Source of the DNA: Strobilurus pachycystidiatus
Taxonomy: Eukaryota; Basidiomycota; Agaricomycetes; Agaricales; Physalacriaceae
Length of the DNA stretch: 64,000 nt
NCBI GenBank assembly: GCA_019915135.1
Contig: JAHLMK010000012.1
Location: 558,001 to 622,000, forward strand
Direction of reading: 5' to 3'
Numbering within the stretch: position 1 is the stretch's first letter; each line of letters begins with the position of its first letter. A program made the translations under genes and the position numbers. The notes under the pieces are model-generated. The model saw only the letters and a program-made list of their open reading frames with translations. It had not been told where the DNA came from and did no database searches. Positions 1 to 64,000 of the stretch are shown piece after piece.

Positions 1-2828
1 TCTCGTGAATCAACCTCGTTGATGATTGAGGTGGGTGTAGGAACCGGCGACCTTGTCTCTTCATTCACCGTGAGTCGGTCCGTGACTCCTAGCCTCGAGT
101 AGAAACGACGATGAACCCAGAGAGGAGGATGTCATTACATTACAGATTGGCGCCAATGACTTACACGCGGGACGTAGATTACTATCCGGGGTTCCGACCC
201 CAAATCATCTCAACTGCAGAACACGCATGGGTACTCTCAGCTGGCGCATTCAACATACTATCACAACTTGTTGACTTGACCAAGCCATGCTTGCAGTCCG
301 AGTCGGAAAGCAACACTTAGATCGCCCTGGGACAGATAGTCAGAACGTGCCGAAACCATTACGTCACTGCCGGCCCCGGTCATTGCGCCGAATAAGGCTC
401 GCGAACCTCAAAAACAGCCGGAAAACAGCATTGGCACGCCTCTCCATCCCCAGATCAGCGTCGGAAAAGCTTTATGAGATGATAGATAGTGTATTTGAGA
501 TGTATCAGAGCCTGGGAGTGAACGAGGCCTCTAGCATACCTTGCATACAGTGAAATTCCATTCATTTCCGCTTTTCTGACCATTCTTGAGAGGATACCAG
601 TTCTTTGTGAGCTCACTGCTGCCTGTAAATGCTACAAGGCATTCTTGTACATGGAATCTATCATTCAGTGGCGCCGCAGGCCCGCCCGGCATCCCCAGTA
701 CCACTAAAGTCGCGTCAAAACGCGTCTCTCACTGCTTGTTCGGTTACCGTCGCGCATCGTGTACTTCTTGATGGGCCAGAGCGGTCGCCGAGAAGCCCTT
801 CCTGTCCCATGTACATTCCTCGACCTTAGGACTTCATGGGACAGGCTAATTGCTGGCACGGCTCCCAGCCAACATCCTGTCCCATGTCCATTTAAGTGGG
901 GAGAGCGTACGGGACAGGATGACGGCTCTCGGGCGATTCTGAACCGGTACAGCACGCCCCTCATGTGGTAAGCAGATGGTTTGATTGACATCTAATCTAC
1001 TCTTTAGGTAACGACGCCTTTCTCGCTGTTCCCCGACCCGAGGAAGCACATTTTGCTGTCAGAAGCGATCCCCGACGCGTCGTGTAGCCCCTCCGGCGCT
1101 TCCGGCGTCGTCACACGTGACATCCTGTCCCAGGACAGGATGACTCAGCCCGCCCCCTATGAACATCCTGTCCCATAGATACTAAGCAAGATTAGCTTCG
1201 AGAATTAAGATCATTGAAGGGTTGAATAACGATAGGAAAATACGGAGGTCGTGGCATTGTGTGCCAGTGTGTCCAAGTCTAATTGATAATCAGAAAAGTT
1301 CGAAGTGACAGTTGGAGAGCGGCAATTCAAATGCCACAGGCAACGTGGTGGATTTCCAACGCGCCTCTGAACTTTGAAGTACACGGAGTCTGGTTTACAC
1401 GCGGAGAGGAACCCCAAGGTATGATCCTCATCTGCCAGTGACGGATTCAACAAAGCGCCACGCCGCCACTACGTCGCGTCTTGTTAACTTGGGTAAGCGT
1501 GGAGTCAGAGAATGAATCTTTCCCGGCAGCAGACGGACATACGAAGAGGCTGAGAAGGCCTGGACTCGGAGTCGGTGAGCGGCAATCTGAAGGCGGGTGT
1601 TACAGTACGGTATCTCATGACATCGTACCTCTGGTATCAACCGGAGTGGGTTCGCTCGGAGTTCCTGCAGTAATCCAGCGCTTGACTTTGAGCACACCGG
1701 TCACGGTAGCGGGTACTTACTCTTGTTGAAGACCGAGTGGTGACCACTTGTTTTCGTTCCATGCGATCCTAGCCTCGATTGGATGCGTCTGTGTACAATG
1801 AGGGCGTTCTAGGTCAACATCTACCCCGACCGACGAGTGCTAGAATATCTGGATCATGTCTTGTCCACTTGGAAAAGCCATGACCACAAGCTTCAACTTG
1901 AAGCGAAAAATGACTCTCTCCAAAGTTGAGGAGCAGGAAGACGGATAGACAACAAAAACTTTGATCGTCGGGTCCCTACAACGTTTGATATCTTTGATTC
2001 AGAGAGGTTTCTTCATTCGCTCACAGCGAGCTTGAACGGCACTGTATCCCAGCACCGCTCATTGTTGAAACAAGCAGAGAGAGCTAACTTGAAGACCACA
2101 AAGGTATCATGGTCGAAGAGAAGTTCGAGATGAGAGCCGTCGACTCATAGTCTGTGCAAGTGTATGGGTATAGTCTTACGCACAATATTGACAAAGTGCA
2201 GAGAGGCGAGAGATTGCGCAAGGGAGCCCTCCCCAGGGCCCACTGAGGCCCCATGAGACAGCTTTCTGAGACAGTATGAAAGAGCACGCGCGCACAAGGT
2301 AGTCCAGCCATTGTCAAGAGTGATATGGCAGCCGTAGACAGCGTGCCAGTGTGGAAGAGTAAGTACCATCGGAAGGTCGGGCCACGCCTTGTAGAGACGT
2401 AGCAGAAAGATGTGAAGCTCAGATGATGCGCATGAAAACGTCAAGAATGGACCCAAGAACGTCGATGCCGTTAAACATATGTCGCTTGCGGGATGTGTAG
2501 TGGTTCCCGAATGCATGAATTGCCTGAGAAAGGCGAGGAACTCGGCAGTGGTGGATGTCAGTTGCAAGCGTTGACGTTGCTCTACGCTCAAACTGGGGCA
2601 TATGCCGGCGGCAGTACGGACCGGCAACGGCGCACGTAAGCAAGTATCGCGATTCTCATCTTTTGTCTGTACCACCAAGTCGACGCGAGTGCATCCAGTG
2701 CCGCCCACCTATTCTCGGTTGCGGATTAGTCTGGAGCATATTGGTTGAGGACCGCATTTCTGGCCGACTATCTGCTCATCAACTCCATCTAAACCGTCAC
2801 TCATTACACTCATTGATTCGCTCTCAAT
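1..2828. other. No recognised gene; repeat-bearing intergenic DNA
   Basis: Several short open frames exist on both strands, the longest being 187 codons on the minus strand at 2145-2708. None shows a family motif or a coherent intron/exon chain. What stands out is the cluster of CATCCTGTCCCA motifs at about 801-1176, listed separately. The last few hundred bases must include the eIF5B promoter. I see nothing else I can support. Confidence 0.5.
801..1176. repeat. Dispersed inverted copies of a CATCCTGTCCCA motif
   Basis: The 10-12 nt motif or its complement occurs at 801-810, 835-845 (complement), 873-886, 909-921 (complement), 1121-1142 (two copies head to head) and 1164-1176. The 1121-1142 copy is a perfect palindrome with 10-bp arms and a 2-nt spacer. 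This could be the end structure of a decayed transposable element or a protein-binding array; the sequence does not decide. Confidence 0.6.
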
Positions 2829-5800
2829 ATGCCGCCGAAAAATGCTAAAGGCAAGAAGGGAAAGAAGGCAAACGACGAAGACTTCTGGTTTGTGACAGTA
2901 ATGATTTGATTACCGTTCAAAGTGTAACAGTATAATGTAGGGAGAAAGCAGGCGAATCTGTCTCGGGAAACAACACTGTTGTCAATCTGACCTACAAGGA
3001 CGACGACGAGGAACCGCCCTCCCGGAGTGGGTCCAAGCTCGGAGGCTTTGCTGCTCTCGCGGGTGGCGACGATGCCGCTGCCGATGAGGAGGAGGACTTT
3101 GGCGGTCTCATGGTGCGTGCCGCCCTGCCATGATCTGTACGTCTGACTCATGGGGCGGTAGAGCGCCATCAAAGCCAGCGGAAAGGGCAAGAAGGACAAG
3201 AAGAAGAACAAAACCCACGCCGTGGATCTCGACGATGGTGCCGAGGACGACGCTGCCGAAGCAGCCCCGGCGAAAACGGCCGTCGAAATGACAGCGGAGG
3301 AATTGGCTGACGAGGAGTGGGGACCCGTCAAGGACAAGGGCAAGGGCAAGAAAGGGAAGAAGGGCAAGGCCGGTAAGGGCAAGAAGCCTGAGGACGATGA
3401 CGAGGACGAGGAACCACCGGCAGCAGAAAATGGTATGTCATCCCTCCTTCTCGAATGACTCTGAGCCTTTAACAGCTCTTTCTCAGTCGTAGAAAAGACG
3501 GAACCTGTCGCGTCAAAACCCGATCCGGAACCATCCACTCCTGCCCCAGCCCCGGATGCCGATGGCGATGATGATGAAGGTGGCGGCCTCAAGATCCTTT
3601 CTAAGAAGGAGAAGGAAAAGCTCAAGAAGGAGCGCGAAAAGGCAAGCTTCACACTTATGTCATTTGTCTGTTGATTGACCGGTTCGTAGGCCAAGAAGAA
3701 AGCGCAAGCGGCGGCGAAGAAAGGCGACGCGCCTCCTGATCCGGCTTCCGAGACTCCTGCACCTGCCCCCGCTGCCCCCGCGCCAGCCGATGACGATGAT
3801 GCCGAGGGAGACGACGGTGGCGCGACTGGCGCCGCGTCGAAGAAAAAGAAGAAGAAAAAGGCTAAAAAGGAGGAGGAGCCAGCACCTGCACCTGCCAAGA
3901 AGAAGGCCGGCGGTGGTATCAGCGCTTTGAAGGCCATGATGGAGGAGAAGAAGCGTCTAGAAGAAGAGGCGCGCAAGAAAGAGGAAGAGGAACGACTACG
4001 GATCGAGGAGGAAGAGAGGAAGGCGGCTGAGGAGGAGAAGAAGAGAGAAGAGGAGAAATTGCGTCGAAAGGAGAAGGAAAAGGTTTGTTATTGTGATGTG
4101 TTCTTTCTGGATCATGTTGAGGCGTCTCGCAGGCTAAGAAGGAACTCGCCAAGAAAGAGGGACGACTCTTGACGAAGAAGCAGAAGGAAGAACGTGCCAT
4201 GGCTGAAATACGAAAGAAGGCACTCCTCGCTTCTGGTGTCACCATCGAAGGTCTCCAATCTCAGCCAGGCGCGGCACCGAAAAAGGTCGTCTACGGGAAC
4301 AAGAAGAAGAACAACAACAAGAAGGAGTCCGCCACGGATTCAAGACCGCGGACACCTGAACCGGCACGCGAACCCGAACCCAAGCCCGAACCTGTCCAGG
4401 CTGAGAGGCCCTCTAGTAGTGCTGCTGTCGACGATTGGGATGCTAGTAGTGAGGATGAGAAGGTTGAGGAGGAGAAGAAGGCCGTGGCCGAGGGTGTTAA
4501 GGATGACTGGGATGCATCAAGTGACGAGGAGGACACGAAGCCGCCTGCCAAGACGCAACCAGCGAAAGGTATATATCTTTTTGGACTATCTGTCGACTAC
4601 TGACCAAGACAAACCTAGCTTCAACCAAGAAGGCCGAACCAGCACGCCCCGCGAAAGCAGCACCACCCGCAAAAGCATCTGCACCAAAAGGCAAAGCTGC
4701 GCCTGCGAAAGAGGAGGAATCAGAAGAGGAATCGTCCGAGGAGGACTCTGATGATGATGATGACTCTGATTCCGACGACGACTCTGACTCGGACTCGGAC
4801 GATGATTCCTCAGACGAGGAGCTCACACACGCACAAAAGATGGCTGCACAGAAGAAAGCCGAGGCAGTCGAGCGCCGCGCAAAGGCACACGAGGCTGCCT
4901 TGGCCGCACGGAGCAAGGACGACCTCCGTAGTCCCATCTGCTGTATTCTGGGTCACGTCGATACAGGAAAGACGAAGCTGTTGGACAAGATTCGGCAGAC
5001 GAACGTGCAGGAGGGCGAGGCTGGTGGTATCACGCAGCAGATCGGTGCCACCTACTTCCCTGTCGATGCCATCAAGACCAAGACCGCCGTTTTGAACAAG
5101 GTGCGTCTCGAATAAATTCGCGGAACTTAGCTCAATTCGTCTATGACAACAGGACGGAACACAGGAATACAAAGTGCCTGGTCTCTTGGTCATTGACACT
5201 CCCGGGCACGAGTCCTTCTCTAATCTTCGGTCTCGCGGAAGTTCGCTGTGTAACATTGCGATCCTGGTTGTTGATATAATGGTGAGACTGCGTCCTTCCT
5301 CGTTGCGTCTATCGTTCCCGGTCTCATGCGGCATCTCTAGCACGGAATGGAGGCGCAGACCCTGGAGTCCTTACGGCTTTTGCGCGATAAGAAGACACCT
5401 TTCATCGTGGCATTGAACAAGGTACTGTTCAGTTTTCATATATTACTGGAGAGTTTGCTGAAGTTTATATCAACAGATTGATCGTATGTACGGATGGGAC
5501 CCCACACCCGACGGTGCCTTCCAAGAGAGTCTCGCCAAGCAGAGCCGTTCCGTACAACGCGAGTTCGAGGACCGCGTCGCGAAAACCATCCTGGCCTTCG
5601 CGGAGGAGGGTCTGAACGCTGTGCTGTACTACGACAACAAGAACTTTGCGAAAAACGTGTCGCTGGTGCCGACGTCTGCGATTACGGGCGAGGGTGTGCC
5701 GGACATGATCATGTTGCTCGTGAACTTGACGCAGCAGCGGATGAGCGACAGACTCATGTATCTGAGTGAGTTGGAGTGTACGGTGCTGGAGGTGAAGGTC

Positions 5801-7201
5801 ATTGAGGGGCTGGGAACGACTATCGATGTCGTCTTGTCGAATGGGTACCTACGGGAAGGAGACAAGATCGTTGTGTGTGGTCTGAATGGACCCATTGTCA
5901 CGCAAGTTCGTGCGCTGTTGACACCACAGCCTCTTCGGGAACTACGTATCAAGGCGAGTTGACTTTTTGACAACTCCCTACATTTTGTCTGACCTAAAGG
6001 ATATCCAGTCTGCCTATGTCCATCATAAGGAAGTCAAGGCAGCGCTCGGTGTGAAGATCACTGCTCCTGATCTCGAGAAGGCTATCGCTGGTTCGCGGCT
6101 GCTTGTCTGTGGACCCGATGACGACGAAGACGATCTCCGGGATGAGGTCATGTCCGATTTGACGTCCCTGTTGAACAACATCGACAAGTCCGGTCGTGGT
6201 GTGTGCGTGCAGGCCTCGACGCTGGGATCCCTGGAGGCGCTCTTGGACTTCTTGAAGTCCAGCAAGATTCCTGTGTCAGGCATCAATATCGGTCCTGTGC
6301 ACAAGAAGGATGTCATGCGCTCTGCGACGATGTTGGAGAAGGCGAGGGAGTTAGCGTGTATTCTATGCTTCGATGTTACTGTCGACAAGGACGCGGAACG
6401 TATGGCCGAGGAGATGGGGATTCGCTTGTTCAAAGGTGCATTTAGGTTCTTCTCCTCGCAATTCTCAACACTGATCCTGAACGCGCTTAGCCGACATCAT
6501 CTACCATCTGTTCGACAAGTTCACCGCCTACAATGCTGAGATTGTCGAGGCGAAGCGACGGGACGCCGCTCCGCAGGCGGTGTGGCCGTGTCGACTGAAG
6601 ATCATCGCTGCGTTCTGTAAACGCGACCCTATCATCCTCGGAGTTGATATCCTTGATGGTACGCTCCGCACCGGGACGCCTCTGGCGGTCGTGAAGGTCG
6701 ACGCTGTCACTGGGAAGAAAGAGATCATCGATCTTGGAAAGATGTACGTCAATCGAAATGATTATGGCATCCAACTTATCCGGATTTCTGCAGAACGTCG
6801 TTGGAGATAAATCACAAGAACCAGGAGGTATGTTTCGTGTCAACGTTCAGAATTTTGACGTGATTCATCCTCTTTCTAGATTGTCAAGAAATCCCAGGCT
6901 GGTGGAGGTGTCGCTGTGAAAATCGAGCATGCGGTGTATCAGTCCGCTAAGATGTTTGGACGACATTTCGATGAGAAGGACGAGCTCCTGAGCCATATCT
7001 CACGAACGAGTATCGATGTCCTCAAGGTAGGCTCGATTTTTTGTCTGTCTTTCCTGAGCTGACCGTCTCGCGCAGACATCTTTCAAGGCTGATGTTTCAA
7101 ATGAAGAATGGCTGCTCATCAAGGCGCTAAAACCCGTAAGATTTTCTTTCTCTATCAGTTGACTAGTCCTCATCGTTCTTCAGAAATTCAACATACAGTA
7201 G
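2829..7201 (+). CDS. FUN12: Translation initiation factor eIF5B (IF2-like GTPase)
   Basis: eIF5B is the ribosome-dependent GTPase that joins the 60S subunit to the 40S initiation complex in the cytosol. The frame starts [18 protein letters not shown] and carries the long Lys/Glu/Asp-rich amino-terminal part typical of eukaryotic eIF5B (about 2829-4900). The GTPase domain follows: G1 GHVDTGKTK near 4952, G3 DTPGHESF near 5200 and G4 NKID split by an intron near 5420-5480. Domains II-IV follow, with switch text such as [13 protein letters not shown]. The carboxy end is KALKPKFNIQ and the stop is at 7199-7201. About a dozen short GT-AG introns are needed (for example after 2889, 3111, 3430, 4083, 4567, 5101, 5284, 5420, 5952, 6434, 6745, 6826, 7026 and 7136). 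All domains look intact. It is a housekeeping gene with no operon-like neighbour; the next gene downstream is about 1.3 kb away. Confidence 0.95.
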
Positions 7202-7388
7202 CTGTATATACACATTTGGAATGCTACATACATCCTATCGCTGCTATAGCCGGCACTGAGTTGAGGTATCATCTGGATTTGGGCAGAAAACGGTAAAGAG
7301 CTCCGTGATGAGCGCGAATGAACGCGTCTTCCTGACCTGACGGAGAGCGCACATTATTTCAGGGAGGCTGCACCTACATAAGGCAATA

Positions 7389-7686
7389 GGGGCGGTCAAA
7401 GCCCTCGATTCTGTGTCGATTCTGGAAACGATTGTGAACGTGGTTGTGAGAACATAATCGACTGAGAATCAACGAGAGCTTTGACCGACTTCGTTTATGG
7501 ACCGACTCCCACATTCGATTCTGGTCGCTGCCTAACCAGACTCGATTAATCGAGATATCATAATCGCCGCATAATCGACTCCGGAGTCGATTGTGCGATT
7601 CTGTCGATTCTCGATTCTCTCACGATTATGGCCACTCAAAATCAACTACACAGAATCGAGACGGAATCGAGGGCTTTGACCGTCCC
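7389..7686. mobile_element. MITE-like element with TA target duplication
   Basis: The left end GGGGCGGTCAAAGCCCTCG is matched, inverted and with few mismatches, by the right end (reverse complement GGGACGGTCAAAGCCCTCG). A TA dinucleotide lies just outside each end (7387-7388 and 7687-7688), as expected for a TA target-site duplication. The interior of about 260 bp is full of short CGATTC/GAATCG inverted motifs, includes another partial copy of the terminal motif (GAGCTTTGACCG near 7470-7482), and has no coding capacity. Length, termini and TSD fit a non-autonomous DNA transposon; the superfamily is not certain. Confidence 0.8.
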
Positions 7687-7761
7687 TAATTGCTCATTAC
7701 AGGAGGTCGCTTACCTGGCTACGCCTCGTTTGCGATACTCATCCTCTACCTTCAAATCCTC

Positions 7762-7975
7762 CACGATAGTGAAGAAGAACGTCACCGCTCGTCCAAGCCG
7801 TGTTCAGGGCGACGAGGAGGGTGCAGTGGTGATTGCGGCTGCTGTACGGGACGGATAGGATTTCGTTCAGAGTCTCGGTGAGTTTCATGCTTTGGACAGA
7901 TTTGGACAACAGTGTTATCCGTCAGAGACCTCGTCTATCTTCTCATTCATTTCCAGGAACTTGTTGGCCGCTCTC
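7762..7975 (-). pseudogene. Relic of the 2OG-Fe(II) oxygenase gene
   Basis: Read on the minus strand this segment resembles two separate pieces of the oxygenase gene at 10704-12380. Bases about 7765-7855 match the segment at about 11785-11870 (coding around the HxD motif). Bases about 7848-7970 match about 12228-12340 (the amino-terminal coding part). Roughly 350 bp between them are deleted and there is no continuous frame. It lies directly beside the MITE-like element at 7389-7686. It is a third, dead copy of this family in the window. Confidence 0.7.
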
Positions 7976-8470
7976 CCTTATCCAACAAACCCTGCAGCCG
8001 CCCGCGCTCCCGCCGAACAACATGGCTCACATCATGTGCAAACCGCCTAGGATTTGATGGTAGTACGGGCTTCGCCATGCTATGTAAACAGACAAAAGTA
8101 CGGTAAAATTACACTTCCAGAAGTATTTATACATACTATATGGATCAGGATCGCCACCATGAACGAATAGAGGGAGGTGGGAGCATGCGACCATGACGGG
8201 CTGATCGGTACTGATGGGTCCAACTCTAGGACTTATTCCCCGGAAGCTAGTCCAAGTCCCACGCTACGGGCATTAATGAATTCTACCTGACCAAGGACTG
8301 TCATCTCCTCCCGCTAACCTGGCCGTAAGTTCAATGGCCGGTTGTTTTCTGAACCGGGGACGGTGGCTGCACTGTCTCGCGTGCCTCGAATGAAAATAGG
8401 TTGGAACTTACTCTCTAAAAGGCCGCGAAACCACGCTAGGCTCACATCCCAAAACCCACTCCTCCTTACC

Positions 8471-10421
8471 ATGCTGAACAATACGTCTGCCATTGCCAAG
8501 CATCCTCTCTTCCGCATTCAGGTCGAGCATCTATCTGTTGATGAGCGCGTCGCTCTCGCGTACCGACGCGCTAAATTTATGGTGTTAACCTATGGCAAGC
8601 CATCAGCACGGGCTTACATCCGGGAAGCTGACTCTCCTTGTTTTGCAGACTTGACTCCTACCGACGTACAGTACTGCTCAGAGCGGTTCTGGGGAATCTT
8701 CACAGATCCTGCTATAGCCCTAGACAGTGCCATGCTCACAATCTTGGCGGCACACATCAATCTTACCATTGGCACTCTCAGCCGTCACCTGAACGCACGT
8801 CATGACCTCCGAGAGCTTGTCGGAGAGCTACTGCAATTCAAAAAGGTGGGAATCTTCCTACTCAGCGAGCGTGGGCATGGACTCGACGCGTTCAACATCG
8901 AGACGACTGCAACGCGCTTAGCGGATGGTAGTTACATCCTGAATACACCCCGTGAAGAAGCTGCCAAGTATGTATGCTTCCGTAGCCGCTGTACACGCAA
9001 ACTGACAGGAATACTGTGTAGGTTCATGTCTGCTTCTTTTCCGGGTTTCGGCATCTCCAAAGTTGCTCTAGTCATGGCGCGACTGCTTCAGGACGGTCGC
9101 GACTTCGGTTGCAGGTATTTCATTGTCCCTATCTGGTAGGAACATTCGCTTGGTTTTCTTCTAAAAAAAGTCACTGTTATCTATAGTGATGAGAAGAAGA
9201 TGCATCCAGGAGTCACATCCATCAGACTTCCGCCTCGCAGTGGGACCTCACCGTTGGACTTCTCATTGACAATGTTCAAGAGCGTGCGTCTCCCGGCAAC
9301 GGCTCTTATCTCCTTCAATACCAAAGAAATCATTGCACCATCCAACCCGCTCGCTGCATGGTGGGACGAAAATTGGCGCATCCAATTGGGAACGCTCTTG
9401 ATCCCAGGGACGTTCGTCTACGGAATCAAGATGTCGGCGTACATTGTCGGAACCTACTCAATGAACAGGTGCATTACCGACCGACAAAACAAACTCGTGC
9501 CCATTTTTACCTTCCGCACTCAACAATGGCCTATTGCCAGTGCGGTAGCGATAGGTTACGTGCTGGACAACTGGTATTCTACCTCAATCGCTGCTTCTAG
9601 AGACCGCACAAGCGATGGACACATTCGTCATGCTAAGGCCGTCATTGCGAAAATCACAATGCTACGACACTTCCAGCGAATCGTGCCCGAGCTTGCTGAA
9701 CGTTGTGGTGCCCAGGGTATGCCTTTCACTTTTCATTCGACCTGATTGACTGACACATGGGACTAGGAACATTCGAACAAAACTTCATGGTCAGGATCGA
9801 GGTCTGTACCCAGTACTTATTTCTGACGCAATGCTCATGTATGCCCAGAACGATGGGAAAGGTGCTGTTATCGCTGAAGGCGAACTATTGACCCTGTCAA
9901 TTCGCCTGTTCTCGGAACTACTCCTCGGGAGATACTCTGTCGATATCCCCGCGGCGGAAGAGTCGCTGCTAGCTCGTCATGCGCATGGCCTGATGGCTGA
10001 AAACGCGCAGATGCTTGCTAGCATCGGCGACCACCGTAGCCCCAATTTCAATTCCCTGATCCTGCCACAATCCCTACCAGTCATTGAGGCCATAGGCCAA
10101 GCATTCGCCTACTCGGAGGCGAAGAAGGCGAAGCTTCCTCTGCCTATCCTTGAGATGTACGAATGTGTGGCGATGCGCCATGACCCGGCCTGGTACGCGG
10201 AGGCGGGCATGTCCCGTGTCGCCCAGCGCCTGAAAGAAAACCAGGCCGTCAACATGATGTTACCAGATATACAGACCTACTTGACTGGGTTAAACGTCGC
10301 GGAAATTGTCACCGCCCCAATTATTTCGGACAGTGCCTGGAAACAGTACATTGCCGGACTCCCCACATATAGCGGGCATGCAGTATCAGTTGCTGAGATA
10401 CCCTTCGCGACTCGGTTGTAG
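8471..10421 (+). CDS. Acyl-CoA oxidase/dehydrogenase-like protein, copy A
   Basis: Probable flavoprotein of the acyl-CoA oxidase/dehydrogenase superfamily, which oxidises acyl-CoA at C2-C3 in beta-oxidation-like reactions. The substrate is unknown. Diagnostic text in order: FLLSERGHGLDAFNIETTAT (the TE-x-GHG flavin-region motif, near 8860-8915), DGSYILNTP (near 8927), a middle part with SPLDFSLTMF, and a carboxy-terminal helical part with FEQN followed by NDGKGAVIAEGELL. The start is the ATG opening MLNNTSAIAKHPLFRI, matched by copy B (MLDYTSAIAKHPLFRI). Introns lie at 8595-8648 (a GC donor), about 8968-9021, 9137-9186, 9718-9766 and 9804-9848. All close in frame and match introns of copy B. 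It converges with the oxygenase gene downstream (282 bp between stops). No peroxisomal SKL-type terminus is visible; the protein ends in PFATRL. Confidence 0.88.
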
Positions 10422-10703
10422 TATTCACTCTCGCTTGACAGCGGTGCAGGGTGTTCAGCGACTCAAATTACACACAGAACGCTGAAGCCAAGGCGAGTGA
10501 TAGTATACGCGGTTACATATATTCGGCGTGCCCCTTCATACCATACTGGCTCACTGGGAAACTCCTCTGTACTCTAGAACAAGGAGCAAACTACAGCTCT
10601 CTCTCACGCGTACTCGTAGCCTCATACAAGCAGAGTGAGATCACAAAATCAAATCTGTTCAATAGACTACGACAGCTTGAATGATATGAGTATGAAAAAT
10701 CTA

Positions 10704-12380
10704 CTAGGCAGCTGTTGAGCGCTTCGCTCGCTTCTGCCGCGGGTGAACAAACATTCCTCCGCCAAAATACTGGCATTCTCCAGCCTGCGACTCGTTACCG
10801 GTGTGCTCTATGTATGACTGACGACTGATCTCCAGGATGTTATGAGCGCCGTACAAATAGAAGTTTCTGGCCGTAGGACGTCCCCGCTTACGCCAGTTTT
10901 GAGCGTTGGGACATTTGTAGGCACACATCATATCAGAGTTGCTCGACCCTTCATCATCGGTTTCCGCCGTCAAGATGACAGAATGAAGGGAGACCTCGAA
11001 GTGGTCCTTGAGCCTGTCATAGATCAAGGCATCGGCACCTTTAAGGTACTGCGGCAAGATACTCTCCTGACGATAGAGGTGGTGAAGGGCAAACGCGACC
11101 TCACCATCCTTGGCTCTGTCAAACTTGGCCTGGATGAGGGCGACAAGTTTGTCCAGACTCTTTTCGTTCTCCGCGACTACGCCGGTCGGGCGGAAGACGT
11201 CCGTCCCCTTGCTGTAAAGGTGCCTGTAGGCATCCTGAGCGTTTAGGTAGGCATCTTCGCCTTGTTCGAGCTCGTCGTCACCCTGGTGTTCATCTTTATC
11301 CTCCTCGTCTTCATCGTTCTCCTCGTCATCGCCCTTGTCTTCCTCATCTTCATCGTTATCACCGTCATCTTTATCGCTCTCCTCGTCATCGCCTTTGTCT
11401 TCCTCATCTTCGTGGTTCTTCTCGCCCTCGCCCTCGCCCTCGCCCTCGCCCTCGCCCTCGCGGCCCTTGCCCTCGACTTCAGGCTTGTCCCCCTCCGGAT
11501 TGGCATCTTTGACACTCGTTGGTCGAATGGGATCATCCAATAGGATGTCGTATTGCAGGACAATACGAACGCCCTTTTCGACAGGTTCGACCTTATGCTC
11601 GACATCGGTATAGAAAGCCACCGCCTGAAGCTCGGCAGTGGGGTCAACGATCATATCCGGATCCTCCCCCTCCTGAACGTCCTTCGCGTTCGCAGCTGTG
11701 GTATCTTTCCTGCCGCCGCGCGTAGGGACATTGTGCCCCGATGTTGGCCGCGGTCGCATGTCAAAGCTCTTTTCGACGCCACGATGGCGAAGAATAAGGT
11801 CGCCACCCGTCCAGGCAGTGTTAAGGGCAACGAGGAGGGTACCGTGGTGATTACGGCCGTGCGTGGTGTCGCGATGCCAATCGAAATGACCGCCGGCTTT
11901 GTACACTGCAACTTTGTACAGTTGAAGGCGGCAACGCTTGCCGATGAACAGAGTGTCATTAAGGGTTCCCTGAAGCGGTTGCTCGTGGAGGATGTGGGAA
12001 GGTTCAGCAATGTCCTTCGCCACAATCTCATAGCCGCGACGATAGTCTAAATCCATGACTGTATCAGGACCCCTGCCGAACATGGAAGGGGTTTTGGTGG
12101 CGGCCTCGAGGAGCTTATCGACGTTGGGAGCTTTGACCGATCCGAAGGCGGCAGGATCCTCAATCGGGCCAAATTTTCCATGTTCACTGCTAATGTGGAA
12201 GTAGCGAGAGATGGGGAATGAGGTATAAGGGACGGATAGAATTTCGTTCAGAGTCTCGGTGAATTCTGTGCTTTGGATCACAACGCTGTATCCGTCAAAG
12301 CTGGTCATCTTCTGATTCAATTCCAGGAACTCGATGACGGGATGCATGCGGTCTGGCTTGGTTGGCGTAGTGGCTGACAT
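10704..12380 (-). CDS. Fe(II)/2-oxoglutarate oxygenase, copy A, with acidic insertion
   Basis: Single-exon oxygenase of the prolyl-hydroxylase-like 2OG-Fe(II) superfamily. The iron site is visible as HFD (His165, Asp167) and a distal His262, with the 2OG-binding Arg272 ten residues later (EHKVEP...GVRIVLQY), the classical spacing. Between the catalytic core and the carboxy-terminal half lies a Glu/Asp/Lys/Gly tract of about 70 residues (about 308-375) that copy B lacks. It is encoded partly by a hexamer run near 11420-11465. The ATG at 12378-12380 is chosen over the one at 12395 because a conserved 5' UTR intron (12381-12444) appears to end in CAG directly before it, as in copy B. The substrate is unknown. 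Low-complexity acidic tails are common in nuclear proteins, but no localisation signal is certain. Confidence 0.88.
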   Translation of the reverse strand: MSATTPTKPDRMHPVIEFLELNQKMTSFDGYSVVIQSTEFTETLNEILSVPYTSFPISRYFHISSEHGKFGPIEDPAAFGSVKAPNVDKLLEAATKTPSMFGRGPDTVMDLDYRRGYEIVAKDIAEPSHILHEQPLQGTLNDTLFIGKRCRLQLYKVAVYKAGGHFDWHRDTTHGRNHHGTLLVALNTAWTGGDLILRHRGVEKSFDMRPRPTSGHNVPTRGGRKDTTAANAKDVQEGEDPDMIVDPTAELQAVAFYTDVEHKVEPVEKGVRIVLQYDILLDDPIRPTSVKDANPEGDKPEVEGKGREGEGEGEGEGEGEKNHEDEEDKGDDEESDKDDGDNDEDEEDKGDDEENDEDEEDKDEHQGDDELEQGEDAYLNAQDAYRHLYSKGTDVFRPTGVVAENEKSLDKLVALIQAKFDRAKDGEVAFALHHLYRQESILPQYLKGADALIYDRLKDHFEVSLHSVILTAETDDEGSSNSDMMCAYKCPNAQNWRKRGRPTARNFYLYGAHNILEISRQSYIEHTGNESQAGECQYFGGGMFVHPRQKRAKRSTAA

Positions 12381-12444
12381 CTGTGACGATTGCATGTCTC
12401 ATGAGGGTCTGAAGTACGAGGCTAAGAATGAACAAAGCACGCAC
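12381..12444 (-). other. Probable 5' UTR intron of oxygenase copy A
   Basis: On the minus strand the segment begins GTGCGTGC and ends CACAG immediately before the chosen start codon. The equivalent stretch before copy B (19089-19143) begins GTGAGTAC and ends ACACAG directly before ATG. Conservation of both splice ends and of the abutting ATG supports a leader intron whose acceptor defines the start. Confidence 0.65.
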
Positions 12445-12510
12445 CGTTGTTGATAACACTTGAAGCTTGATGGTGGACAGGTTGAAAGGGAGAATTGTGG
12501 CGCGTCTTCG

Positions 12511-12520
12511 TATTTATAGG
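12511..12520 (-). promoter_or_regulatory. TATA-like box of oxygenase copy A
   Basis: CCTATAAATA reads on the minus strand about 70 bp upstream of the leader intron donor. The matching promoter of copy B has CCTATAACAATAA near 19023. The surrounding 150 bp (GACGCGCCAC..., CACCTGTCC...) is conserved between the two copies. Confidence 0.45.
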
Positions 12521-13347
12521 CAGATTCCTGGAAAGGCCACAAAACCCATGACCGACGATCTGCCAGTGCGGATCGAGCCACAAAAGTTGAACTCAGGATC
12601 GAGCCAGGCAGCGGCAGCTCTGGGGATGTAGATCTTCAGGTCAAAATTGGGTTGGCGCGGGCTGAATTCAATTATGCATTGCAAGAAGACGCGCTCAGAA
12701 AGCCGAAGCAACCTGATAGACAACTGAAGACAGTGCACCGTAGACCGGAGAACAAGGAATCCAGGATCATGGAGTGATGCTGAATCCTGATGGGCGTTTG
12801 GACCCTAGCTAGCGCATCCGGCTGACTACTGGCAAGCGACGGCGACATCACCGTAAGAAACCCCGTGGGCCGTGGGTCGTGAACCTGACAGTGCTGACAC
12901 TCGATTTCGAGCTCCGACCGCTCATCGGCACCGTGACATTTCGGCATTCCTTCTCTCTCCCATCTTTTCTCCCATAAACAACACAATACGAATTCTGGTT
13001 TGGCCATTTTACGCGTAGCAGGGTATGGAGTGAAACTCAGATGACTTGCGAAGTGACTGATGGCTTGGATACGGAAATGCCTGGCGACTTACAAACCGTT
13101 CTCCTCTTGCAATGTCAGCTTCACTGGGGAAACATTCAATGCACCTTTTGTTGCACACAAAGGAGTGGGCCATGTGTTTGTTGTACCCGATCGCGATTTT
13201 TCCACATGCGCAGACGCCCAGGCTTTCAATCAGTGGCACATCAATCGCACCTTGTCTTTTAACCATCACAGTAGCTCTTGAACTTGCTCGGTATGATCTT
13301 GCACGTTTCTTCTCGCCGTAGTGCTCTGATCAACTGCTTGTAGCACT
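12521..13347. other. Intergenic region between divergent genes
   Basis: This holds the rest of the oxygenase-A promoter, whose first 250 bp or so resembles that of copy B at about 18780-19080, and the upstream region of the F-box gene. No open frame here shows family features. Confidence 0.4.
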
Positions 13348-15028
13348 ATGACCGATTCTCGTCTCTCAGCCACCCGTGCGAATGTACTGTCAGCGAGTCT
13401 CTGTTCCCTTCACCTCGAGGTATCGCCAGAGTCCAGTCTGCGCCAGTCCATTAGGGAGGACGAACAGTGTCTTGCTGCGACAATGTTAGAGATCGAGCAT
13501 CTTCGCGCTGAGAGTGCTGCTATTGCCTCGCGTCTTCGCACGGCTATGAGGCTGGAAGAGGCAATCCGTGCTTCCATTCGTCGCCACTCGGATCTGCTTT
13601 CAACGCAGCCTATCAGAGTCTTCCCAGCAGAGGTCCTCTGCTCGATCTTTCTACACTTCCGATACAAGTACGAGGTGGAAGCGACGTCCGGGGATTCCGT
13701 TCACGACGGGTGCTTGGAGTTATGCAAGGCCAACATGGTACTTCAAGTGGTGTGTTGTCGTTGGCGGGATATTGTTGCTTTGGAGCCTCGCATGTGGACA
13801 GCTATTCCCATCTCATGCTGTCGATTGTCGACTGGCATAGACAATTATAACGCGGTGCATCGCTTGCATTCACCCAATGCCGTCCACCGAAAGGAGTTCT
13901 GGGACTTGTTCCGGGATACGATTGGCCGCGCTGGTTCTCTTCCTCTCCGCATCCTCTTCCACATAAACCTTCAGAACTATGTCACCGACTCGGAGCGCCT
14001 ATTCAACACAATGCTTTCACTCCTCCCTCGCACATGCACCCTATCCATGGATATCGATTTGTCGTGGAGGTCCGTTCCTACTTGGCGCTCAAAGTCCCTG
14101 GCTGTAAAGTCACACACGCTCGCCTTCGCGAGAATCAACGTCTACAACAATACCAACGAGGCTCGTCAAAAAGTGGGAAGCATCTTCTCTAGCGCAATTT
14201 CCCTTGTCACGGAATTGCGGCTCAGCAGGTTCCCCTTGAACCTCGTTCGAAGATCGCACACATGACCATTCTTCATGTCCACGAGTTCTCGCTTCGGCCG
14301 CTCCTAGACTGTATCGAGCATTCGCCTCTGCTCGAGTCTCTCGATGTTGTTGGCCTTCTGCGTGACACGTCGGATCCCTTGGATCGTATCACACAATTGC
14401 GAATCGTAAGGCATGACAGGCTTCACACCCTTATGCTTGGCAACGGTTTGCGTAACGGCAAGTCCGGGCGCGATACCGACGTCCTCTTCGAGCATGTTAC
14501 TTTGCCCGCTCTCACTTACCTCGAAGTTCGTGAGAGCGCATATGGCCCATGGCCGCCATCCGATGAACCCGTGAAGTTTGCCAGGCGCTCTGGCTTCGCT
14601 TTGGACAGGCTCTTCGGGTGGCTGCCAATGACAAGATCTCGGATATCTTAGTCGACCAGAAATCGCTCACGAAATTCCATGTACTTGACAAGTGGAATTC
14701 CCCAAGCGTCAACTCGTCTCTTCTCGGGTTCCTCACCCCACAACCTTTGCATGCGTTTACACGTCCTTGCCTTCCAGCACTCTCCCGTCTCTCGAGCTCA
14801 GTTGAGGCATATGAGCCAAACCTCGTTGTAGACCTGCTGAGGGCGCGGTTCATTGACTATGCGACACTTGGCGAGCTTAAAATCCATGTTTATATGCGAC
14901 AGAACCGTGGAAGCACCGAAGGGTATCAGGCTGCCTACGAGAGTGAAGCACAGAGCTATCGTGATATGTTTTACCCATTCGAGTACAAGGGCCTGAAAGT
15001 CATCAACGGCCATCGCATGAAAGCATAG
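13348..15028 (+). pseudogene. F-box protein gene with two frameshifts
   Basis: F-box proteins are substrate adaptors of SCF ubiquitin ligases. The amino end has a coiled-coil-like helix (EDEQCLAATMLEIEHLRAES) followed by an F-box (FPAEVLCSIFLHF ... CCRWRDIVALEPRMWTAIPI), the arrangement usual in agaricomycete F-box proteins, then a leucine-rich body. The open frame must jump near 14232-14240 (frame of 13348 to frame of 14262) and again near 14605-14618 (to the frame ending at 15028). Protein similarity clearly continues across both jumps, and no splice signals of suitable length fit there. I therefore read it as a gene broken by two single-base indels; sequencing error is the alternative. Nothing like it is present in the mirror-image copy of the block. 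Confidence 0.65.
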
Positions 15029-15280
15029 ATCTTTCCATGTATATATGACTTTCACTACGATGAACTTCATTCTCTTTTCTTTTTGTGAAAATGCTAGGAG
15101 GACACGCAGTTTGTAAGGAGATACACGAATCATCAGGGATAGGCTCGTAGGGTTTGAAGGAAAAATGTAGAATGAAAAAGAACATATCACACCACAAAAG
15201 CATGGTAGCGAACGTATAGAGGAGAGAAACGATTGAAACGAATGCAACCTTGCATGCCCCACAACTCAGAGTGGCGAACT

Positions 15281-17277
15281 CTATTTGCGATCCCGGTCCT
15301 GTACATCAGACGCCGCTAGCGCTTGCAAGACATGCTCCCTACGCAGCCACTTGTCCTCGGGGGTAAAGTACCAGCTGAGGATACCAAAGATCGTCACCGC
15401 ACCCATGATCACAGGCGCCTACATACGTCGCTTGATTAGCGAGAACGGAGGTGTGGTGAACACTAGAAGAACTTACAAAGTTGAAAGTCTCAGCAGTAAC
15501 CGGGAAGAAGTACGGCGAGGCCATAACCGCGAACAACAGCCCGTTGAAGAAGATCGCAGCGATATAGAACGGCTTCGCCAGCCTCCCCAGACGGAAGTGT
15601 GATGACTGGAAGTTGTCGGGCGTCATGAACAGGCGCAGGAGTGCGATGAGTCCATAGGCAGCGATGGTTGGGATCCCCCCGGCGGACACCAGCGAATAGA
15701 AGGCGACTTGCGACGGCAGGATCGTGCACAGGATGAGGGCACCGAAGACATAGATGACGGTGACGGCGTTCTTGGGCTGGCCGGCGGAGTCGACTTTGCC
15801 GATCCAGGAAGATAAGGGAAGGACACCGTCACGGGCTACGGCGAAGACCAGCCTGGAGGCGGCGACGACGGCGACACTGGTGTTCTGCGATGATGATGAG
15901 ATATAGAAGGGAGGGAGAAAGGAGGGACAGGAAGACTGACGAGGATCAACCCGATGACAGCGATGATTGTCATGAAGACACTAGGCCCTTTGCCCAAAGC
16001 CAGCGCGTAGAGCTGCACGAACGGCTGAGGTGCATCGAGGGCAAACAACGTGTCCAAATCCGGGGTGCAGAAGAGGAAGAGAATGGCAGTGGCGAAACCG
16101 AAAACGCTGGTCGCGACGGCGCTGGTGATAATTCCCTTCCCGGCAACCACGCTGATGAGGGTGTTAGCAAAAAAGATTCAGGGCCAAGAGGCTGGTATGA
16201 ATACCTAGCGTTCTTAGTCTCTTCCGCGATGTGACCAGAAGCATCGAACCCAGTTAATGTGCCACCGGTGAACAAGCTGCATGGAGCATGAGCATGTGGC
16301 AGAACACGACTATTGAAAAGAAACTTACAAGCAAAGAATCCAATTCCAACCAGCTGGTGCACCAGTTCCGTTATCTGAAGAAGAATAAGAATGGGCGGAT
16401 TGGAAGGGCTCTCATTGCTCTTACAAGTCATCGTGAAGACCTCGCTAGCGCTTCGGAATCCGTAAGTCCGGTGAACACCAATGGGGAGCCAGATGGCGCA
16501 GAGCAAGAAGTCGACCATCATCAACCCGGCCGAGAACTTGAACACAGCAGAGTACAATCGCGGAGGGAGGTAGTTGATGGCAATAGCAATGACGAGCATT
16601 ACTTCGGATATAGCCCAGATGAACGCGCGCCATTTCACGTTGTCGTTTGAAGCTCCGCCAGGGAAGTCGACTTCCCATACCTGCAGCTGAGAGACGATGT
16701 AGTTGGCGGTGGTCTAGGCATGGGTATGATAAGGGTGCGGACGATAGGTATAGAAAGACGAAAGCTGATGTACCTGACAGTTGCCGGCAGCGAATGTCAT
16801 CCAAGCGGTGCATGACCACCAGGCGACGACGAAGCCGAAGAAGCGAGCGTATTTTGGGCCCGCACTCTCAGCAGCCCAGATGTAGATGGATCCGCTGAGA
16901 GGGAGGGCAGAGCAGATCTCGGCCAGTACGAAGGCGGTGATCAACATGAAGAAGATCGTGATGAGGTAGGAAGACCTGGGGAGAGGTGAGGATGAAGCGT
17001 TTGGACCTGGTATCAGAAAGCACTCGCCATATCGCAGCTGGTCCACCAGCAAGCAGTCCAAGGAAGATGGCCGATCTGATGAAATTCATGAGCGCATTCT
17101 TCGCGTGAGAACAGACTCGATACTGACCGAACACCACCAATGAAGTTGAGAGCGCAGAAGCTTGCACAGAAGCTCTCGACGAGGTGCCAGGTTCTATGCA
17201 ATTGCTGCACGTTCAATCTTCAGCCAACTCCCAATTCAGAAAAGGGATTCGCCTACTTGTTTGTAACCTAGTTGTTC
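15281..17277 (-). CDS. Amino-acid-permease-type transporter, likely thiamine importer (Thi9-like)
   Basis: Integral membrane transporter of the APC superfamily (GABA/choline permease group). On the minus strand the exons give EQLGYKQ, QLHRTWHLVESFCASFCAL, a transmembrane run with FFMLITAFVLAEICSALPLSG then SIYIWAAESAGPKYARFFG, more helices including LISVVAGKGIITSAVATSVF, and a carboxy end in SDVQDRDRK. The stop is at 15281-15283. About eight short introns are needed. The first coding exon I can place is 17257-17277, just after a TTAG acceptor. No ATG in frame is visible after that acceptor, so the true start must lie in an upstream exon I could not resolve. A TPP riboswitch sits just upstream (17348-17462), so I infer thiamine or a precursor as the substrate; S. 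pombe Thi9 is a thiamine transporter of this superfamily. A broken 3' copy lies at 22480-23135. Confidence 0.85.
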
Positions 17278-17347
17278 CTAACATAACAATCAGTACTTCC
17301 ATTCCTAGCTCCCGTAGGAGCGTAAAAAAGTGGTGAAAACACTGGGG

Positions 17348-17462
17348 GGCTTCCCTACGCAGGTCTGAGCGCTGATCAGGTTCAAGCGGTATATCTCAAC
17401 CCCCAACGGTACATCTCGTCCAACGAGGGACTCGATAGCACACGTTGGGGATACCCGCAGCC
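17348..17462 (-). ncRNA. TPP (thiamine pyrophosphate) riboswitch aptamer
   Basis: Read on the minus strand the conserved TPP-aptamer blocks occur in order: TTGAGATATACC, then TTGAACCTGATC, then CTGCGTAGGGAAGCC. Pairing supports the fold. P1 is GGCT at 17459-17462 with AGCC at 17348-17351. P2 is GCGG.TAT with ATA.CCGC. P3 is CCCCAACG with CGTTGGGG, extended by a long hairpin around TCGAGTCCCTCGTTGGACGA. A short P5 CAG/CTG follows. Fungal TPP riboswitches lie in 5' leader introns and act by changing splicing. Here the aptamer precedes the transporter's first recognisable exon by about 70 nt, and a possible donor (G|GTATCC) lies inside the P2/P3 strand. This element is strong evidence for thiamine control of the transporter. 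Confidence 0.92.
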
Positions 17463-18061
17463 ATTTCCAGTTTAACCACTAGGAATGAACGTTACCGAAT
17501 CGCAGCAGCAGTCAGACGCATTGCAGGGCAGCAGTCGTCCCGCTGGTTTTTTCCCGTTTGTTTACCAATTGGAGTTCGTCCGAGTCCTGGAACCGGGGCG
17601 GCTCTTCGGTTGTCGAGTCCTTGCTTTGAGAGTGCACGGACATTTCTGCTGGGGAAAGGTAGTGGTGGTGGGAAGGATGATAGGGCTACCAAAGGTCCGG
17701 GTTTTTAAGCTCGGGCACTAGTGTGCTGCCACTGCCAGTGATGGTGGTGGTCCGGGTCGGAGCTGGGTGAGAATGCGAAAAAAGAGCATCGGCCCGATCA
17801 GGCACAATCAATCCAATCAATGAATGGGAGCCTCAGGGGAGCCTGAATGGGCCGAGTCTCGACTGTCTGTCCTTTCTATAAGTAGTCTCATTCCCGACGC
17901 GTGCTCACTTTTGGACCCAAATAGTGCAGAGATGTTACCAAGTTCGCCAGTGATCTCTGTGCTAGTCGTCCGTTTTTCTCACGTAGACCGGACCGACGAG
18001 CAAGACAGGGTGGGGAGAGGTCCAGAACGGAACGGATGGGAACGAGACGGGCATTATATTA
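17463..18061. other. Leader/promoter region of the transporter
   Basis: The minus-strand 5' leader and promoter of the riboswitch-controlled transporter should lie here. A short upstream reading frame (MRLTAAAIR, near 17495-17520) ends at a GTAACG that could serve as a splice donor. No other gene is visible. Confidence 0.4.
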
Positions 18062-18548
18062 GGGGAGCTCAGAGTTGGGTCGGTCGGTTGGTCGGATGGT
18101 CGGTCGACCCGCTGACAAAGGTCACCTCGCCCAATTTGGATGTCACCTTCTGCCAGGACCTGCCTGTCCGATAAAGCCCGAGCTCGGGCGTACTAGCACA
18201 ACACCGGTATGCGTGCAGCAATATCTTGACCACAGCAATAGTGGCATTTTGCTTTGGTTTTTTGAGTTGTATGGAGAGCTGCAGCAACAATCAATCAGAA
18301 CCTAGAATGATCAAGCTACTTATTGTGGCGCATTGACTAGAAATCTCAGGGCATCCAGTACTGCTCGAAACCTCCGAAATACTTTGTGTTTAACGTTTGC
18401 AGCCTGCAGTGCATTTAAATAAGTGTATACGCGTTAGATATCTCTTTTGCGGGAGAGACTAGAGGTTCGTGACCATCTGTGACCGGTATTCGGTCCGTCA
18501 GCCCGACCGACCATCCGACCAACCGACCGACCCAACTCTGAGCTCCCC
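18062..18548. mobile_element. Second MITE-like element, about 50-bp terminal inverted repeats
   Basis: The left end GGGGAGCTCAGAGTTGGGT and the following GGTCGG-rich stretch (18062 to about 18110) are repeated in near-perfect inverted form at about 18500-18548. TA dinucleotides border both ends (18060-18061 and 18549-18550). The interior of about 390 bp has no meaningful frame. The GGGG terminus and TA duplication are shared with the element at 7389-7686, but the rest of the repeats differ, so the two may belong to different families of one superfamily. Confidence 0.85.
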
Positions 18549-19088
18549 TATTGTCTCCTGCTCTCGGTATGGTCTCTAGCGCACCATTTTCCCCGATGAA
18601 CGGTTGAGCGCGAAATAGTTTGATTGGTATGTGCAATCATTGCGCTATGCATTACTGCCACTACCGGTGACTATAATAATAAAATATGTAGGGCCGTAGT
18701 GAGTGAAATCAATTGCTCTGGATCGTAATCAGTCCGACTTCGTCTTGACTCTTCTCAAACGTCCGCTCTTTGTCGAGCAGCAATTTTCCATGGTTCCGGT
18801 TCTCTGGTCTACGGTACACTTACCCTCACTGGCTTGTCTAATAGGTCGCTTCGGCTTTATTAACACGCTTTCCTACGATGGTTCAATTGAGCCTTCGCTA
18901 ACCCAACCTTTTGACCTAAAGATCCACATTTATGGAGCCTCAATCCTGAGTTCAACTTCTGTGGCTCGGCCGCCCGATCCACAGATCGTCGATCATGGGT
19001 TTTGTGGCTCTTCCAGTAATATGCCTATAACAATAACGACGCGCCACTATTTCCTCTCCCCACCTGTCCGTCATCAAGTGCAATTACA

Positions 19089-19143
19089 GTGAGTACTTTG
19101 TTTACTCTCAGCCTGGAAATGCAGACCCTCATGAGACACACAG
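19089..19143 (+). other. Probable 5' UTR intron of oxygenase copy B
   Basis: Begins GTGAGTAC and ends ACACAG directly before the ATG at 19144; it is the counterpart of the leader intron of copy A. Confidence 0.65.
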
Positions 19144-20667
19144 ATGTCAACCCCCGAGCCAACCAAGCCAGCCCGCATGCATCCCGTCCTCGAGTTCCTG
19201 GAAATGGAGAAGAAGACAAACCACGGCTGGGACGGATACACCGTTGTCCAAAGCACGAAACTCGCCGAGACTCTCAACGAAGTCCTATCCGTCCCTTATA
19301 CCTCATTCCCCGTCTCCACCTACTATGAGACTGGCACTAAACATGGAGAATTTGGCCCGACTGGGGATCCTACCGCCTTCGGAACGGTCAGAGCCCCCAA
19401 CGTCGACAAACTCCTCGAGGCCGCCACCAAAACCCCTTCCATGTTCGGCAGGGGTCCCGAGACAGTCATGGATTTGGACTATCGTCGCGGCTATGAAATT
19501 GTGGCGAAGGACATTGCCGAACCTTCCCACATTCTCCGAGAGCAACCGCTCCAGGAAAACCTTAATGACACTCTGTTCATTGGCAAGCGTTGCCGCCTCC
19601 AGCTGTACAAAGTCGCAGTATACAAAGCCGGCGGTCACTTCGATTGGCATCGCGACACCACGCACGGCCGTAATCACCACGGTACCCTCCTCGTCGCCCT
19701 GAACACTGCCTGGACGGGCGGTGACCTCATTCTTCGCCATCGTGGCGTCGAAAAGAGCTTTAATATGCGACCTCGCAAAGAGGGTGATCGGGAAGGCGAC
19801 ACAGCTGCGAGCACGAAGGACTCGGAGGAGGAGGAGAAGGATACGACCGTTGACCCCACTGCCGAGCTTCAGGCGGTGGCCTTCTATACCGACGTCGAGC
19901 ATAAGGTCGAGCCCGTCGAAACAGGCGTTCGTATCGTCCTCCAGTACGACATCCTTCTGGATGATCCCATCCGACCAAAGAGTGACAATGACCGGCTTGC
20001 CAACCTCGATGGCGCTAAGAACCACGAACAAGGCGAAGATGCCTATATACACGCTAAGGGTGCCTACAAGCACCTAAACAGCAAGAAGACAGAAGTCTTC
20101 CGCCCGACCGGCGCAGGCGCGGAGAACGACAAGAGCTTGGACAAACTCGTCGCCCTCTTCGAGGCCAAGTTTGACGAGTTTGAGGATGGTGATGGTGAGG
20201 TTGGGTTTGCCCTTCACCACCTCTATCGGCAGGAGAGTATCCTGCCCCAGTACCTCAAAGGTACTGATGCCTTGATCTATGAAAGGCTCAAGGACCACTT
20301 CGAGGTCATCCTGTACCCTGTCATCTTGACGGCAGATACCGATGGAGAAGGTTGCAACTCAGATATGTATGCCTACAAATGTCTCGACGCCCAAGGTCGG
20401 AAGGACGACGAAGAAGCTCGGAAGGCCGCCCAAGAAGCTTGGAAGGCCGCCCAAGAAGGTCGGAAGGACGCTCAAAGCCGGAAACGGGGACGTCCTATGA
20501 ATAAGACGTTCCATCTATACGACGCCCATAACGTCGTGCAGATCAATAGTCAGGAATACATTGAGTATACCGGCAACGAGGCGCAGGCTGGAAACTGCAA
20601 GTATTTTGGTGGGGGGATGTTTGTGAGCCCGCGGCAGAAGCGAGCGAAGACCTCGACAGCTGACTAG
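19144..20667 (+). CDS. Fe(II)/2-oxoglutarate oxygenase, copy B
   Basis: Single-exon paralogue of the gene at 10704-12380, opening MSTPEPTKPARMHPVLEF. The metal ligands are HFD (His165, Asp167) and His253, with Arg263 for 2OG (EHKVEP...GVRIVLQY). The core around HFDWHRDTTHGRNHHGTLL is unchanged from copy A. The long acidic insert of copy A is absent; only a short acidic stretch (SEEEEKD) remains. Copy B instead has a small repeat near the carboxy end, built on an RKAAQEAWKAAQEG-type unit (20395-20475). The reading frame is intact and the promoter and leader intron resemble copy A. It probably hydroxylates or otherwise oxidises the same type of unknown substrate. The next gene is a converging acyl-CoA-oxidase-like gene, but 2.6 kb away instead of 0.3 kb. 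Confidence 0.9.
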   Translation: MSTPEPTKPARMHPVLEFLEMEKKTNHGWDGYTVVQSTKLAETLNEVLSVPYTSFPVSTYYETGTKHGEFGPTGDPTAFGTVRAPNVDKLLEAATKTPSMFGRGPETVMDLDYRRGYEIVAKDIAEPSHILREQPLQENLNDTLFIGKRCRLQLYKVAVYKAGGHFDWHRDTTHGRNHHGTLLVALNTAWTGGDLILRHRGVEKSFNMRPRKEGDREGDTAASTKDSEEEEKDTTVDPTAELQAVAFYTDVEHKVEPVETGVRIVLQYDILLDDPIRPKSDNDRLANLDGAKNHEQGEDAYIHAKGAYKHLNSKKTEVFRPTGAGAENDKSLDKLVALFEAKFDEFEDGDGEVGFALHHLYRQESILPQYLKGTDALIYERLKDHFEVILYPVILTADTDGEGCNSDMYAYKCLDAQGRKDDEEARKAAQEAWKAAQEGRKDAQSRKRGRPMNKTFHLYDAHNVVQINSQEYIEYTGNEAQAGNCKYFGGGMFVSPRQKRAKTSTAD

Positions 20668-22479
20668 TAAATTGTTTCATGATATGATTCAAGTTGTAAT
20701 CTATTGAGCAGACTGAGTTGTGCTCTCGTAGTATTCCCTGTACGAAGTTTCAAGTAGGGGGAAAAGAGCCGCAACTTACTCCTCAAGAGCGTACACATTC
20801 TCGAATGGCCGCTTTCCGCCAGGAAGACGCGTTGAATTGCCCTTATCACGACTCACGAGGCTGTTCATCGTTCTCTTGCCGAATGCAGATGATACCTCTC
20901 AATTCTGGCATGCAGCAGAGATAGGAATCAGGATGTAGGTAACATTCAAAATGGCTGTATGGCCCTCTCTGGTAAGAAAGGACGACTACACAACCGACAG
21001 AAGGAAGGAACCACGCTGCTCTCTCTGAAGGTGAGATTTGAGCTCCGACGACGCCACATCATCGGCAAGATTCGGCTGTCCCAAAGAAGACATACGCAAG
21101 CGCAGGGCGGCCGGCGCGCCTTTGCTCTTTCCATTCATGACCTCGGACTCATTGGCGCCTATCTCACGTTACGCTCGACTTTCAGGCTCAACTTCGAGGT
21201 TTCTCTTCATTTTTCAACTTTCTTCCATACCCTGGACGACTTGGATGTCCCTGCTCGGACACGAACTATCTACCAGTCGACAGCGACGACAACAACGAAA
21301 ACAATGTGCAGACAGTTTGGTAGAAAGATATTGATTCGCTAGCGTGTAGGACTCGAAGGATGGTACATCAATTGCATGATAGTGGCTGCTGGTACCATCG
21401 TGAACAGGTCATCGCCTGCTCTCGTCCCCAATACGCGTCACTAATTGCACACCAGTCTCTACGCACGGCCTCACGACACATCCCACCTCTGGCGCTGATG
21501 TTTGACAAGACTTACGTTATAGTTCGGCCTTACTTCTGGGACGGTGCACTCGTATGCGTCTGGCGGACGGTGTTCGTGCACAGTGCTTAAAGAATTGTCT
21601 TCGTTGTCTCGCTGGGCAGAAAAAAGTCTCGCATCTTCTACTCTATAATACTGACTTGCTAGCTCTCCAAATAAAGTTTGACATTTAGTCGCATCTGCCT
21701 TCCTCCGATTCATCGACCTCCATCAGTTCAAGAGTGTCCTGCATTCTGTATTCTTCTGACACCGGCGTTGCACCCAAGAGACGAACATTGCGGTTCCGCA
21801 CCATCGCATCGGTGCCTTGCCTGACATCGTACGTGGTCATTCGCGTGGTCAATATCCATCAAAGTTTGAATGATATGCCTTGAGAAGCTTCGCGAGCTGC
21901 GTCTACGGTGAGTGTACCCCGTAGAGATATGTACGCAATCTAATGGTTTGGTAACAGATCCTTCCCCATCTGCTTTGCATCTGCTCGGTGGTTCCACACC
22001 CTGACTACGCTTGTCCATCATGTTCCCGACCCAGAGTTGAAAGCTGGGCTCTCGGAATATGAGCTCTGAGACAGTGTTTTCTGCTTCGGAATGAACGCCT
22101 ATAGGGACTCCTGTTTTCTTGCAAGGAATGGGGATCCCTTCTGAGGCTCAGCAGGAGAGTCCGGCACCATGTCACTTGAAGCCTTGGTGAATGATGGAGT
22201 GTGTGGATTCTCGAAGATCTTTTCGTCGGGGTGTACATGTTCCCGTTGACACCCATCCAGCAATCTGTCGTGACATGGAAACAAGGTCGCAATCTCCGAA
22301 GGTTTATGAGCGGTGTAACGCTGCGCAGCAAACTGCATGTCCAAACCGGACTGACGATCCACTGATTGTTAGACAGTGCCGTATGGGACAACGGACACCA
22401 CCTTCGGTCATCTTTATGCCATGGAAGTATCATAATTTAGTGGGTCTGGACGCATTGTCCTCAGTCGTTCGTGCAGCTC
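20668..22479. other. Insert between the converging genes of the right arm; no clear gene
   Basis: The first 60 bp or so resemble the sequence just downstream of oxygenase copy A; similarity then stops. Short open frames occur (for example on the minus strand at 22099-22362 and 21728-22021), but none could be assigned to a family or joined into a convincing gene. Together with the transporter fragment that follows, this segment separates two genes that are adjacent in the left arm. Confidence 0.4.
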
Positions 22480-23135
22480 TACACATTGGCTTTGGGTAAA
22501 GAACCGAGGGTCTTCATTATAACCATCACCGCTGTCACCGGGCTGATTCTCGTCAGTCTTCTTGCTCCCCTACCTCCCATCCATATCTTTGATCTCATAA
22601 TTCTATTGCTGTCGCCGCCCTCACCGCCTCCCCTGCTAGGCTCAGGCTAGCTAGCCTTTCCTCATCACACTGGATCGGCCAAGTCATATCTTCGCTGCCT
22701 TCATCCTGTGCACGAACTTGCTAGATCCGCCGTCGCGAGTCGCATTCACGGCGGTGGTATCGGCCAGGGAGAAACCGATCATCGCGCTCCTGCGTCTGGT
22801 CATGGCGATCAGCAACTTTCAGTCATCGCACTTCCGCCAGGGGAGGCTGGCGAAGCCGATTTATGTTGCTGAAATAGACCTACAACGAGTTGTTGTTCGC
22901 AGTTATGGGGTTGCCGTACTTTTTTCTCCGTGCTGAGAGAACTTCTTAATTTTTCATTGCTCGCCATACGTTCGTTTTCGCTAATGAGCGACGCCTGTAG
23001 GCGCCTCTGATCATAGGTGCGGTGACGATCTTTGTGATTTTTAGCTGGTACTGCACCCCAGAGGTCAAGGGCTGCGCAGGGAGCTCTTCCAAGCGCTGGC
23101 GAGCGGCGTCTGATGTAAATGGGATCACAAGTGGG
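22480..23135 (+). pseudogene. 3' fragment of the amino-acid-permease-type transporter
   Basis: The segment matches about the last third of the gene at 15281-17277. It begins near GGTAAAGAACCGAGGGTCTT (counterpart of GKGPSVFMTIIAVIG) and continues through ALLRLVMAISNFQSSHFRQG. It ends near 23135 at sequence corresponding to AASDVQ, with the true terminus lost. The frame is broken several times, a middle part near 22560-22720 is scrambled, and the amino-terminal two thirds and the riboswitch are missing. The orientation is inverted relative to the intact gene. Confidence 0.8.
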
Positions 23136-23314
23136 GTCAGAGTTTGCCGCGTTTCTGTTCGTGTGTCGAGACAATGAGGTTTATAACACCATATCAACGG
23201 CCACAGACAACAGTGAATACCCAAATGGCCAGTCTTCTAGATCAAGTTCTGGGGAAGCATATACCCTAACATAAAATATGTAAATCCGACATTGCTGTCA
23301 GGCGCGAATGAAAT

Positions 23315-25265
23315 CTACAACCTCGCGAGGGGTATCTCATCAACGGATTCTGCTTTCCCGGTATATGTGGGCAGTCCGGCAACGTACTCTTTCCAGGCGC
23401 TGTCCGATATAATTGGAGCTGTGATACATTCCGCGACGTTCAGTCCGGTCAGGTAGGTCTGTATATCTGGTAACATCATGTTGACGGCCTGGTTTTCTTT
23501 CAGGCGCTGGGCGACACGGGATATGCCCGCCTCCGCGTACCAGGCCGGGTCATGGCGCATCGCCACACATTCGTACATCTCAAGGATAGGCAGAGGAAGC
23601 TTCGCCTTCTTCGCCTCCGAGTACGCGAATGCATGGCCTATGGCCTCAATGACTGGTAGAGATTGTGGCAGGATCAGGGAGTTGAAGTCGGGGCTACGGT
23701 GGTCACCGATGCTAGCAAGCATCTGCGCGTTTTCAGCCATCAAGCCATGCGCATGACGAGCTAGCAGCGACTCTTCCGCCGCGGGGATGTCGACGGAGTA
23801 TCTCCCGAGGAGAAGTTCCGAAAACAGGCGTATTGCCAAGGTCAACAGTTCTCCTTCAGCGATAACAGCACCTTTCCCATCGTTCTGGAAATACATGAGC
23901 ACTGCGTCAGACATAGCATGTAGTTTTGGGTACAGACCTCGATCCTGACCATGAAATTCTGCTCGAATGTCCCTGGTCCCATGTGTTAGTCAATTAGGTC
24001 AATTGAAGAGCGCTAGCATACCCTGGGCACCACAGCGTTCACCAAGCTCAGGCACGATTCGCTGGAAGTGTCGTAGCATTGTGATCTTCGCAATGACGGC
24101 CATAGCATGACGAATGTGTCCATCGCTTGTGCGGTCTCTAGAAGCAGCGATTGAGGTAGAATACCAGTTGTCCAGCACGTAACCTATCGCTACCGCACTG
24201 GCAATAGGCCATTGTTGAGTGCGGAAGGTAAAAATGGGCACGATTTTGTTTTGTCGGTCGGTGATGCACCTGTTCATTGAGTAGGTTCCGACAATGTACG
24301 CCGACATCTTGATTCCGTAGATGAACGGCCCTGGAATCAAGAGGGTTCCCAATTGGATGCGCCAGTTTTCGTCCCACCAGGCAGCGAGCGGGTTAGATGG
24401 CGCAACGATCTCCTTTGGATTGGAGGAAACGAGAGCGGTTGCCGGAAGGCGCACATTCCTGAACATTGTCATAGAGAAGTCCAACGGTGATGTCCCACCG
24501 CGATGCGGTAGTCTGATGGACGTGACTCCTGGGTGCATCTTCTTCTCGTCACTATGAGCGGGTGAGCCTCTGAGTGGAAAAGAAAGCAAGTGTCCTTACC
24601 AGATAGGGACAATGAAGTATCTGCATCCGAAGTCACGGCCGTTTTGAAGCAGTCGCGCCATGACTAGAGCAACTTTGGAGACGCCGAAACTCGGAGAAGA
24701 AGCAGGCATGAACCTAGACAGTATTCCTGTCAGTCTGCGTGTACAGCAGCTACGGAAGCATACATACTTGGCAGCTTCTTCACGGGGTGTATTCAGGATG
24801 TAACTACCATCCGCTAAGCGCGTTGCAGTCGTCTCGATGTTGAACGCATCGAGTCCATGCCCACGCTCGGTGAGTAAGAAGATTCCCACCTTTTCGAATC
24901 GCAGTAGTTCCTCGACAAGCTGTCGCAGGTCAGGACGTGCGTTCAGGTGACGGCTGAGAGTGCCAATGGTAAGACCGATGTGTGCGCCCAGGATTACGGT
25001 CGCGCCAATGTCTAAGGCTATAGCTGGATCTGTGAAGATCCCCCAGAACCGCTCGGAGCAGTACTGTACGTCGGTCGCAGTCAAGTCTGGGAAGCGAGGA
25101 AAGGTCAGCTTCCCTTCGGAATATAAGCCCTAATTTCTTGCCATAGGTTAACAGGATGAATTTGGCGCGTCGGTAGGCAAGAGCGACGCGTTCATCAACA
25201 GACAGTTGTTCGACCCGAATGCGAAAGAGAGGATGTTTGGCAATGGCAGACGTGTAGTCAAGCAT
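23315..25265 (-). CDS. Acyl-CoA oxidase/dehydrogenase-like protein, copy B
   Basis: Paralogue of the gene at 8471-10421 in opposite orientation, with the same exon layout. It opens MLDYTSAIAKHPLFRI at 25265 and contains FLLTERGHGLDAFNIETTAT, DGSYILNTP, SPLDFSMTMF and NDGKGAVIAEGELL. It ends DEIPLARL with the stop at 23315-23317. The first intron (25086-25141) uses a GC donor, exactly as in copy A. All exons stay open, so it appears functional. The predicted role is the same as copy A: flavin-dependent oxidation of an acyl-CoA-type substrate. No clear peroxisomal tripeptide is present. Its converging partner, oxygenase copy B, is separated from it by the transporter fragment and about 1.8 kb of unassigned DNA. 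Confidence 0.88.
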
Positions 25266-26451
25266 GGTAAGAATTGAAAAGTAGGATGTGGGATATGAGC
25301 CTAGTAACGTTTGGCAATAGTCTTTGCAGCTTCTTAAAGATCATCTTACGTGCGTCAGGAGGAAGGAAGGAAGACCGCCCGAGTGGTAAGGACCAGTAAG
25401 ATCAACGGATATCAACTAATGATTAACTGTTGGCGGCGATGCCTCAATCTGATGACAGGTCCTCATTGGCCAGGACGTTGCTGCGATCATGAGGCTGGGC
25501 TGTTGGGAGAATAGATGGCTATTCTTTGTCGTCGAGGCCTTTTCCGTGTCGTGGAAGGTGGAGAAGCATCAATCATGATCAGAGGAGGAAGGAAAACTAT
25601 CAATCAATCAATACATAGCGCGCCCAAAGGTGTTTGTTCGGATTATCCTTCGTAACTTACGGTACCGAGCCCCACTGACTTCCTACTGCCACCCAAAACA
25701 TTCCTCTACCGGGAAAATTGGACCCACAGGGATCTCCCATGCCCGTGAGTCGTGACGGCCATTCGATCTCGTCGTCGTCGGCGACTCCTCGCACGCTATG
25801 CAATTGTTGCACTTCGGCTCACAGTGAACGTTGAAACACGGAAGGTATCTACACTGTTACACTATTCATCACAGTGATATCGATTTATGAAACGCTGCTA
25901 CGAGTGTTGCATATGGAGCGTACTGTAATGTGGCGCGTGCCTCGGATGACTCACAGTCTTTCGTATCACCGCGGCGGGATCGTAGATTGCGGTAGTTTAC
26001 GAGGTCATTGATGTGAAGATCAAGAAATATGGTTACCCGAAAGACCACTAATCTCATTCCCCACTAGGATGACGAACTGCGACTGGCGCCGGCTCAAGTG
26101 AAACTTCTCTCCATGCAATGTAGTCGAAGATTTCTCCGAAAAGGTCGTCTGATAATGATAAGATGGGGCGCGTTTTCTTGCCGCAAAGCTGCATGTTACC
26201 TCATACTCGTATAACGCCGTCCGGCTCATGATCAATGCCGAAAATGAATCTGAGTGCAATGTTGTTCGAAAGCTCATCAGGAAACAGTGGTGTGCCAGTG
26301 TGTAATTCCACGGCGGATATCTTCTAGCGTAAGACCTGCATGTGACATCCGAGTAGATTCCCAGGACAAACTTCTAGGCTTGTACATCCCAGGACACATG
26401 TATATGGAGAATGAGAGGTACGATAGAGCGGGCAAGCGGGCGTTTGCCAAT
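25266..26451. other. Intergenic region
   Basis: Only the 60 bp or so next to the start of oxidase copy B resemble the upstream region of copy A. The remainder holds short frames without family features; no RNA gene or repeat was recognised. Confidence 0.4.
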
Positions 26452-28545
26452 TTAGAGCAACTGCTTCCCCCCACGTCGTTTTGATAGACCCTGACGAGCG
26501 GCAAGGATGAAAACGGAGCCAGAGAGGAGAGTGACCTGGCATAAAGGACCAAGTATTTAGTACTAGGACCACGCGTGGGAGGCGCGCAAGACTCACACAG
26601 GCAAATGTCAAGGACCGCCACCAAAGGTAACGCGGAGGTGAGAGCAGTGCCCCGGCGATAGGATTACCGCCAAGGAAGGCCAGACCGATGAAGAAACATG
26701 ACATCCCAATTCGAAGTCTGTGCACGTACAAAGCTGGTGAGCAAGGTCCCAAGCAAGAGCCAATCAATGCCTACCCTATATCATTCAGCGTGGGGCTAGT
26801 GCTGAATCCAGTAATTGCCGGGGAAGCAAGAGTCAAGAAAGCACCGGAGACGAATCCATAGAAGATCGCAAAGATGGTCACTCCGGCGACACTGTCAACG
26901 GCAAGCAGAGCCCAGACGATAGCGCCGGAGAAGAATGAGGCGGGAAGGAGCGCTGTGAATGGCTTAACTCGATAGGCGTACCGTACTGTCCAGAGTACAC
27001 ACCGTTTAGTGCACCGTATCGGTCTGCCACAAAACCAGGAGCGATACGACCGATCATTGCCCCTGCATTGAGAATTGGAATCTATCCGCTATCAGTCAGC
27101 GCAGGCGTGAGTGAGAAGAATTTACCGTCCAGGTCAGAAAGTCGCCATCAACACCTTGATTGAATGAAAATAACTGTAGATAGAAGTCTGGGATAATAGT
27201 CAGCACATGTAGTCGTGAAGTTTCTCGCAATTACATGGAACAAAGACGCCCAAGGATCCGAGGAACAAGCTTTGCGTGCATCAGAAATGCGACAATCATG
27301 AGCTAATCGAGAAGACCCACCCAAAGTTCAACGTCCAATACGGAACATCAGTCAGAATTTGGCGTATGTCGATGGGTTCGGGGTTGCGTGTAGGCGCTAA
27401 GGACGATGCCGTCAGGACCAAGGATCCACAGTTACTCGTGTTCCGACTTACGACGTGTCTTCATTATCAGATTGGCAACGGCAAGGAGAAAGATATTGAT
27501 GAAGGCGATGAAACTGGAACTCCCGTCAGCTGGGGTCAACGCAGAAGCTCGGAAGACTTGCCGGACAGCCCAGGGAAAGCCTAAATCCTGCCTCGCGAGC
27601 ACTTTGTTCAGCAAAATCGAGTATATCACGCCGCCAAAGGATCCGCCTGTAATCGGCATTGGTAAGCTTGCACAGCCAGTTGCTTCCTGACATACTCGCG
27701 ATGATGATGCCCATTGCGACAGCCCGACGACGACGATGATAGTGAGATACAATGCCGAGGGCGGGAAGAAGCATCAAGCCCATAGCAATCCCCATGCCGA
27801 ATCCTTGAGCAAGCAGCACCTGATAGAACTGGTGCCGTTTGGCCAACGAGAGCATGAACGATCTGTCAAAGGAGCCGTTAAGTATTGAAGGCCCAGCACC
27901 AGACGAGCGAGCACCGACGAGAGCAGCAACAAGAGGCTTCCCGACAGCATCAAGACATGGAAGTGACCTTTATCGAAAAGTTTTCCCGAGACAACTCCAA
28001 CGATGAACTGTAGTGCAAGCTGGACAGAGCCGATCCAGCTAATAGTGGAAGGCACCTCATTCGAGAGGTAATCGCGCTGATGACGAAGTTGTTATGAGCA
28101 TAACACGATGCTAGAGCGTTGCTGCACGCACCGTGTAAAAATCCTGGAAGACTGGGCAAGTTTAGCTCACGCTAACGTTGAGACGCATACTACGCACCTC
28201 CAAACGACTAGAATATACTTGAGTTGGCAATAAATGAGAAGTAGTGCGTACTGCGCACCTGAATATTACCAAACGTGGCTGGGATGACACTATGTAAGAA
28301 TAGTCACTTCGTGGTTTTAAGACACATACACATCGCAACGAGAGAGCTGTCCTCCGGTTAGTACAAGTCTACATGCAACAGAGAATGCGTACTCACCCTC
28401 CCAAGACGGCGAGCCATCCGCGCAACGTGCCCTCCACGAAGACGGGAACTGCAGGCTCGAGAGCCGGCGCCTTCTCCAGCTCGGTGATTCCAGGTTCGTT
28501 GACGGATGAGGCCGTTGTATCTTCTCTTGGGATTGAAGTTTCCAT
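26452..28545 (-). CDS. MFS transporter, monocarboxylate-permease type
   Basis: Plasma-membrane major facilitator protein of the fungal monocarboxylate porter (MCT-like) group. The start is the ATG opening METSIPREDTTASSVN; a hydrophilic Glu/Pro-rich amino end leads into RGWLAVLGG, the usual entry to helix 1. Later exons give SLVAIVIPATFGNIQ, SWIGSVQLALQFIVGVVSG, GMGIAMGLMLLPALGIVSHY followed by RRRRAVAMGI (the charged loop typical of the family), and RIGMSCFFIGLAFLGGNP near the end. The carboxy terminus is ARQGLSKRRGGKQLL, the stop at 26452-26454, reached through an intron whose acceptor is GCCAG near 26542. About ten short introns are required. The substrate (carboxylate, nicotinate or siderophore-like) cannot be read. 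It diverges from the DUF6534-type gene at 29442. Confidence 0.85.
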
Positions 28546-29441
28546 AGTGGTGCAAGATGGAGGACAGCAAAGGACGAGTGGGAACCTCCACTGATGCACA
28601 GTACCGTCCTTTACGGTCTGGGAGCCATCGGACTGACCCGAAATCACCAAACAAGAGTGTATCCCATTGGCCCGAGGTTCAAACGGACATCAACTGCAAG
28701 AAGCGATGGTCTAGTTGATGGTCTCTGAGCCAGATTCGGCGGTCCCGCTTGACAGAACTTCGATTTGATGTCCATGTGCTGATTGGATGATAGCGGGAAG
28801 GAGACTCAGTTAGCTCCTGCTTAGCTCTTTGTGGGCTTTGAGCTTATTATATGATGATGATGGATCCCGTCCGTGTTGGACGTTGAATGTTGAGGGCCAA
28901 GTACTTGCTGGCGATCGCGAGCAGGGTGAGGAGATGACTCAGCGGGCCGCTGTCGGCATTTCAGCGGCAATCAATGTATTTTTGGAACCGACCGCTCACA
29001 GGCGGTCCAATTTAGGCGTTGACAGGTCCAGGATTCCAGGTCACAGTCAGCCATACTCGCCGCCGTGGCTCGCTCACATCTTCTCACTAAATATAAGTTC
29101 AAGTGTCTTCATGGGATGTAGATCTCAGACTGAGACTCCACTCATCAGATGAGTGCCACGCAGGTTTGGGCACCCCTTCCATCCTGATGTATGTACTGTA
29201 TCAGTGTATTGATTAATGATCTGTATGATGATCTGTCAGATGTCGTTTTTCAGTTGTGGCTCCAGTGTGGCTCGGAGAAAGTAGCCTCGGTGTAGTCCAT
29301 GAGAAGGCGCCGACTCTGAGTATGTAACCGTTTCGCAAGTCACTACTGTGCCTGTGTCAGTGACGGTGCTTATCTCGTTAAGTACTGCGGGGTCAGCTTT
29401 TGGCTCTTTTCGTGTATCCCCACCCCAGAGCATACGACCCT
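28546..29441. promoter_or_regulatory. Shared divergent promoter region, partly duplicated at 34640-35286
   Basis: The stretch from about 28750 (ACAGAACTTCGATTTGATGT) to 29440 resembles 34640-35286 block by block. Shared blocks include GATGACTCAGCGGGCCG and CATACTCGCCGCCG. It therefore belongs to the unit that was duplicated together with the DUF6534-type gene. TGACTCA at 28935 and 34808 looks like an AP-1/bZIP-type site and is kept in both copies. Confidence 0.5.
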
Positions 29442-30966
29442 ATGTTACCTGTCAGCGCGCTTCCTCCTGGCTTCAATATTGCTGAGCTGTAAGCCCTCAC
29501 GTACCACTCACTATCGTGAATATTGTCGATTGACTCTTGCTTAGGTCCGGACCTCTGGTACGCAAACATAACCAAGTCGCGCGCTTCAAGCCACTGAATT
29601 CACAAAGCTGGTGTCAATCCTCTTGCACTGGGGCCTGTTCGGAACACTCACTGTTCAATTTTGTATGCTTATTTGACCCGCCGTGATCTTGGCTAATGAG
29701 CGTATAGATCTCTACTACGAGGCTTTTCCGAAAGACAAGACGTTCAACAAGGTTCTCGTCTACAGCGTCTACACGATCGAGTTTGTTCAGACGATATTGG
29801 TCACCCGTGATGCCTTTCTCATGTTCGGCTATGGTTTTGGAGACGTTGAGGCTCTGACGGACATACACCTGGAATGGCTGACTGTGCCAGTCATCAGTGG
29901 TCTGGGTAGGTGAATCATCTCCACACTCCCCGTTAGACTGACTGTTCCCCTAGTTGCCCTGATCGGGCAAACTTTCTATGCTAATCGCATCAGACTGCTC
30001 TCGAAGTCTTGGATAGTCCCGCTGTTCATATTGGTGGTACGTATATCTTCTAATCCCATCTAATCTCAATTTAATTTGAGCTTCAACCCGGCTACCTAGG
30101 TTTCTTTGGCTAGCACTGTTGGTGCCTTTATCACTGGCGCCTTTAGTCTTATAGGTTCGTGGATTTTGCGGCCCTACTGAGTTGCTCCGACTCATGAATC
30201 ATATGTAGGTGGAAACGTGACAGCTCTGAACAACCACAGGACATCCGTTGCTGTTGGTGTATGTCGCTTCATTGTTTCGGTCATTTACCACTTCTCAACC
30301 TTGATTTTTGCAGTTTTGGTGCGGTGGCGCCGCTCTCAGCGACATTACCATTGCTGCTTGTATGACATACTATGTCCGTACCTTTTGATATGTTCTCGCC
30401 TCACAGCTGACCGAGGCAGCAGCTTCTGAAAAGCGACACTGGATTCCGCCATACGAGAGTTTTAGTATCCAAGCTTGTTCGCTTGACCATCGAGACCGGA
30501 ACTGTGACCGGTACGCAACCTCCAACCTGATTCTTCTGTCTTGTCGCTGAATGTGTGGTCCAGCTGTGATTGCTCTCTGCAATCTGATCCTGTTCTTTGC
30601 CTTCCCTGGGCATACGTATTACACCGCCCCCGCTCTGCTCATGCCAAAGTTCTACGCGAATACTATCCTCGTCGTGCTGAATTCACGATTCCAAATCTTG
30701 GGCGGACGCACAACTCTCGATTCGTCCGGCACGATCAATATGAACTCGATCCCGAACTACCTGGTCCGCGAGTCCGGCAGCGGCGGTACTGCGAGCAATA
30801 ACTCGCGCACGCTTCAATCATCTGTCGTCATCAAGAGGGAGGTGTTCACGGACCAGGGCACGGAGGATCGCTCCATTGAGCTGAAAGGATTGAATGTGAG
30901 TCGTTTGGAAAGGCTTGTTTCCATCTAATGACCATACTTCAGGAGTCTCAACACTCCAACGTTTAG
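29442..30966 (+). CDS. DUF6534-type integral membrane protein, copy A
   Basis: Basidiomycete multi-pass membrane protein of unknown function. The start MLPVSALPPGFNIAEL is followed by short exons giving LVSILLHWGLFGTLTVQF, DLYYEAFPKDKTFNKVL, TIEFVQTILVTRDAFLMFGY, WLTVPVISG, VSLASTVGAFITGAFSLIG, a WCGGAALSDITIAACMTYY helix and VIALCNLILFFAFPGHTYY. The soluble part YANTILVVLNSRFQILGGR is the hallmark of the DUF6534 domain. A last intron (about 30896-30945) leads to ESQHSNV and the stop at 30964-30966. About seven helices are expected. Around nine introns of 45-60 nt all close in frame. Copy B at 35287 is a tandem duplicate; an acyl-CoA synthetase lies between the two. Confidence 0.85.
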
Positions 30967-31692
30967 AAAAGTATTGACTACTAGGAGTCGGTCGTAGCTT
31001 GGTATATCGGTCTGGTGACTCTTTGGGTACATCGTAATTATTGGCTTGCTTTGTTGTACGAGAATTCGTTGTACATTCTGGACGGAAGGAAATGGGAACG
31101 AAAGACTTACCGAATTGAACCTATCATTTGAACAAAATTCGCGACTCCGACCCATCAACAGATGCAGATGCAGATGCTCATTTCGGCAGTCTGTGCGATG
31201 GACGCATCATTCCGAATCGGCAGGCGGTTCGCGCATGATGTGAGCCATGTTGTTCGGCGAGAGCGCGGGCGGGTTCAAAGTTTGTTGGACAATGGACAGA
31301 ATGATAGAGAGCGCCGACTGGGCGCCGAGGGCGGCTGGATGTCAGGCACGATGACATCCGGTGATATCCGGTGCACATGCCCTTACAATTTCCGCGACCA
31401 CCGCTCTCACAGGTGTACTTGTCATCAGACGCTGTCGCTTGCTCAATCAACAATCAATCAAAGAGAAGAGAAGCAATCCCAGCGCCGATTCTCGTTCACC
31501 GCCTTGCAATATGGCAATATCAATCTCTACTATCAATCTACGCACGCCACCGGATCTTCACCGCGATTGATCTTCTTATCTTCGTGCAAGTTTCATGATG
31601 CATCCGAGGACTCTATTAACGCCTCACCGAATCATTAGCAGCGAAGCGCGTCCTTCATTCGCACCGTGACCGCACCAACCGACTCACCAGCC
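30967..31692. other. Intergenic region upstream of the 4CL-like gene
   Basis: This presumably contains the promoter of the downstream acyl-CoA synthetase. The short open frames on both strands show no family features. Confidence 0.4.
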
Positions 31693-34380
31693 ATGACTGA
31701 ATTCCGCTCCGACTTTCCTCTACCCCATATTCCCGATGATTTGACTATCCCCCAGTTCTTGCTGGATGAATACAAGCATCCCTCAAGCGAGATGAGGAAA
31801 GGCCACAACGACGTCTGGTTCATAGACGACGCCACAGGAGCCAGACATACATTCGGGCAGGCAAGCAACCTACTGCTTGGCTTGTGGCATCTGCTCATCC
31901 TCGACTAGCTCAAGGAGCGCTCGGATCATCTCGCCAGCGGCTTGTCCTCGACGCAGAACATTAGTGGGTGGTTCTTACTGTATCCGACGCGGGTTACTTA
32001 CCCCACCTTTACACTAGACGAGGACGAAGTCGGTGGGTACACGTACCTATCTCCCGTTTCCACTTTTGACTGGCCTCGTAGTCTTACTGTTCAGCCCGAA
32101 TAGCGTCGGTAAGATTTGAATTTCCCTTTGCCTGTGCTCCCGGACTAACAATGGTATGTTGCATGCTTAGACTTCGTCGTCACGACATGGGCATTGCATC
32201 GGCTGGGAGCGGTCATTGCGTGAGTACTTTCCTCAGCTTCTGAATGGATCTGAAGCGGACACGCCAGCACTGCCAACCCTCTCCATACCAAGGAAGAGCT
32301 CGTCAATCTACTTCGCCTGTGCAAGGCCACCCGGATTATCGCTGACGACCGCTTCCTGCCAACAGTTGTTGCCGCTGCAAGCATTGTTGGTCTACACTCC
32401 AGCTCGATCTTAGTGTTCGCCTCTGGTGCTGTCGGGACTAACTCGAATATCACTATTTCGCAACTCGTAGCGGAAGGCCAACAGTCATCGCTGGTGGTTA
32501 CCGACAAGAAATTGGCTCCAGGAGAGGGAAAAACGAAGGCGGCACTGATTTTCTTCTCCTCTGGAACTACAGGGATGTCCAAGGCACGTTGATCACCTCC
32601 TCTTGTGTCGCGTCTTGAAATAACGAGGTGGACAGGCCATCGCACTGTCGCACTACAATGTTATTGCAAACATCGTCCAGATGTCAGCTCATCAACGCGA
32701 GAATGGCAAACCCCGTGGACCGGAGGCGTACGCACTCATTGCTGAAGACGTCGTGACTGGGTGTATGCGCAGTGACCTTCCTCTGCATCTGCAAGGAGCT
32801 GACATTTCGCCACAGTGTTGCCCTTCTTCCACGTTTATGGTTTACTCGTCAACGTACGTGCTCTACCCTTATGGGCTCTATGCGCGACGAACTTTACTGA
32901 CTTGATTGGTAGGTATATTGGTCGAGCTTCCTTGGAGTACGTGCATCCAAGTCGATAAAGGCACTCGCATTGATCGTGACGTTCACATACAGCTCATAGT
33001 GGACATCTTCCCCAGGTTCAGCCTTTCAAACTTCTTGGAAAGCATTGAGAAGTATCGTATATCCCATCTCTAGTACGTGCACCAGCCAATACAGCCTCGT
33101 CTGTATGCTAACGCTGAGGCAGCCTGGTTCCGCCCCATGTGGTGCTCATTTGCAAGGTGAGGAACGTGAACGGCGATCCTTCGACCTCCTCACACGTATC
33201 GACATAGGATCCATCCGTCACCTCTCGCGACTACAGTCATGTCAAGTCGATCTTTGTTGGCGGCGCGTCGTTATCTGTTCCGATCATGAACAAGACCATC
33301 GAACTCTTCCCTAACGTTTCGATCACACAAGGCTATGGTGATTGTCTCAATTTGTCAAGAAGTCCCTCAGATATGCTCATCCACCATGTAGGCATGTCTG
33401 AGGCCATCATCGCTTCAGGGCAGTCACCTCTCCAGCGAATCAATGACGGAAGCTGCGGGCCTATGCTTCCGGGCTTTGTGGCTAAGGTCGTAAAAGCGGA
33501 CGGCTCATACGCTGTGGCCGGAGAGACAGGCGAGCTAGTCCTGCGCAGTCCGTCTGTTGGTTTAGGTTATGTCGGCGATGAAGAAGCGTACGTCTGCACC
33601 ATATGAATACGTACGCCATCTGCTTACAATTTCATTAGAACAAAGACGACTTTCATTGATGGGTACGAGATATCTGCCCCCTCGGCGGGCGTGACTCATG
33701 TTCACTCCGTATAGATGGGTTCACTCTGGCGACGAAGTACGCTTCACGGACGACGGCAGACTCTTCATCGTAGATCGCTTGAAGGTACGCTTAATATACA
33801 TACCTTCAGAGGCGATGTTGATACGATACCCTTTCAGGAGCTGATCAAGGTTCGGGGATTCCAAGTCGCCCCTGCCGAGATTGAAGGTTAGTACACCAAA
33901 TCGACTGGGGAACCAGAGACTCATCTGACATAGACCATCTCATGTCCCATCCATATGTGGCTGATGTCTGCGTTGTCCCGCTTCTTGACGAGTACGTTGC
34001 AGGTTCCCCGGTCGGGTCTTTTGGAGCTGATGCTTGTGCAGGTACTCCGGCGAGCTTCCACTCGCATTTGTCGTTCCCAGTGCAGCGGCCAAGGAGTTGT
34101 TGGAGAACGGAACGGATGAAGAGGAAGTGAAAGCAGTGCTACAAAAGGTTCGTCTCTCCGGTTTAAGCCTAGATCAGCGACACTCATCTATCTAAAGCAT
34201 GTGTCCGACCATAAGATCAAAGAGAAGTGGTTGACTGGTGGTGTTCGCTTCATCGATACGATCCCAAAGGTGAGCATCCATGCGCTCCGGGGAACGACTA
34301 GGACTTACCAAAGTCAGAGCCCAAGTGGCAAGCTTCTTCGGAGGATCCTTCGGGATGGTCTAGGCGACAGACCTACTTGA
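31693..34380 (+). CDS. 4-coumarate-CoA ligase-like acyl-CoA synthetase
   Basis: Adenylate-forming enzyme that activates a carboxylic acid as acyl-AMP and transfers it to CoA. In order it shows: start MTEFRSDFPLPHIPDDLTI; VLLFSPNSVD and TWALHRLGAVI; the P-loop FFSSGTTGMSK (A3, near 32550-32585); LPFFHVYGLLVN (near 32820); LVPPHVVLICK; ITQGYG-type A5 text near 33330; WVHSGDEVRF (A7); RLKELIKVRGFQVAPAEIE (A8, across an intron at about 33785-33837); and the A10 lysine motif SPSGKLLRRILRDG before the stop at 34378-34380. All nucleotide-binding motifs look present, so it is likely active. The first intron (31861-31908) has a GC donor. The exon structure around 32905-33290 is not fully resolved. It is embedded between two copies of a duplicated membrane-protein gene. 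Confidence 0.85.
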
Positions 34381-35286
34381 TAAACACGCATACCATAATC
34401 TTCATGTTCAGATGCAATATCCCCTTTCCTACCAAAGACCACGATCTCGTGGATGTGAGCATTCGTTATTCGGGGAATCGGCAACATCAAGATTTTGGGA
34501 AAGTCTGGTAGGTAAGTAGGTAGGTAGGTGACGGCACAATGTCTGTAAAGGTGCTCTCTATACCCACCACGGAAGTTACGTAGAGCAAAATCGATATAGT
34601 CATGGTACGACGTGACAACTAAGACAACTGACAGAACAGGACAGAACTTCGATTCGATGTTCATGTGCTGATAAGAGGAGAGCGGTGAAGGACACGTAAG
34701 AGAAACTAACTTAGCATTGTGAGCTTTGATTCAATCGAGACGGATGCCCTCCATGGTTGAAGGCGAGTACATACTTGGTCGCTCGCGCGAGAAAAGCGAG
34801 AGAGGATGACTCAGCGGGCCGTCGTCGGCATCCAACGGCAAGTAGTAAGCTGCCGAAACTGTTGACAGCCGACCAATAGCAGGTTGACAGTCAGCCACAC
34901 TCGCCGCCGCGGCTCACCCACATCTCCTTTACCGTCGTGCGCCGTGGATATCCACTCATTAAATGAGTGTCACACAATTTGGGCACCCTGGCATTAATAC
35001 ATGCATTTTACACGGCACCACACCTTCCAATTTTGATGATCTGTCAGTCAAATGTCGCTGTTTGTCGCTCGGACCGGGAGAAACTGACAATATGGACAAT
35101 TGGTCTTCTCAGGTGGCGAGCGCACAGACAGCCCATCATCTCGGGATGAGTTTCAAGCCCGAGCATACTTCCTGTCGCTGAATTATTTCTGTGCCTGTCC
35201 AAGTGACGGTATTTATCCCGTGAAGTACTACGTGATTATCTTTTGGCTCTTTTTGTTGTATCCCACCCCGGAGCGTCTACGAATCT

Positions 35287-36792
35287 ATGTTACCCGTCAG
35301 CGCGCTTCCTCCTGGCTTCAACATCGCGGAGCTGTAAGCCCTCACGTACCATCCACTGTTGTTCATATTGCTCATTGACTCTTGCTTAGGTCCGGACCTC
35401 TGGTACGCGAATATAACAAAGTTGCGCGCTTCTAGGTGCTGAGCCCACTAAGCTCCTGGCGTTTATCTTACATTGGGGCCTATTCGGAACACTCACAATT
35501 CAATTCTGTTTGCTCGTTTCACCCGGCCGTGATCCTGGCTGACTATCATGTAGATCTCTACTATGAGGCTTTTCCAAGAGACAAGACGTTCATCAAGTGC
35601 CTCGTCAATGGCGTCTACACTGTCGAGTTTGTCCAGACCATATTGGTCACCCGCGATGCCTTCCTCATGTTCGGCTATGGATTTGGAGACGTTGAGGCTC
35701 TGACGGACATGCACCTAAATTGGCTGACTGTGCCAATCATCAGTGGTCTGAGTAAGAGAACCGTCCTCCACATTCTCCGCCAGACTGACCGTTTCCATAG
35801 CTGCCCTGATTGGGCAAACTTTCTATGCTTATCGCATTAGACTGCTCTCAAGGTCTTGGACAATCCCGTTATTCGTAGTCGTGGTATCTATATCTTATTT
35901 CACTCCCATCTGAGCTTCAACCTGCCTATCTAGGTTTCTTTGGCTAGCACTGTCGGTGCCTTTATCACTGGTGCCTTCAGTCTCATAGGTTTGTGGATCT
36001 TTATGGCCTCACTGAGATGCTCCGACTCAGACATCGTATGTAGCTGGAAACGTGACACTCTTGAACAATCATAGAACCTCCATGGCCGTTGGCGTACGTC
36101 GCTTGGCTATTTTGGACATTTACCACTTCTCAACTTGATCTTCACAGTTTTGGTGCGGTGGTTCCGCTCTCAGCGACATTATCATTGCTATTTGTATGAC
36201 ATACTATGTCCGCACTTCTTGACATGTCCTCGCTTCACTGCTGACCGATGCAGCAGCTTCTAAAAGGTGACACTGGCTTCCGCCAGACAAGTATCTTGGT
36301 GTCCAAGCTCGTCCGCTTGACTGTCGAGACCGGAACTGTGACCGGTACGCCTGCTCAAGCCTGATTTCTATCTTGTAGCTGAATGTGTGGTCCAGCTGTG
36401 ATTGCTCTCTGCAATCTCATCCTATTCTTTGCCTTTCCTGGCCACACATATTACGCCACCCCCGCTCTGCTCATGCCCAAATTCTACGCGAACACTATTC
36501 TCGTCGTGCTAAATTCCCGATTCCAAATCATAGGCGGACGCACAACTCTCAATTCATCCGATACAGTCGATCTGAACTCGATCCCAACCTACCTGGTCCG
36601 CCACTCAGACAACGGTGGTACTGCGAGGAATTCGCGCATGCTTCGATCCTCTGTCGTCGCCATCAAGAGGGAGGTATTCTCGGACCAGGGCATTGAGCTC
36701 ATTGAGTCATTCCATGATCGAGCTGGAAGTGAGTCTACGTCTTTCGGAAAGCCACATTGTCACCTAATCTCCATACTCTAGGACTCTCGTAA
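35287..36792 (+). CDS. DUF6534-type integral membrane protein, copy B
   Basis: Tandem paralogue of 29442-30966, with the same start (MLPVSALPPGFNIAEL) and the same exon sequence order: LLAFILHWGLFGTLTIQF, DLYYEAFPRDKTFIKCL, TVEFVQTILVTRDAFLMFGY, WCGGSALSDIIIAICMTYY, VIALCNLILFFAFPGHTYY, YANTILVVLNSRFQIIGGR. Splice sites are conserved. Close to the end the frame is shifted relative to copy A. After DQGIELIE the copy-A-like text (ending DSRNQNV) would need a different frame, so the protein as written either runs on to 36781 or splices to a short new end near 36790. Function unknown; probably a seven-helix membrane protein. Confidence 0.8.
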
Positions 36793-37026
36793 CCAGAACG
36801 TGTAGAAAGAGAAAGGCACGTACCACTGGTAGTCGGTTGGAGTTTGTTATACATAGCTTCGCAACGACTCAGAGTCAAAGTGTCAGCACGACGTGACAAA
36901 GCGCACGTGGATACGTCACAGGCACTAATTAAGCCTTTGAATTGGAATTGAAATGAATAATACGGCACCTCGCGGCTCCGAAGACTTTGTTTTCTTTTGA
37001 CAAAGAACAAGAGCATTTCTCAGACC

Positions 37027-40000
37027 ATGGCTCGACTCACCCGTCAGGCCGCTCGCCAGCAAGGGACGCCATCGACAGCGTCGGCGTCGGTGTCGGGCAC
37101 GCCTGTATTTAGCACAAGAGCATCCGCTGCCGATACCCCAGACACCTCAGCCGACGAAGAAGAAGAGGCGCCAAAGCCAAAGCCAAAAGCAAGAGCGACC
37201 AAGCGCAAAGCCGTCAGTGACGACGACGCCGACGAGGATGAGGAACAGCCAAAGGGCAAGGGCAAGGTCCCTGCGCGGACGACGAAACGAGCACCCAAGC
37301 GCCAAGCTGTCGCCAATCGCGCGTACGTGGAAATACCCGCTCCAGCTGCGAAGGGGAAAGGCAAGGCTGCTGCCGTGCGTGTCGCTCGACTCTTTCGTGC
37401 AGGCCTCGGCTGACATCTGCTACAGACTGAGACGCCGCCGCGCAGAAACAAGGGGAAAGCGCCTGTGCGGCCCAAAGCGAACGGCCCCTCCGACGACGAG
37501 CAAAGCGGCCTCGACTACGACGAGACACACTCTCTCGACTCTTCCGAGGACTCTGGCTCTGAATTCGAAGCCTCAGAGGAGTCTGAAGCGCTGGTTGGAG
37601 CTGACTCAGACTTTGCAGAGTCCGACGATGAAGAAGTCATGCTCAGCGTCGCCGTCCAGAATTCCATCGCCATCTCGCGTGGAAATGTCAGCGGCGCATC
37701 CTCCTCGTCTTCCTCTCCCCAACTGTCTCCTGCTGCAATGCGCGCTGCTGCTGCCGAGCGCCGTATCACCCGCGCCAATAAGTCGGTAGATGTGGACGAC
37801 TCTGCCATAATGGAGCTCGACGACGATGAGTCAGATTCCGATGTCCCACTGTCAAAGAAAGCCAAGGCCAAAGGAAAAGCTTCGGGCAAAGGCAAAGCCG
37901 CCGCTTCTTCGTCTAATATCGTGACCTTTGCAGACAAGCGTCGACGGGCGCGGGAACTAGCCAAAGAAAACAGGGGGGAGCGCGCGACTCTCAGGAAAGA
38001 AGAAGCGGCGCTTCGCAAGAAACTGGGCAGGAAGTTGACGCATGTATGTCTGAGTTATCTCTGATAGCACACCCTCTGAGCATCCTCATCTTCTTAGGCT
38101 GAAAAGTCCACCATCGCTCTTCACAAGTACCACGAGGAGCTTCGCGATGTCTGGGGCGATCTGGAGGAGAGCATACCAGTAGTCGTTCCGGAGAAAGCGG
38201 TGCAGTCGAAGGATATCAAGTTGACCCTTCTACCGTTCCAGCTTGAAAGTCTGTACTGGATGAAGAAACAGGAGGAAGGTGTCTGGCACGGCGGTATGCT
38301 TGCAGTATGTCCATTCCCCCTTTGGTGTCATACAGACGCTCATTGTTCTCCAATCAGGATGAGATGGGGTACGTTAAGTGAAGTGCATACTCGACGGCAA
38401 AGTTGACAAGGTCTCTAGTATGGGGAAGACGATCCAGATGATAGCACTCCTCGTTTCGGACAGGAAGAAACCGAATCTCATCATAGCGTACGCAGCTACT
38501 CCAATATCTCAACTTGAAGCGTCTAGGGCTAACGGATACGCAGTCCGACGGTTGCCATCATGCAGTGGAGGAACGAGATACAGACCCACACAGACGGTCT
38601 CAAGGTCCTCATCTGGCACGGCTCGTCCCGAGAGTCCAAGATCAGCGAGCTTGAGAAGTACGACGTAGTGAGTATTAGCGTCAGCTCCTGTTCCCGTCGA
38701 AACTCACTCCGATCTAGGTCTTGAGTACATACGCTGTCCTTGAAAGGTGCATGAAATAGATCATGGGAAAGAACATCTTGACTGACCGCTTTCGCAGCTC
38801 GTTCCGAAAGCAGGAGAAGGGTTTCGAGCGCAAGATGAACAACAAAAAAGTCATCGTAACGGAGAAGTCGCCCGTGCACCAAATCACTTGGAATCGTATC
38901 ATCGTTAGTACCCCCGTCCCGGCCTGTCTGGAGCCGTACATCTGACGTTAACACTGTAGCTTGACGAAGCACACAACATCAAGGAACGCTCGACCAATAC
39001 TGCGAAGGCGGCCTTCGAACTGAAAGGCAATTTTCGCTGGTGTCTGTCCGGTACTCCACTACAGAACCGTGTCGGAGAGCTATACAGTCTTGTCCGGTTC
39101 CTCGGCGGAGATCCATTCTCTTATTACTTCTGTACGTGGTGTGCTTGTGCTTGTCCGTTTTACCCATACTCATCTCCGTAGGCAAGCGATGTGACTGCAA
39201 GTCCCTCCACTGGAAGTTCTCGGACAAGCGGAGTTGCGACGGTCAGTCTTTCATTCCGAATCGCCGTTACCCACAAACTGATATGGTGCAATAACAGACT
39301 GTGGACATTCGCCTATGCAGCATGTGAGTAACATCTCTGAATTCTCCCGGTCAATATGCTAAACGCGCGCTTGTACATGTAGACCTGTTTCTGGAACAAC
39401 GAGATCTTGACGCCGATCCAAAATCATGGGATGGCGGGTCCTGGAAAGCCTGCGTTCAAGAAGCTGAAGATCCTGCTTGATCGAATGATGTTGCGTCGAA
39501 CGAAGGTTGGTCAACCTTCAGTCCTTCCCTCCACGAGACTCAATCCTTTACTAAGCTTGAACGCGCGGATGACCTTGGTCTGCCACCGCGGACGGTGATT
39601 GTCCGTCGGGATTACTTCAGCCCGGAAGAGAAGGAATTGTACTTGTCGCTGTTCTCGGATGCCAAGCGGACATTCAGCACCTATCTAGACCATGGAACCG
39701 TATTGAACAGTACGTGAACACCGCTTCAGCCTCCATTGCGCGCCCACTGACTATCATCCTATCTCAACAGATTACTCCAATATCTTCAGCTTGTGAGTCG
39801 GTTTGTGTCTGGGCGGATCTCCAAATAAGCGCTGACCACACCCCATGCCGCAGACTCACCCGGATGCGCCAAATGGCGTGCCACCCCGACCTTGTCATCC
39901 GCAGCAAGACGAACGCGAACCAATTTGTCGCGCACCAGGGCGACGCGACGGTGTGCCGCCTGTGCAACGATATTGCCGAGGATGCCATCCAGTCGAAGTG

Positions 40001-41191
40001 CAGACACATATTCGATAGAGAGTGCATCAAGCAGTACATCAACACCGCTATAGAGCAAAACGTCCGTTCCCTCCATTCCATCCCATTTAGACTCGGTGTA
40101 TGCTGACGGTAGCCCGATGTAGCCCGCATGCCCGGTATGCCACTTGGCGCTTACGATCGACCTCGAAGCGCCCGCGCTGGACCTGGGCGAGGACCAGTCC
40201 GTCGCGCGCCAAGGCATCCTCGGGCGACTGGATCTGAGCACGTGGAAGTCGTCCACAAAGATCGAGGCGCTCCTCGAGGAGCTGAGCAATCTGAGATTGC
40301 AGGACGCGACGACGAAGAGTCTGGTGTTTAGCCAGTTTGTGAACTTTTTGGACCTTATTGCGTATAGGCTGCAGAGGGCCGGGTTTAAGGTGTGTGTCCC
40401 CCGTGTATGTTTCAGTGGGTATCGGTTAACACGTTGTAGATTTGCCGACTAGAGGGAACTATGAGCCCACAGGCTAGGGATGCTACTATCAAGCATTTCA
40501 GTACGTCCATAGCCATGACTCAACTAGCTATCCATGCTGATTTCTACATCAGTGAACAATGTAGATGTAACGGTTTTCCTTGTCAGTTTGAAAGCGGGCG
40601 GCGTCGCTCTCAATTTGACCGAGGCGTCCCGTGTGTACTTGATGGACAGTTGGTGGAATCCGGCGGTATGTGTGTCCACTTCCCCATGTCGGTCAACAGC
40701 TAAACTTTTTGATCTGATGTAGGTCGAATATCGTGCGTCCCTCTCAACTTCCCCCCACACCGATCTTGACCGTCTCTGCAGAAGCTATGGACCGTATTCA
40801 TAGATTGGGACAGCATCGACCTGTGCAAGCTATCAAATTGGTCGTAGAAGATAGTATTGAAAGCCGCATTGTCCAAGTATAGATTCCGTTTGATCTATTA
40901 TACCTCGTGCCTGATGATCTCTATAGCTCCAGGAGAAGAAGTCAGCTATGGTGGACGCCACACTATCACCGGACGAATCGGTCAGTGCGAATTTTAGGAA
41001 TCATCCTGACGTTACCAATCATCATCTAATCTAGGCCATGGGTCGCTTGACCCCCGACGATGTGAGTACTCCGTTCATCCCCACCTACGCCACATATTGA
41101 TAGCGGTGAACAGCTTTCTTTCCTGTTTCGCGTGCGTGCATTCTTTTGCTACCTTCTAGATTGATCAACTGACCACATTATACAGCTTTAA
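37027..41191 (+). CDS. RAD16: RAD16-type SNF2 ATPase with RING finger (global-genome nucleotide excision repair)
   Basis: Orthologue of yeast Rad16, which with Rad7 translocates on chromatin to find UV lesions in non-transcribed DNA. The start [17 protein letters not shown] leads to a long acidic/basic disordered part. The SNF2 core has [18 protein letters not shown], motif [16 protein letters not shown] (split by two introns), the Walker B box [11 protein letters not shown] and [20 protein letters not shown]. The Rad16-specific cysteine-rich insert [15 protein letters not shown] follows, then [13 protein letters not shown] finger (CRLCND...[13 protein letters not shown]...CPVCH, near 39953-40140) sits between the two helicase lobes. 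Lobe 2 has [49 protein letters not shown] and [16 protein letters not shown]. The end is DDLSFLFRL with the stop at 41189-41191. More than fifteen small introns occur. All key residues look intact. Confidence 0.93.
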
Positions 41192-41513
41192 TGTACTAAA
41201 CCTTGCGTGCTGCTGTGTATTGTACTTCTAATAAAGCACCGCCTCCAAGGCCTCGTCTGAGAAACACGGTCTTCATAGCGATCTATTCACTTGACCAGGT
41301 GTCCCGTTCCAATGGAATGTTCGATATTTCTGTCTTTGTTCAAAGTTGCAGAGCTTCAAAATTTGCACCGCCTTGATCACCGCGTAACTCATCGGTCCGT
41401 ACAGCTATTGACACGCCATATATAACATGCCCGGAATTCGGGTCTCTTGTCCTCACCTCCCTCGCCCACCCACATTCCCTCCTCACCTACAGGAACTTCT
41501 GCTATAACTGAAT

Positions 41514-42771
41514 ATGGGTAACGGGAACTCCAGAACTGCCTTCCGTAAGCGACCAACCCAACATCGGCACGCACTGACTGACCCTTCTGTCAGCCTATGA
41601 TGCACCACCAATGTACTCTGAGAGCGATCCCATGTACGGTCGGGGTAAATGGCTATCACTGTCATGTTATCACATTAAAGCTGATTCGAATGATTGTTAT
41701 TCCAGTCTGCATCCCAGACTTCGAGGATTCCTCAATGAAGGAGCATGCCTTCCAGGCACTTGAGAAATACGACACTGTGGTCGTCCTAGACGACTCTGGC
41801 TCGATGACTGCACCGGTAAGAAAGGGCGGCTGCAGTCGATGGGAAGAAGTGAGATTGTGTGCCACTGGTTTAGCGCATCGAGCTCACCGTTCGCGCATCG
41901 TCAGGGAAAAGAAGCACTCGCAGCCTTGGCAGAAGACGCCGGCTCCTACGATAGCGATGGCATCGACATTCATTTTCTGAACCACACTCCTGCGGATCCT
42001 GAGGAAGGAAAAGGCCTTACTGTGAGTTACGCCTTCGTGAGACCGGACTATACTGACCAACAACAACCAGGATGCGGAGCAAGTGCGGAAGTTCATCAGC
42101 AATGTATATCCCAGTGGATCCACACCTATTGGTGGCAAGCTAGACGAGATCCTGTCCGACTACATGCGCAGGCTTGTGAGCAGGCACACTACGAAGTTCC
42201 TCAACATACTTGTTATTACAGACGGTGGCGCCAGTGAGTTGATCATCGCTCTGTCTTCCAGCAGAAATTCAACGGATGATGATAGCGGATACACAACACC
42301 TGAAGGAGACCATCGCACGCACAACAAGAAATCTCGACGAAGGTTTTTACCCCCTTCGACAGGTCAGTCCCTCAAGTTTGTGTCGGAGATATGCTTGTGA
42401 CTGAGACTCGTATAGGTCGGCATCCAGTTCATCCAGATAGGCAATGCGAAGGAAGCGACGGCTTTCTTGAACGGCCTGGATGACGACCTAACAACCAGCA
42501 AGAACCCCGCCCATCGTGCGACAAGAGTACGTCCGAGTCGCTTGTCGACTTGATGCCTGCCTGACTTGTTCCTCCCTAGGACATCATCGACACCGTCGCC
42601 TGCTCCGGTAGTGGCGGAACGTTCACCGCTGCACTCCTCTTGAAAATCCTGACGGGCGGCATTGATCGTGCGGTGGATAACGAGACGCTCACGCAGATAT
42701 CTTCCAAAAAGTCAAGAAAGGCCGATTCCAGGAGTCGTAGAAGTTCCAAGAAGCCCAAGTACTGCTACTAA
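41514..42771 (+). CDS. von Willebrand factor A-domain protein
   Basis: Small soluble vWA-domain protein of a type frequent in basidiomycetes. The start MGNGNSRTAF continues across an intron with YDAPPMYSESDPMY, a Pro/Tyr-rich amino end. The metal-ion site is the DDSGSM motif near 41790 (a DxSxS MIDAS). It is followed by LAEDAGSYDSDGIDIHFLN, the helix FISNVYPSGSTPIGGKLDEI and LVITDGGAS, then VGIQFIQIGNAKEATAFLNG. The later part has CSGSGGTFTAALLLKILTGG. The end is a basic tail (KKSRKADSRSRRSSKKPKYCY). About six introns are needed; the piece right after MTAP is uncertain. vWA domains mediate metal-dependent protein contacts; the partner is unknown. Confidence 0.85.
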
Positions 42772-43137
42772 TCATTTATTTCTGCTATACCCTCTTGTCA
42801 TCATTTAACTTGATATCCTCGCGCAGACTTAAACTACAAACTTCAAACTTCAATAATATTTTCTCGTGCTAGCATACTAGCACCTCTTCTTTCCGTAGAT
42901 TGGCCACTGTATCGTTACTTAGGATTGTTTCTCTCAGTTGGATTATCATACCGATGTGACAATAAACTGTCGAACCTACGGCGAGAGCAGCACAAAGCGA
43001 AGACCGCTAACTTACTCCTTGAGACACGCTTCACTAATAGAGGACCATTCGAAGATTTGAAGGCAAAAGCAGATGCGGCCCAAGGAAGATAAATATTACA
43101 AGTACAATATGTTACTCCAACATTTGATTCCAGTGTT
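42772..43137. other. Intergenic, between 3' ends
   Basis: AT-rich stretch between the converging vWA and kinase-fold genes. It presumably holds both polyadenylation regions; nothing else is seen. Confidence 0.4.
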
Positions 43138-44539
43138 CTAGTGTTCTATAGGCCTATATACATCCTCATGTCGATTCCAATACATCCGTGCCAACACTTC
43201 GTATCCAGGCACTACCTGCTTCACGAGAAATGAACCATAGATCAATTGCTTTACGTTCTCCAACTCGTGAAAGCACGCGATGCGCCACTCTTCCATTGAG
43301 ATGTTTTTCCGGTATTGCGCATCACCAAAGTTGACGAGCCGGAGGCTGGGATGCTTCCAGGACCGCTGTAAGGGATGACGAGAGAGCGGACCAGGCTGAG
43401 CCATTATGTTTTGAGGCGAAATGCTGCCATGTACAACCTTCAGGTTGTGAAGGCGGTGCCAGAATGAAAAGAGCAGCTCCCTGCGCAAGTCTTAGCTACA
43501 TATTCAATGCAAGCGAGAAAACGGCTTACCTGTTTCGTGGCGACAAGCCAGCGATGTCGACGGGCCTCCCGCAGTCCTCAAACAACAAGATTGGGCTCAG
43601 CAGCATCGTATCGACCCGCTTTTCCGGTACGTAGTATCCGTAGAATTTGGGCACGATCGCCGACACAGGCACGATCCCACTCCCATCATACTCTGCCTCC
43701 TTGACATGATGATAACCCGTCCAGTCCTCCGCCAGAAACGGCGGGAGCTTTGTCATGAAGACATCCGCCTCGTTAGCGAGCTTCTGGCGAGATAGAGTGA
43801 GATCTGCGCCAGAAGCTAGTTTGGCTGTTACAGAAAGCTCTTGTGAGGCGTTGGGGAGGCGCAGGAGGCCCTGGAGAAGTTTGTGGTCCCTGGATGAAGG
43901 AAGACGATTGGAGGAGAGGCGGAGACAAGCCGTTGTTGGAGCGGGGTTGACGCGTCCCGCTGAGGTAACGAGACGATATCTGACTTGATGGGAAGCACGA
44001 TCGCCGTGGAAAGACGCGCCAGCGTATGGATCTTCAACGATTAGGGTGTCGGGGAGACAATCGAGAGGGATGTACTCTTCTAGCTTCGAGTCCTAATTGC
44101 CAAAACTTGTCAGCTTTAATCAACAACGAGGTCAGATGTAACGTACCGAGGCAGGAATAGACCAAACGCCTTTCTTTCCCCAGTCGCCGAAGAGTGCATC
44201 CCTTTCGGATGCAGGAGTATTCACAGCGGTACTCGAGCCACTAGAGCTCGACGGAGGCGGGTTCCTGCTCTCTGTCTGTATGCCATGACACCTGGCTTCA
44301 GACCAGGTCGGAATGTGGGCGGGACCAGCCTCTGGTGTCTCGAAGATGACCTTGTCACAGTACTTCTTGAACGAGCCCAGTGCGTCGCGTCCGGCAAGTT
44401 CGACCATGCTGCGCGAAACAAGGTGCCCGTGGTACTCGAAGAAATGGTCGCGTTGAATGGACCACATAGTTCCCTCGGGGGCACGGGTGCCCGGCACGCG
44501 CAGAATGCGGTCAGAGTATTCAGGTGCTTGAGCAGGCAT
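43138..44539 (-). CDS. Kinase-fold protein lacking catalytic aspartates (predicted pseudokinase)
   Basis: The minus-strand exons give MPAQAPEYSDRILRVPG, a region with LGSFKKYCDKVIFETPEAG, DSKLEEYIPLDCLPDTLIVE, LTLSRQKLANEADVFMTKLP (an alpha-C-like helix), PKFYGYYVP with LLSPILLFEDCGRPVDI (hinge-like), and ELLFSFWHRLHNLKVVHGSI then SPQNIM followed by LRLVNFGDAQ. The stop is at 43138-43140. The last two match the catalytic loop and DFG region of protein-kinase-like folds. However, the loop reads HGSISPQN, with Ser where the catalytic Asp is expected, and the metal-binding Asp is Asn (NFG). The start at 44539 is the first ATG in frame with the family-like text; an upstream exon is possible. I infer a non-catalytic or strongly altered enzyme. 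Confidence 0.75.
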
Positions 44540-45352
44540 CGGAGGCGGGGAAACTGGGGCAGATAACGACAAACTGTTTGGGAGCTGCCTTTATAGTAGC
44601 AAGTCGACGCGTCAAAGAGTAAATAGGGCTCATTAGCAGCCATTGTCGGAATGCCATTGTCACGGTCCACCCGAACAAACCAACGCTCAAGTTGAACAAC
44701 AATGAGACTGCCAGTGATTAAGGGTGCCGATCGTCGATTGATGAACAATGGAAATTTGAATGTGGATGGTCGAAGTTGCCATGATGGGTGGCTCCATTAT
44801 CCTCCAAATGCGTGAACCAACTGTGGCATGCTATGTACAAAGCAGAGTTGAGTCAAAAAAGGGACGAAGATTGGGGATCCCACCGTCTCGTACTACTGAT
44901 AAAGGAGCCCAGGTCGGAGGGCTCAGCCCTCATTGAGAGCAGCCGCTATGTGCTGGAACATACTTACCTCAATAAGCTATTCGCTGCGAACATTTCTCAG
45001 GTTTGATATCGATAGCACGACGCAGACGCTGGCCTACAATAGTCGTGGGAACATTTTGCCGCGTGCCGCAAGTGATGCACCGTCACAGGTTCTCCTTTCA
45101 TCTCTTTCACCTTCGCGACGTTCGCGTAGAGCCTGTCAACAACGCGTCGAAAACGAAGTAGGATATTAGTCCTCTATCTCTCCTGTAGGATGCTAATCAC
45201 ACGCTGTAATTTCCCCAGGTTCGCCGTGCCTCCTAGTTGCGCATCCTGCTAAATCTTTCACAATTGACGTGTGCTTTGATGTAAGCATGTCGCAGTGGTA
45301 CCAAAACTCTGCTGAAATAACGCCTCTTCTCACAGAAACACCGTCTTTTGCC
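44540..45352. other. Intergenic region
   Basis: About 45055-45352 resembles 47150-47462, the region upstream of the second F-box gene. It belongs to the tandemly duplicated unit. The left part holds the upstream region of the kinase-fold gene. Confidence 0.45.
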
Positions 45353-46966
45353 ATGTTTCCTCCTCCCTGCTTATTCTGTGGAGCCCAAACGTCGGTCCCA
45401 ACTCAACGTCAACCATCTCGAAGTTCTCGAATCGCTTCTCTCCTCAAAGGAAACAACGCCCCGAACGAAGGAGAAGACGCGGCATTGCGGCAAATACGCC
45501 ATGATGGAATCGGAGATCTTGCACAACTCGACGAAAAAATCCGAAAAATCCAGCAGGATTTGCAGCTACTTTCAGATGAAAGGAACAAGCTACAGTCTCA
45601 CGTCGAGGATGCCAAAAATCTTCTTCATCCCATCCGTTCCCTCCCTGATGACACGCTGCGCGAGATCTTCAAGCACTGCGTTCCCACCTGGTCGGACACG
45701 GCCCTCGGGAATAGATACTCCTCAATCAACTCTAAAAACGCCCCATGGACTCTGTCTCAGGTCTCAATAAAATGGCGCCGAGTCGCCATTGCATCGTCAT
45801 CCTTGTGGTCCGCCATCATCTTTACTTTTCCCGACATGATGAGGCCTTCATTCGACCCAGATTTTTCAGATTCAGATTCAGACTCTTCGGTGCCGAGGGA
45901 TTTGTCTCATTTTGCCTACAACCTCAATCTCTTCATCTCCCGATCTCGAGATTGCGATCTTTTCGTCTCCCTTCGGAATCAGCAGCCCATGAAAATGTTG
46001 CCCATGTCGATAGGTCCTGCCTTACTCGTCAGCGCGTCGAGATGGCGACGTCTTCGTTCTAGATGCGACCCAGCTCTTGTCGCCGCTCTCTCTCAGATGT
46101 ATTTGGAGCGTCTCGAGATGGTGACGCTCTCCAGTGTCGGCTGTCTACCAGTCAAGTCAACCACGCGTCCTCCTGGGCCGTTTCAGCTGGCGAGGCGCCT
46201 TCGAAGTCTGTGCCTTCTCCCATCTTGTGATAGGACCTTCAAATCCCTCTGCAGTCGAATCAGTCTCCCATGGGAGCAATTAAATGAGTTCGAGTCCTCG
46301 ATCCGCCATACAAGCAGCGACTTCAGCCGATTGTCACAACTCGAACGTTTGACGCTCCGTAACTTCGACTTCGTAGACCAAAGGGCGGATATTTCTCTTC
46401 CAAACCTACGGACTCTGATGTTGCAGTCTACAAACCCGCAAGCCGTCGCTGCTTTCCTTTCTGCCTTGAAAGCGCCGCTTCTCACAGACTTACATACGCA
46501 TTGGGATTACATGCCACCATCTACCCTATGGGGTCCCATTTCATCCCAAGTACTGCAACAACTTTCCACCCTTCGGATTCAATTCGAGAGCAGCAGTCCA
46601 CTAAACGTGGCCACATTGACTGCCTGGCTCCGCCAATGCACCAATGTCACCTCCTTTTCCCTCCGTGCCCCTTGCATCGACGTGGAGATCTTTGACCTTT
46701 TCATCGCTCAGCCAGGACAAGGGAAAACCGTCCTCCCCAATGCGGTAACGCTCGAGCTTTGTGCTTGGGTGGAGACTGCGATCAGGGCGACGAAGATCGT
46801 CGACATCATAGAATCCCGAGTCCAGTCGGACAGGGAAGGAGCTGGTACGCTCAAGGAGTATCGCAGTGGTATGCAGCTGGCAATGTTCATCAGGAATCTT
46901 GGAGATGATGCGCAGAGTCGATGGGAGAAACTTCGCGGGTCAGTGTCGTATGTGGGTGGGTGTTAA
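45353..46966 (+). CDS. F-box protein, tandem copy 1
   Basis: Single-exon F-box protein, a likely SCF ubiquitin-ligase adaptor. The start MFPPPCLFCGAQTSVPTQRQ is preferred over the upstream in-frame ATG because copy 2 shares this start but not the upstream frame. A coiled-coil helix (AQLDEKIRKIQQDLQLLSDE) precedes the F-box (LHPIRSLPDDTLREIFKHCV ... WTLSQVSIKWRRVAIASSSLW). A leucine-rich-repeat-like body follows (LSQLERLTLRNFDF, LPNLRTLMLQST, LLTDLHTHWDYM). The carboxy end is WEKLRGSVSYVGGC. The short cysteine pair CLFC at the amino end is conserved in copy 2 as CSSC. Confidence 0.88.
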   Translation: MFPPPCLFCGAQTSVPTQRQPSRSSRIASLLKGNNAPNEGEDAALRQIRHDGIGDLAQLDEKIRKIQQDLQLLSDERNKLQSHVEDAKNLLHPIRSLPDDTLREIFKHCVPTWSDTALGNRYSSINSKNAPWTLSQVSIKWRRVAIASSSLWSAIIFTFPDMMRPSFDPDFSDSDSDSSVPRDLSHFAYNLNLFISRSRDCDLFVSLRNQQPMKMLPMSIGPALLVSASRWRRLRSRCDPALVAALSQMYLERLEMVTLSSVGCLPVKSTTRPPGPFQLARRLRSLCLLPSCDRTFKSLCSRISLPWEQLNEFESSIRHTSSDFSRLSQLERLTLRNFDFVDQRADISLPNLRTLMLQSTNPQAVAAFLSALKAPLLTDLHTHWDYMPPSTLWGPISSQVLQQLSTLRIQFESSSPLNVATLTAWLRQCTNVTSFSLRAPCIDVEIFDLFIAQPGQGKTVLPNAVTLELCAWVETAIRATKIVDIIESRVQSDREGAGTLKEYRSGMQLAMFIRNLGDDAQSRWEKLRGSVSYVGGC

Positions 46967-47462
46967 CGTTGAGGGTGTCGGTCAGGACCACCTGAGGCTT
47001 ATCGCCCGCTCATCAATCACCTTCGTTATACTCGTAATGTACATTGCCACCGATGAGATGGCGAACACTACCTACATAGCGATGGTCATGTCTCAATCCT
47101 TCCACCAACGGTCGACGTCTTGGGATTCGGGAACGGACCAAGAAGGCTGCCGCGTTGCCGCATGTGACGCATCATCACAGTCAACGTAACTTCTCCTTTT
47201 AGTAGTAAACTTTTACACCTTCGCGCTCGCGTCCATTCTGTCAACGACGCGTCAAAGACGAAGTAGGATATCTGTTCGTAGTAGGCCTTTTTCATGCTGT
47301 AATGGCTGACATTGATCAAATTTTCCAGGTTCGCCGTGCCTACAAGTTGCACATTCTGCTACTAGTAATCATTCCACAATTGACGTTTACTGTAAGCATG
47401 GCGCGGTCGTACCAACCTCTGCTGGAATAACGATCCTCTTTACAGAAGTACCGTCCTCTGCC

Positions 47463-49068
47463 ATGTTTCCCCCTCCCTGCTCATCCTGTGGAGCCCAAAC
47501 GTCGGTCCCAACTCAACGTCAACCGCCTCGAAGTGCTCGGATCGCTTCTCTCCTAAAAAAAAACAACGCTCCGAACGAAGGAGAAGAGGCAGCTTTGAGG
47601 CAGATAGTCCTCGATGGACACGGAGATATTGCACAACTCGACGAACAGATCCGAAAAATCCAGCAGGATCTGCAGCTACTTTCAGATGAAAAGAACAAGC
47701 TACAGTCTCACGTCAAGGATGCCAAAGATCTTCTTCATCCCATTCGCTCCCTCTCTGGTGACACGCTGCGCGAAATTTTCAAGCACTGCGTTCCCACCTG
47801 GTCGGACACGGTTGGGAAGAGATATTCCTCAATCAACTCCAAAAGTGCCCCGTGGACTCTGTCCCAGGTCTCAACAAAATGGCGTCGAGTCGCCATTGCA
47901 TCGTCTTCCTTGTGGTCCACCATCATCTTTACTTTTCCCAGCCGGTAAGTCATCTCGTTCGCCTCAAATACTTGAATCGGGTGCTGATTCCGCCAGGAAT
48001 CTGTCTGGTTTTGCCTACAACCTCAGTCTGTTCATCTCCCGATCCCGAGACTGCGATCTTTTTGTCTCCCTTCGGATCCCGCAGGCCATCGCGAAGCTAC
48101 CCAGCGATATAGCCCCCACCTTACTGGTCAGCGCATCGAGATGGAGACGTCTACGCTTTAGGGCGGAACCAGCTCTTGTCGCCGCAATCTCCAAGATGTA
48201 TCTAGAGCGTCTCGAGGCAGTGGAGATTTCGAGCGTCAGCAGTGCTCTGAAGCCAACCGAGCGACCTCCCCGGCCATTCCAATTGGCGAGGCGCCTTCGA
48301 AGTCTCTGCATTCTTCCATCTGTCACACGGACCTATGTATCCATCTGCAGTGGCGTCAGTCTCCCTTGGGAACATTTAACTGAGTACGAGTCCTCGACCT
48401 TACAGATCCGCAGCGACTTCATAGGAATGTCGCAACTTGAACGATTGACCCTCCATAACTTTGATTCTACGGACCAAGGGGTGGCGATGATATCCTTTCC
48501 GAATCTGCACACTCTAGCATTGGGGTCTAAAACCCCATCGAGCGTCGATGAATTCCTCTCTGCGTTGAGTGCACCACTCCTTACGAACTTTCATGTAGTA
48601 TGGACTGGACGGACTGGCTGGACATCCAGATCTCCCAGTCAACCTGACATAATGCAACAACTCCTCACTCTTCGAATACGCTACGAAGATTCTCATCTCG
48701 ATAAACACTTCTGCAAAGCCAGGCTTGTAGACTGGCTTTCCCAGGCAACTAAAGTCACTTCATTCTCTCTTTGCGCGCCGACCATTCCTGGAGCTATTTT
48801 GGACCTCTTCATTGCAAAACCCGAACACAATTATCTCCCAACGGTCGTCACGCTCGAGATTTGCACTTCGGTGGAGAACGTTGCATCCGCCGCGAAGATC
48901 GTCGACATTATAGAATCCCGAGTCCAGTCGGACAGGGAAGGAGCTGGTACGCTCAAGGAGTATCGTAGTGGTATGCAGCTGGCATCGTTCATCAAGAGTA
49001 TTGGGGATGATGCGCAGAGCCGATGGGAGAAAGTTCGCGGGTCAGTGACGTTTGTGGGTGGGTGTTAA
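47463..49068 (+). CDS. F-box protein, tandem copy 2
   Basis: Paralogue of the preceding gene in the same orientation, opening MFPPPCSSCGAQTSVPTQRQ. It has the same coiled coil and F-box (LHPIRSLSGDTLREIFKHCV ... SQVSTKWRRVAIASSSLW). Unlike copy 1 it has an intron, at 47945-47996 (G|GTAAGT to CCAG, 52 nt). This restores the frame into NLSGFAYNLSLFISRSRD. In copy 1 the same spot encodes an acidic FDPDFSDSDSDSS stretch. The leucine-rich body (MSQLERLTLHNFDS, FPNLHTLALGSK) and the end (WEKVRGSVTFVGGC) match copy 1. It was evidently formed with copy 1 by a tandem duplication of about 2.1 kb that includes flanking DNA. Confidence 0.87.
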
Positions 49069-49383
49069 CGTTGAGGATTTCGGTCAGGACCACCTGAGGC
49101 TTATCGCCCGCTCATTTATCACCATCTTTATACTCGTAATGTACATTGCCGCCAATGGGATGGCGAACACTACCTACATAGGGATGGACATGTCTCAAAT
49201 TCAAATTCTTCCACGAACGTTTGCAATGAAGATTGCCCACCTTGTGGACTATGGCCGAAACGGTAAGATAAGATGAACGACTCCGATGAGGCGTCTAATA
49301 TCTATCATCATCGCTACTACTACTAGTACAACACTAGTGAACATGCCTATAAAATAAATAGTGGATGGTATCCTGTACCGTAT

Positions 49384-51515
49384 TTACAAAGTGTAGGAAT
49401 GGTGATGATTATGCTGATGCGGCGCGCCGTGGTATCCTGCATGAGGATGATACGGTGTGTGCGGCGAATGTCCACCCCCATACGACGGATGATGGCCTCC
49501 TGCCGACGCCTGACCGCCATATCCCGATGATGCGTGCATCGAGTTCAAGAGGTTCTGCGTCGCCTGCTGCTGCTGCTGCTGAATGGTAGCCATCAAATTC
49601 TGCGTCGTCTGTTGCTGCTGTTGTTGTTGCATCTGCTGGATATTGGCCAAGCCCGTCGTAGCGTTATTCTTCTTATATATCGCCTCCATCATCTCCATGT
49701 TCTTCCTCAGGTTCTCCTCGTACGTAGCCTGAAATTGGGCCATGTAGTCCGGCTGCGAATTTGGCGCCTGGTGAGGACTCGGATGGTGATAGCTAGACGC
49801 GGGTGGTTGGTGGAAGTTTGGCGTCGACTGATGGTTTGGCCCAAAGGACGAGGGGTGTTGGTAGGTACTCCCACCACCATAGGAGGGCTGCTGGTGATTC
49901 GACTCTGCACTCGCTCCCGACGACGACGCATGCTGCTGAAGCTTGATGACCTCCTCGAGAATCTTCTGGTAGTCTATACCAGACGATTGTTGCTGCTGCT
50001 GCTGGTAATCCATACCAAACGATTGCTGTTGCTGCTGCTGGTAATCCAGACCATACGATTGCTGCTGCTGCATAATCGAGTCGATTATACTCTGATAGTC
50101 CGCCCCAGGCTGGCCCTGTGCCACCGCCTGCAACTGAGAGGCATCGAATCCGCTCAATGCACCCTGCAAGAGCCCAGAACCCGAGTCATCACCGAGCCCC
50201 ACGCTGGAGAACATGGTCGTAAGCCCATCGATCGAGTCCGAGGACAGAAGACCAGCTGTCAATGCGCCAAGGACAGCCCCACCCATAGCCTTCCCAGCCG
50301 TCTTCAACGCCGCCGATCCCACAGCCTTACCAACGTCTGACATTAAGCCTCTGTCAGTTCCTTGGGAAGGTTGAGTCTGATATGGGGTTGGAAGGGGGCG
50401 CTGTGCTGGTGGAGGTGGTGCAGAGTTGTAACGTGTCTGTGGCGGCGGCGGAGCGGGAGGAGACGGCTGCATGGATGGTGGCCGCTGAGAAGGAGGTGGG
50501 GCAGAATTGTAATGTGTCGGTGGCGGCGGCGGGGCGGGAGGTGACGGCTGCATGGATTGTGGACGCTGGGAAGGAGGATACTGCAAGGACTGTGGACGCT
50601 GGGATAATGAAGGAGGCGGCGGAACGTGCATAGACTGTGGTCTTTGCATTCGCGGTGCCGCTGGCTGAGACTGTTGTTGTTGTTGTGGAGGAGGTGGAGG
50701 TGGTGATGATTGTGTAGTATTCATGGGAGGCGGCGGCGGGACCGGTACGCCCGAATATCGATTGGTATTGCGATTTTGGGATGGAGGTAATTGAGAGTGG
50801 GGATGTCTAGGAGGGGGTGCACTGTTCATTGCGCTACTCGCCGAGGGCATCGGGGGACGCAAAGGTATGCTGCCACTAGGTGACACGGGCGACGCATTGC
50901 GTTCGTTTGCATTGGACGATTGAGGAGGGTCTGGAGAGGCCGGCCCGGATGGCGCACGGCGGGCCACAAGTGTTATCGTGGGGGTTGACGTAGGACCGGA
51001 GCTCTCATTCCCTCGGCCAGAGAAGGTAGACGCGCGATGGTGTTGACGCTGATGGTCGAGGACAGGCGGAGGAACGACAGATGGCGGCTGATAGGACTGC
51101 GATCTGTGGGGTCGTGAACTTTGCGGGGAGGCGTCCGCAGGGGTACCGCTGCTTGGCGATGGAAGAGAGCTAGCATAGAGCCTCTGCGCGAAAGTCAACT
51201 GAGGAGCAGGTGCTGGGGTAGTGGTAGTGTTAGATGCGGCCATGTCGGAGACAGGAGCAGATGGTGTCGGCGCCCTAGAATCCGAAGTTTCCTCTTGTTC
51301 AGATTCCTCTTGGATATCATACCTATCGAAACAGGAGTTCGCGTCAGACCGACAGCAACGACCAAACGTTCAGTCATACCAGACATTTCCTCTTAACGGA
51401 AAAGCCCACAAGTCAGTCAAAGCACAAAAGACATACAAGGAAGGACAACTCACTCGGCATCGTATCGTTCAACCCAACCGGGAGGCAGCGTCGTGTGTGG
51501 CTCCGTGAAGCGCAT
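49384..51515 (-). CDS. Pro/Gln-rich protein with partial WW motif
   Basis: Three exons are inferred on the minus strand: 51454-51515, a 12-nt exon at 51380-51391 and 49384-51322. Together they read MRFTEPHTTLPPGWVERYDA then EGNVWYDIQEESEQEE, resembling the first part of a WW domain (PPGW...WY). A long Pro-rich part carries tandem RPQSMQPSPP-type repeats. Next is a glycine-zipper-like segment (GKAVGSAALKTAGKAMGGAV), then Gln-rich repeats of the form DYQQQQQQSFGM (49975-50075), and a His/Ser/Gly-rich end HHHSYTL (stop 49384-49386). If the microexon is not used, translation could start at 51243 (MAASNTTTTPAP). The protein looks largely disordered; Pro-rich and Gln-rich tracts suggest scaffolding or condensate-type interactions. 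The exact function is unknown. Confidence 0.75.
51380..51391 (-). other. 12-nt microexon
   Basis: AGGAAATGTCTG on the minus strand is preceded by GTTAAG and followed by GTATGACTG. Including it joins phase-2 exon 1 (ending GCCGA) to exon 3 (starting GTATGATATC) and yields AEGNVWYDIQ without breaking the frame. Direct joining of exon 1 to exon 3 also keeps the frame, so usage is inferred from the WW-like result. Confidence 0.5.
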
Positions 51516-52141
51516 TGAATCGCAAGGAGTCAAGTGGGTGGCAGGTAGACAAACAGGATCTTTTATGGGGCTTTCAGGCTCAGGGTGTCTCTGATACAGA
51601 TCGGTAAGCGCGCGGGGCTGCCTGTCAGTCGGACACAGATGACAGTTTGAGTGGTGACTGCCATTTTATTAATAGGACCAAGTGTGCCTGTTCTTGGCTT
51701 CCGTTTGACTTCCGAACGAATGCTGGCAGGACTGAAGATGTGGGTTGGCCTGGATATGAATATCGTACTACTCGCTAGGATGGTGGTCGGAAAGAAAGCG
51801 TTGATCGCCGCACGTCAATCAAGCTAAATGGAGCCCAATGGCAAGGGCCTAGAGTTGTATGTATCAGGCGTCAATTAAAAGATCCGTCGGGCGAGAATCG
51901 CTCGTCAATCACAATCCTGTCAAGTAGTTGTTTTGGCTATGCACGTACCACCTGAGGTAAATGCTACATGCATAGCATCTTCATCAGACGCGTCGTTTGC
52001 AGTGCCCCGACCCGTGCGTTGCTGATAACAATGAACTCGATTTTATCATCGCCAGGCACATAACCGATTCGTATGTAGGCTACTATAGGTCCAACTGTGT
52101 TGAAGGTAGCAAGTAGATTGAGGGTAACTACGATAAAAGAA
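51516..52141. other. Intergenic region
   Basis: Upstream region of the Pro/Gln-rich gene. No frame with family features and no RNA gene recognised. Confidence 0.4.
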
Positions 52142-52860
52142 ACATGAGATCAGAGCAAGGGCGGTTCTTCTTCCTCTGAGATGGAAACTAAATGATCTTC
52201 CCCTTCTGCGTTTGTCTCTGGAGTAACACGCTGCGCCTTGAGAACCTCGGTGATGAGGTTACGAAGCTCGAACGGACGGGTTCTCTGAAGTCTTGTGCAG
52301 CCACGTCAAGGCTCGGCCGCTCGGAGGTCGATATCACCCGCCTCCTCTGCGATGTTCTTGCGCTCAGGACTACTATATCGATGACAGATTTCGGGGTAGA
52401 AGTTTCCTCTTCACGACTCAAGACGCTCCGGAGGAAAGTGAGAGCGTCGGATGTATAGCAGGCCACCGTCGTCTTGTAAGCGCAGTTGGAGTAGACGAGC
52501 AAGAGCCTAGAGGCGGTAAAGTAGAACATGAGCATCGCAGTGGACATACATACTCGCAAAGCTCATCGATTGATCGGTGTATGAGGTCAACGGCCCGGTA
52601 CCCGCCGGTGACCCGCCAAAGATGCCGAGCCATCGATGGACGGCAAAGTCGGCAAATGCGTAAATAAGCGCAATTTGAATTACGCTCAACAGAACACCAC
52701 TCTGACGAAACTTCGTGTCTGTTGGCCACTCTCCATCTTTGGAACATTTGAGTCTGCTTCACTGCTTGACACCTCAGAGAATGGTCTGGAAAGCACTCAC
52801 AGTACGCATCAATATGTTGCTTAACAAGACATTGAGGCCCTTCTGTGGCCAATATTTGAA
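52142..52860 (-). pseudogene. Possible remnant or small gene, unrecognised
   Basis: On the minus strand a hydrophobic stretch VIQIALIYAFADFAVHRWLGI with GGSPAGTGPLTSYTDQSM (about 52560-52690) is followed by a plausible intron (GTATGTATG...CTCTAG, about 52508-52554). Further coding-like text such as LRNLITEVLKAQRVTPETNA follows, ending in a Glu-rich tail SISEEEEPPLL near 52160. These pieces lie in different frames, and I could not join all of them with convincing splice sites or place a start. It may be a decayed gene end. No family is assigned. Confidence 0.3.
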
Positions 52861-52907
52861 GGTGTTCAGCTTCACACTTTCCTTATTTCTCACTGAACCA
52901 GTCTTTT

Positions 52908-53700
52908 AGTGACCCTCGGCCGCTATGTCTACATAAAACGATCTCGATTTGCGAAGGTCGAGGCTGCCACCATGCGTTTTGTTCGCCGACATACCACAGT
53001 TCCGGTTCCCAGAGTCTATGCGGTTGTGCCATATCGCCGAGGGAGCCATTATATCTTCATGGAACGCATACCCGGAGGCGTTATACCCACTGTCAAGGCC
53101 TGGAAATCTCTCCCAGAAGCCAGGCGGGAGCGCATTCTGCACCAATTACGCGACTTCATATCCCAGATTCGTGCCATCGGTCCCCCTCCTCAGTCTCCGC
53201 CATTTATCTGCAATGTCCTGGGCGGTCCCGTTTGTGATTACCGCTTATGTGTTGATGAACCGTACGGCCCTTATCGCGACGAAGAACAGATGAATCTCCA
53301 ACTTCGTCTGGGAAAGACCCCAGAAGAGATTCTTCGTTTCCAGGGTCTTCCATCCCACTTTGCAGAAGAGATCGAACAGGCGCACGCTCTTCGACATCCC
53401 ATCGTTTTCACCCACGGTGATCTTGCCCTTCGTAATTTTATGGTCGATGGTGACCGTGTTACGGGTTTGATTGATTGGGAGTGCGCGGGCTGGTTCCCTG
53501 CGCACTGGGAGTATGTGAAGGCGTGCTGGTGTCAGCATTTCTGCTGGGATTTTGCCGAGGAGGTTCACAAGTTTGTACCACGCTTCGACCAGGAGAACCG
53601 CGCTGCTGAGATAATTGGATGGTCTCGAGATTGGGGACCAGCGCTAGACCTCCCACCACCATCGTTCGAAGGAGTTCCTGTCGAGGTTGTCTTGAGTTGA
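52908..53700 (+). CDS. APH-fold kinase-like protein, copy 1 (5' end unresolved)
   Basis: Aminoglycoside-phosphotransferase-like (choline/small-molecule kinase fold) protein of a large fungal family. The main exon begins after a TTTTAG acceptor with TLGRYVYIKRSRF and continues VEAATMRFVRRHTTVPVPRV (nucleotide-binding lobe), YIFMERIPGG (hinge), then HGDLALRNFMVDGDRVTGL followed by IDWECAGWFPAHWEYVKA. HGD...N and the D of IDWE are the catalytic and metal-binding residues, all present. The stop is at 53698-53700. No ATG lies in this frame after the last upstream stop, so a short upstream exon must supply the start; I could not fix it. The paralogue at 56102-56884 has an acceptor at the same place. 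The substrate is unknown. Confidence 0.82.
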
Positions 53701-54564
53701 AGATTATTCGGCATGTGTGCTCTGGTTCGGTCTTGTTACCTTGACTGACTTGTGGCTCAAAGACGATTCTTGTGTGAAGAGGAACGAATTTGGCGTCTAC
53801 GCCATTCATTACTGTACTACATGCGACGTCACCACGTCCTTGGATAAGTCTCGGTCTGATTGACTTGATCGTCACTGAACGCTTCGCTCTGCAGTGATGA
53901 CCAATTTCACCGAGCGTGACAGTCAATGGAGACTACCAGGGCCATATGGTCCTCGGGTTGGACGTGCGCTACTTGGATCCTTCAGATTGATCACGTCGCA
54001 GGATGCCGATGCAGGGAAATGCGATGTTTCCGTGGAGCAAATGTACACCCGTGTTCTCAACCTCGGGGCTGACATACAGGATGCGAAGGATGAGGCGGTG
54101 TGCACCGGTGACCGAAGTTCAGGTGGTCAAGTTCAATCATGGAGCACCATTCCACAGAGCAGAGTACGTGTCTGACTTTACCTTTGTTGTTCATATCTTC
54201 TTGGTGTATGCATCTTGTTATAGTCTGCTGGTGTCAGTAGGCGTCTCATTGATGATTTACAACTCGCACCGCGAACCGAGACTCACTCATCCCGGGCCTC
54301 GGTTCTGATCTACTACAGTGCAGTGTACGTGCGCTCATCGTTCCTGATATCCTTCAAAACTCTCCCGTCTTTAAGGCTTGGTATGCCTGCCCATTGTGCG
54401 AGTTGTCCGACCATTGCACTACGATCCTCTATGCAACTAGAACATCACGATCTCATATCCTAAGCTTCCTACACTACTATTAGAGAAGATTATAGTAATC
54501 CGTACGGTGTGGTAAAATGCGAGGGACGTGTGCTCGAAGCATGCTATACTGAGTATTGTATAAT
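53701..54564. other. Intergenic region with one half of a direct repeat
   Basis: This contains CTCGCACCGCGAACCGA at 54263-54279, repeated in direct orientation at 55982-55998 on the other side of the prenyltransferase gene. Short frames here carry no recognisable domain. Confidence 0.45.
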
Positions 54565-55798
54565 TCACAGAGCTATCCCGCGAGCCAGTCGCGAAGTGAC
54601 TATATCCAACAATAGTCCGACAAGAACGACCTGCCCAACCAGAGGAGCCAAGAGAAAGAAGCGAAGGCATTTCTTGGGATTATCGATGTCCGTCAACCTG
54701 AGCCCCCACAACAATATCTTGGTGGCTACAACGACGCCAATGTAGAATATTGGCCCACCGCCAAACGCCATCAAGGCGCCGAATGCCAAGCTGGTGAATG
54801 TACAGACGGGAATGGTGTATCTGCCGAGGAATATGGCCAGAGACTTCATGCCGATTCGAACGTCGTCCTGCTTATCCTGATGCTGGTAAATGGTTTCGTA
54901 GGTGATTGTCCACATGATTGCGGCAAGATATACAGGAATCAGGGCGACGGAGGACGGGCGTGTCGTAGAGAGGTCGGCCCAGCCCATGAACACGCCGATG
55001 TTGAACATCAGACCCAATGGAATTGGAGCAAAGGACATCCATCGCTTGAGGGCTGGGTAGAGAATGAACAACGGCCAGACGGTCATGGAACAATGAAGAC
55101 TGAATAGAGTTAAGCCTACGTCAAAGACAAGGAGTTCGAGAGTACGAACGCGAAGGTACTGAGGCAGGTGTAAGCCAGAAACACGCCGATGGCTACTTGC
55201 ATGATGAAGAACATCCACGCGCGCTCGAGAGAGATAGCCCCACGAGGAAGAGGCCGATTCTTGGTTCTTTCGACTTGGCCGTCAATGTCTTGATCAAGGA
55301 TGTCGTCGATTGTCATTATCTATGAACGGTATGAAATGAGCTCAGACCCGAGGACATCCTGGGTTCAGAACTCACGAGAGATTTGATACCGATACACATA
55401 GGAAGATATGCTATCGCACGGGAAAGAGCTTGGACCCCGGAGATATTGGGCTGTGCGTGGTAGGCCATGGCAAGTGACCAGCCTATAGTAAAATGTAAGC
55501 TTTTCTTGTTGGCAGAGGGAGTCGGAAGGCACCGACCAACTGGAAGATAGACAGTCGCACAACGCATGCCATTATGCAGGCGGCAAAGTTCCAAGCACGC
55601 TTTAAGCTCGGTGCGTGTCGGTAAGGCAAATAGTGAAGAGAATCTAGAGGAGATTTTCGAGACTAGAAAAACAAAACCGGCCTTCAACTCCGACCATTCT
55701 GACTCTTTGTATGGCTCTGGTTCGTAAGGCTCGGAAAACTGGAAGGACTGACTCGGAGGAAGGCAGGAAGTCATTGAAAGACACGGACACAATGACAT
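54565..55798 (-). CDS. UbiA-type aromatic prenyltransferase
   Basis: Membrane prenyltransferase of the UbiA superfamily (COQ2-like), which attaches an isoprenoid diphosphate to an aromatic or related acceptor. The start MSLCPCLSMTSCLPPSQSFQ is followed by TELKACLELCRLHNGMRCAT (typical entry helix) and YLPMCIGIKSL. The first Asp-rich motif is DDILDQDIDG, followed by RTKNRPLPRGAIS. Helices WMFFIMQVAIGVFLAYTCLS and ALKRWMSFAPIPLGLMFNIG follow, then the second Asp-rich motif YETIYQHQDKQDDVRIG and further helices; the end is TSRLARGIAL (stop 54565-54567). Four introns are visible. The motifs are intact, so it should be active. The family also acts in meroterpenoid and terpenoid pathways; flanking APH-fold kinases do not identify the product. 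Whether it is the ubiquinone enzyme or a specialised paralogue is open. Confidence 0.85.
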
Positions 55799-56101
55799 TG
55801 GGGGTTTGTTATCCTGCCAGCCGCTTAAATACCACCATACCCATCTGCGCTCTTAGACGTTCAAATGTCTATGGCATGGGGAGCGGCGGCGGTAGTCCTC
55901 GGATGAAGGACACCATTCCAGGACGCGCTTGATGACCGATTCGCCGCATCGTGGATACGCCGCTCAAGCAACAATCTGCGACTCGCACCGCGAACCGAAG
56001 CTGATTTATCCTCGGGCCTGATCCACGGTGAAATAGAGCCTGCGGTAATAAACAAATGTCCATGCAACTACCGGCAAGTCAAAGTCGACGAGCTAAAGTC
56101 C
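55799..56101. other. Intergenic region with the other half of the direct repeat
   Basis: Bases 55982-55998 repeat 54263-54279, with weaker similarity extending about 25 bp further (CTCGGGCCTGATC). A minor open frame on the plus strand (NNLRLAPRTEADLSSGLIHG) includes the repeat, but no gene could be built. Confidence 0.45.
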
Positions 56102-56884
56102 CTATAGACTCTCGAACTCGAGCTCAAGCCTCGGATCCCACGTTTCACGTCCCCACCCGATGATGTTGTCGACGCGATTCTCAAAGTCATAAGGTGGTAC
56201 GAAACGTCTGATGTCCTTGGCAAATTGGCGATCTGGAAAGTAATCTCCCCAGCAGGTTTTCACATACTCCCAATGTGACGGAAACCACCCCGAGCACTCC
56301 CAGTCAATGAGCCCGGTAACGCGATCCCCAGCGACCATGATGTTCCTCAGCGCAATGTCGTTATGTGTGAACACAACGGGATGACGAATGGCATGCGCGA
56401 CTTGAATTGGTTCGATGAATCTTGGAGGGATACCCCGGAGCTGGGTGATTCCCTCCACAGACAGACCTAGACGGATCTGGAGATTCATATGGCCCTCATC
56501 GGCATATGGGCCTGACGGAGCGTCGGTGCATAGTCTATAATCCATGACTGGCCCCCCATTGATGTTGCAGATCAACGGCGGTTCTTTGGGAGACGGAATC
56601 GCACGAAGCTCGCGGAGGTAGAAGTGCAATTGGGAGAGGATTGCGTCCCTTGTCTCCTCGGAGTACGACTCCCACACTGCGACATGCCCGATCTCTTTAC
56701 CGGCCAACCGCGACATGAATATATACCGGCTGCGACGGTACGGCACAACCATGTAGACCTTCGGTACGGGTATGGGTGTCCGTTGGCGGACAAATGTCAT
56801 CGTTGCGACCTCGACGTCTGGGAATCGGGATTTCTTGATGAACACATAACGTCCGAGAGTAGCTATAGAGAGGGAAACAGGCAT
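56102..56884 (-). CDS. APH-fold kinase-like protein, copy 2
   Basis: Paralogue of 52908-53700, inverted. It begins TLGRYVFIKKSRF after a CTATAG acceptor. A start could be MPVSLSIATLGRY at 56884, reading through that acceptor, or lie in an upstream exon such as the frame ending PPQCHNNMER near 56925. Conserved text: VEVATMTFVRQRTPIPVPKV, YIFMSRLAGK, HNDIALRNIMVAGDRVTGL followed by IDWECSGWFPSHWEYVKT. The Brenner-type motif reads HND rather than HGD, but the catalytic Asp, the Asn and the IDWE Asp are kept. It ends RLELEFESL, stop at 56102-56104. Likely a small-molecule phosphotransferase of unknown substrate. Confidence 0.82.
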   Translation of the reverse strand: MPVSLSIATLGRYVFIKKSRFPDVEVATMTFVRQRTPIPVPKVYMVVPYRRSRYIFMSRLAGKEIGHVAVWESYSEETRDAILSQLHFYLRELRAIPSPKEPPLICNINGGPVMDYRLCTDAPSGPYADEGHMNLQIRLGLSVEGITQLRGIPPRFIEPIQVAHAIRHPVVFTHNDIALRNIMVAGDRVTGLIDWECSGWFPSHWEYVKTCWGDYFPDRQFAKDIRRFVPPYDFENRVDNIIGWGRETWDPRLELEFESL

Positions 56885-57696
56885 CAATACGGCACAGAGC
56901 GGCTATTCACTTCTTACCTTTCCATGTTATTATGACACTGCGGAGGAACAGTCGTAAGACTGTAGCTTGCAAATGACTCGTAGGTCGAAGGCAGCGCAAT
57001 GAGAAGACCATTGAAGGCCATGAAGGAGGAGCGGCAAGAAGATGACGACTCGTACCGTTCAAGCAACGCTGCTAAAGGCAGCCAGTAGTCCCCAAAGTCA
57101 ATCACATGTAAATATCTAGGTCTGGGTACTGGGTCCGGAGATAGACACGCGGCGCATGGTCGTACACCCACACAAAATCACTCGTCATTATCTTATCATT
57201 GTAATCTCCAGACCTTTATCAATGGACGCTCTACACCTAGTAACCCAATCCGAGTGCTCACCGAAGGTCTGTCCATACATGCGGTGAGGGATATATAGCT
57301 TCGGCTCCTCTTAACGCTCCTTCACGAGTTATACATGGAAGGCTTAGAGTCCACGTGAAAGCGCCACTAAATCCGATCGTGATCTGTTGAGTTTGAACTT
57401 TGGAGTGTGGCGTTATTATTCTTTCTCGTGTTTGCGAGCACAGAACACATGAGATGGTCGGGGAAGACAAATTTGCGACTCTGTGAATCTGGATATTCCA
57501 TTTTGCCGCCAGGAGGGGCAAACAATAACAGAGAACAACAGCACTAGCACCGTCACGTGCAGCCGAGACGACAAAAGCCTCAACAAACTGAACAATGGCA
57601 GTCTGCCATTAACCACCACTTCATCAGCCGAGATCAGTGGCACAAGTACTGCTTGACCCACATAGCCGTCAATTTCGCCTCAACTAGACACAAACC
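56885..57696. other. Region upstream of APH copy 2 and of the zinc-finger gene
   Basis: A minus-strand open frame of about 85 codons (56914-57171) contains RYLHVIDFGDYWLPLAALLE and could be a 5' exon of the APH-fold gene, but its phase does not join the main exon cleanly. The rest is the divergent promoter of the zinc-finger gene. Confidence 0.4.
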
Positions 57697-58504
57697 ATGA
57701 ACGTTAACGGAAATGGTCCAGCGCGTCAGCCGCTCAGGCGCGAGAACGCCACTTTTTTCTCGATTCAACTCGCTCAGCCTCCCGTCATCCAACAAGCAAA
57801 CCCCTTTACGCCTCAAGTCCCCGCCATCGGGCCAGTGCCTCTTCAACGGCGGCACGCCATGTACCTTCCCGTGCCAGTAACGCCTCAAGTGCCAGTGGCG
57901 CGCTCCATACGCCTGAGGAGATCAAAATCATCTCTGGAACGGCTTACACATAGATCGACGCCACTCTCAATGTCCAGCACTCTTCATAGGGCGCCAAGTC
58001 TCGGTCTCCCGACTGCCGCCCCAGGTCGGCGGATGGCGGCGGCGGCGGGACCTAACAGTCGCAAGAGAGTCACGTTTGGCTCCTACAAGTCGGCCCGATT
58101 GGATAAGTCTAGAGTTTTGGGTGTGCTCAAGCCAATCCTAAAGTGCGCCACATTCCGACTGAGAGAGACTATAACTGATCATGGTTTGCAGGAACCGCAG
58201 GCTCGAAGATGTGCGTAAACTTCCCGAAGTTGAACATGACGATTCGGAACCAACTCCAAGGCCGAGCGGACGCAAGTTTCGTTACTTCCCACCCGTAAAC
58301 GGACTCGAACATTGGATCACCACAGACCGGTGGATAGACTGGTCTAGGAGCGCAGGGTTTTCGGTCAAGTGTAACGGATGCGGTAGGACCGTGGACGTTT
58401 CGGAGACATCAACGCAAAGACGCTTGAAGAAATGGAAAGCACATAAATTGCGCTGCAAGGTTATTCGGGTGCAGCGCCTCGCGGAGACGACGGCGTTGCA
58501 GTGA
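57697..58504 (+). CDS. Small basic protein with C2HC-type zinc-finger-like end
   Basis: Two exons: 57697-58142 and 58192-58504. The intron (GTGCGC...TTTGCAG, 49 nt) has an ACTGAT branch-like site and keeps the frame from LKPILK into NRRLEDVRKLPEVEHDD. The amino half is Pro/Gln/Arg-rich and low in structure (MNVNGNGPARQPLRREN; RKRVTFGSYKSARLDKSR). The carboxy half has WITTDRWIDWSRSAGF followed by CNGCGRTVDV and, about 15 residues later, WKAHKLRC. This gives C-x2-C ... H-x3-C, a plausible single zinc site of the kind seen in many small agaricomycete proteins. The end is RLAETTALQ. Possible nucleic-acid binding is inferred only from charge and the metal-site pattern. Confidence 0.72.
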
Positions 58505-59475
58505 AGAGGGTTCAGGTAGCACCATCTGGGGCCTTCGCATCATAATATAAATAGACGGACTGAGTTTTGGTACATGGCATCGTAATTCTTACCGCGCTGT
58601 TTCTGGAAACGAGGATTGAATAAGATTTTCTTGACTGAACGTCGTGCTCGAGGACGCCCCTTCAATAGATGAGAGGTTGCGGCATATGCTTGCCTATCTT
58701 GACCGGGATCGCGTTATTACGATACTGATGATCTGGGGAGCGTCAATGGCTACGAGAGGATTGACGTTGGGGGTTCGAGTGCATAGATTGGTGAGTCATT
58801 GTGTATTGGACGGGAACTCGGTGTCATGACCGCCCACCGAGGTATGATTCCGTGAAGTATAGACTCGGCATGTCGACAACACGCCCATCGACACACCGCA
58901 CTGGCAGGGAAGAGTGAGTGACAATGAAAGGAAAGTTGTTCGGTGCTGACTGGGCTTGCAAGTTCGACTTGGGTCTCCGCGTAAGAAGGAAAAGAGACCG
59001 ACCATTACAGCAGGCAAATGAAGCCTTAGCCCTCGTGTGGAACATCTCCTTGAACGTCATTGCGCTTCAGGTGCATTGGGAAGGACGTGCCGAGAGTGTC
59101 GGAGCAATGCAACCGATGAAGTAGAGGTGGATTGTGGTCATGAAGTGGCGTGGAAGAGAACTGCCAGTTAGATGACCGTGCCGCGATCGGATAAAGTGCG
59201 TTGGAAAGAGAAGGATAGGAGTGACGGTTACACTGAACGACTGACCTGTCAAACCACGATAGACCTGCGTAAGCCTCTGGTAAATTTCCGTCTCCGCCAA
59301 ACGGGGCAACAGTGTCGCCTCAAAGGGGCAAGAACGCACGGAGCTTCTATAGGACACTGAAGATATCACATGCGTCGTCGACCTTTTATGTCGCTCGCGT
59401 CGACGAAGATGAAGATCCGCCTCACTTTGTCTGCACTGCTTGTTCGGTCCACCTTGTTTCTTTCCGTCATCTGCG
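58505..59475. other. Intergenic region
   Basis: Short frames on both strands (for example 59067-59486 minus) lack family features. The 3' part should hold the lipase promoter. Confidence 0.4.
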
Positions 59476-61900
59476 ATGGCAATCATGGATAATTGGGATT
59501 CTTATACCAGGCATGGCCTTGACATGGCCTCCAACGCCGCCTCTGTCGGATTCACGGCGGTGAAGGCGGGCACGCGGTTCGGGGTGAGTTCGTCGTCCGA
59601 TAGACTCGCGCCACCTCCTCGAGTCTGGTCGTCTGGGTTTAGGCCGCCTTGTCTGACCTTCGCCTCCCCAGTTCTCAGTGACGCGTGGCATTGCTTCAAC
59701 TGCAACCCAAGTTACGTCCTCTGTCGTCGACCATACTCTGTTCGGCGGAAACAAAGTATCTACGCCAGTGATAACCCAGGCTGTGGCATTGGCCTTCAAG
59801 GTCGCAGAGCAGGTCACCCTTACACCAATCTTTCTCGGCGAATATGTTGTTGGCACTTCTCTCTCTGTCCTGCTGAGCTCCATAAACGCACTCGCCGTCT
59901 TTTTCCCCGGAAGCCACGAGGCCTCCTTCTCCATGGTCACCTTCATTGCTCTCCTCCGCGAGGAATGGAATTACGCAGGTGAACGGGGAGAGCATCCTCC
60001 CTCCTCTCACTTCGGCATAGCTCAGATGGTTAAAGGGCTCATCGCATGGGTCTCCCTTCTGGGCGTCACACAGGAATGGGAGGAGAGTCGCATCCTCAAA
60101 TATATGAAGGAGATCCATGTACGGGAACCGCCTCGTAGCATGGAGGCCCAGCACGCTCGGACAGGCTCTCGCATCCGTGTTACATCCGACGTCATATATC
60201 CTGCCAGCGACGACCATGCCCAAATCATCGCAGCCGATATAGGCGAAGCGCCTTCTCGCGCCAAATCCATGTTCTTTCGCTCCAAGACCGGTTCCACAAA
60301 GCTCATGCCGCCGCAGTTCTCGGAGCCTAGGCGAATGTCGAATACGGCCCTCAAAGCCACCTTACGGCGATTCTCCAAAATGGTGTTATACGGATATGGT
60401 GGAGCGAGCCTGCTGTTCTTCGGCGTCCCACTAACAGCAGGTGCACCGCCCGGGAGCTCTGCTCAAGCGAAATCAGAGGAAGCTCAGCTGGCCAGCGCAA
60501 TCAATGCCTCAGAGTTGGAAGCGAGCGGAGATTTGTCCGAGCGAGAGATTCCCGATCCACAAGAGGAGTACTCGTGGTGGGATGTCTTTCTCGGCAAACA
60601 CGACCACGAGATCTTCGCTGCATTCTCCACAGACCACAAGTCGACGGACGTCATTATTGGGCAGGATCACCTAATGCCGCGATTTTGGGTTATAACGGAT
60701 CACAGTCGTTCCCAGATCGTACTTGTCATCCGTGGGACGATGTCGTTTAACGAGATCGCTGTCGACTTTACCCCCATGCCTGTGGAATTCAGGCCTGCCA
60801 AGACAAGCCCCGAAGAGACGCCTGTACCTCACCGATTTGCGTCCCACCCCGCCGAGGAATCGTCCGACAATAACGACACGCCAACATATCGGGTTCATGA
60901 TGGCATGTATCGGATGGCCAAGGCCATGGGGGACGTTGGAAGACCGGTTCAGGTCGCCGTCCATAAGGCGTTACACGAGAATCCTGGATACGGTACGTCT
61001 GGTTGTCTTCTTCTAGTACCAACAATCACGCTCAATCGCGCGTAGAGCTTGTCATCTGCGGGCATAGTCTGGGAGCAGCTGTTGCGTCTTTCTTGGGTCT
61101 CGTGAGTTGCCATTGGCTCGTGTTTATCATCTCCGTATCTGATTACACCGCACAGATGTGGGCAGATCCGAAGACGTGTCGCACCGTCAAGTCAAGTGGT
61201 CTCCCTGTTGGCCGTCGCGTTGCCGTATACAGCTTTGCACCACCGTACGTTTCCCCCTGTTCCTTCACACATGACACTAAAACAGACACCGCCTGTAGGT
61301 GCACGACTGATGCGGCACTAGCGAAGCTAGCCGAAAATCTCATCGTTTCATTTATCTACTCACATGATACCGTCCCGCGCTTATCCGTTGGGACCGTGAT
61401 GGACTTGCGAAATGTAGCATTAACGTTGTGCATAGCCGAAGCCTCCGAAAACAGCGACCAGCGGTGTGGACATTCCGCTGTAATAGAGCGCGCTGGGAAA
61501 TGGAAATCTGGGTTTGGCTCACCGGATGATGAATCCTGGGTATGTAACGTTTCATTCATTTTTTGATCTTTTCCTGATCTTTTGTGGCAGTTCATTGCAA
61601 TGCGGAAGACTTTGGAGGCTTGTATGACCCATCCGCACAAATTGTATGTTCCTGGACGAGTTTGGTGGGCGCTCCGTGACTCCGACCTGTGTCCCGCCCA
61701 CCGCTCCGAAAATCCAACTTCTGGGCCCGATCGACTGCGCTTGTTCGAAGTTGTGGACATTGAGAAAGCTTTCTCTCAAATATCGTTTGCCAAGGACATG
61801 TTGAGGTACGGACTGCTCATTTGATTTACACTCAACTGACTTGCTTTGTAGTTCGCATTTAGTGAACAGGTACGATAATGCGCTACACGACCTATTATGA
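59476..61900 (+). CDS. Class-3 (diacylglycerol-type) lipase
   Basis: Serine lipase of the alpha/beta-hydrolase class-3 family, related to sn1-specific diacylglycerol lipases. The start MAIMDNWDSYTRHGLDMASN is followed after an intron (about 59584-59669) by a long, partly hydrophobic amino region (LGEYVVGTSLSVLLSSINAL; LKATLRRFSKMVLYGYGGAS). The lipase domain has QIVLVIRGTMSFNEIAVDF, then YRVHDGMYRMAKAM. The nucleophile elbow ELVICGHSLGAAVASFLGL (GHSLG, near 61040-61090) is followed by AVYSFAPP and FIYSHDTVPRLSVGTVMDL (the catalytic Asp probably in SHD). The protein continues with HKLYVPGRVWW and ends ALHDLL with the stop at 61898-61900. At least six introns are used. The hydrophobic amino segments suggest a membrane-associated intracellular lipase. 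Confidence 0.88.
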
Positions 61901-62321
61901 TCACTGCTCGCCGACAGTCCACAAGTGTATCATCTAGAGTATAATGTAACTACTTTCGCCACGAAGCTTGTATCACCAACACTACAAATACTCACTATCT
62001 AGAGTAATATCACAATGCATTTTGTCAGAGACAGACGAACAGCACGATGCACCGGGAATCGGACCAAGAAGGAGATATTTGTCTCTGTACATCAGAAATG
62101 AGAACAGAGCGCATAGTCACATTTGCGAGTCGCCAAGCTCTTGGCCTTAAAGTGTTGACAAGTTAGCAACGACGCAGAGCTTCGGATCTACATACTCACT
62201 TGCAGCAATAGCAGGATCATGTTTCGGTCAAGCAACCAAGGCGGCAAGAGGCAGGTTGTAACAAGACCATGAAACCAAATACTGGAGACGAAGTTCCGGT
62301 GATGGGGTGGTAAGCGGGACG
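61901..62321. other. 3' region of the lipase gene; nothing else recognised
   Basis: Contains the lipase terminator region and unassigned DNA. A CTCACTTGCAGC splice-like context at about 62196-62208 (minus strand) may belong to the gene below, but no exon could be built. Confidence 0.35.
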
Positions 62322-62727
62322 CTAATCCCAGTCGCGTCCCTCGTCGCGTCCTAGACGCGGAGGAGCAACGCGATCGAAATGCGGGGTAATTTCAAACTCC
62401 TTGCAATTTCCAATCCGTGTGATTAGAAATCTTGATTATCGAGATACGATGCGAGAACGCTATGTGCTACCACATCCACATCCTCGGGCTTGGGACACGT
62501 CGATCTGTTCAAAGTCCGGTAGCCGAGACGTCGCAAATATTTCCAGTCGTGTCTGCTTTCTAGAAGTCTCATCAGCTGCCAGTGCCAAATGGTTCTAACA
62601 CATACGACACGTCTTGATAACTCGAGGAACAATCGATGGGTCGGGCAACACACCTGTAGGCGAGTGCTACCACCTTGAACATCATCTGACACAAGATGCG
62701 CATGATGGATCCACCGGGATTATGAGC
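62322..62727 (-). CDS. Possible small gene, partial, unrecognised
   Basis: Three minus-strand exons fit together by phase. Exon 62654-62727 (SIMRILCQMMFKVVALAY) ends at a GTGTG donor. Exon 62471-62594 (TIWHWQLMRLLESRHDWKYL ... PKPEDVDV) follows a TTAG acceptor. Exon 62322-62399 (EFEITPHFDRVAPPRLGR, then DEGRDWD and a TAG stop) follows GCAAG. The introns are about 59 and 71 nt. The last exon in particular reads like protein-coding sequence. I recognise no family and cannot place the start; the chain may be incomplete or a relic. Confidence 0.35.
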
Positions 62728-64000
62728 CTGAGAATATGATTCGGGACTATCTAAGGACGGCAAGAGCCTATCAGAGGAAGATGATCAACACTCAGTCGAC
62801 CGAGGTTCGTCCTCCTCAGCACGATAGTTATCCGCGTAGGTTTGAGCCGGTCCACTGTGACAGTGCATCAGCTGGGCGAATCATGAGGGACCAGTGTGCC
62901 TTCAACTTTTTGACACACGCCTAGAGAAACGTCTGACAGTATCCAGCCAACTTTTTATTTTATTTTATTCTATAGGAAAACCATGAATTTGCATCGAAAA
63001 GACGATAATCTGACCGACCGTAAGTAAGTATAGTCCATCCCCGGATCTGAGTCCGCGATACCCGACGACGACAATGAGCCATGGGAGATACACACCAGCT
63101 CGCGTTATCCGTAGTGGCATCCGAATATCCTTCTGAAAACCACATTTCAACTTTGGGTAACTTTGCGTAGACACTGTCAGCTTCGCGACATATACCCTGT
63201 CAGACCCCATACGATAGAGAACGACACAGCCGAGGAAAGAGATAAAAATTGAACCCACCGGCGAAGATTTCATATGACTATTCTGGGAGCCTGTCTGTCT
63301 TTGGCACTCAACGCCATACACAAGCTTCGCTTTTCGGGCTGAGACGGGTAGCCGCAGTGGTGACAGCTTTCAACCTGAGAGACGCTCAGCTCTGCGTATT
63401 GAATACGACGGAGGTGGCGTGCGTTGCCATGTCGGGCGGACTGACCAAAACGCTCCTAACGTTATGGCGGTGGCACTGAGCAAGACGATCTTGAAGTCAC
63501 ATAGAAGTCACGGAGTAGCTACTCTGTAACGTATGATTCTGTAGCATCAGCCATGGATCCTAAAGTCAACCTGATTAGCCCTTCACTGCGTCATTGCGTG
63601 CCGTAACTGCTAGGAGAGAATGACGAGCTGATAGAGAATGACAGGGTTGGAGAGAATGACACGGTGAGAGAGAATAGCACGATAGATGGATTAAATTGCA
63701 TGGTTGCCGTACGATGTATAGGAGCAAGGCAAAGGTGGCGTGGGGAGGAAATGACTCGATCGTGATGTCGCGAATGCCTAATTTGGAATGTCGCGGCGCA
63801 ATGCCGATTCTTGAATTATTCTCACTGTCCTTGCGTTCGGAGAATTGGTTGGAGCTTGTGCGATTAGTGAGCTGCCGTGCAACCCATTCAAACGCGGCAG
63901 TATCAGTACCGTCTCAATGGGGAAGATCGCACAGGCAGGACCCCAAGAAAAAATCACATGTGATGACACCCTTTATCCATGTCGCGTTGTTGCAGAGGAA
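62728..64000. other. Unassigned right end of window
   Basis: Short frames on both strands, none convincing (62736-62924 plus is the most protein-like). It contains the 18-bp repeat at 63615-63686. Confidence 0.4.
63615..63686. repeat. Minisatellite, four copies of an 18-bp unit
   Basis: Copies start at 63615, 63633, 63651 and 63669. Each opens AGAGAATGAC or AGAGAATAGC and then diverges (GAGCTGAT, AGGGTTGG, ACGGTGAG, ACGAT...). There are no spacers and no palindrome in the unit, so it is a simple tandem repeat. Confidence 0.8.

Follow-up and report, generated by a model that had tools for sequence, protein, structure and literature searches.

A candidate Type III TPP riboswitch in the first intron of an APC-family permease gene of Strobilurus pachycystidiatus

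Judged from its sequence, the first intron of an APC-family permease gene of Strobilurus pachycystidiatus contains a TPP aptamer. We read it as a TPP riboswitch of the amino-acid-transporter group, probably THI9-like and of Type III, with which high TPP would lead to loss of splicing at the first donor (S1) and low TPP to the full permease (probability roughly 0.8). The class, architecture and logic of such a riboswitch are already published; the element is of a known kind in a widespread arrangement. All positions are those of the window, i.e. the whole stretch of 64,000 nucleotides that was analysed. The features of the gene, all on the minus strand, are as follows:

17566..17643 (-): permease exon 1, coding for MSVHSQSKDSTTEEPPRFQDSDELQL, 26 residues (spliced model and homologue N-termini)
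17278..17565 (-): intron 1, 288 nt, GTAAAC...GTTAG, with the aptamer inside (junction placed from frame and homologues)
17565 (-): S1 donor, U1 duplex -5.3 kcal/mol, joining the TTAG acceptor that ends at 17278
17512..17514 (-): in-frame TGA; by the reading frame, retention or splicing from a downstream donor would give a 43-residue product
17490..17497 (-): candidate donor S2, CG/GTAACG, GT at 17495-17494, between the stop and the aptamer, U1 duplex -5.5 kcal/mol
17449..17456 (-): donor-like GG/GTATCC, GT at 17454-17453, within P2/P3, U1 duplex -6.5 kcal/mol
17400 and 17358 (-): further GT sites of intron 1, U1 pairing -5.5 and -4.8 kcal/mol, respectively
17335..17467 (-): TPP riboswitch aptamer (RF00059), full model in cmscan; P1 is 17462-17459 with 17351-17348; P3 is extended, with 41 bases absent from the alignment
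17257..17277 (-): microexon, 21 nt, EQLGYKQ (splice sites; homologues DELQL-x-LGYKQ)
17205..17256 (-): intron 2, 52 nt, GTAGGC...GTGCAG (splice signals)
17204-17128, 17075-17028, 16975-16774, 16713-16425, 16374-16329 (-): permease exons 3 onward, first five of nine (spliced model)
16276-16205, 16151-15941, 15884-15477, 15418-15281 (-): remaining permease exons, to the gene end at 15281 (spliced model)

The initial annotation had recognised the conserved aptamer blocks and the P1, P2 and P3 pairings on the minus strand and had named a search with the Rfam TPP model as their test. RF00059 aligned untruncated (model 1-105) to window 17467-17335 (-) with 43.3 bits (E 8.2e-7) in a relaxed-threshold scan of a 1.4 kb stretch, and in a profile search of the 51.8 Mb genome the same aptamer reached 48.7 bits (E 3.3e-7) and was the sole match at E<=0.001. 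Both scores are below the Rfam gathering cut-off of 54.3 bits, and a scan of the entire window at the gathering score therefore listed nothing for RF00059. The lower score plausibly results from the extended P3, into which 41 bases are inserted, and we treat the cut-off as a threshold for detection and not as a structural feature. P3 size is described to influence the detection of TPP riboswitches by generic models, fungal-specific models performing better (PMC11683625). The three runner-up matches in the genome at E<=10 (24.6, 24.0 and 23.6 bits; E 0.28-0.49) were not accepted as TPP aptamers. As 49 of 1987 first-look candidates were scored in the genome-wide search, divergent aptamers elsewhere in the genome could be missed.

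The named blocks (UGAGAU, UGAACCUGAUC and GCGUAGGGAA) were present. The alignment shows 23 consensus pairs, of which 22 were standard, the outermost P1 pair being the sole exception; the blocks and pairings first seen by eye are thus confirmed. In the window copy the pyrimidine and pyrophosphate sensor motifs, UGAGAU and GCGUAGGGAA, are canonical, and so is the CUGAU motif. L5 reads UCAG in the RF00059 alignment and does not match the consensus UAAU, a motif described as conserved (PMC5882874). The folding energy of 17468-17335 was 2.77 standard deviations below that of dinucleotide shuffles (2 of 200 were as good), and a large part of the predicted fold consists of the long P3 hairpin. The pattern CTGATC-N5..35-GCGTAGGGAA occurred twice in the genome, in the aptamer and on another contig, there within a region that contains a short GCGTA repeat. 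By its sequence and modelled structure we regard the TPP aptamer as real, and it would be expected to bind TPP.

The host gene is, by its predicted protein, an APC-family permease. Its exons were joined by eye using splice signals and reading frame, and the resulting model of 529 aa including the microexon has an intact frame; a 522-residue draft was used for the homologue search and the Pfam scan, the 529-residue model for the paralogue and NCBIfam searches. The 522-aa model without microexon matched PF13520 (AA_permease_2, E 1.1e-46) and PF00324 (AA_permease, E 3.5e-28) in Pfam. The best NCBIfam match was the amino acid permease TIGR00907 with 217.9 bits, below the cut-off of 598.3, and none of the solved structures matched the permease profile at 1e-3. 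Except for the first, the introns measure 50-60 nt each, and one of them, at 16976-17027 (-), is of the GC-AG type. The draft joined exon 1 directly and in frame to exon 3 over a first intron of 361 nt; it was rejected, as compared with homologue N-termini it lacked the microexon. This was added because homologues read e.g. DELQL-QKLGYKQ-QLHRSW and the draft intron holds GAACAACTAGGTTACAAACAA (EQLGYKQ) between TTAG and GTAGGC.

Homologues of the permease numbered 812, of which the 120 listed were checked for junction patterns and for translated aptamer; the named species among these 120 are presumably Agaricomycetes. The pattern DELQL-x-LGYKQ-QLHR.W, spanning the junction between exon 1 and microexon, recurs among homologues: the end of exon 1 together with the microexon was found in 41 of the 120, the exon 1-exon 3 pattern without microexon in six, and the remainder fitted neither, many being N-terminally shorter. 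The six models without microexon could be annotation errors or reflect real skipping. The EQLGYKQ site lies shortly N-terminal to the permease domain, and there is a very slim chance that TPP might govern inclusion of the microexon, besides or instead of message loss, with two isoforms differing by EQLGYKQ. As deduced from the sequence, the aptamer is located in the intron between coding exon 1 and the microexon, which are in phase with each other. It had initially been placed just upstream of the permease exons, in a 5' leader intron. The host, an intron of an APC-type permease, stood, but the element lies between exons 1 and 2 and not before all coding exons: exon 1 (17643-17566) is coding, and its junction pattern recurs in homologues. 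The TTAG acceptor proposed at the outset agrees, with its end at 17278, with the gene model.

Reading exon 1 through into intron 1 yields MSVHSQSKDSTTEEPPRFQDSDELQLVNKREKTSGTTAALQCV, then TGA. Splicing from S1 would give the full-length permease, whereas with a later donor or retention the stop would be kept. A short upstream peptide of about 13 codons had been expected from splicing within the aptamer; mis-splicing or retention would instead produce a truncated permease start that ends at TGA 17514-17512. The GT sites of intron 1 were listed if their U1 pairing was < -3.5 kcal/mol; the other donors of the gene ranged from -1.6 to -7.1 kcal/mol. For Type III, Mukherjee et al. describe an internal intron of 200-400 nt in which a stop follows S1 and comes before both S2 and the aptamer, and in which the acceptor lies beyond the aptamer (PMC5882874). 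The permease intron is likewise internal, with 288 nt, and has the aptamer within and the acceptor after the aptamer and before the next exon, and the TGA stands between the donor-like site at 17565 and the candidate at 17495, upstream of the aptamer.

When TPP is scarce, the intron would be removed from S1 at 17565 to the TTAG acceptor at 17278, and the full-length permease, which may import thiamine or a thiamine precursor, would be made. With TPP in ample supply, the folded aptamer would disfavour S1, and a downstream donor, most likely 17495, would be used or the intron retained. With S1 lost, TGA 17514 would be kept in the message, resulting in a dead 43-residue product and probably in nonsense-mediated decay. 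The splicing switch and the choice of the downstream donor are proposed by analogy, and it is precedent that leads us to prefer a loss of splicing at S1 when TPP is high, by way of 17495 or of retention.

The initial annotation placed known fungal TPP riboswitches mainly in thiamine biosynthesis genes. A transporter host is not unexpected: according to PMC5882874, amino-acid transporters regulated by TPP riboswitches (TPPsw-AA) occur widely in Basidiomycota but not in Ascomycota, and among medically relevant fungi this class is reported as the most prevalent one in Basidiomycota (PMC11683625). The permease riboswitch shares with TPPsw-AA of both papers the basidiomycete setting and the amino-acid-permease domain, PMC11683625 mentions a protein with the annotation amino butyric acid transporter, and nothing essential was seen to differ. 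A microexon adjoining the riboswitch intron goes unmentioned in the excerpts of the TPPsw-AA accounts that we used (PMC5882874, PMC11683625). The analogy to S. pombe Thi9 that was drawn initially is fair: Thi9 is amino-acid-transporter-like, and its basidiomycete relatives are reported with a TPP riboswitch, a link resting on PMC5997356, which states, citing Moldovan et al. 2018, that Thi9 orthologues of basidiomycetes and some ascomycetes bear riboswitches. PMC8786325 cautions that the thi9 riboswitch is without experimental validation. We infer that the TPPsw-AA and THI9 groups are the same, and the papers disagree on ascomycetes.

In DUR31 of Candida and NCU01977 of Neurospora the aptamer also resides in a coding-region intron, and an in-frame stop is reached if this intron is retained or mis-spliced; for Candida DUR31 a thiamin-dependent coding-region intron was shown by experiment (PMC5997356). 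Unlike the permease, these transporters belong to the sodium-solute symporter family (SLC5), and the 602-bp intron of NCU01977 uses long-range pairing (PMC5997356). The N. crassa NMT1 and THI4 riboswitches likewise combine an aptamer with alternative 5' splice sites, but they are found in 5' UTR introns with uORFs of biosynthesis genes, whereas the permease intron lies between coding exons.

Partition-function folding of the stretch 17643-17180 was compared between the free state and the state with enforced aptamer. Enforcing the bound fold cost 6.1 kcal/mol, which could be paid by ligand binding. The predicted unpaired probability was 0.60 free and 0.61 bound at S1 and 0.29 and 0.28 at 17495, and so masking of either donor is not predicted. 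The potential donor G/GTATCC at 17454, singled out in the initial annotation, does lie inside the P2/P3 strand, but it was buried in both states (0.08 free, 0.02 bound), which makes it a poor candidate for a site exposed by TPP. Upon enforcing the aptamer, 17400 opened from 0.10 to 0.44 and the unpaired probability of 17358 fell from 0.39 to 0.33. Among ten comparisons with single-base shuffles, the complementarity of P4/P5 to 17533-17485 was equalled by 9 of 300 shuffles, and the S1 stretch 17577-17552 paired with the P3-side 17428-17397, with 6 of 300 and 8 of 300 shuffles as good in two overlapping comparisons. For the 31-nt segment around 17495 alone against P4/P5, 285 of 300 shuffles were as good, and long free-duplex energies mean little on their own. 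Altogether, folding gave no support for a switch between donors.

This result is in line with a variant of the preferred reading that we consider possible, at clearly less than even odds, namely that the TPP-bound aptamer blocks splicing of the whole intron and no alternative donor is used. The retained intron 1 would itself carry the stop, and Candida DUR31 introns that have a single obvious donor may likewise be retained (PMC5997356); against retention stands the similar U1 pairing at the other donor-like sites 17495, 17454 and 17400.

Mis-modelled proteins can carry translated introns, and a three-frame translation of 17470-17279 was compared with the 120 homologues. Translated aptamer was found before the permease domain in six of these gene models (E 2.7e-10 to 5.7e-5), in one frame in P0022 (Cyclocybe aegerita), P0115 (Termitomyces sp. 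Mn162) and P0032 (Gymnopilus dilepis) and in another in P0036 (metagenome cluster), P0052 (Mycena olivaceomarginata) and P0044 (Lentinula raphanica). Reversed queries produced zero matches at E<=0.1 among the same 120; a match in P0013 (E 0.014) concerns the body of the permease and not the aptamer. Several agaric genera thus have the aptamer ahead of this permease. In four of the six (P0022, P0032, P0036 and P0115) a residue E or N implies a final CUGAU base other than U, so this motif is not fixed across the group.

Decayed-looking partial copies of the permease are present on the same contig, at window 22456-23120 (+) and at about 528984-529427 (L035) and 536294-536890 (L036) of G000:C12. 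L036 has kept exon 1, its translation being 80.8% identical to that of the permease; judged by eye, it also retains the beginning of the riboswitch intron, after which a late exon follows, and it is without an RF00059 match. A long hairpin with well-paired arms at L036 192-546 (-) reached 41 bits with the MIR7533 model (cut-off 230 bits) and is probably a foldback element. Upstream of the permease itself, a perfect 47-nt inverted repeat (window 18060-18106 and 18504-18550, 397 nt apart) has a foldback, MITE-like look, and a 507-aa open frame at window 19144-20667 (+), by eye 2-oxoglutarate/Fe(II) oxygenase-like, lies between the permease and the decayed copy at 22456-23120. Related loci were also sought among viral contigs and genome contigs, and no relative was found.

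With respect to thiamine metabolism, the genome gave Pfam matches to THI4 (PF01946), TMP-TENI (PF02581) and Phos_pyr_kin (PF08543, HMP or pyridoxal kinase family), and a genome profile search for NMT1/THI5 (PF09084) gave none. CCCFC is the THI5 motif; a pattern coding for it had 21 genome matches (38 for the reversed pattern), and none of the 20 that were read by eye was enzyme-like. SSF had one match in the genome, with 29.4 bits. No RF00059 match at E<=5 was obtained in the 6 kb that hold the main THI4 match, nor in any of the five stretches scanned around THI4 and the paralogue copies; among these stretches, C5 (L037) carries a more distant permease relative. The THI4, TMP-TENI and Phos_pyr_kin matches without one to NMT1/THI5 are consistent with uptake of thiamine or a precursor by the permease.

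We consider it unlikely that the permease is an importer of GABA or of some ordinary amino acid and that its control by TPP is incidental. Many homologues carry the name gamma-aminobutyric acid transporter, and the nearest NCBIfam family, below its cut-off, is TIGR00907. The homologue names are, however, automatic, and TPP-controlled transporters elsewhere carry thiamin, as shown for DUR31 and cited for Thi9 (PMC5997356).

Type II-like control as in N. crassa NCU01977, where an aptamer strand would pair near S1 at low TPP and promote its use, appears improbable. The pairing of 17577-17552 with 17428-17397 beats most single-base shuffles, as Type II would have it, but enforcing the aptamer did not alter the predicted accessibility of S1, and 288 nt is short against the 650-900 nt given for such introns (PMC5882874). 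Moreover, the alpha element RGCGGYRRY has no full match in the intron, with GCGG cores at 17543 and 17458 only (PMC5882874 allows variation), and in the excerpts of the same paper the mechanism is reported for urea-type transporters only. Still less probable is a decaying aptamer relic that has lost TPP binding: the score below gathering, the deviating L5, the CUGAU drift in four of the six translated aptamers and the loss of function raised as possible for thi9 riboswitches, experiments lacking (PMC8786325), would fit, but the window copy has 22 of 23 visible pairs intact and canonical sensor blocks, several genera of agarics retain the aptamer ahead of the same permease and the reading frame of the permease is intact.

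The permease riboswitch also bears on two exceptional TPP riboswitches assigned to eIF5B, one in an intron in Gloeophyllum trabeum and one in the 3' UTR in Postia placenta (PMC5882874). In the window, C-terminal pieces of eIF5B are located at 6009-7135 (+), about 8 kb off the permease end and facing the permease. Among the 120 listed homologues, four (P0009, P0033, P0073 and P0101) are named eIF5B by a source, and for P0009 and P0033 Pfam shows permease domains only. In P0089 from Agrocybe chaxingu the first 144 residues match solved eIF5B structures (E 3.5e-34, chain named eIF5B) and the permease follows, the permease part alone being named in the Pfam scan. The pieces near the permease, the P0089 fusion and the four eIF5B-named homologues suggest that the Gloeophyllum and Postia riboswitches belong to the permease: eIF5B and permease are likely neighbours in several agaricomycetes, and the published eIF5B riboswitch is likely that of the permease. 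A literature search joining 'TPP riboswitch' with 'initiation factor 5B' found no paper besides PMC5882874. Misassignment of the permease's riboswitch to eIF5B is a simple explanation for the published oddity, which we put forward as a proposal.

The permease riboswitch is a clear example of a class reported to be widespread in Basidiomycota. It also illustrates how riboswitch genes get mis-annotated, with a coding exon 1 and a microexon around the intron and with some gene models translating the aptamer. If the absence of NMT1/THI5 is real, the fungus, possibly a pyrimidine or thiamine auxotroph, would need to import thiamine or the pyrimidine moiety of thiamine, and a TPP-controlled importer would fit. 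As the aptamer is the only confident one found in the genome and NMT1/THI5 had no match, control of the vitamin B1 supply may rest on uptake, which is probably turned down by the riboswitch once vitamin B1 is sufficient.
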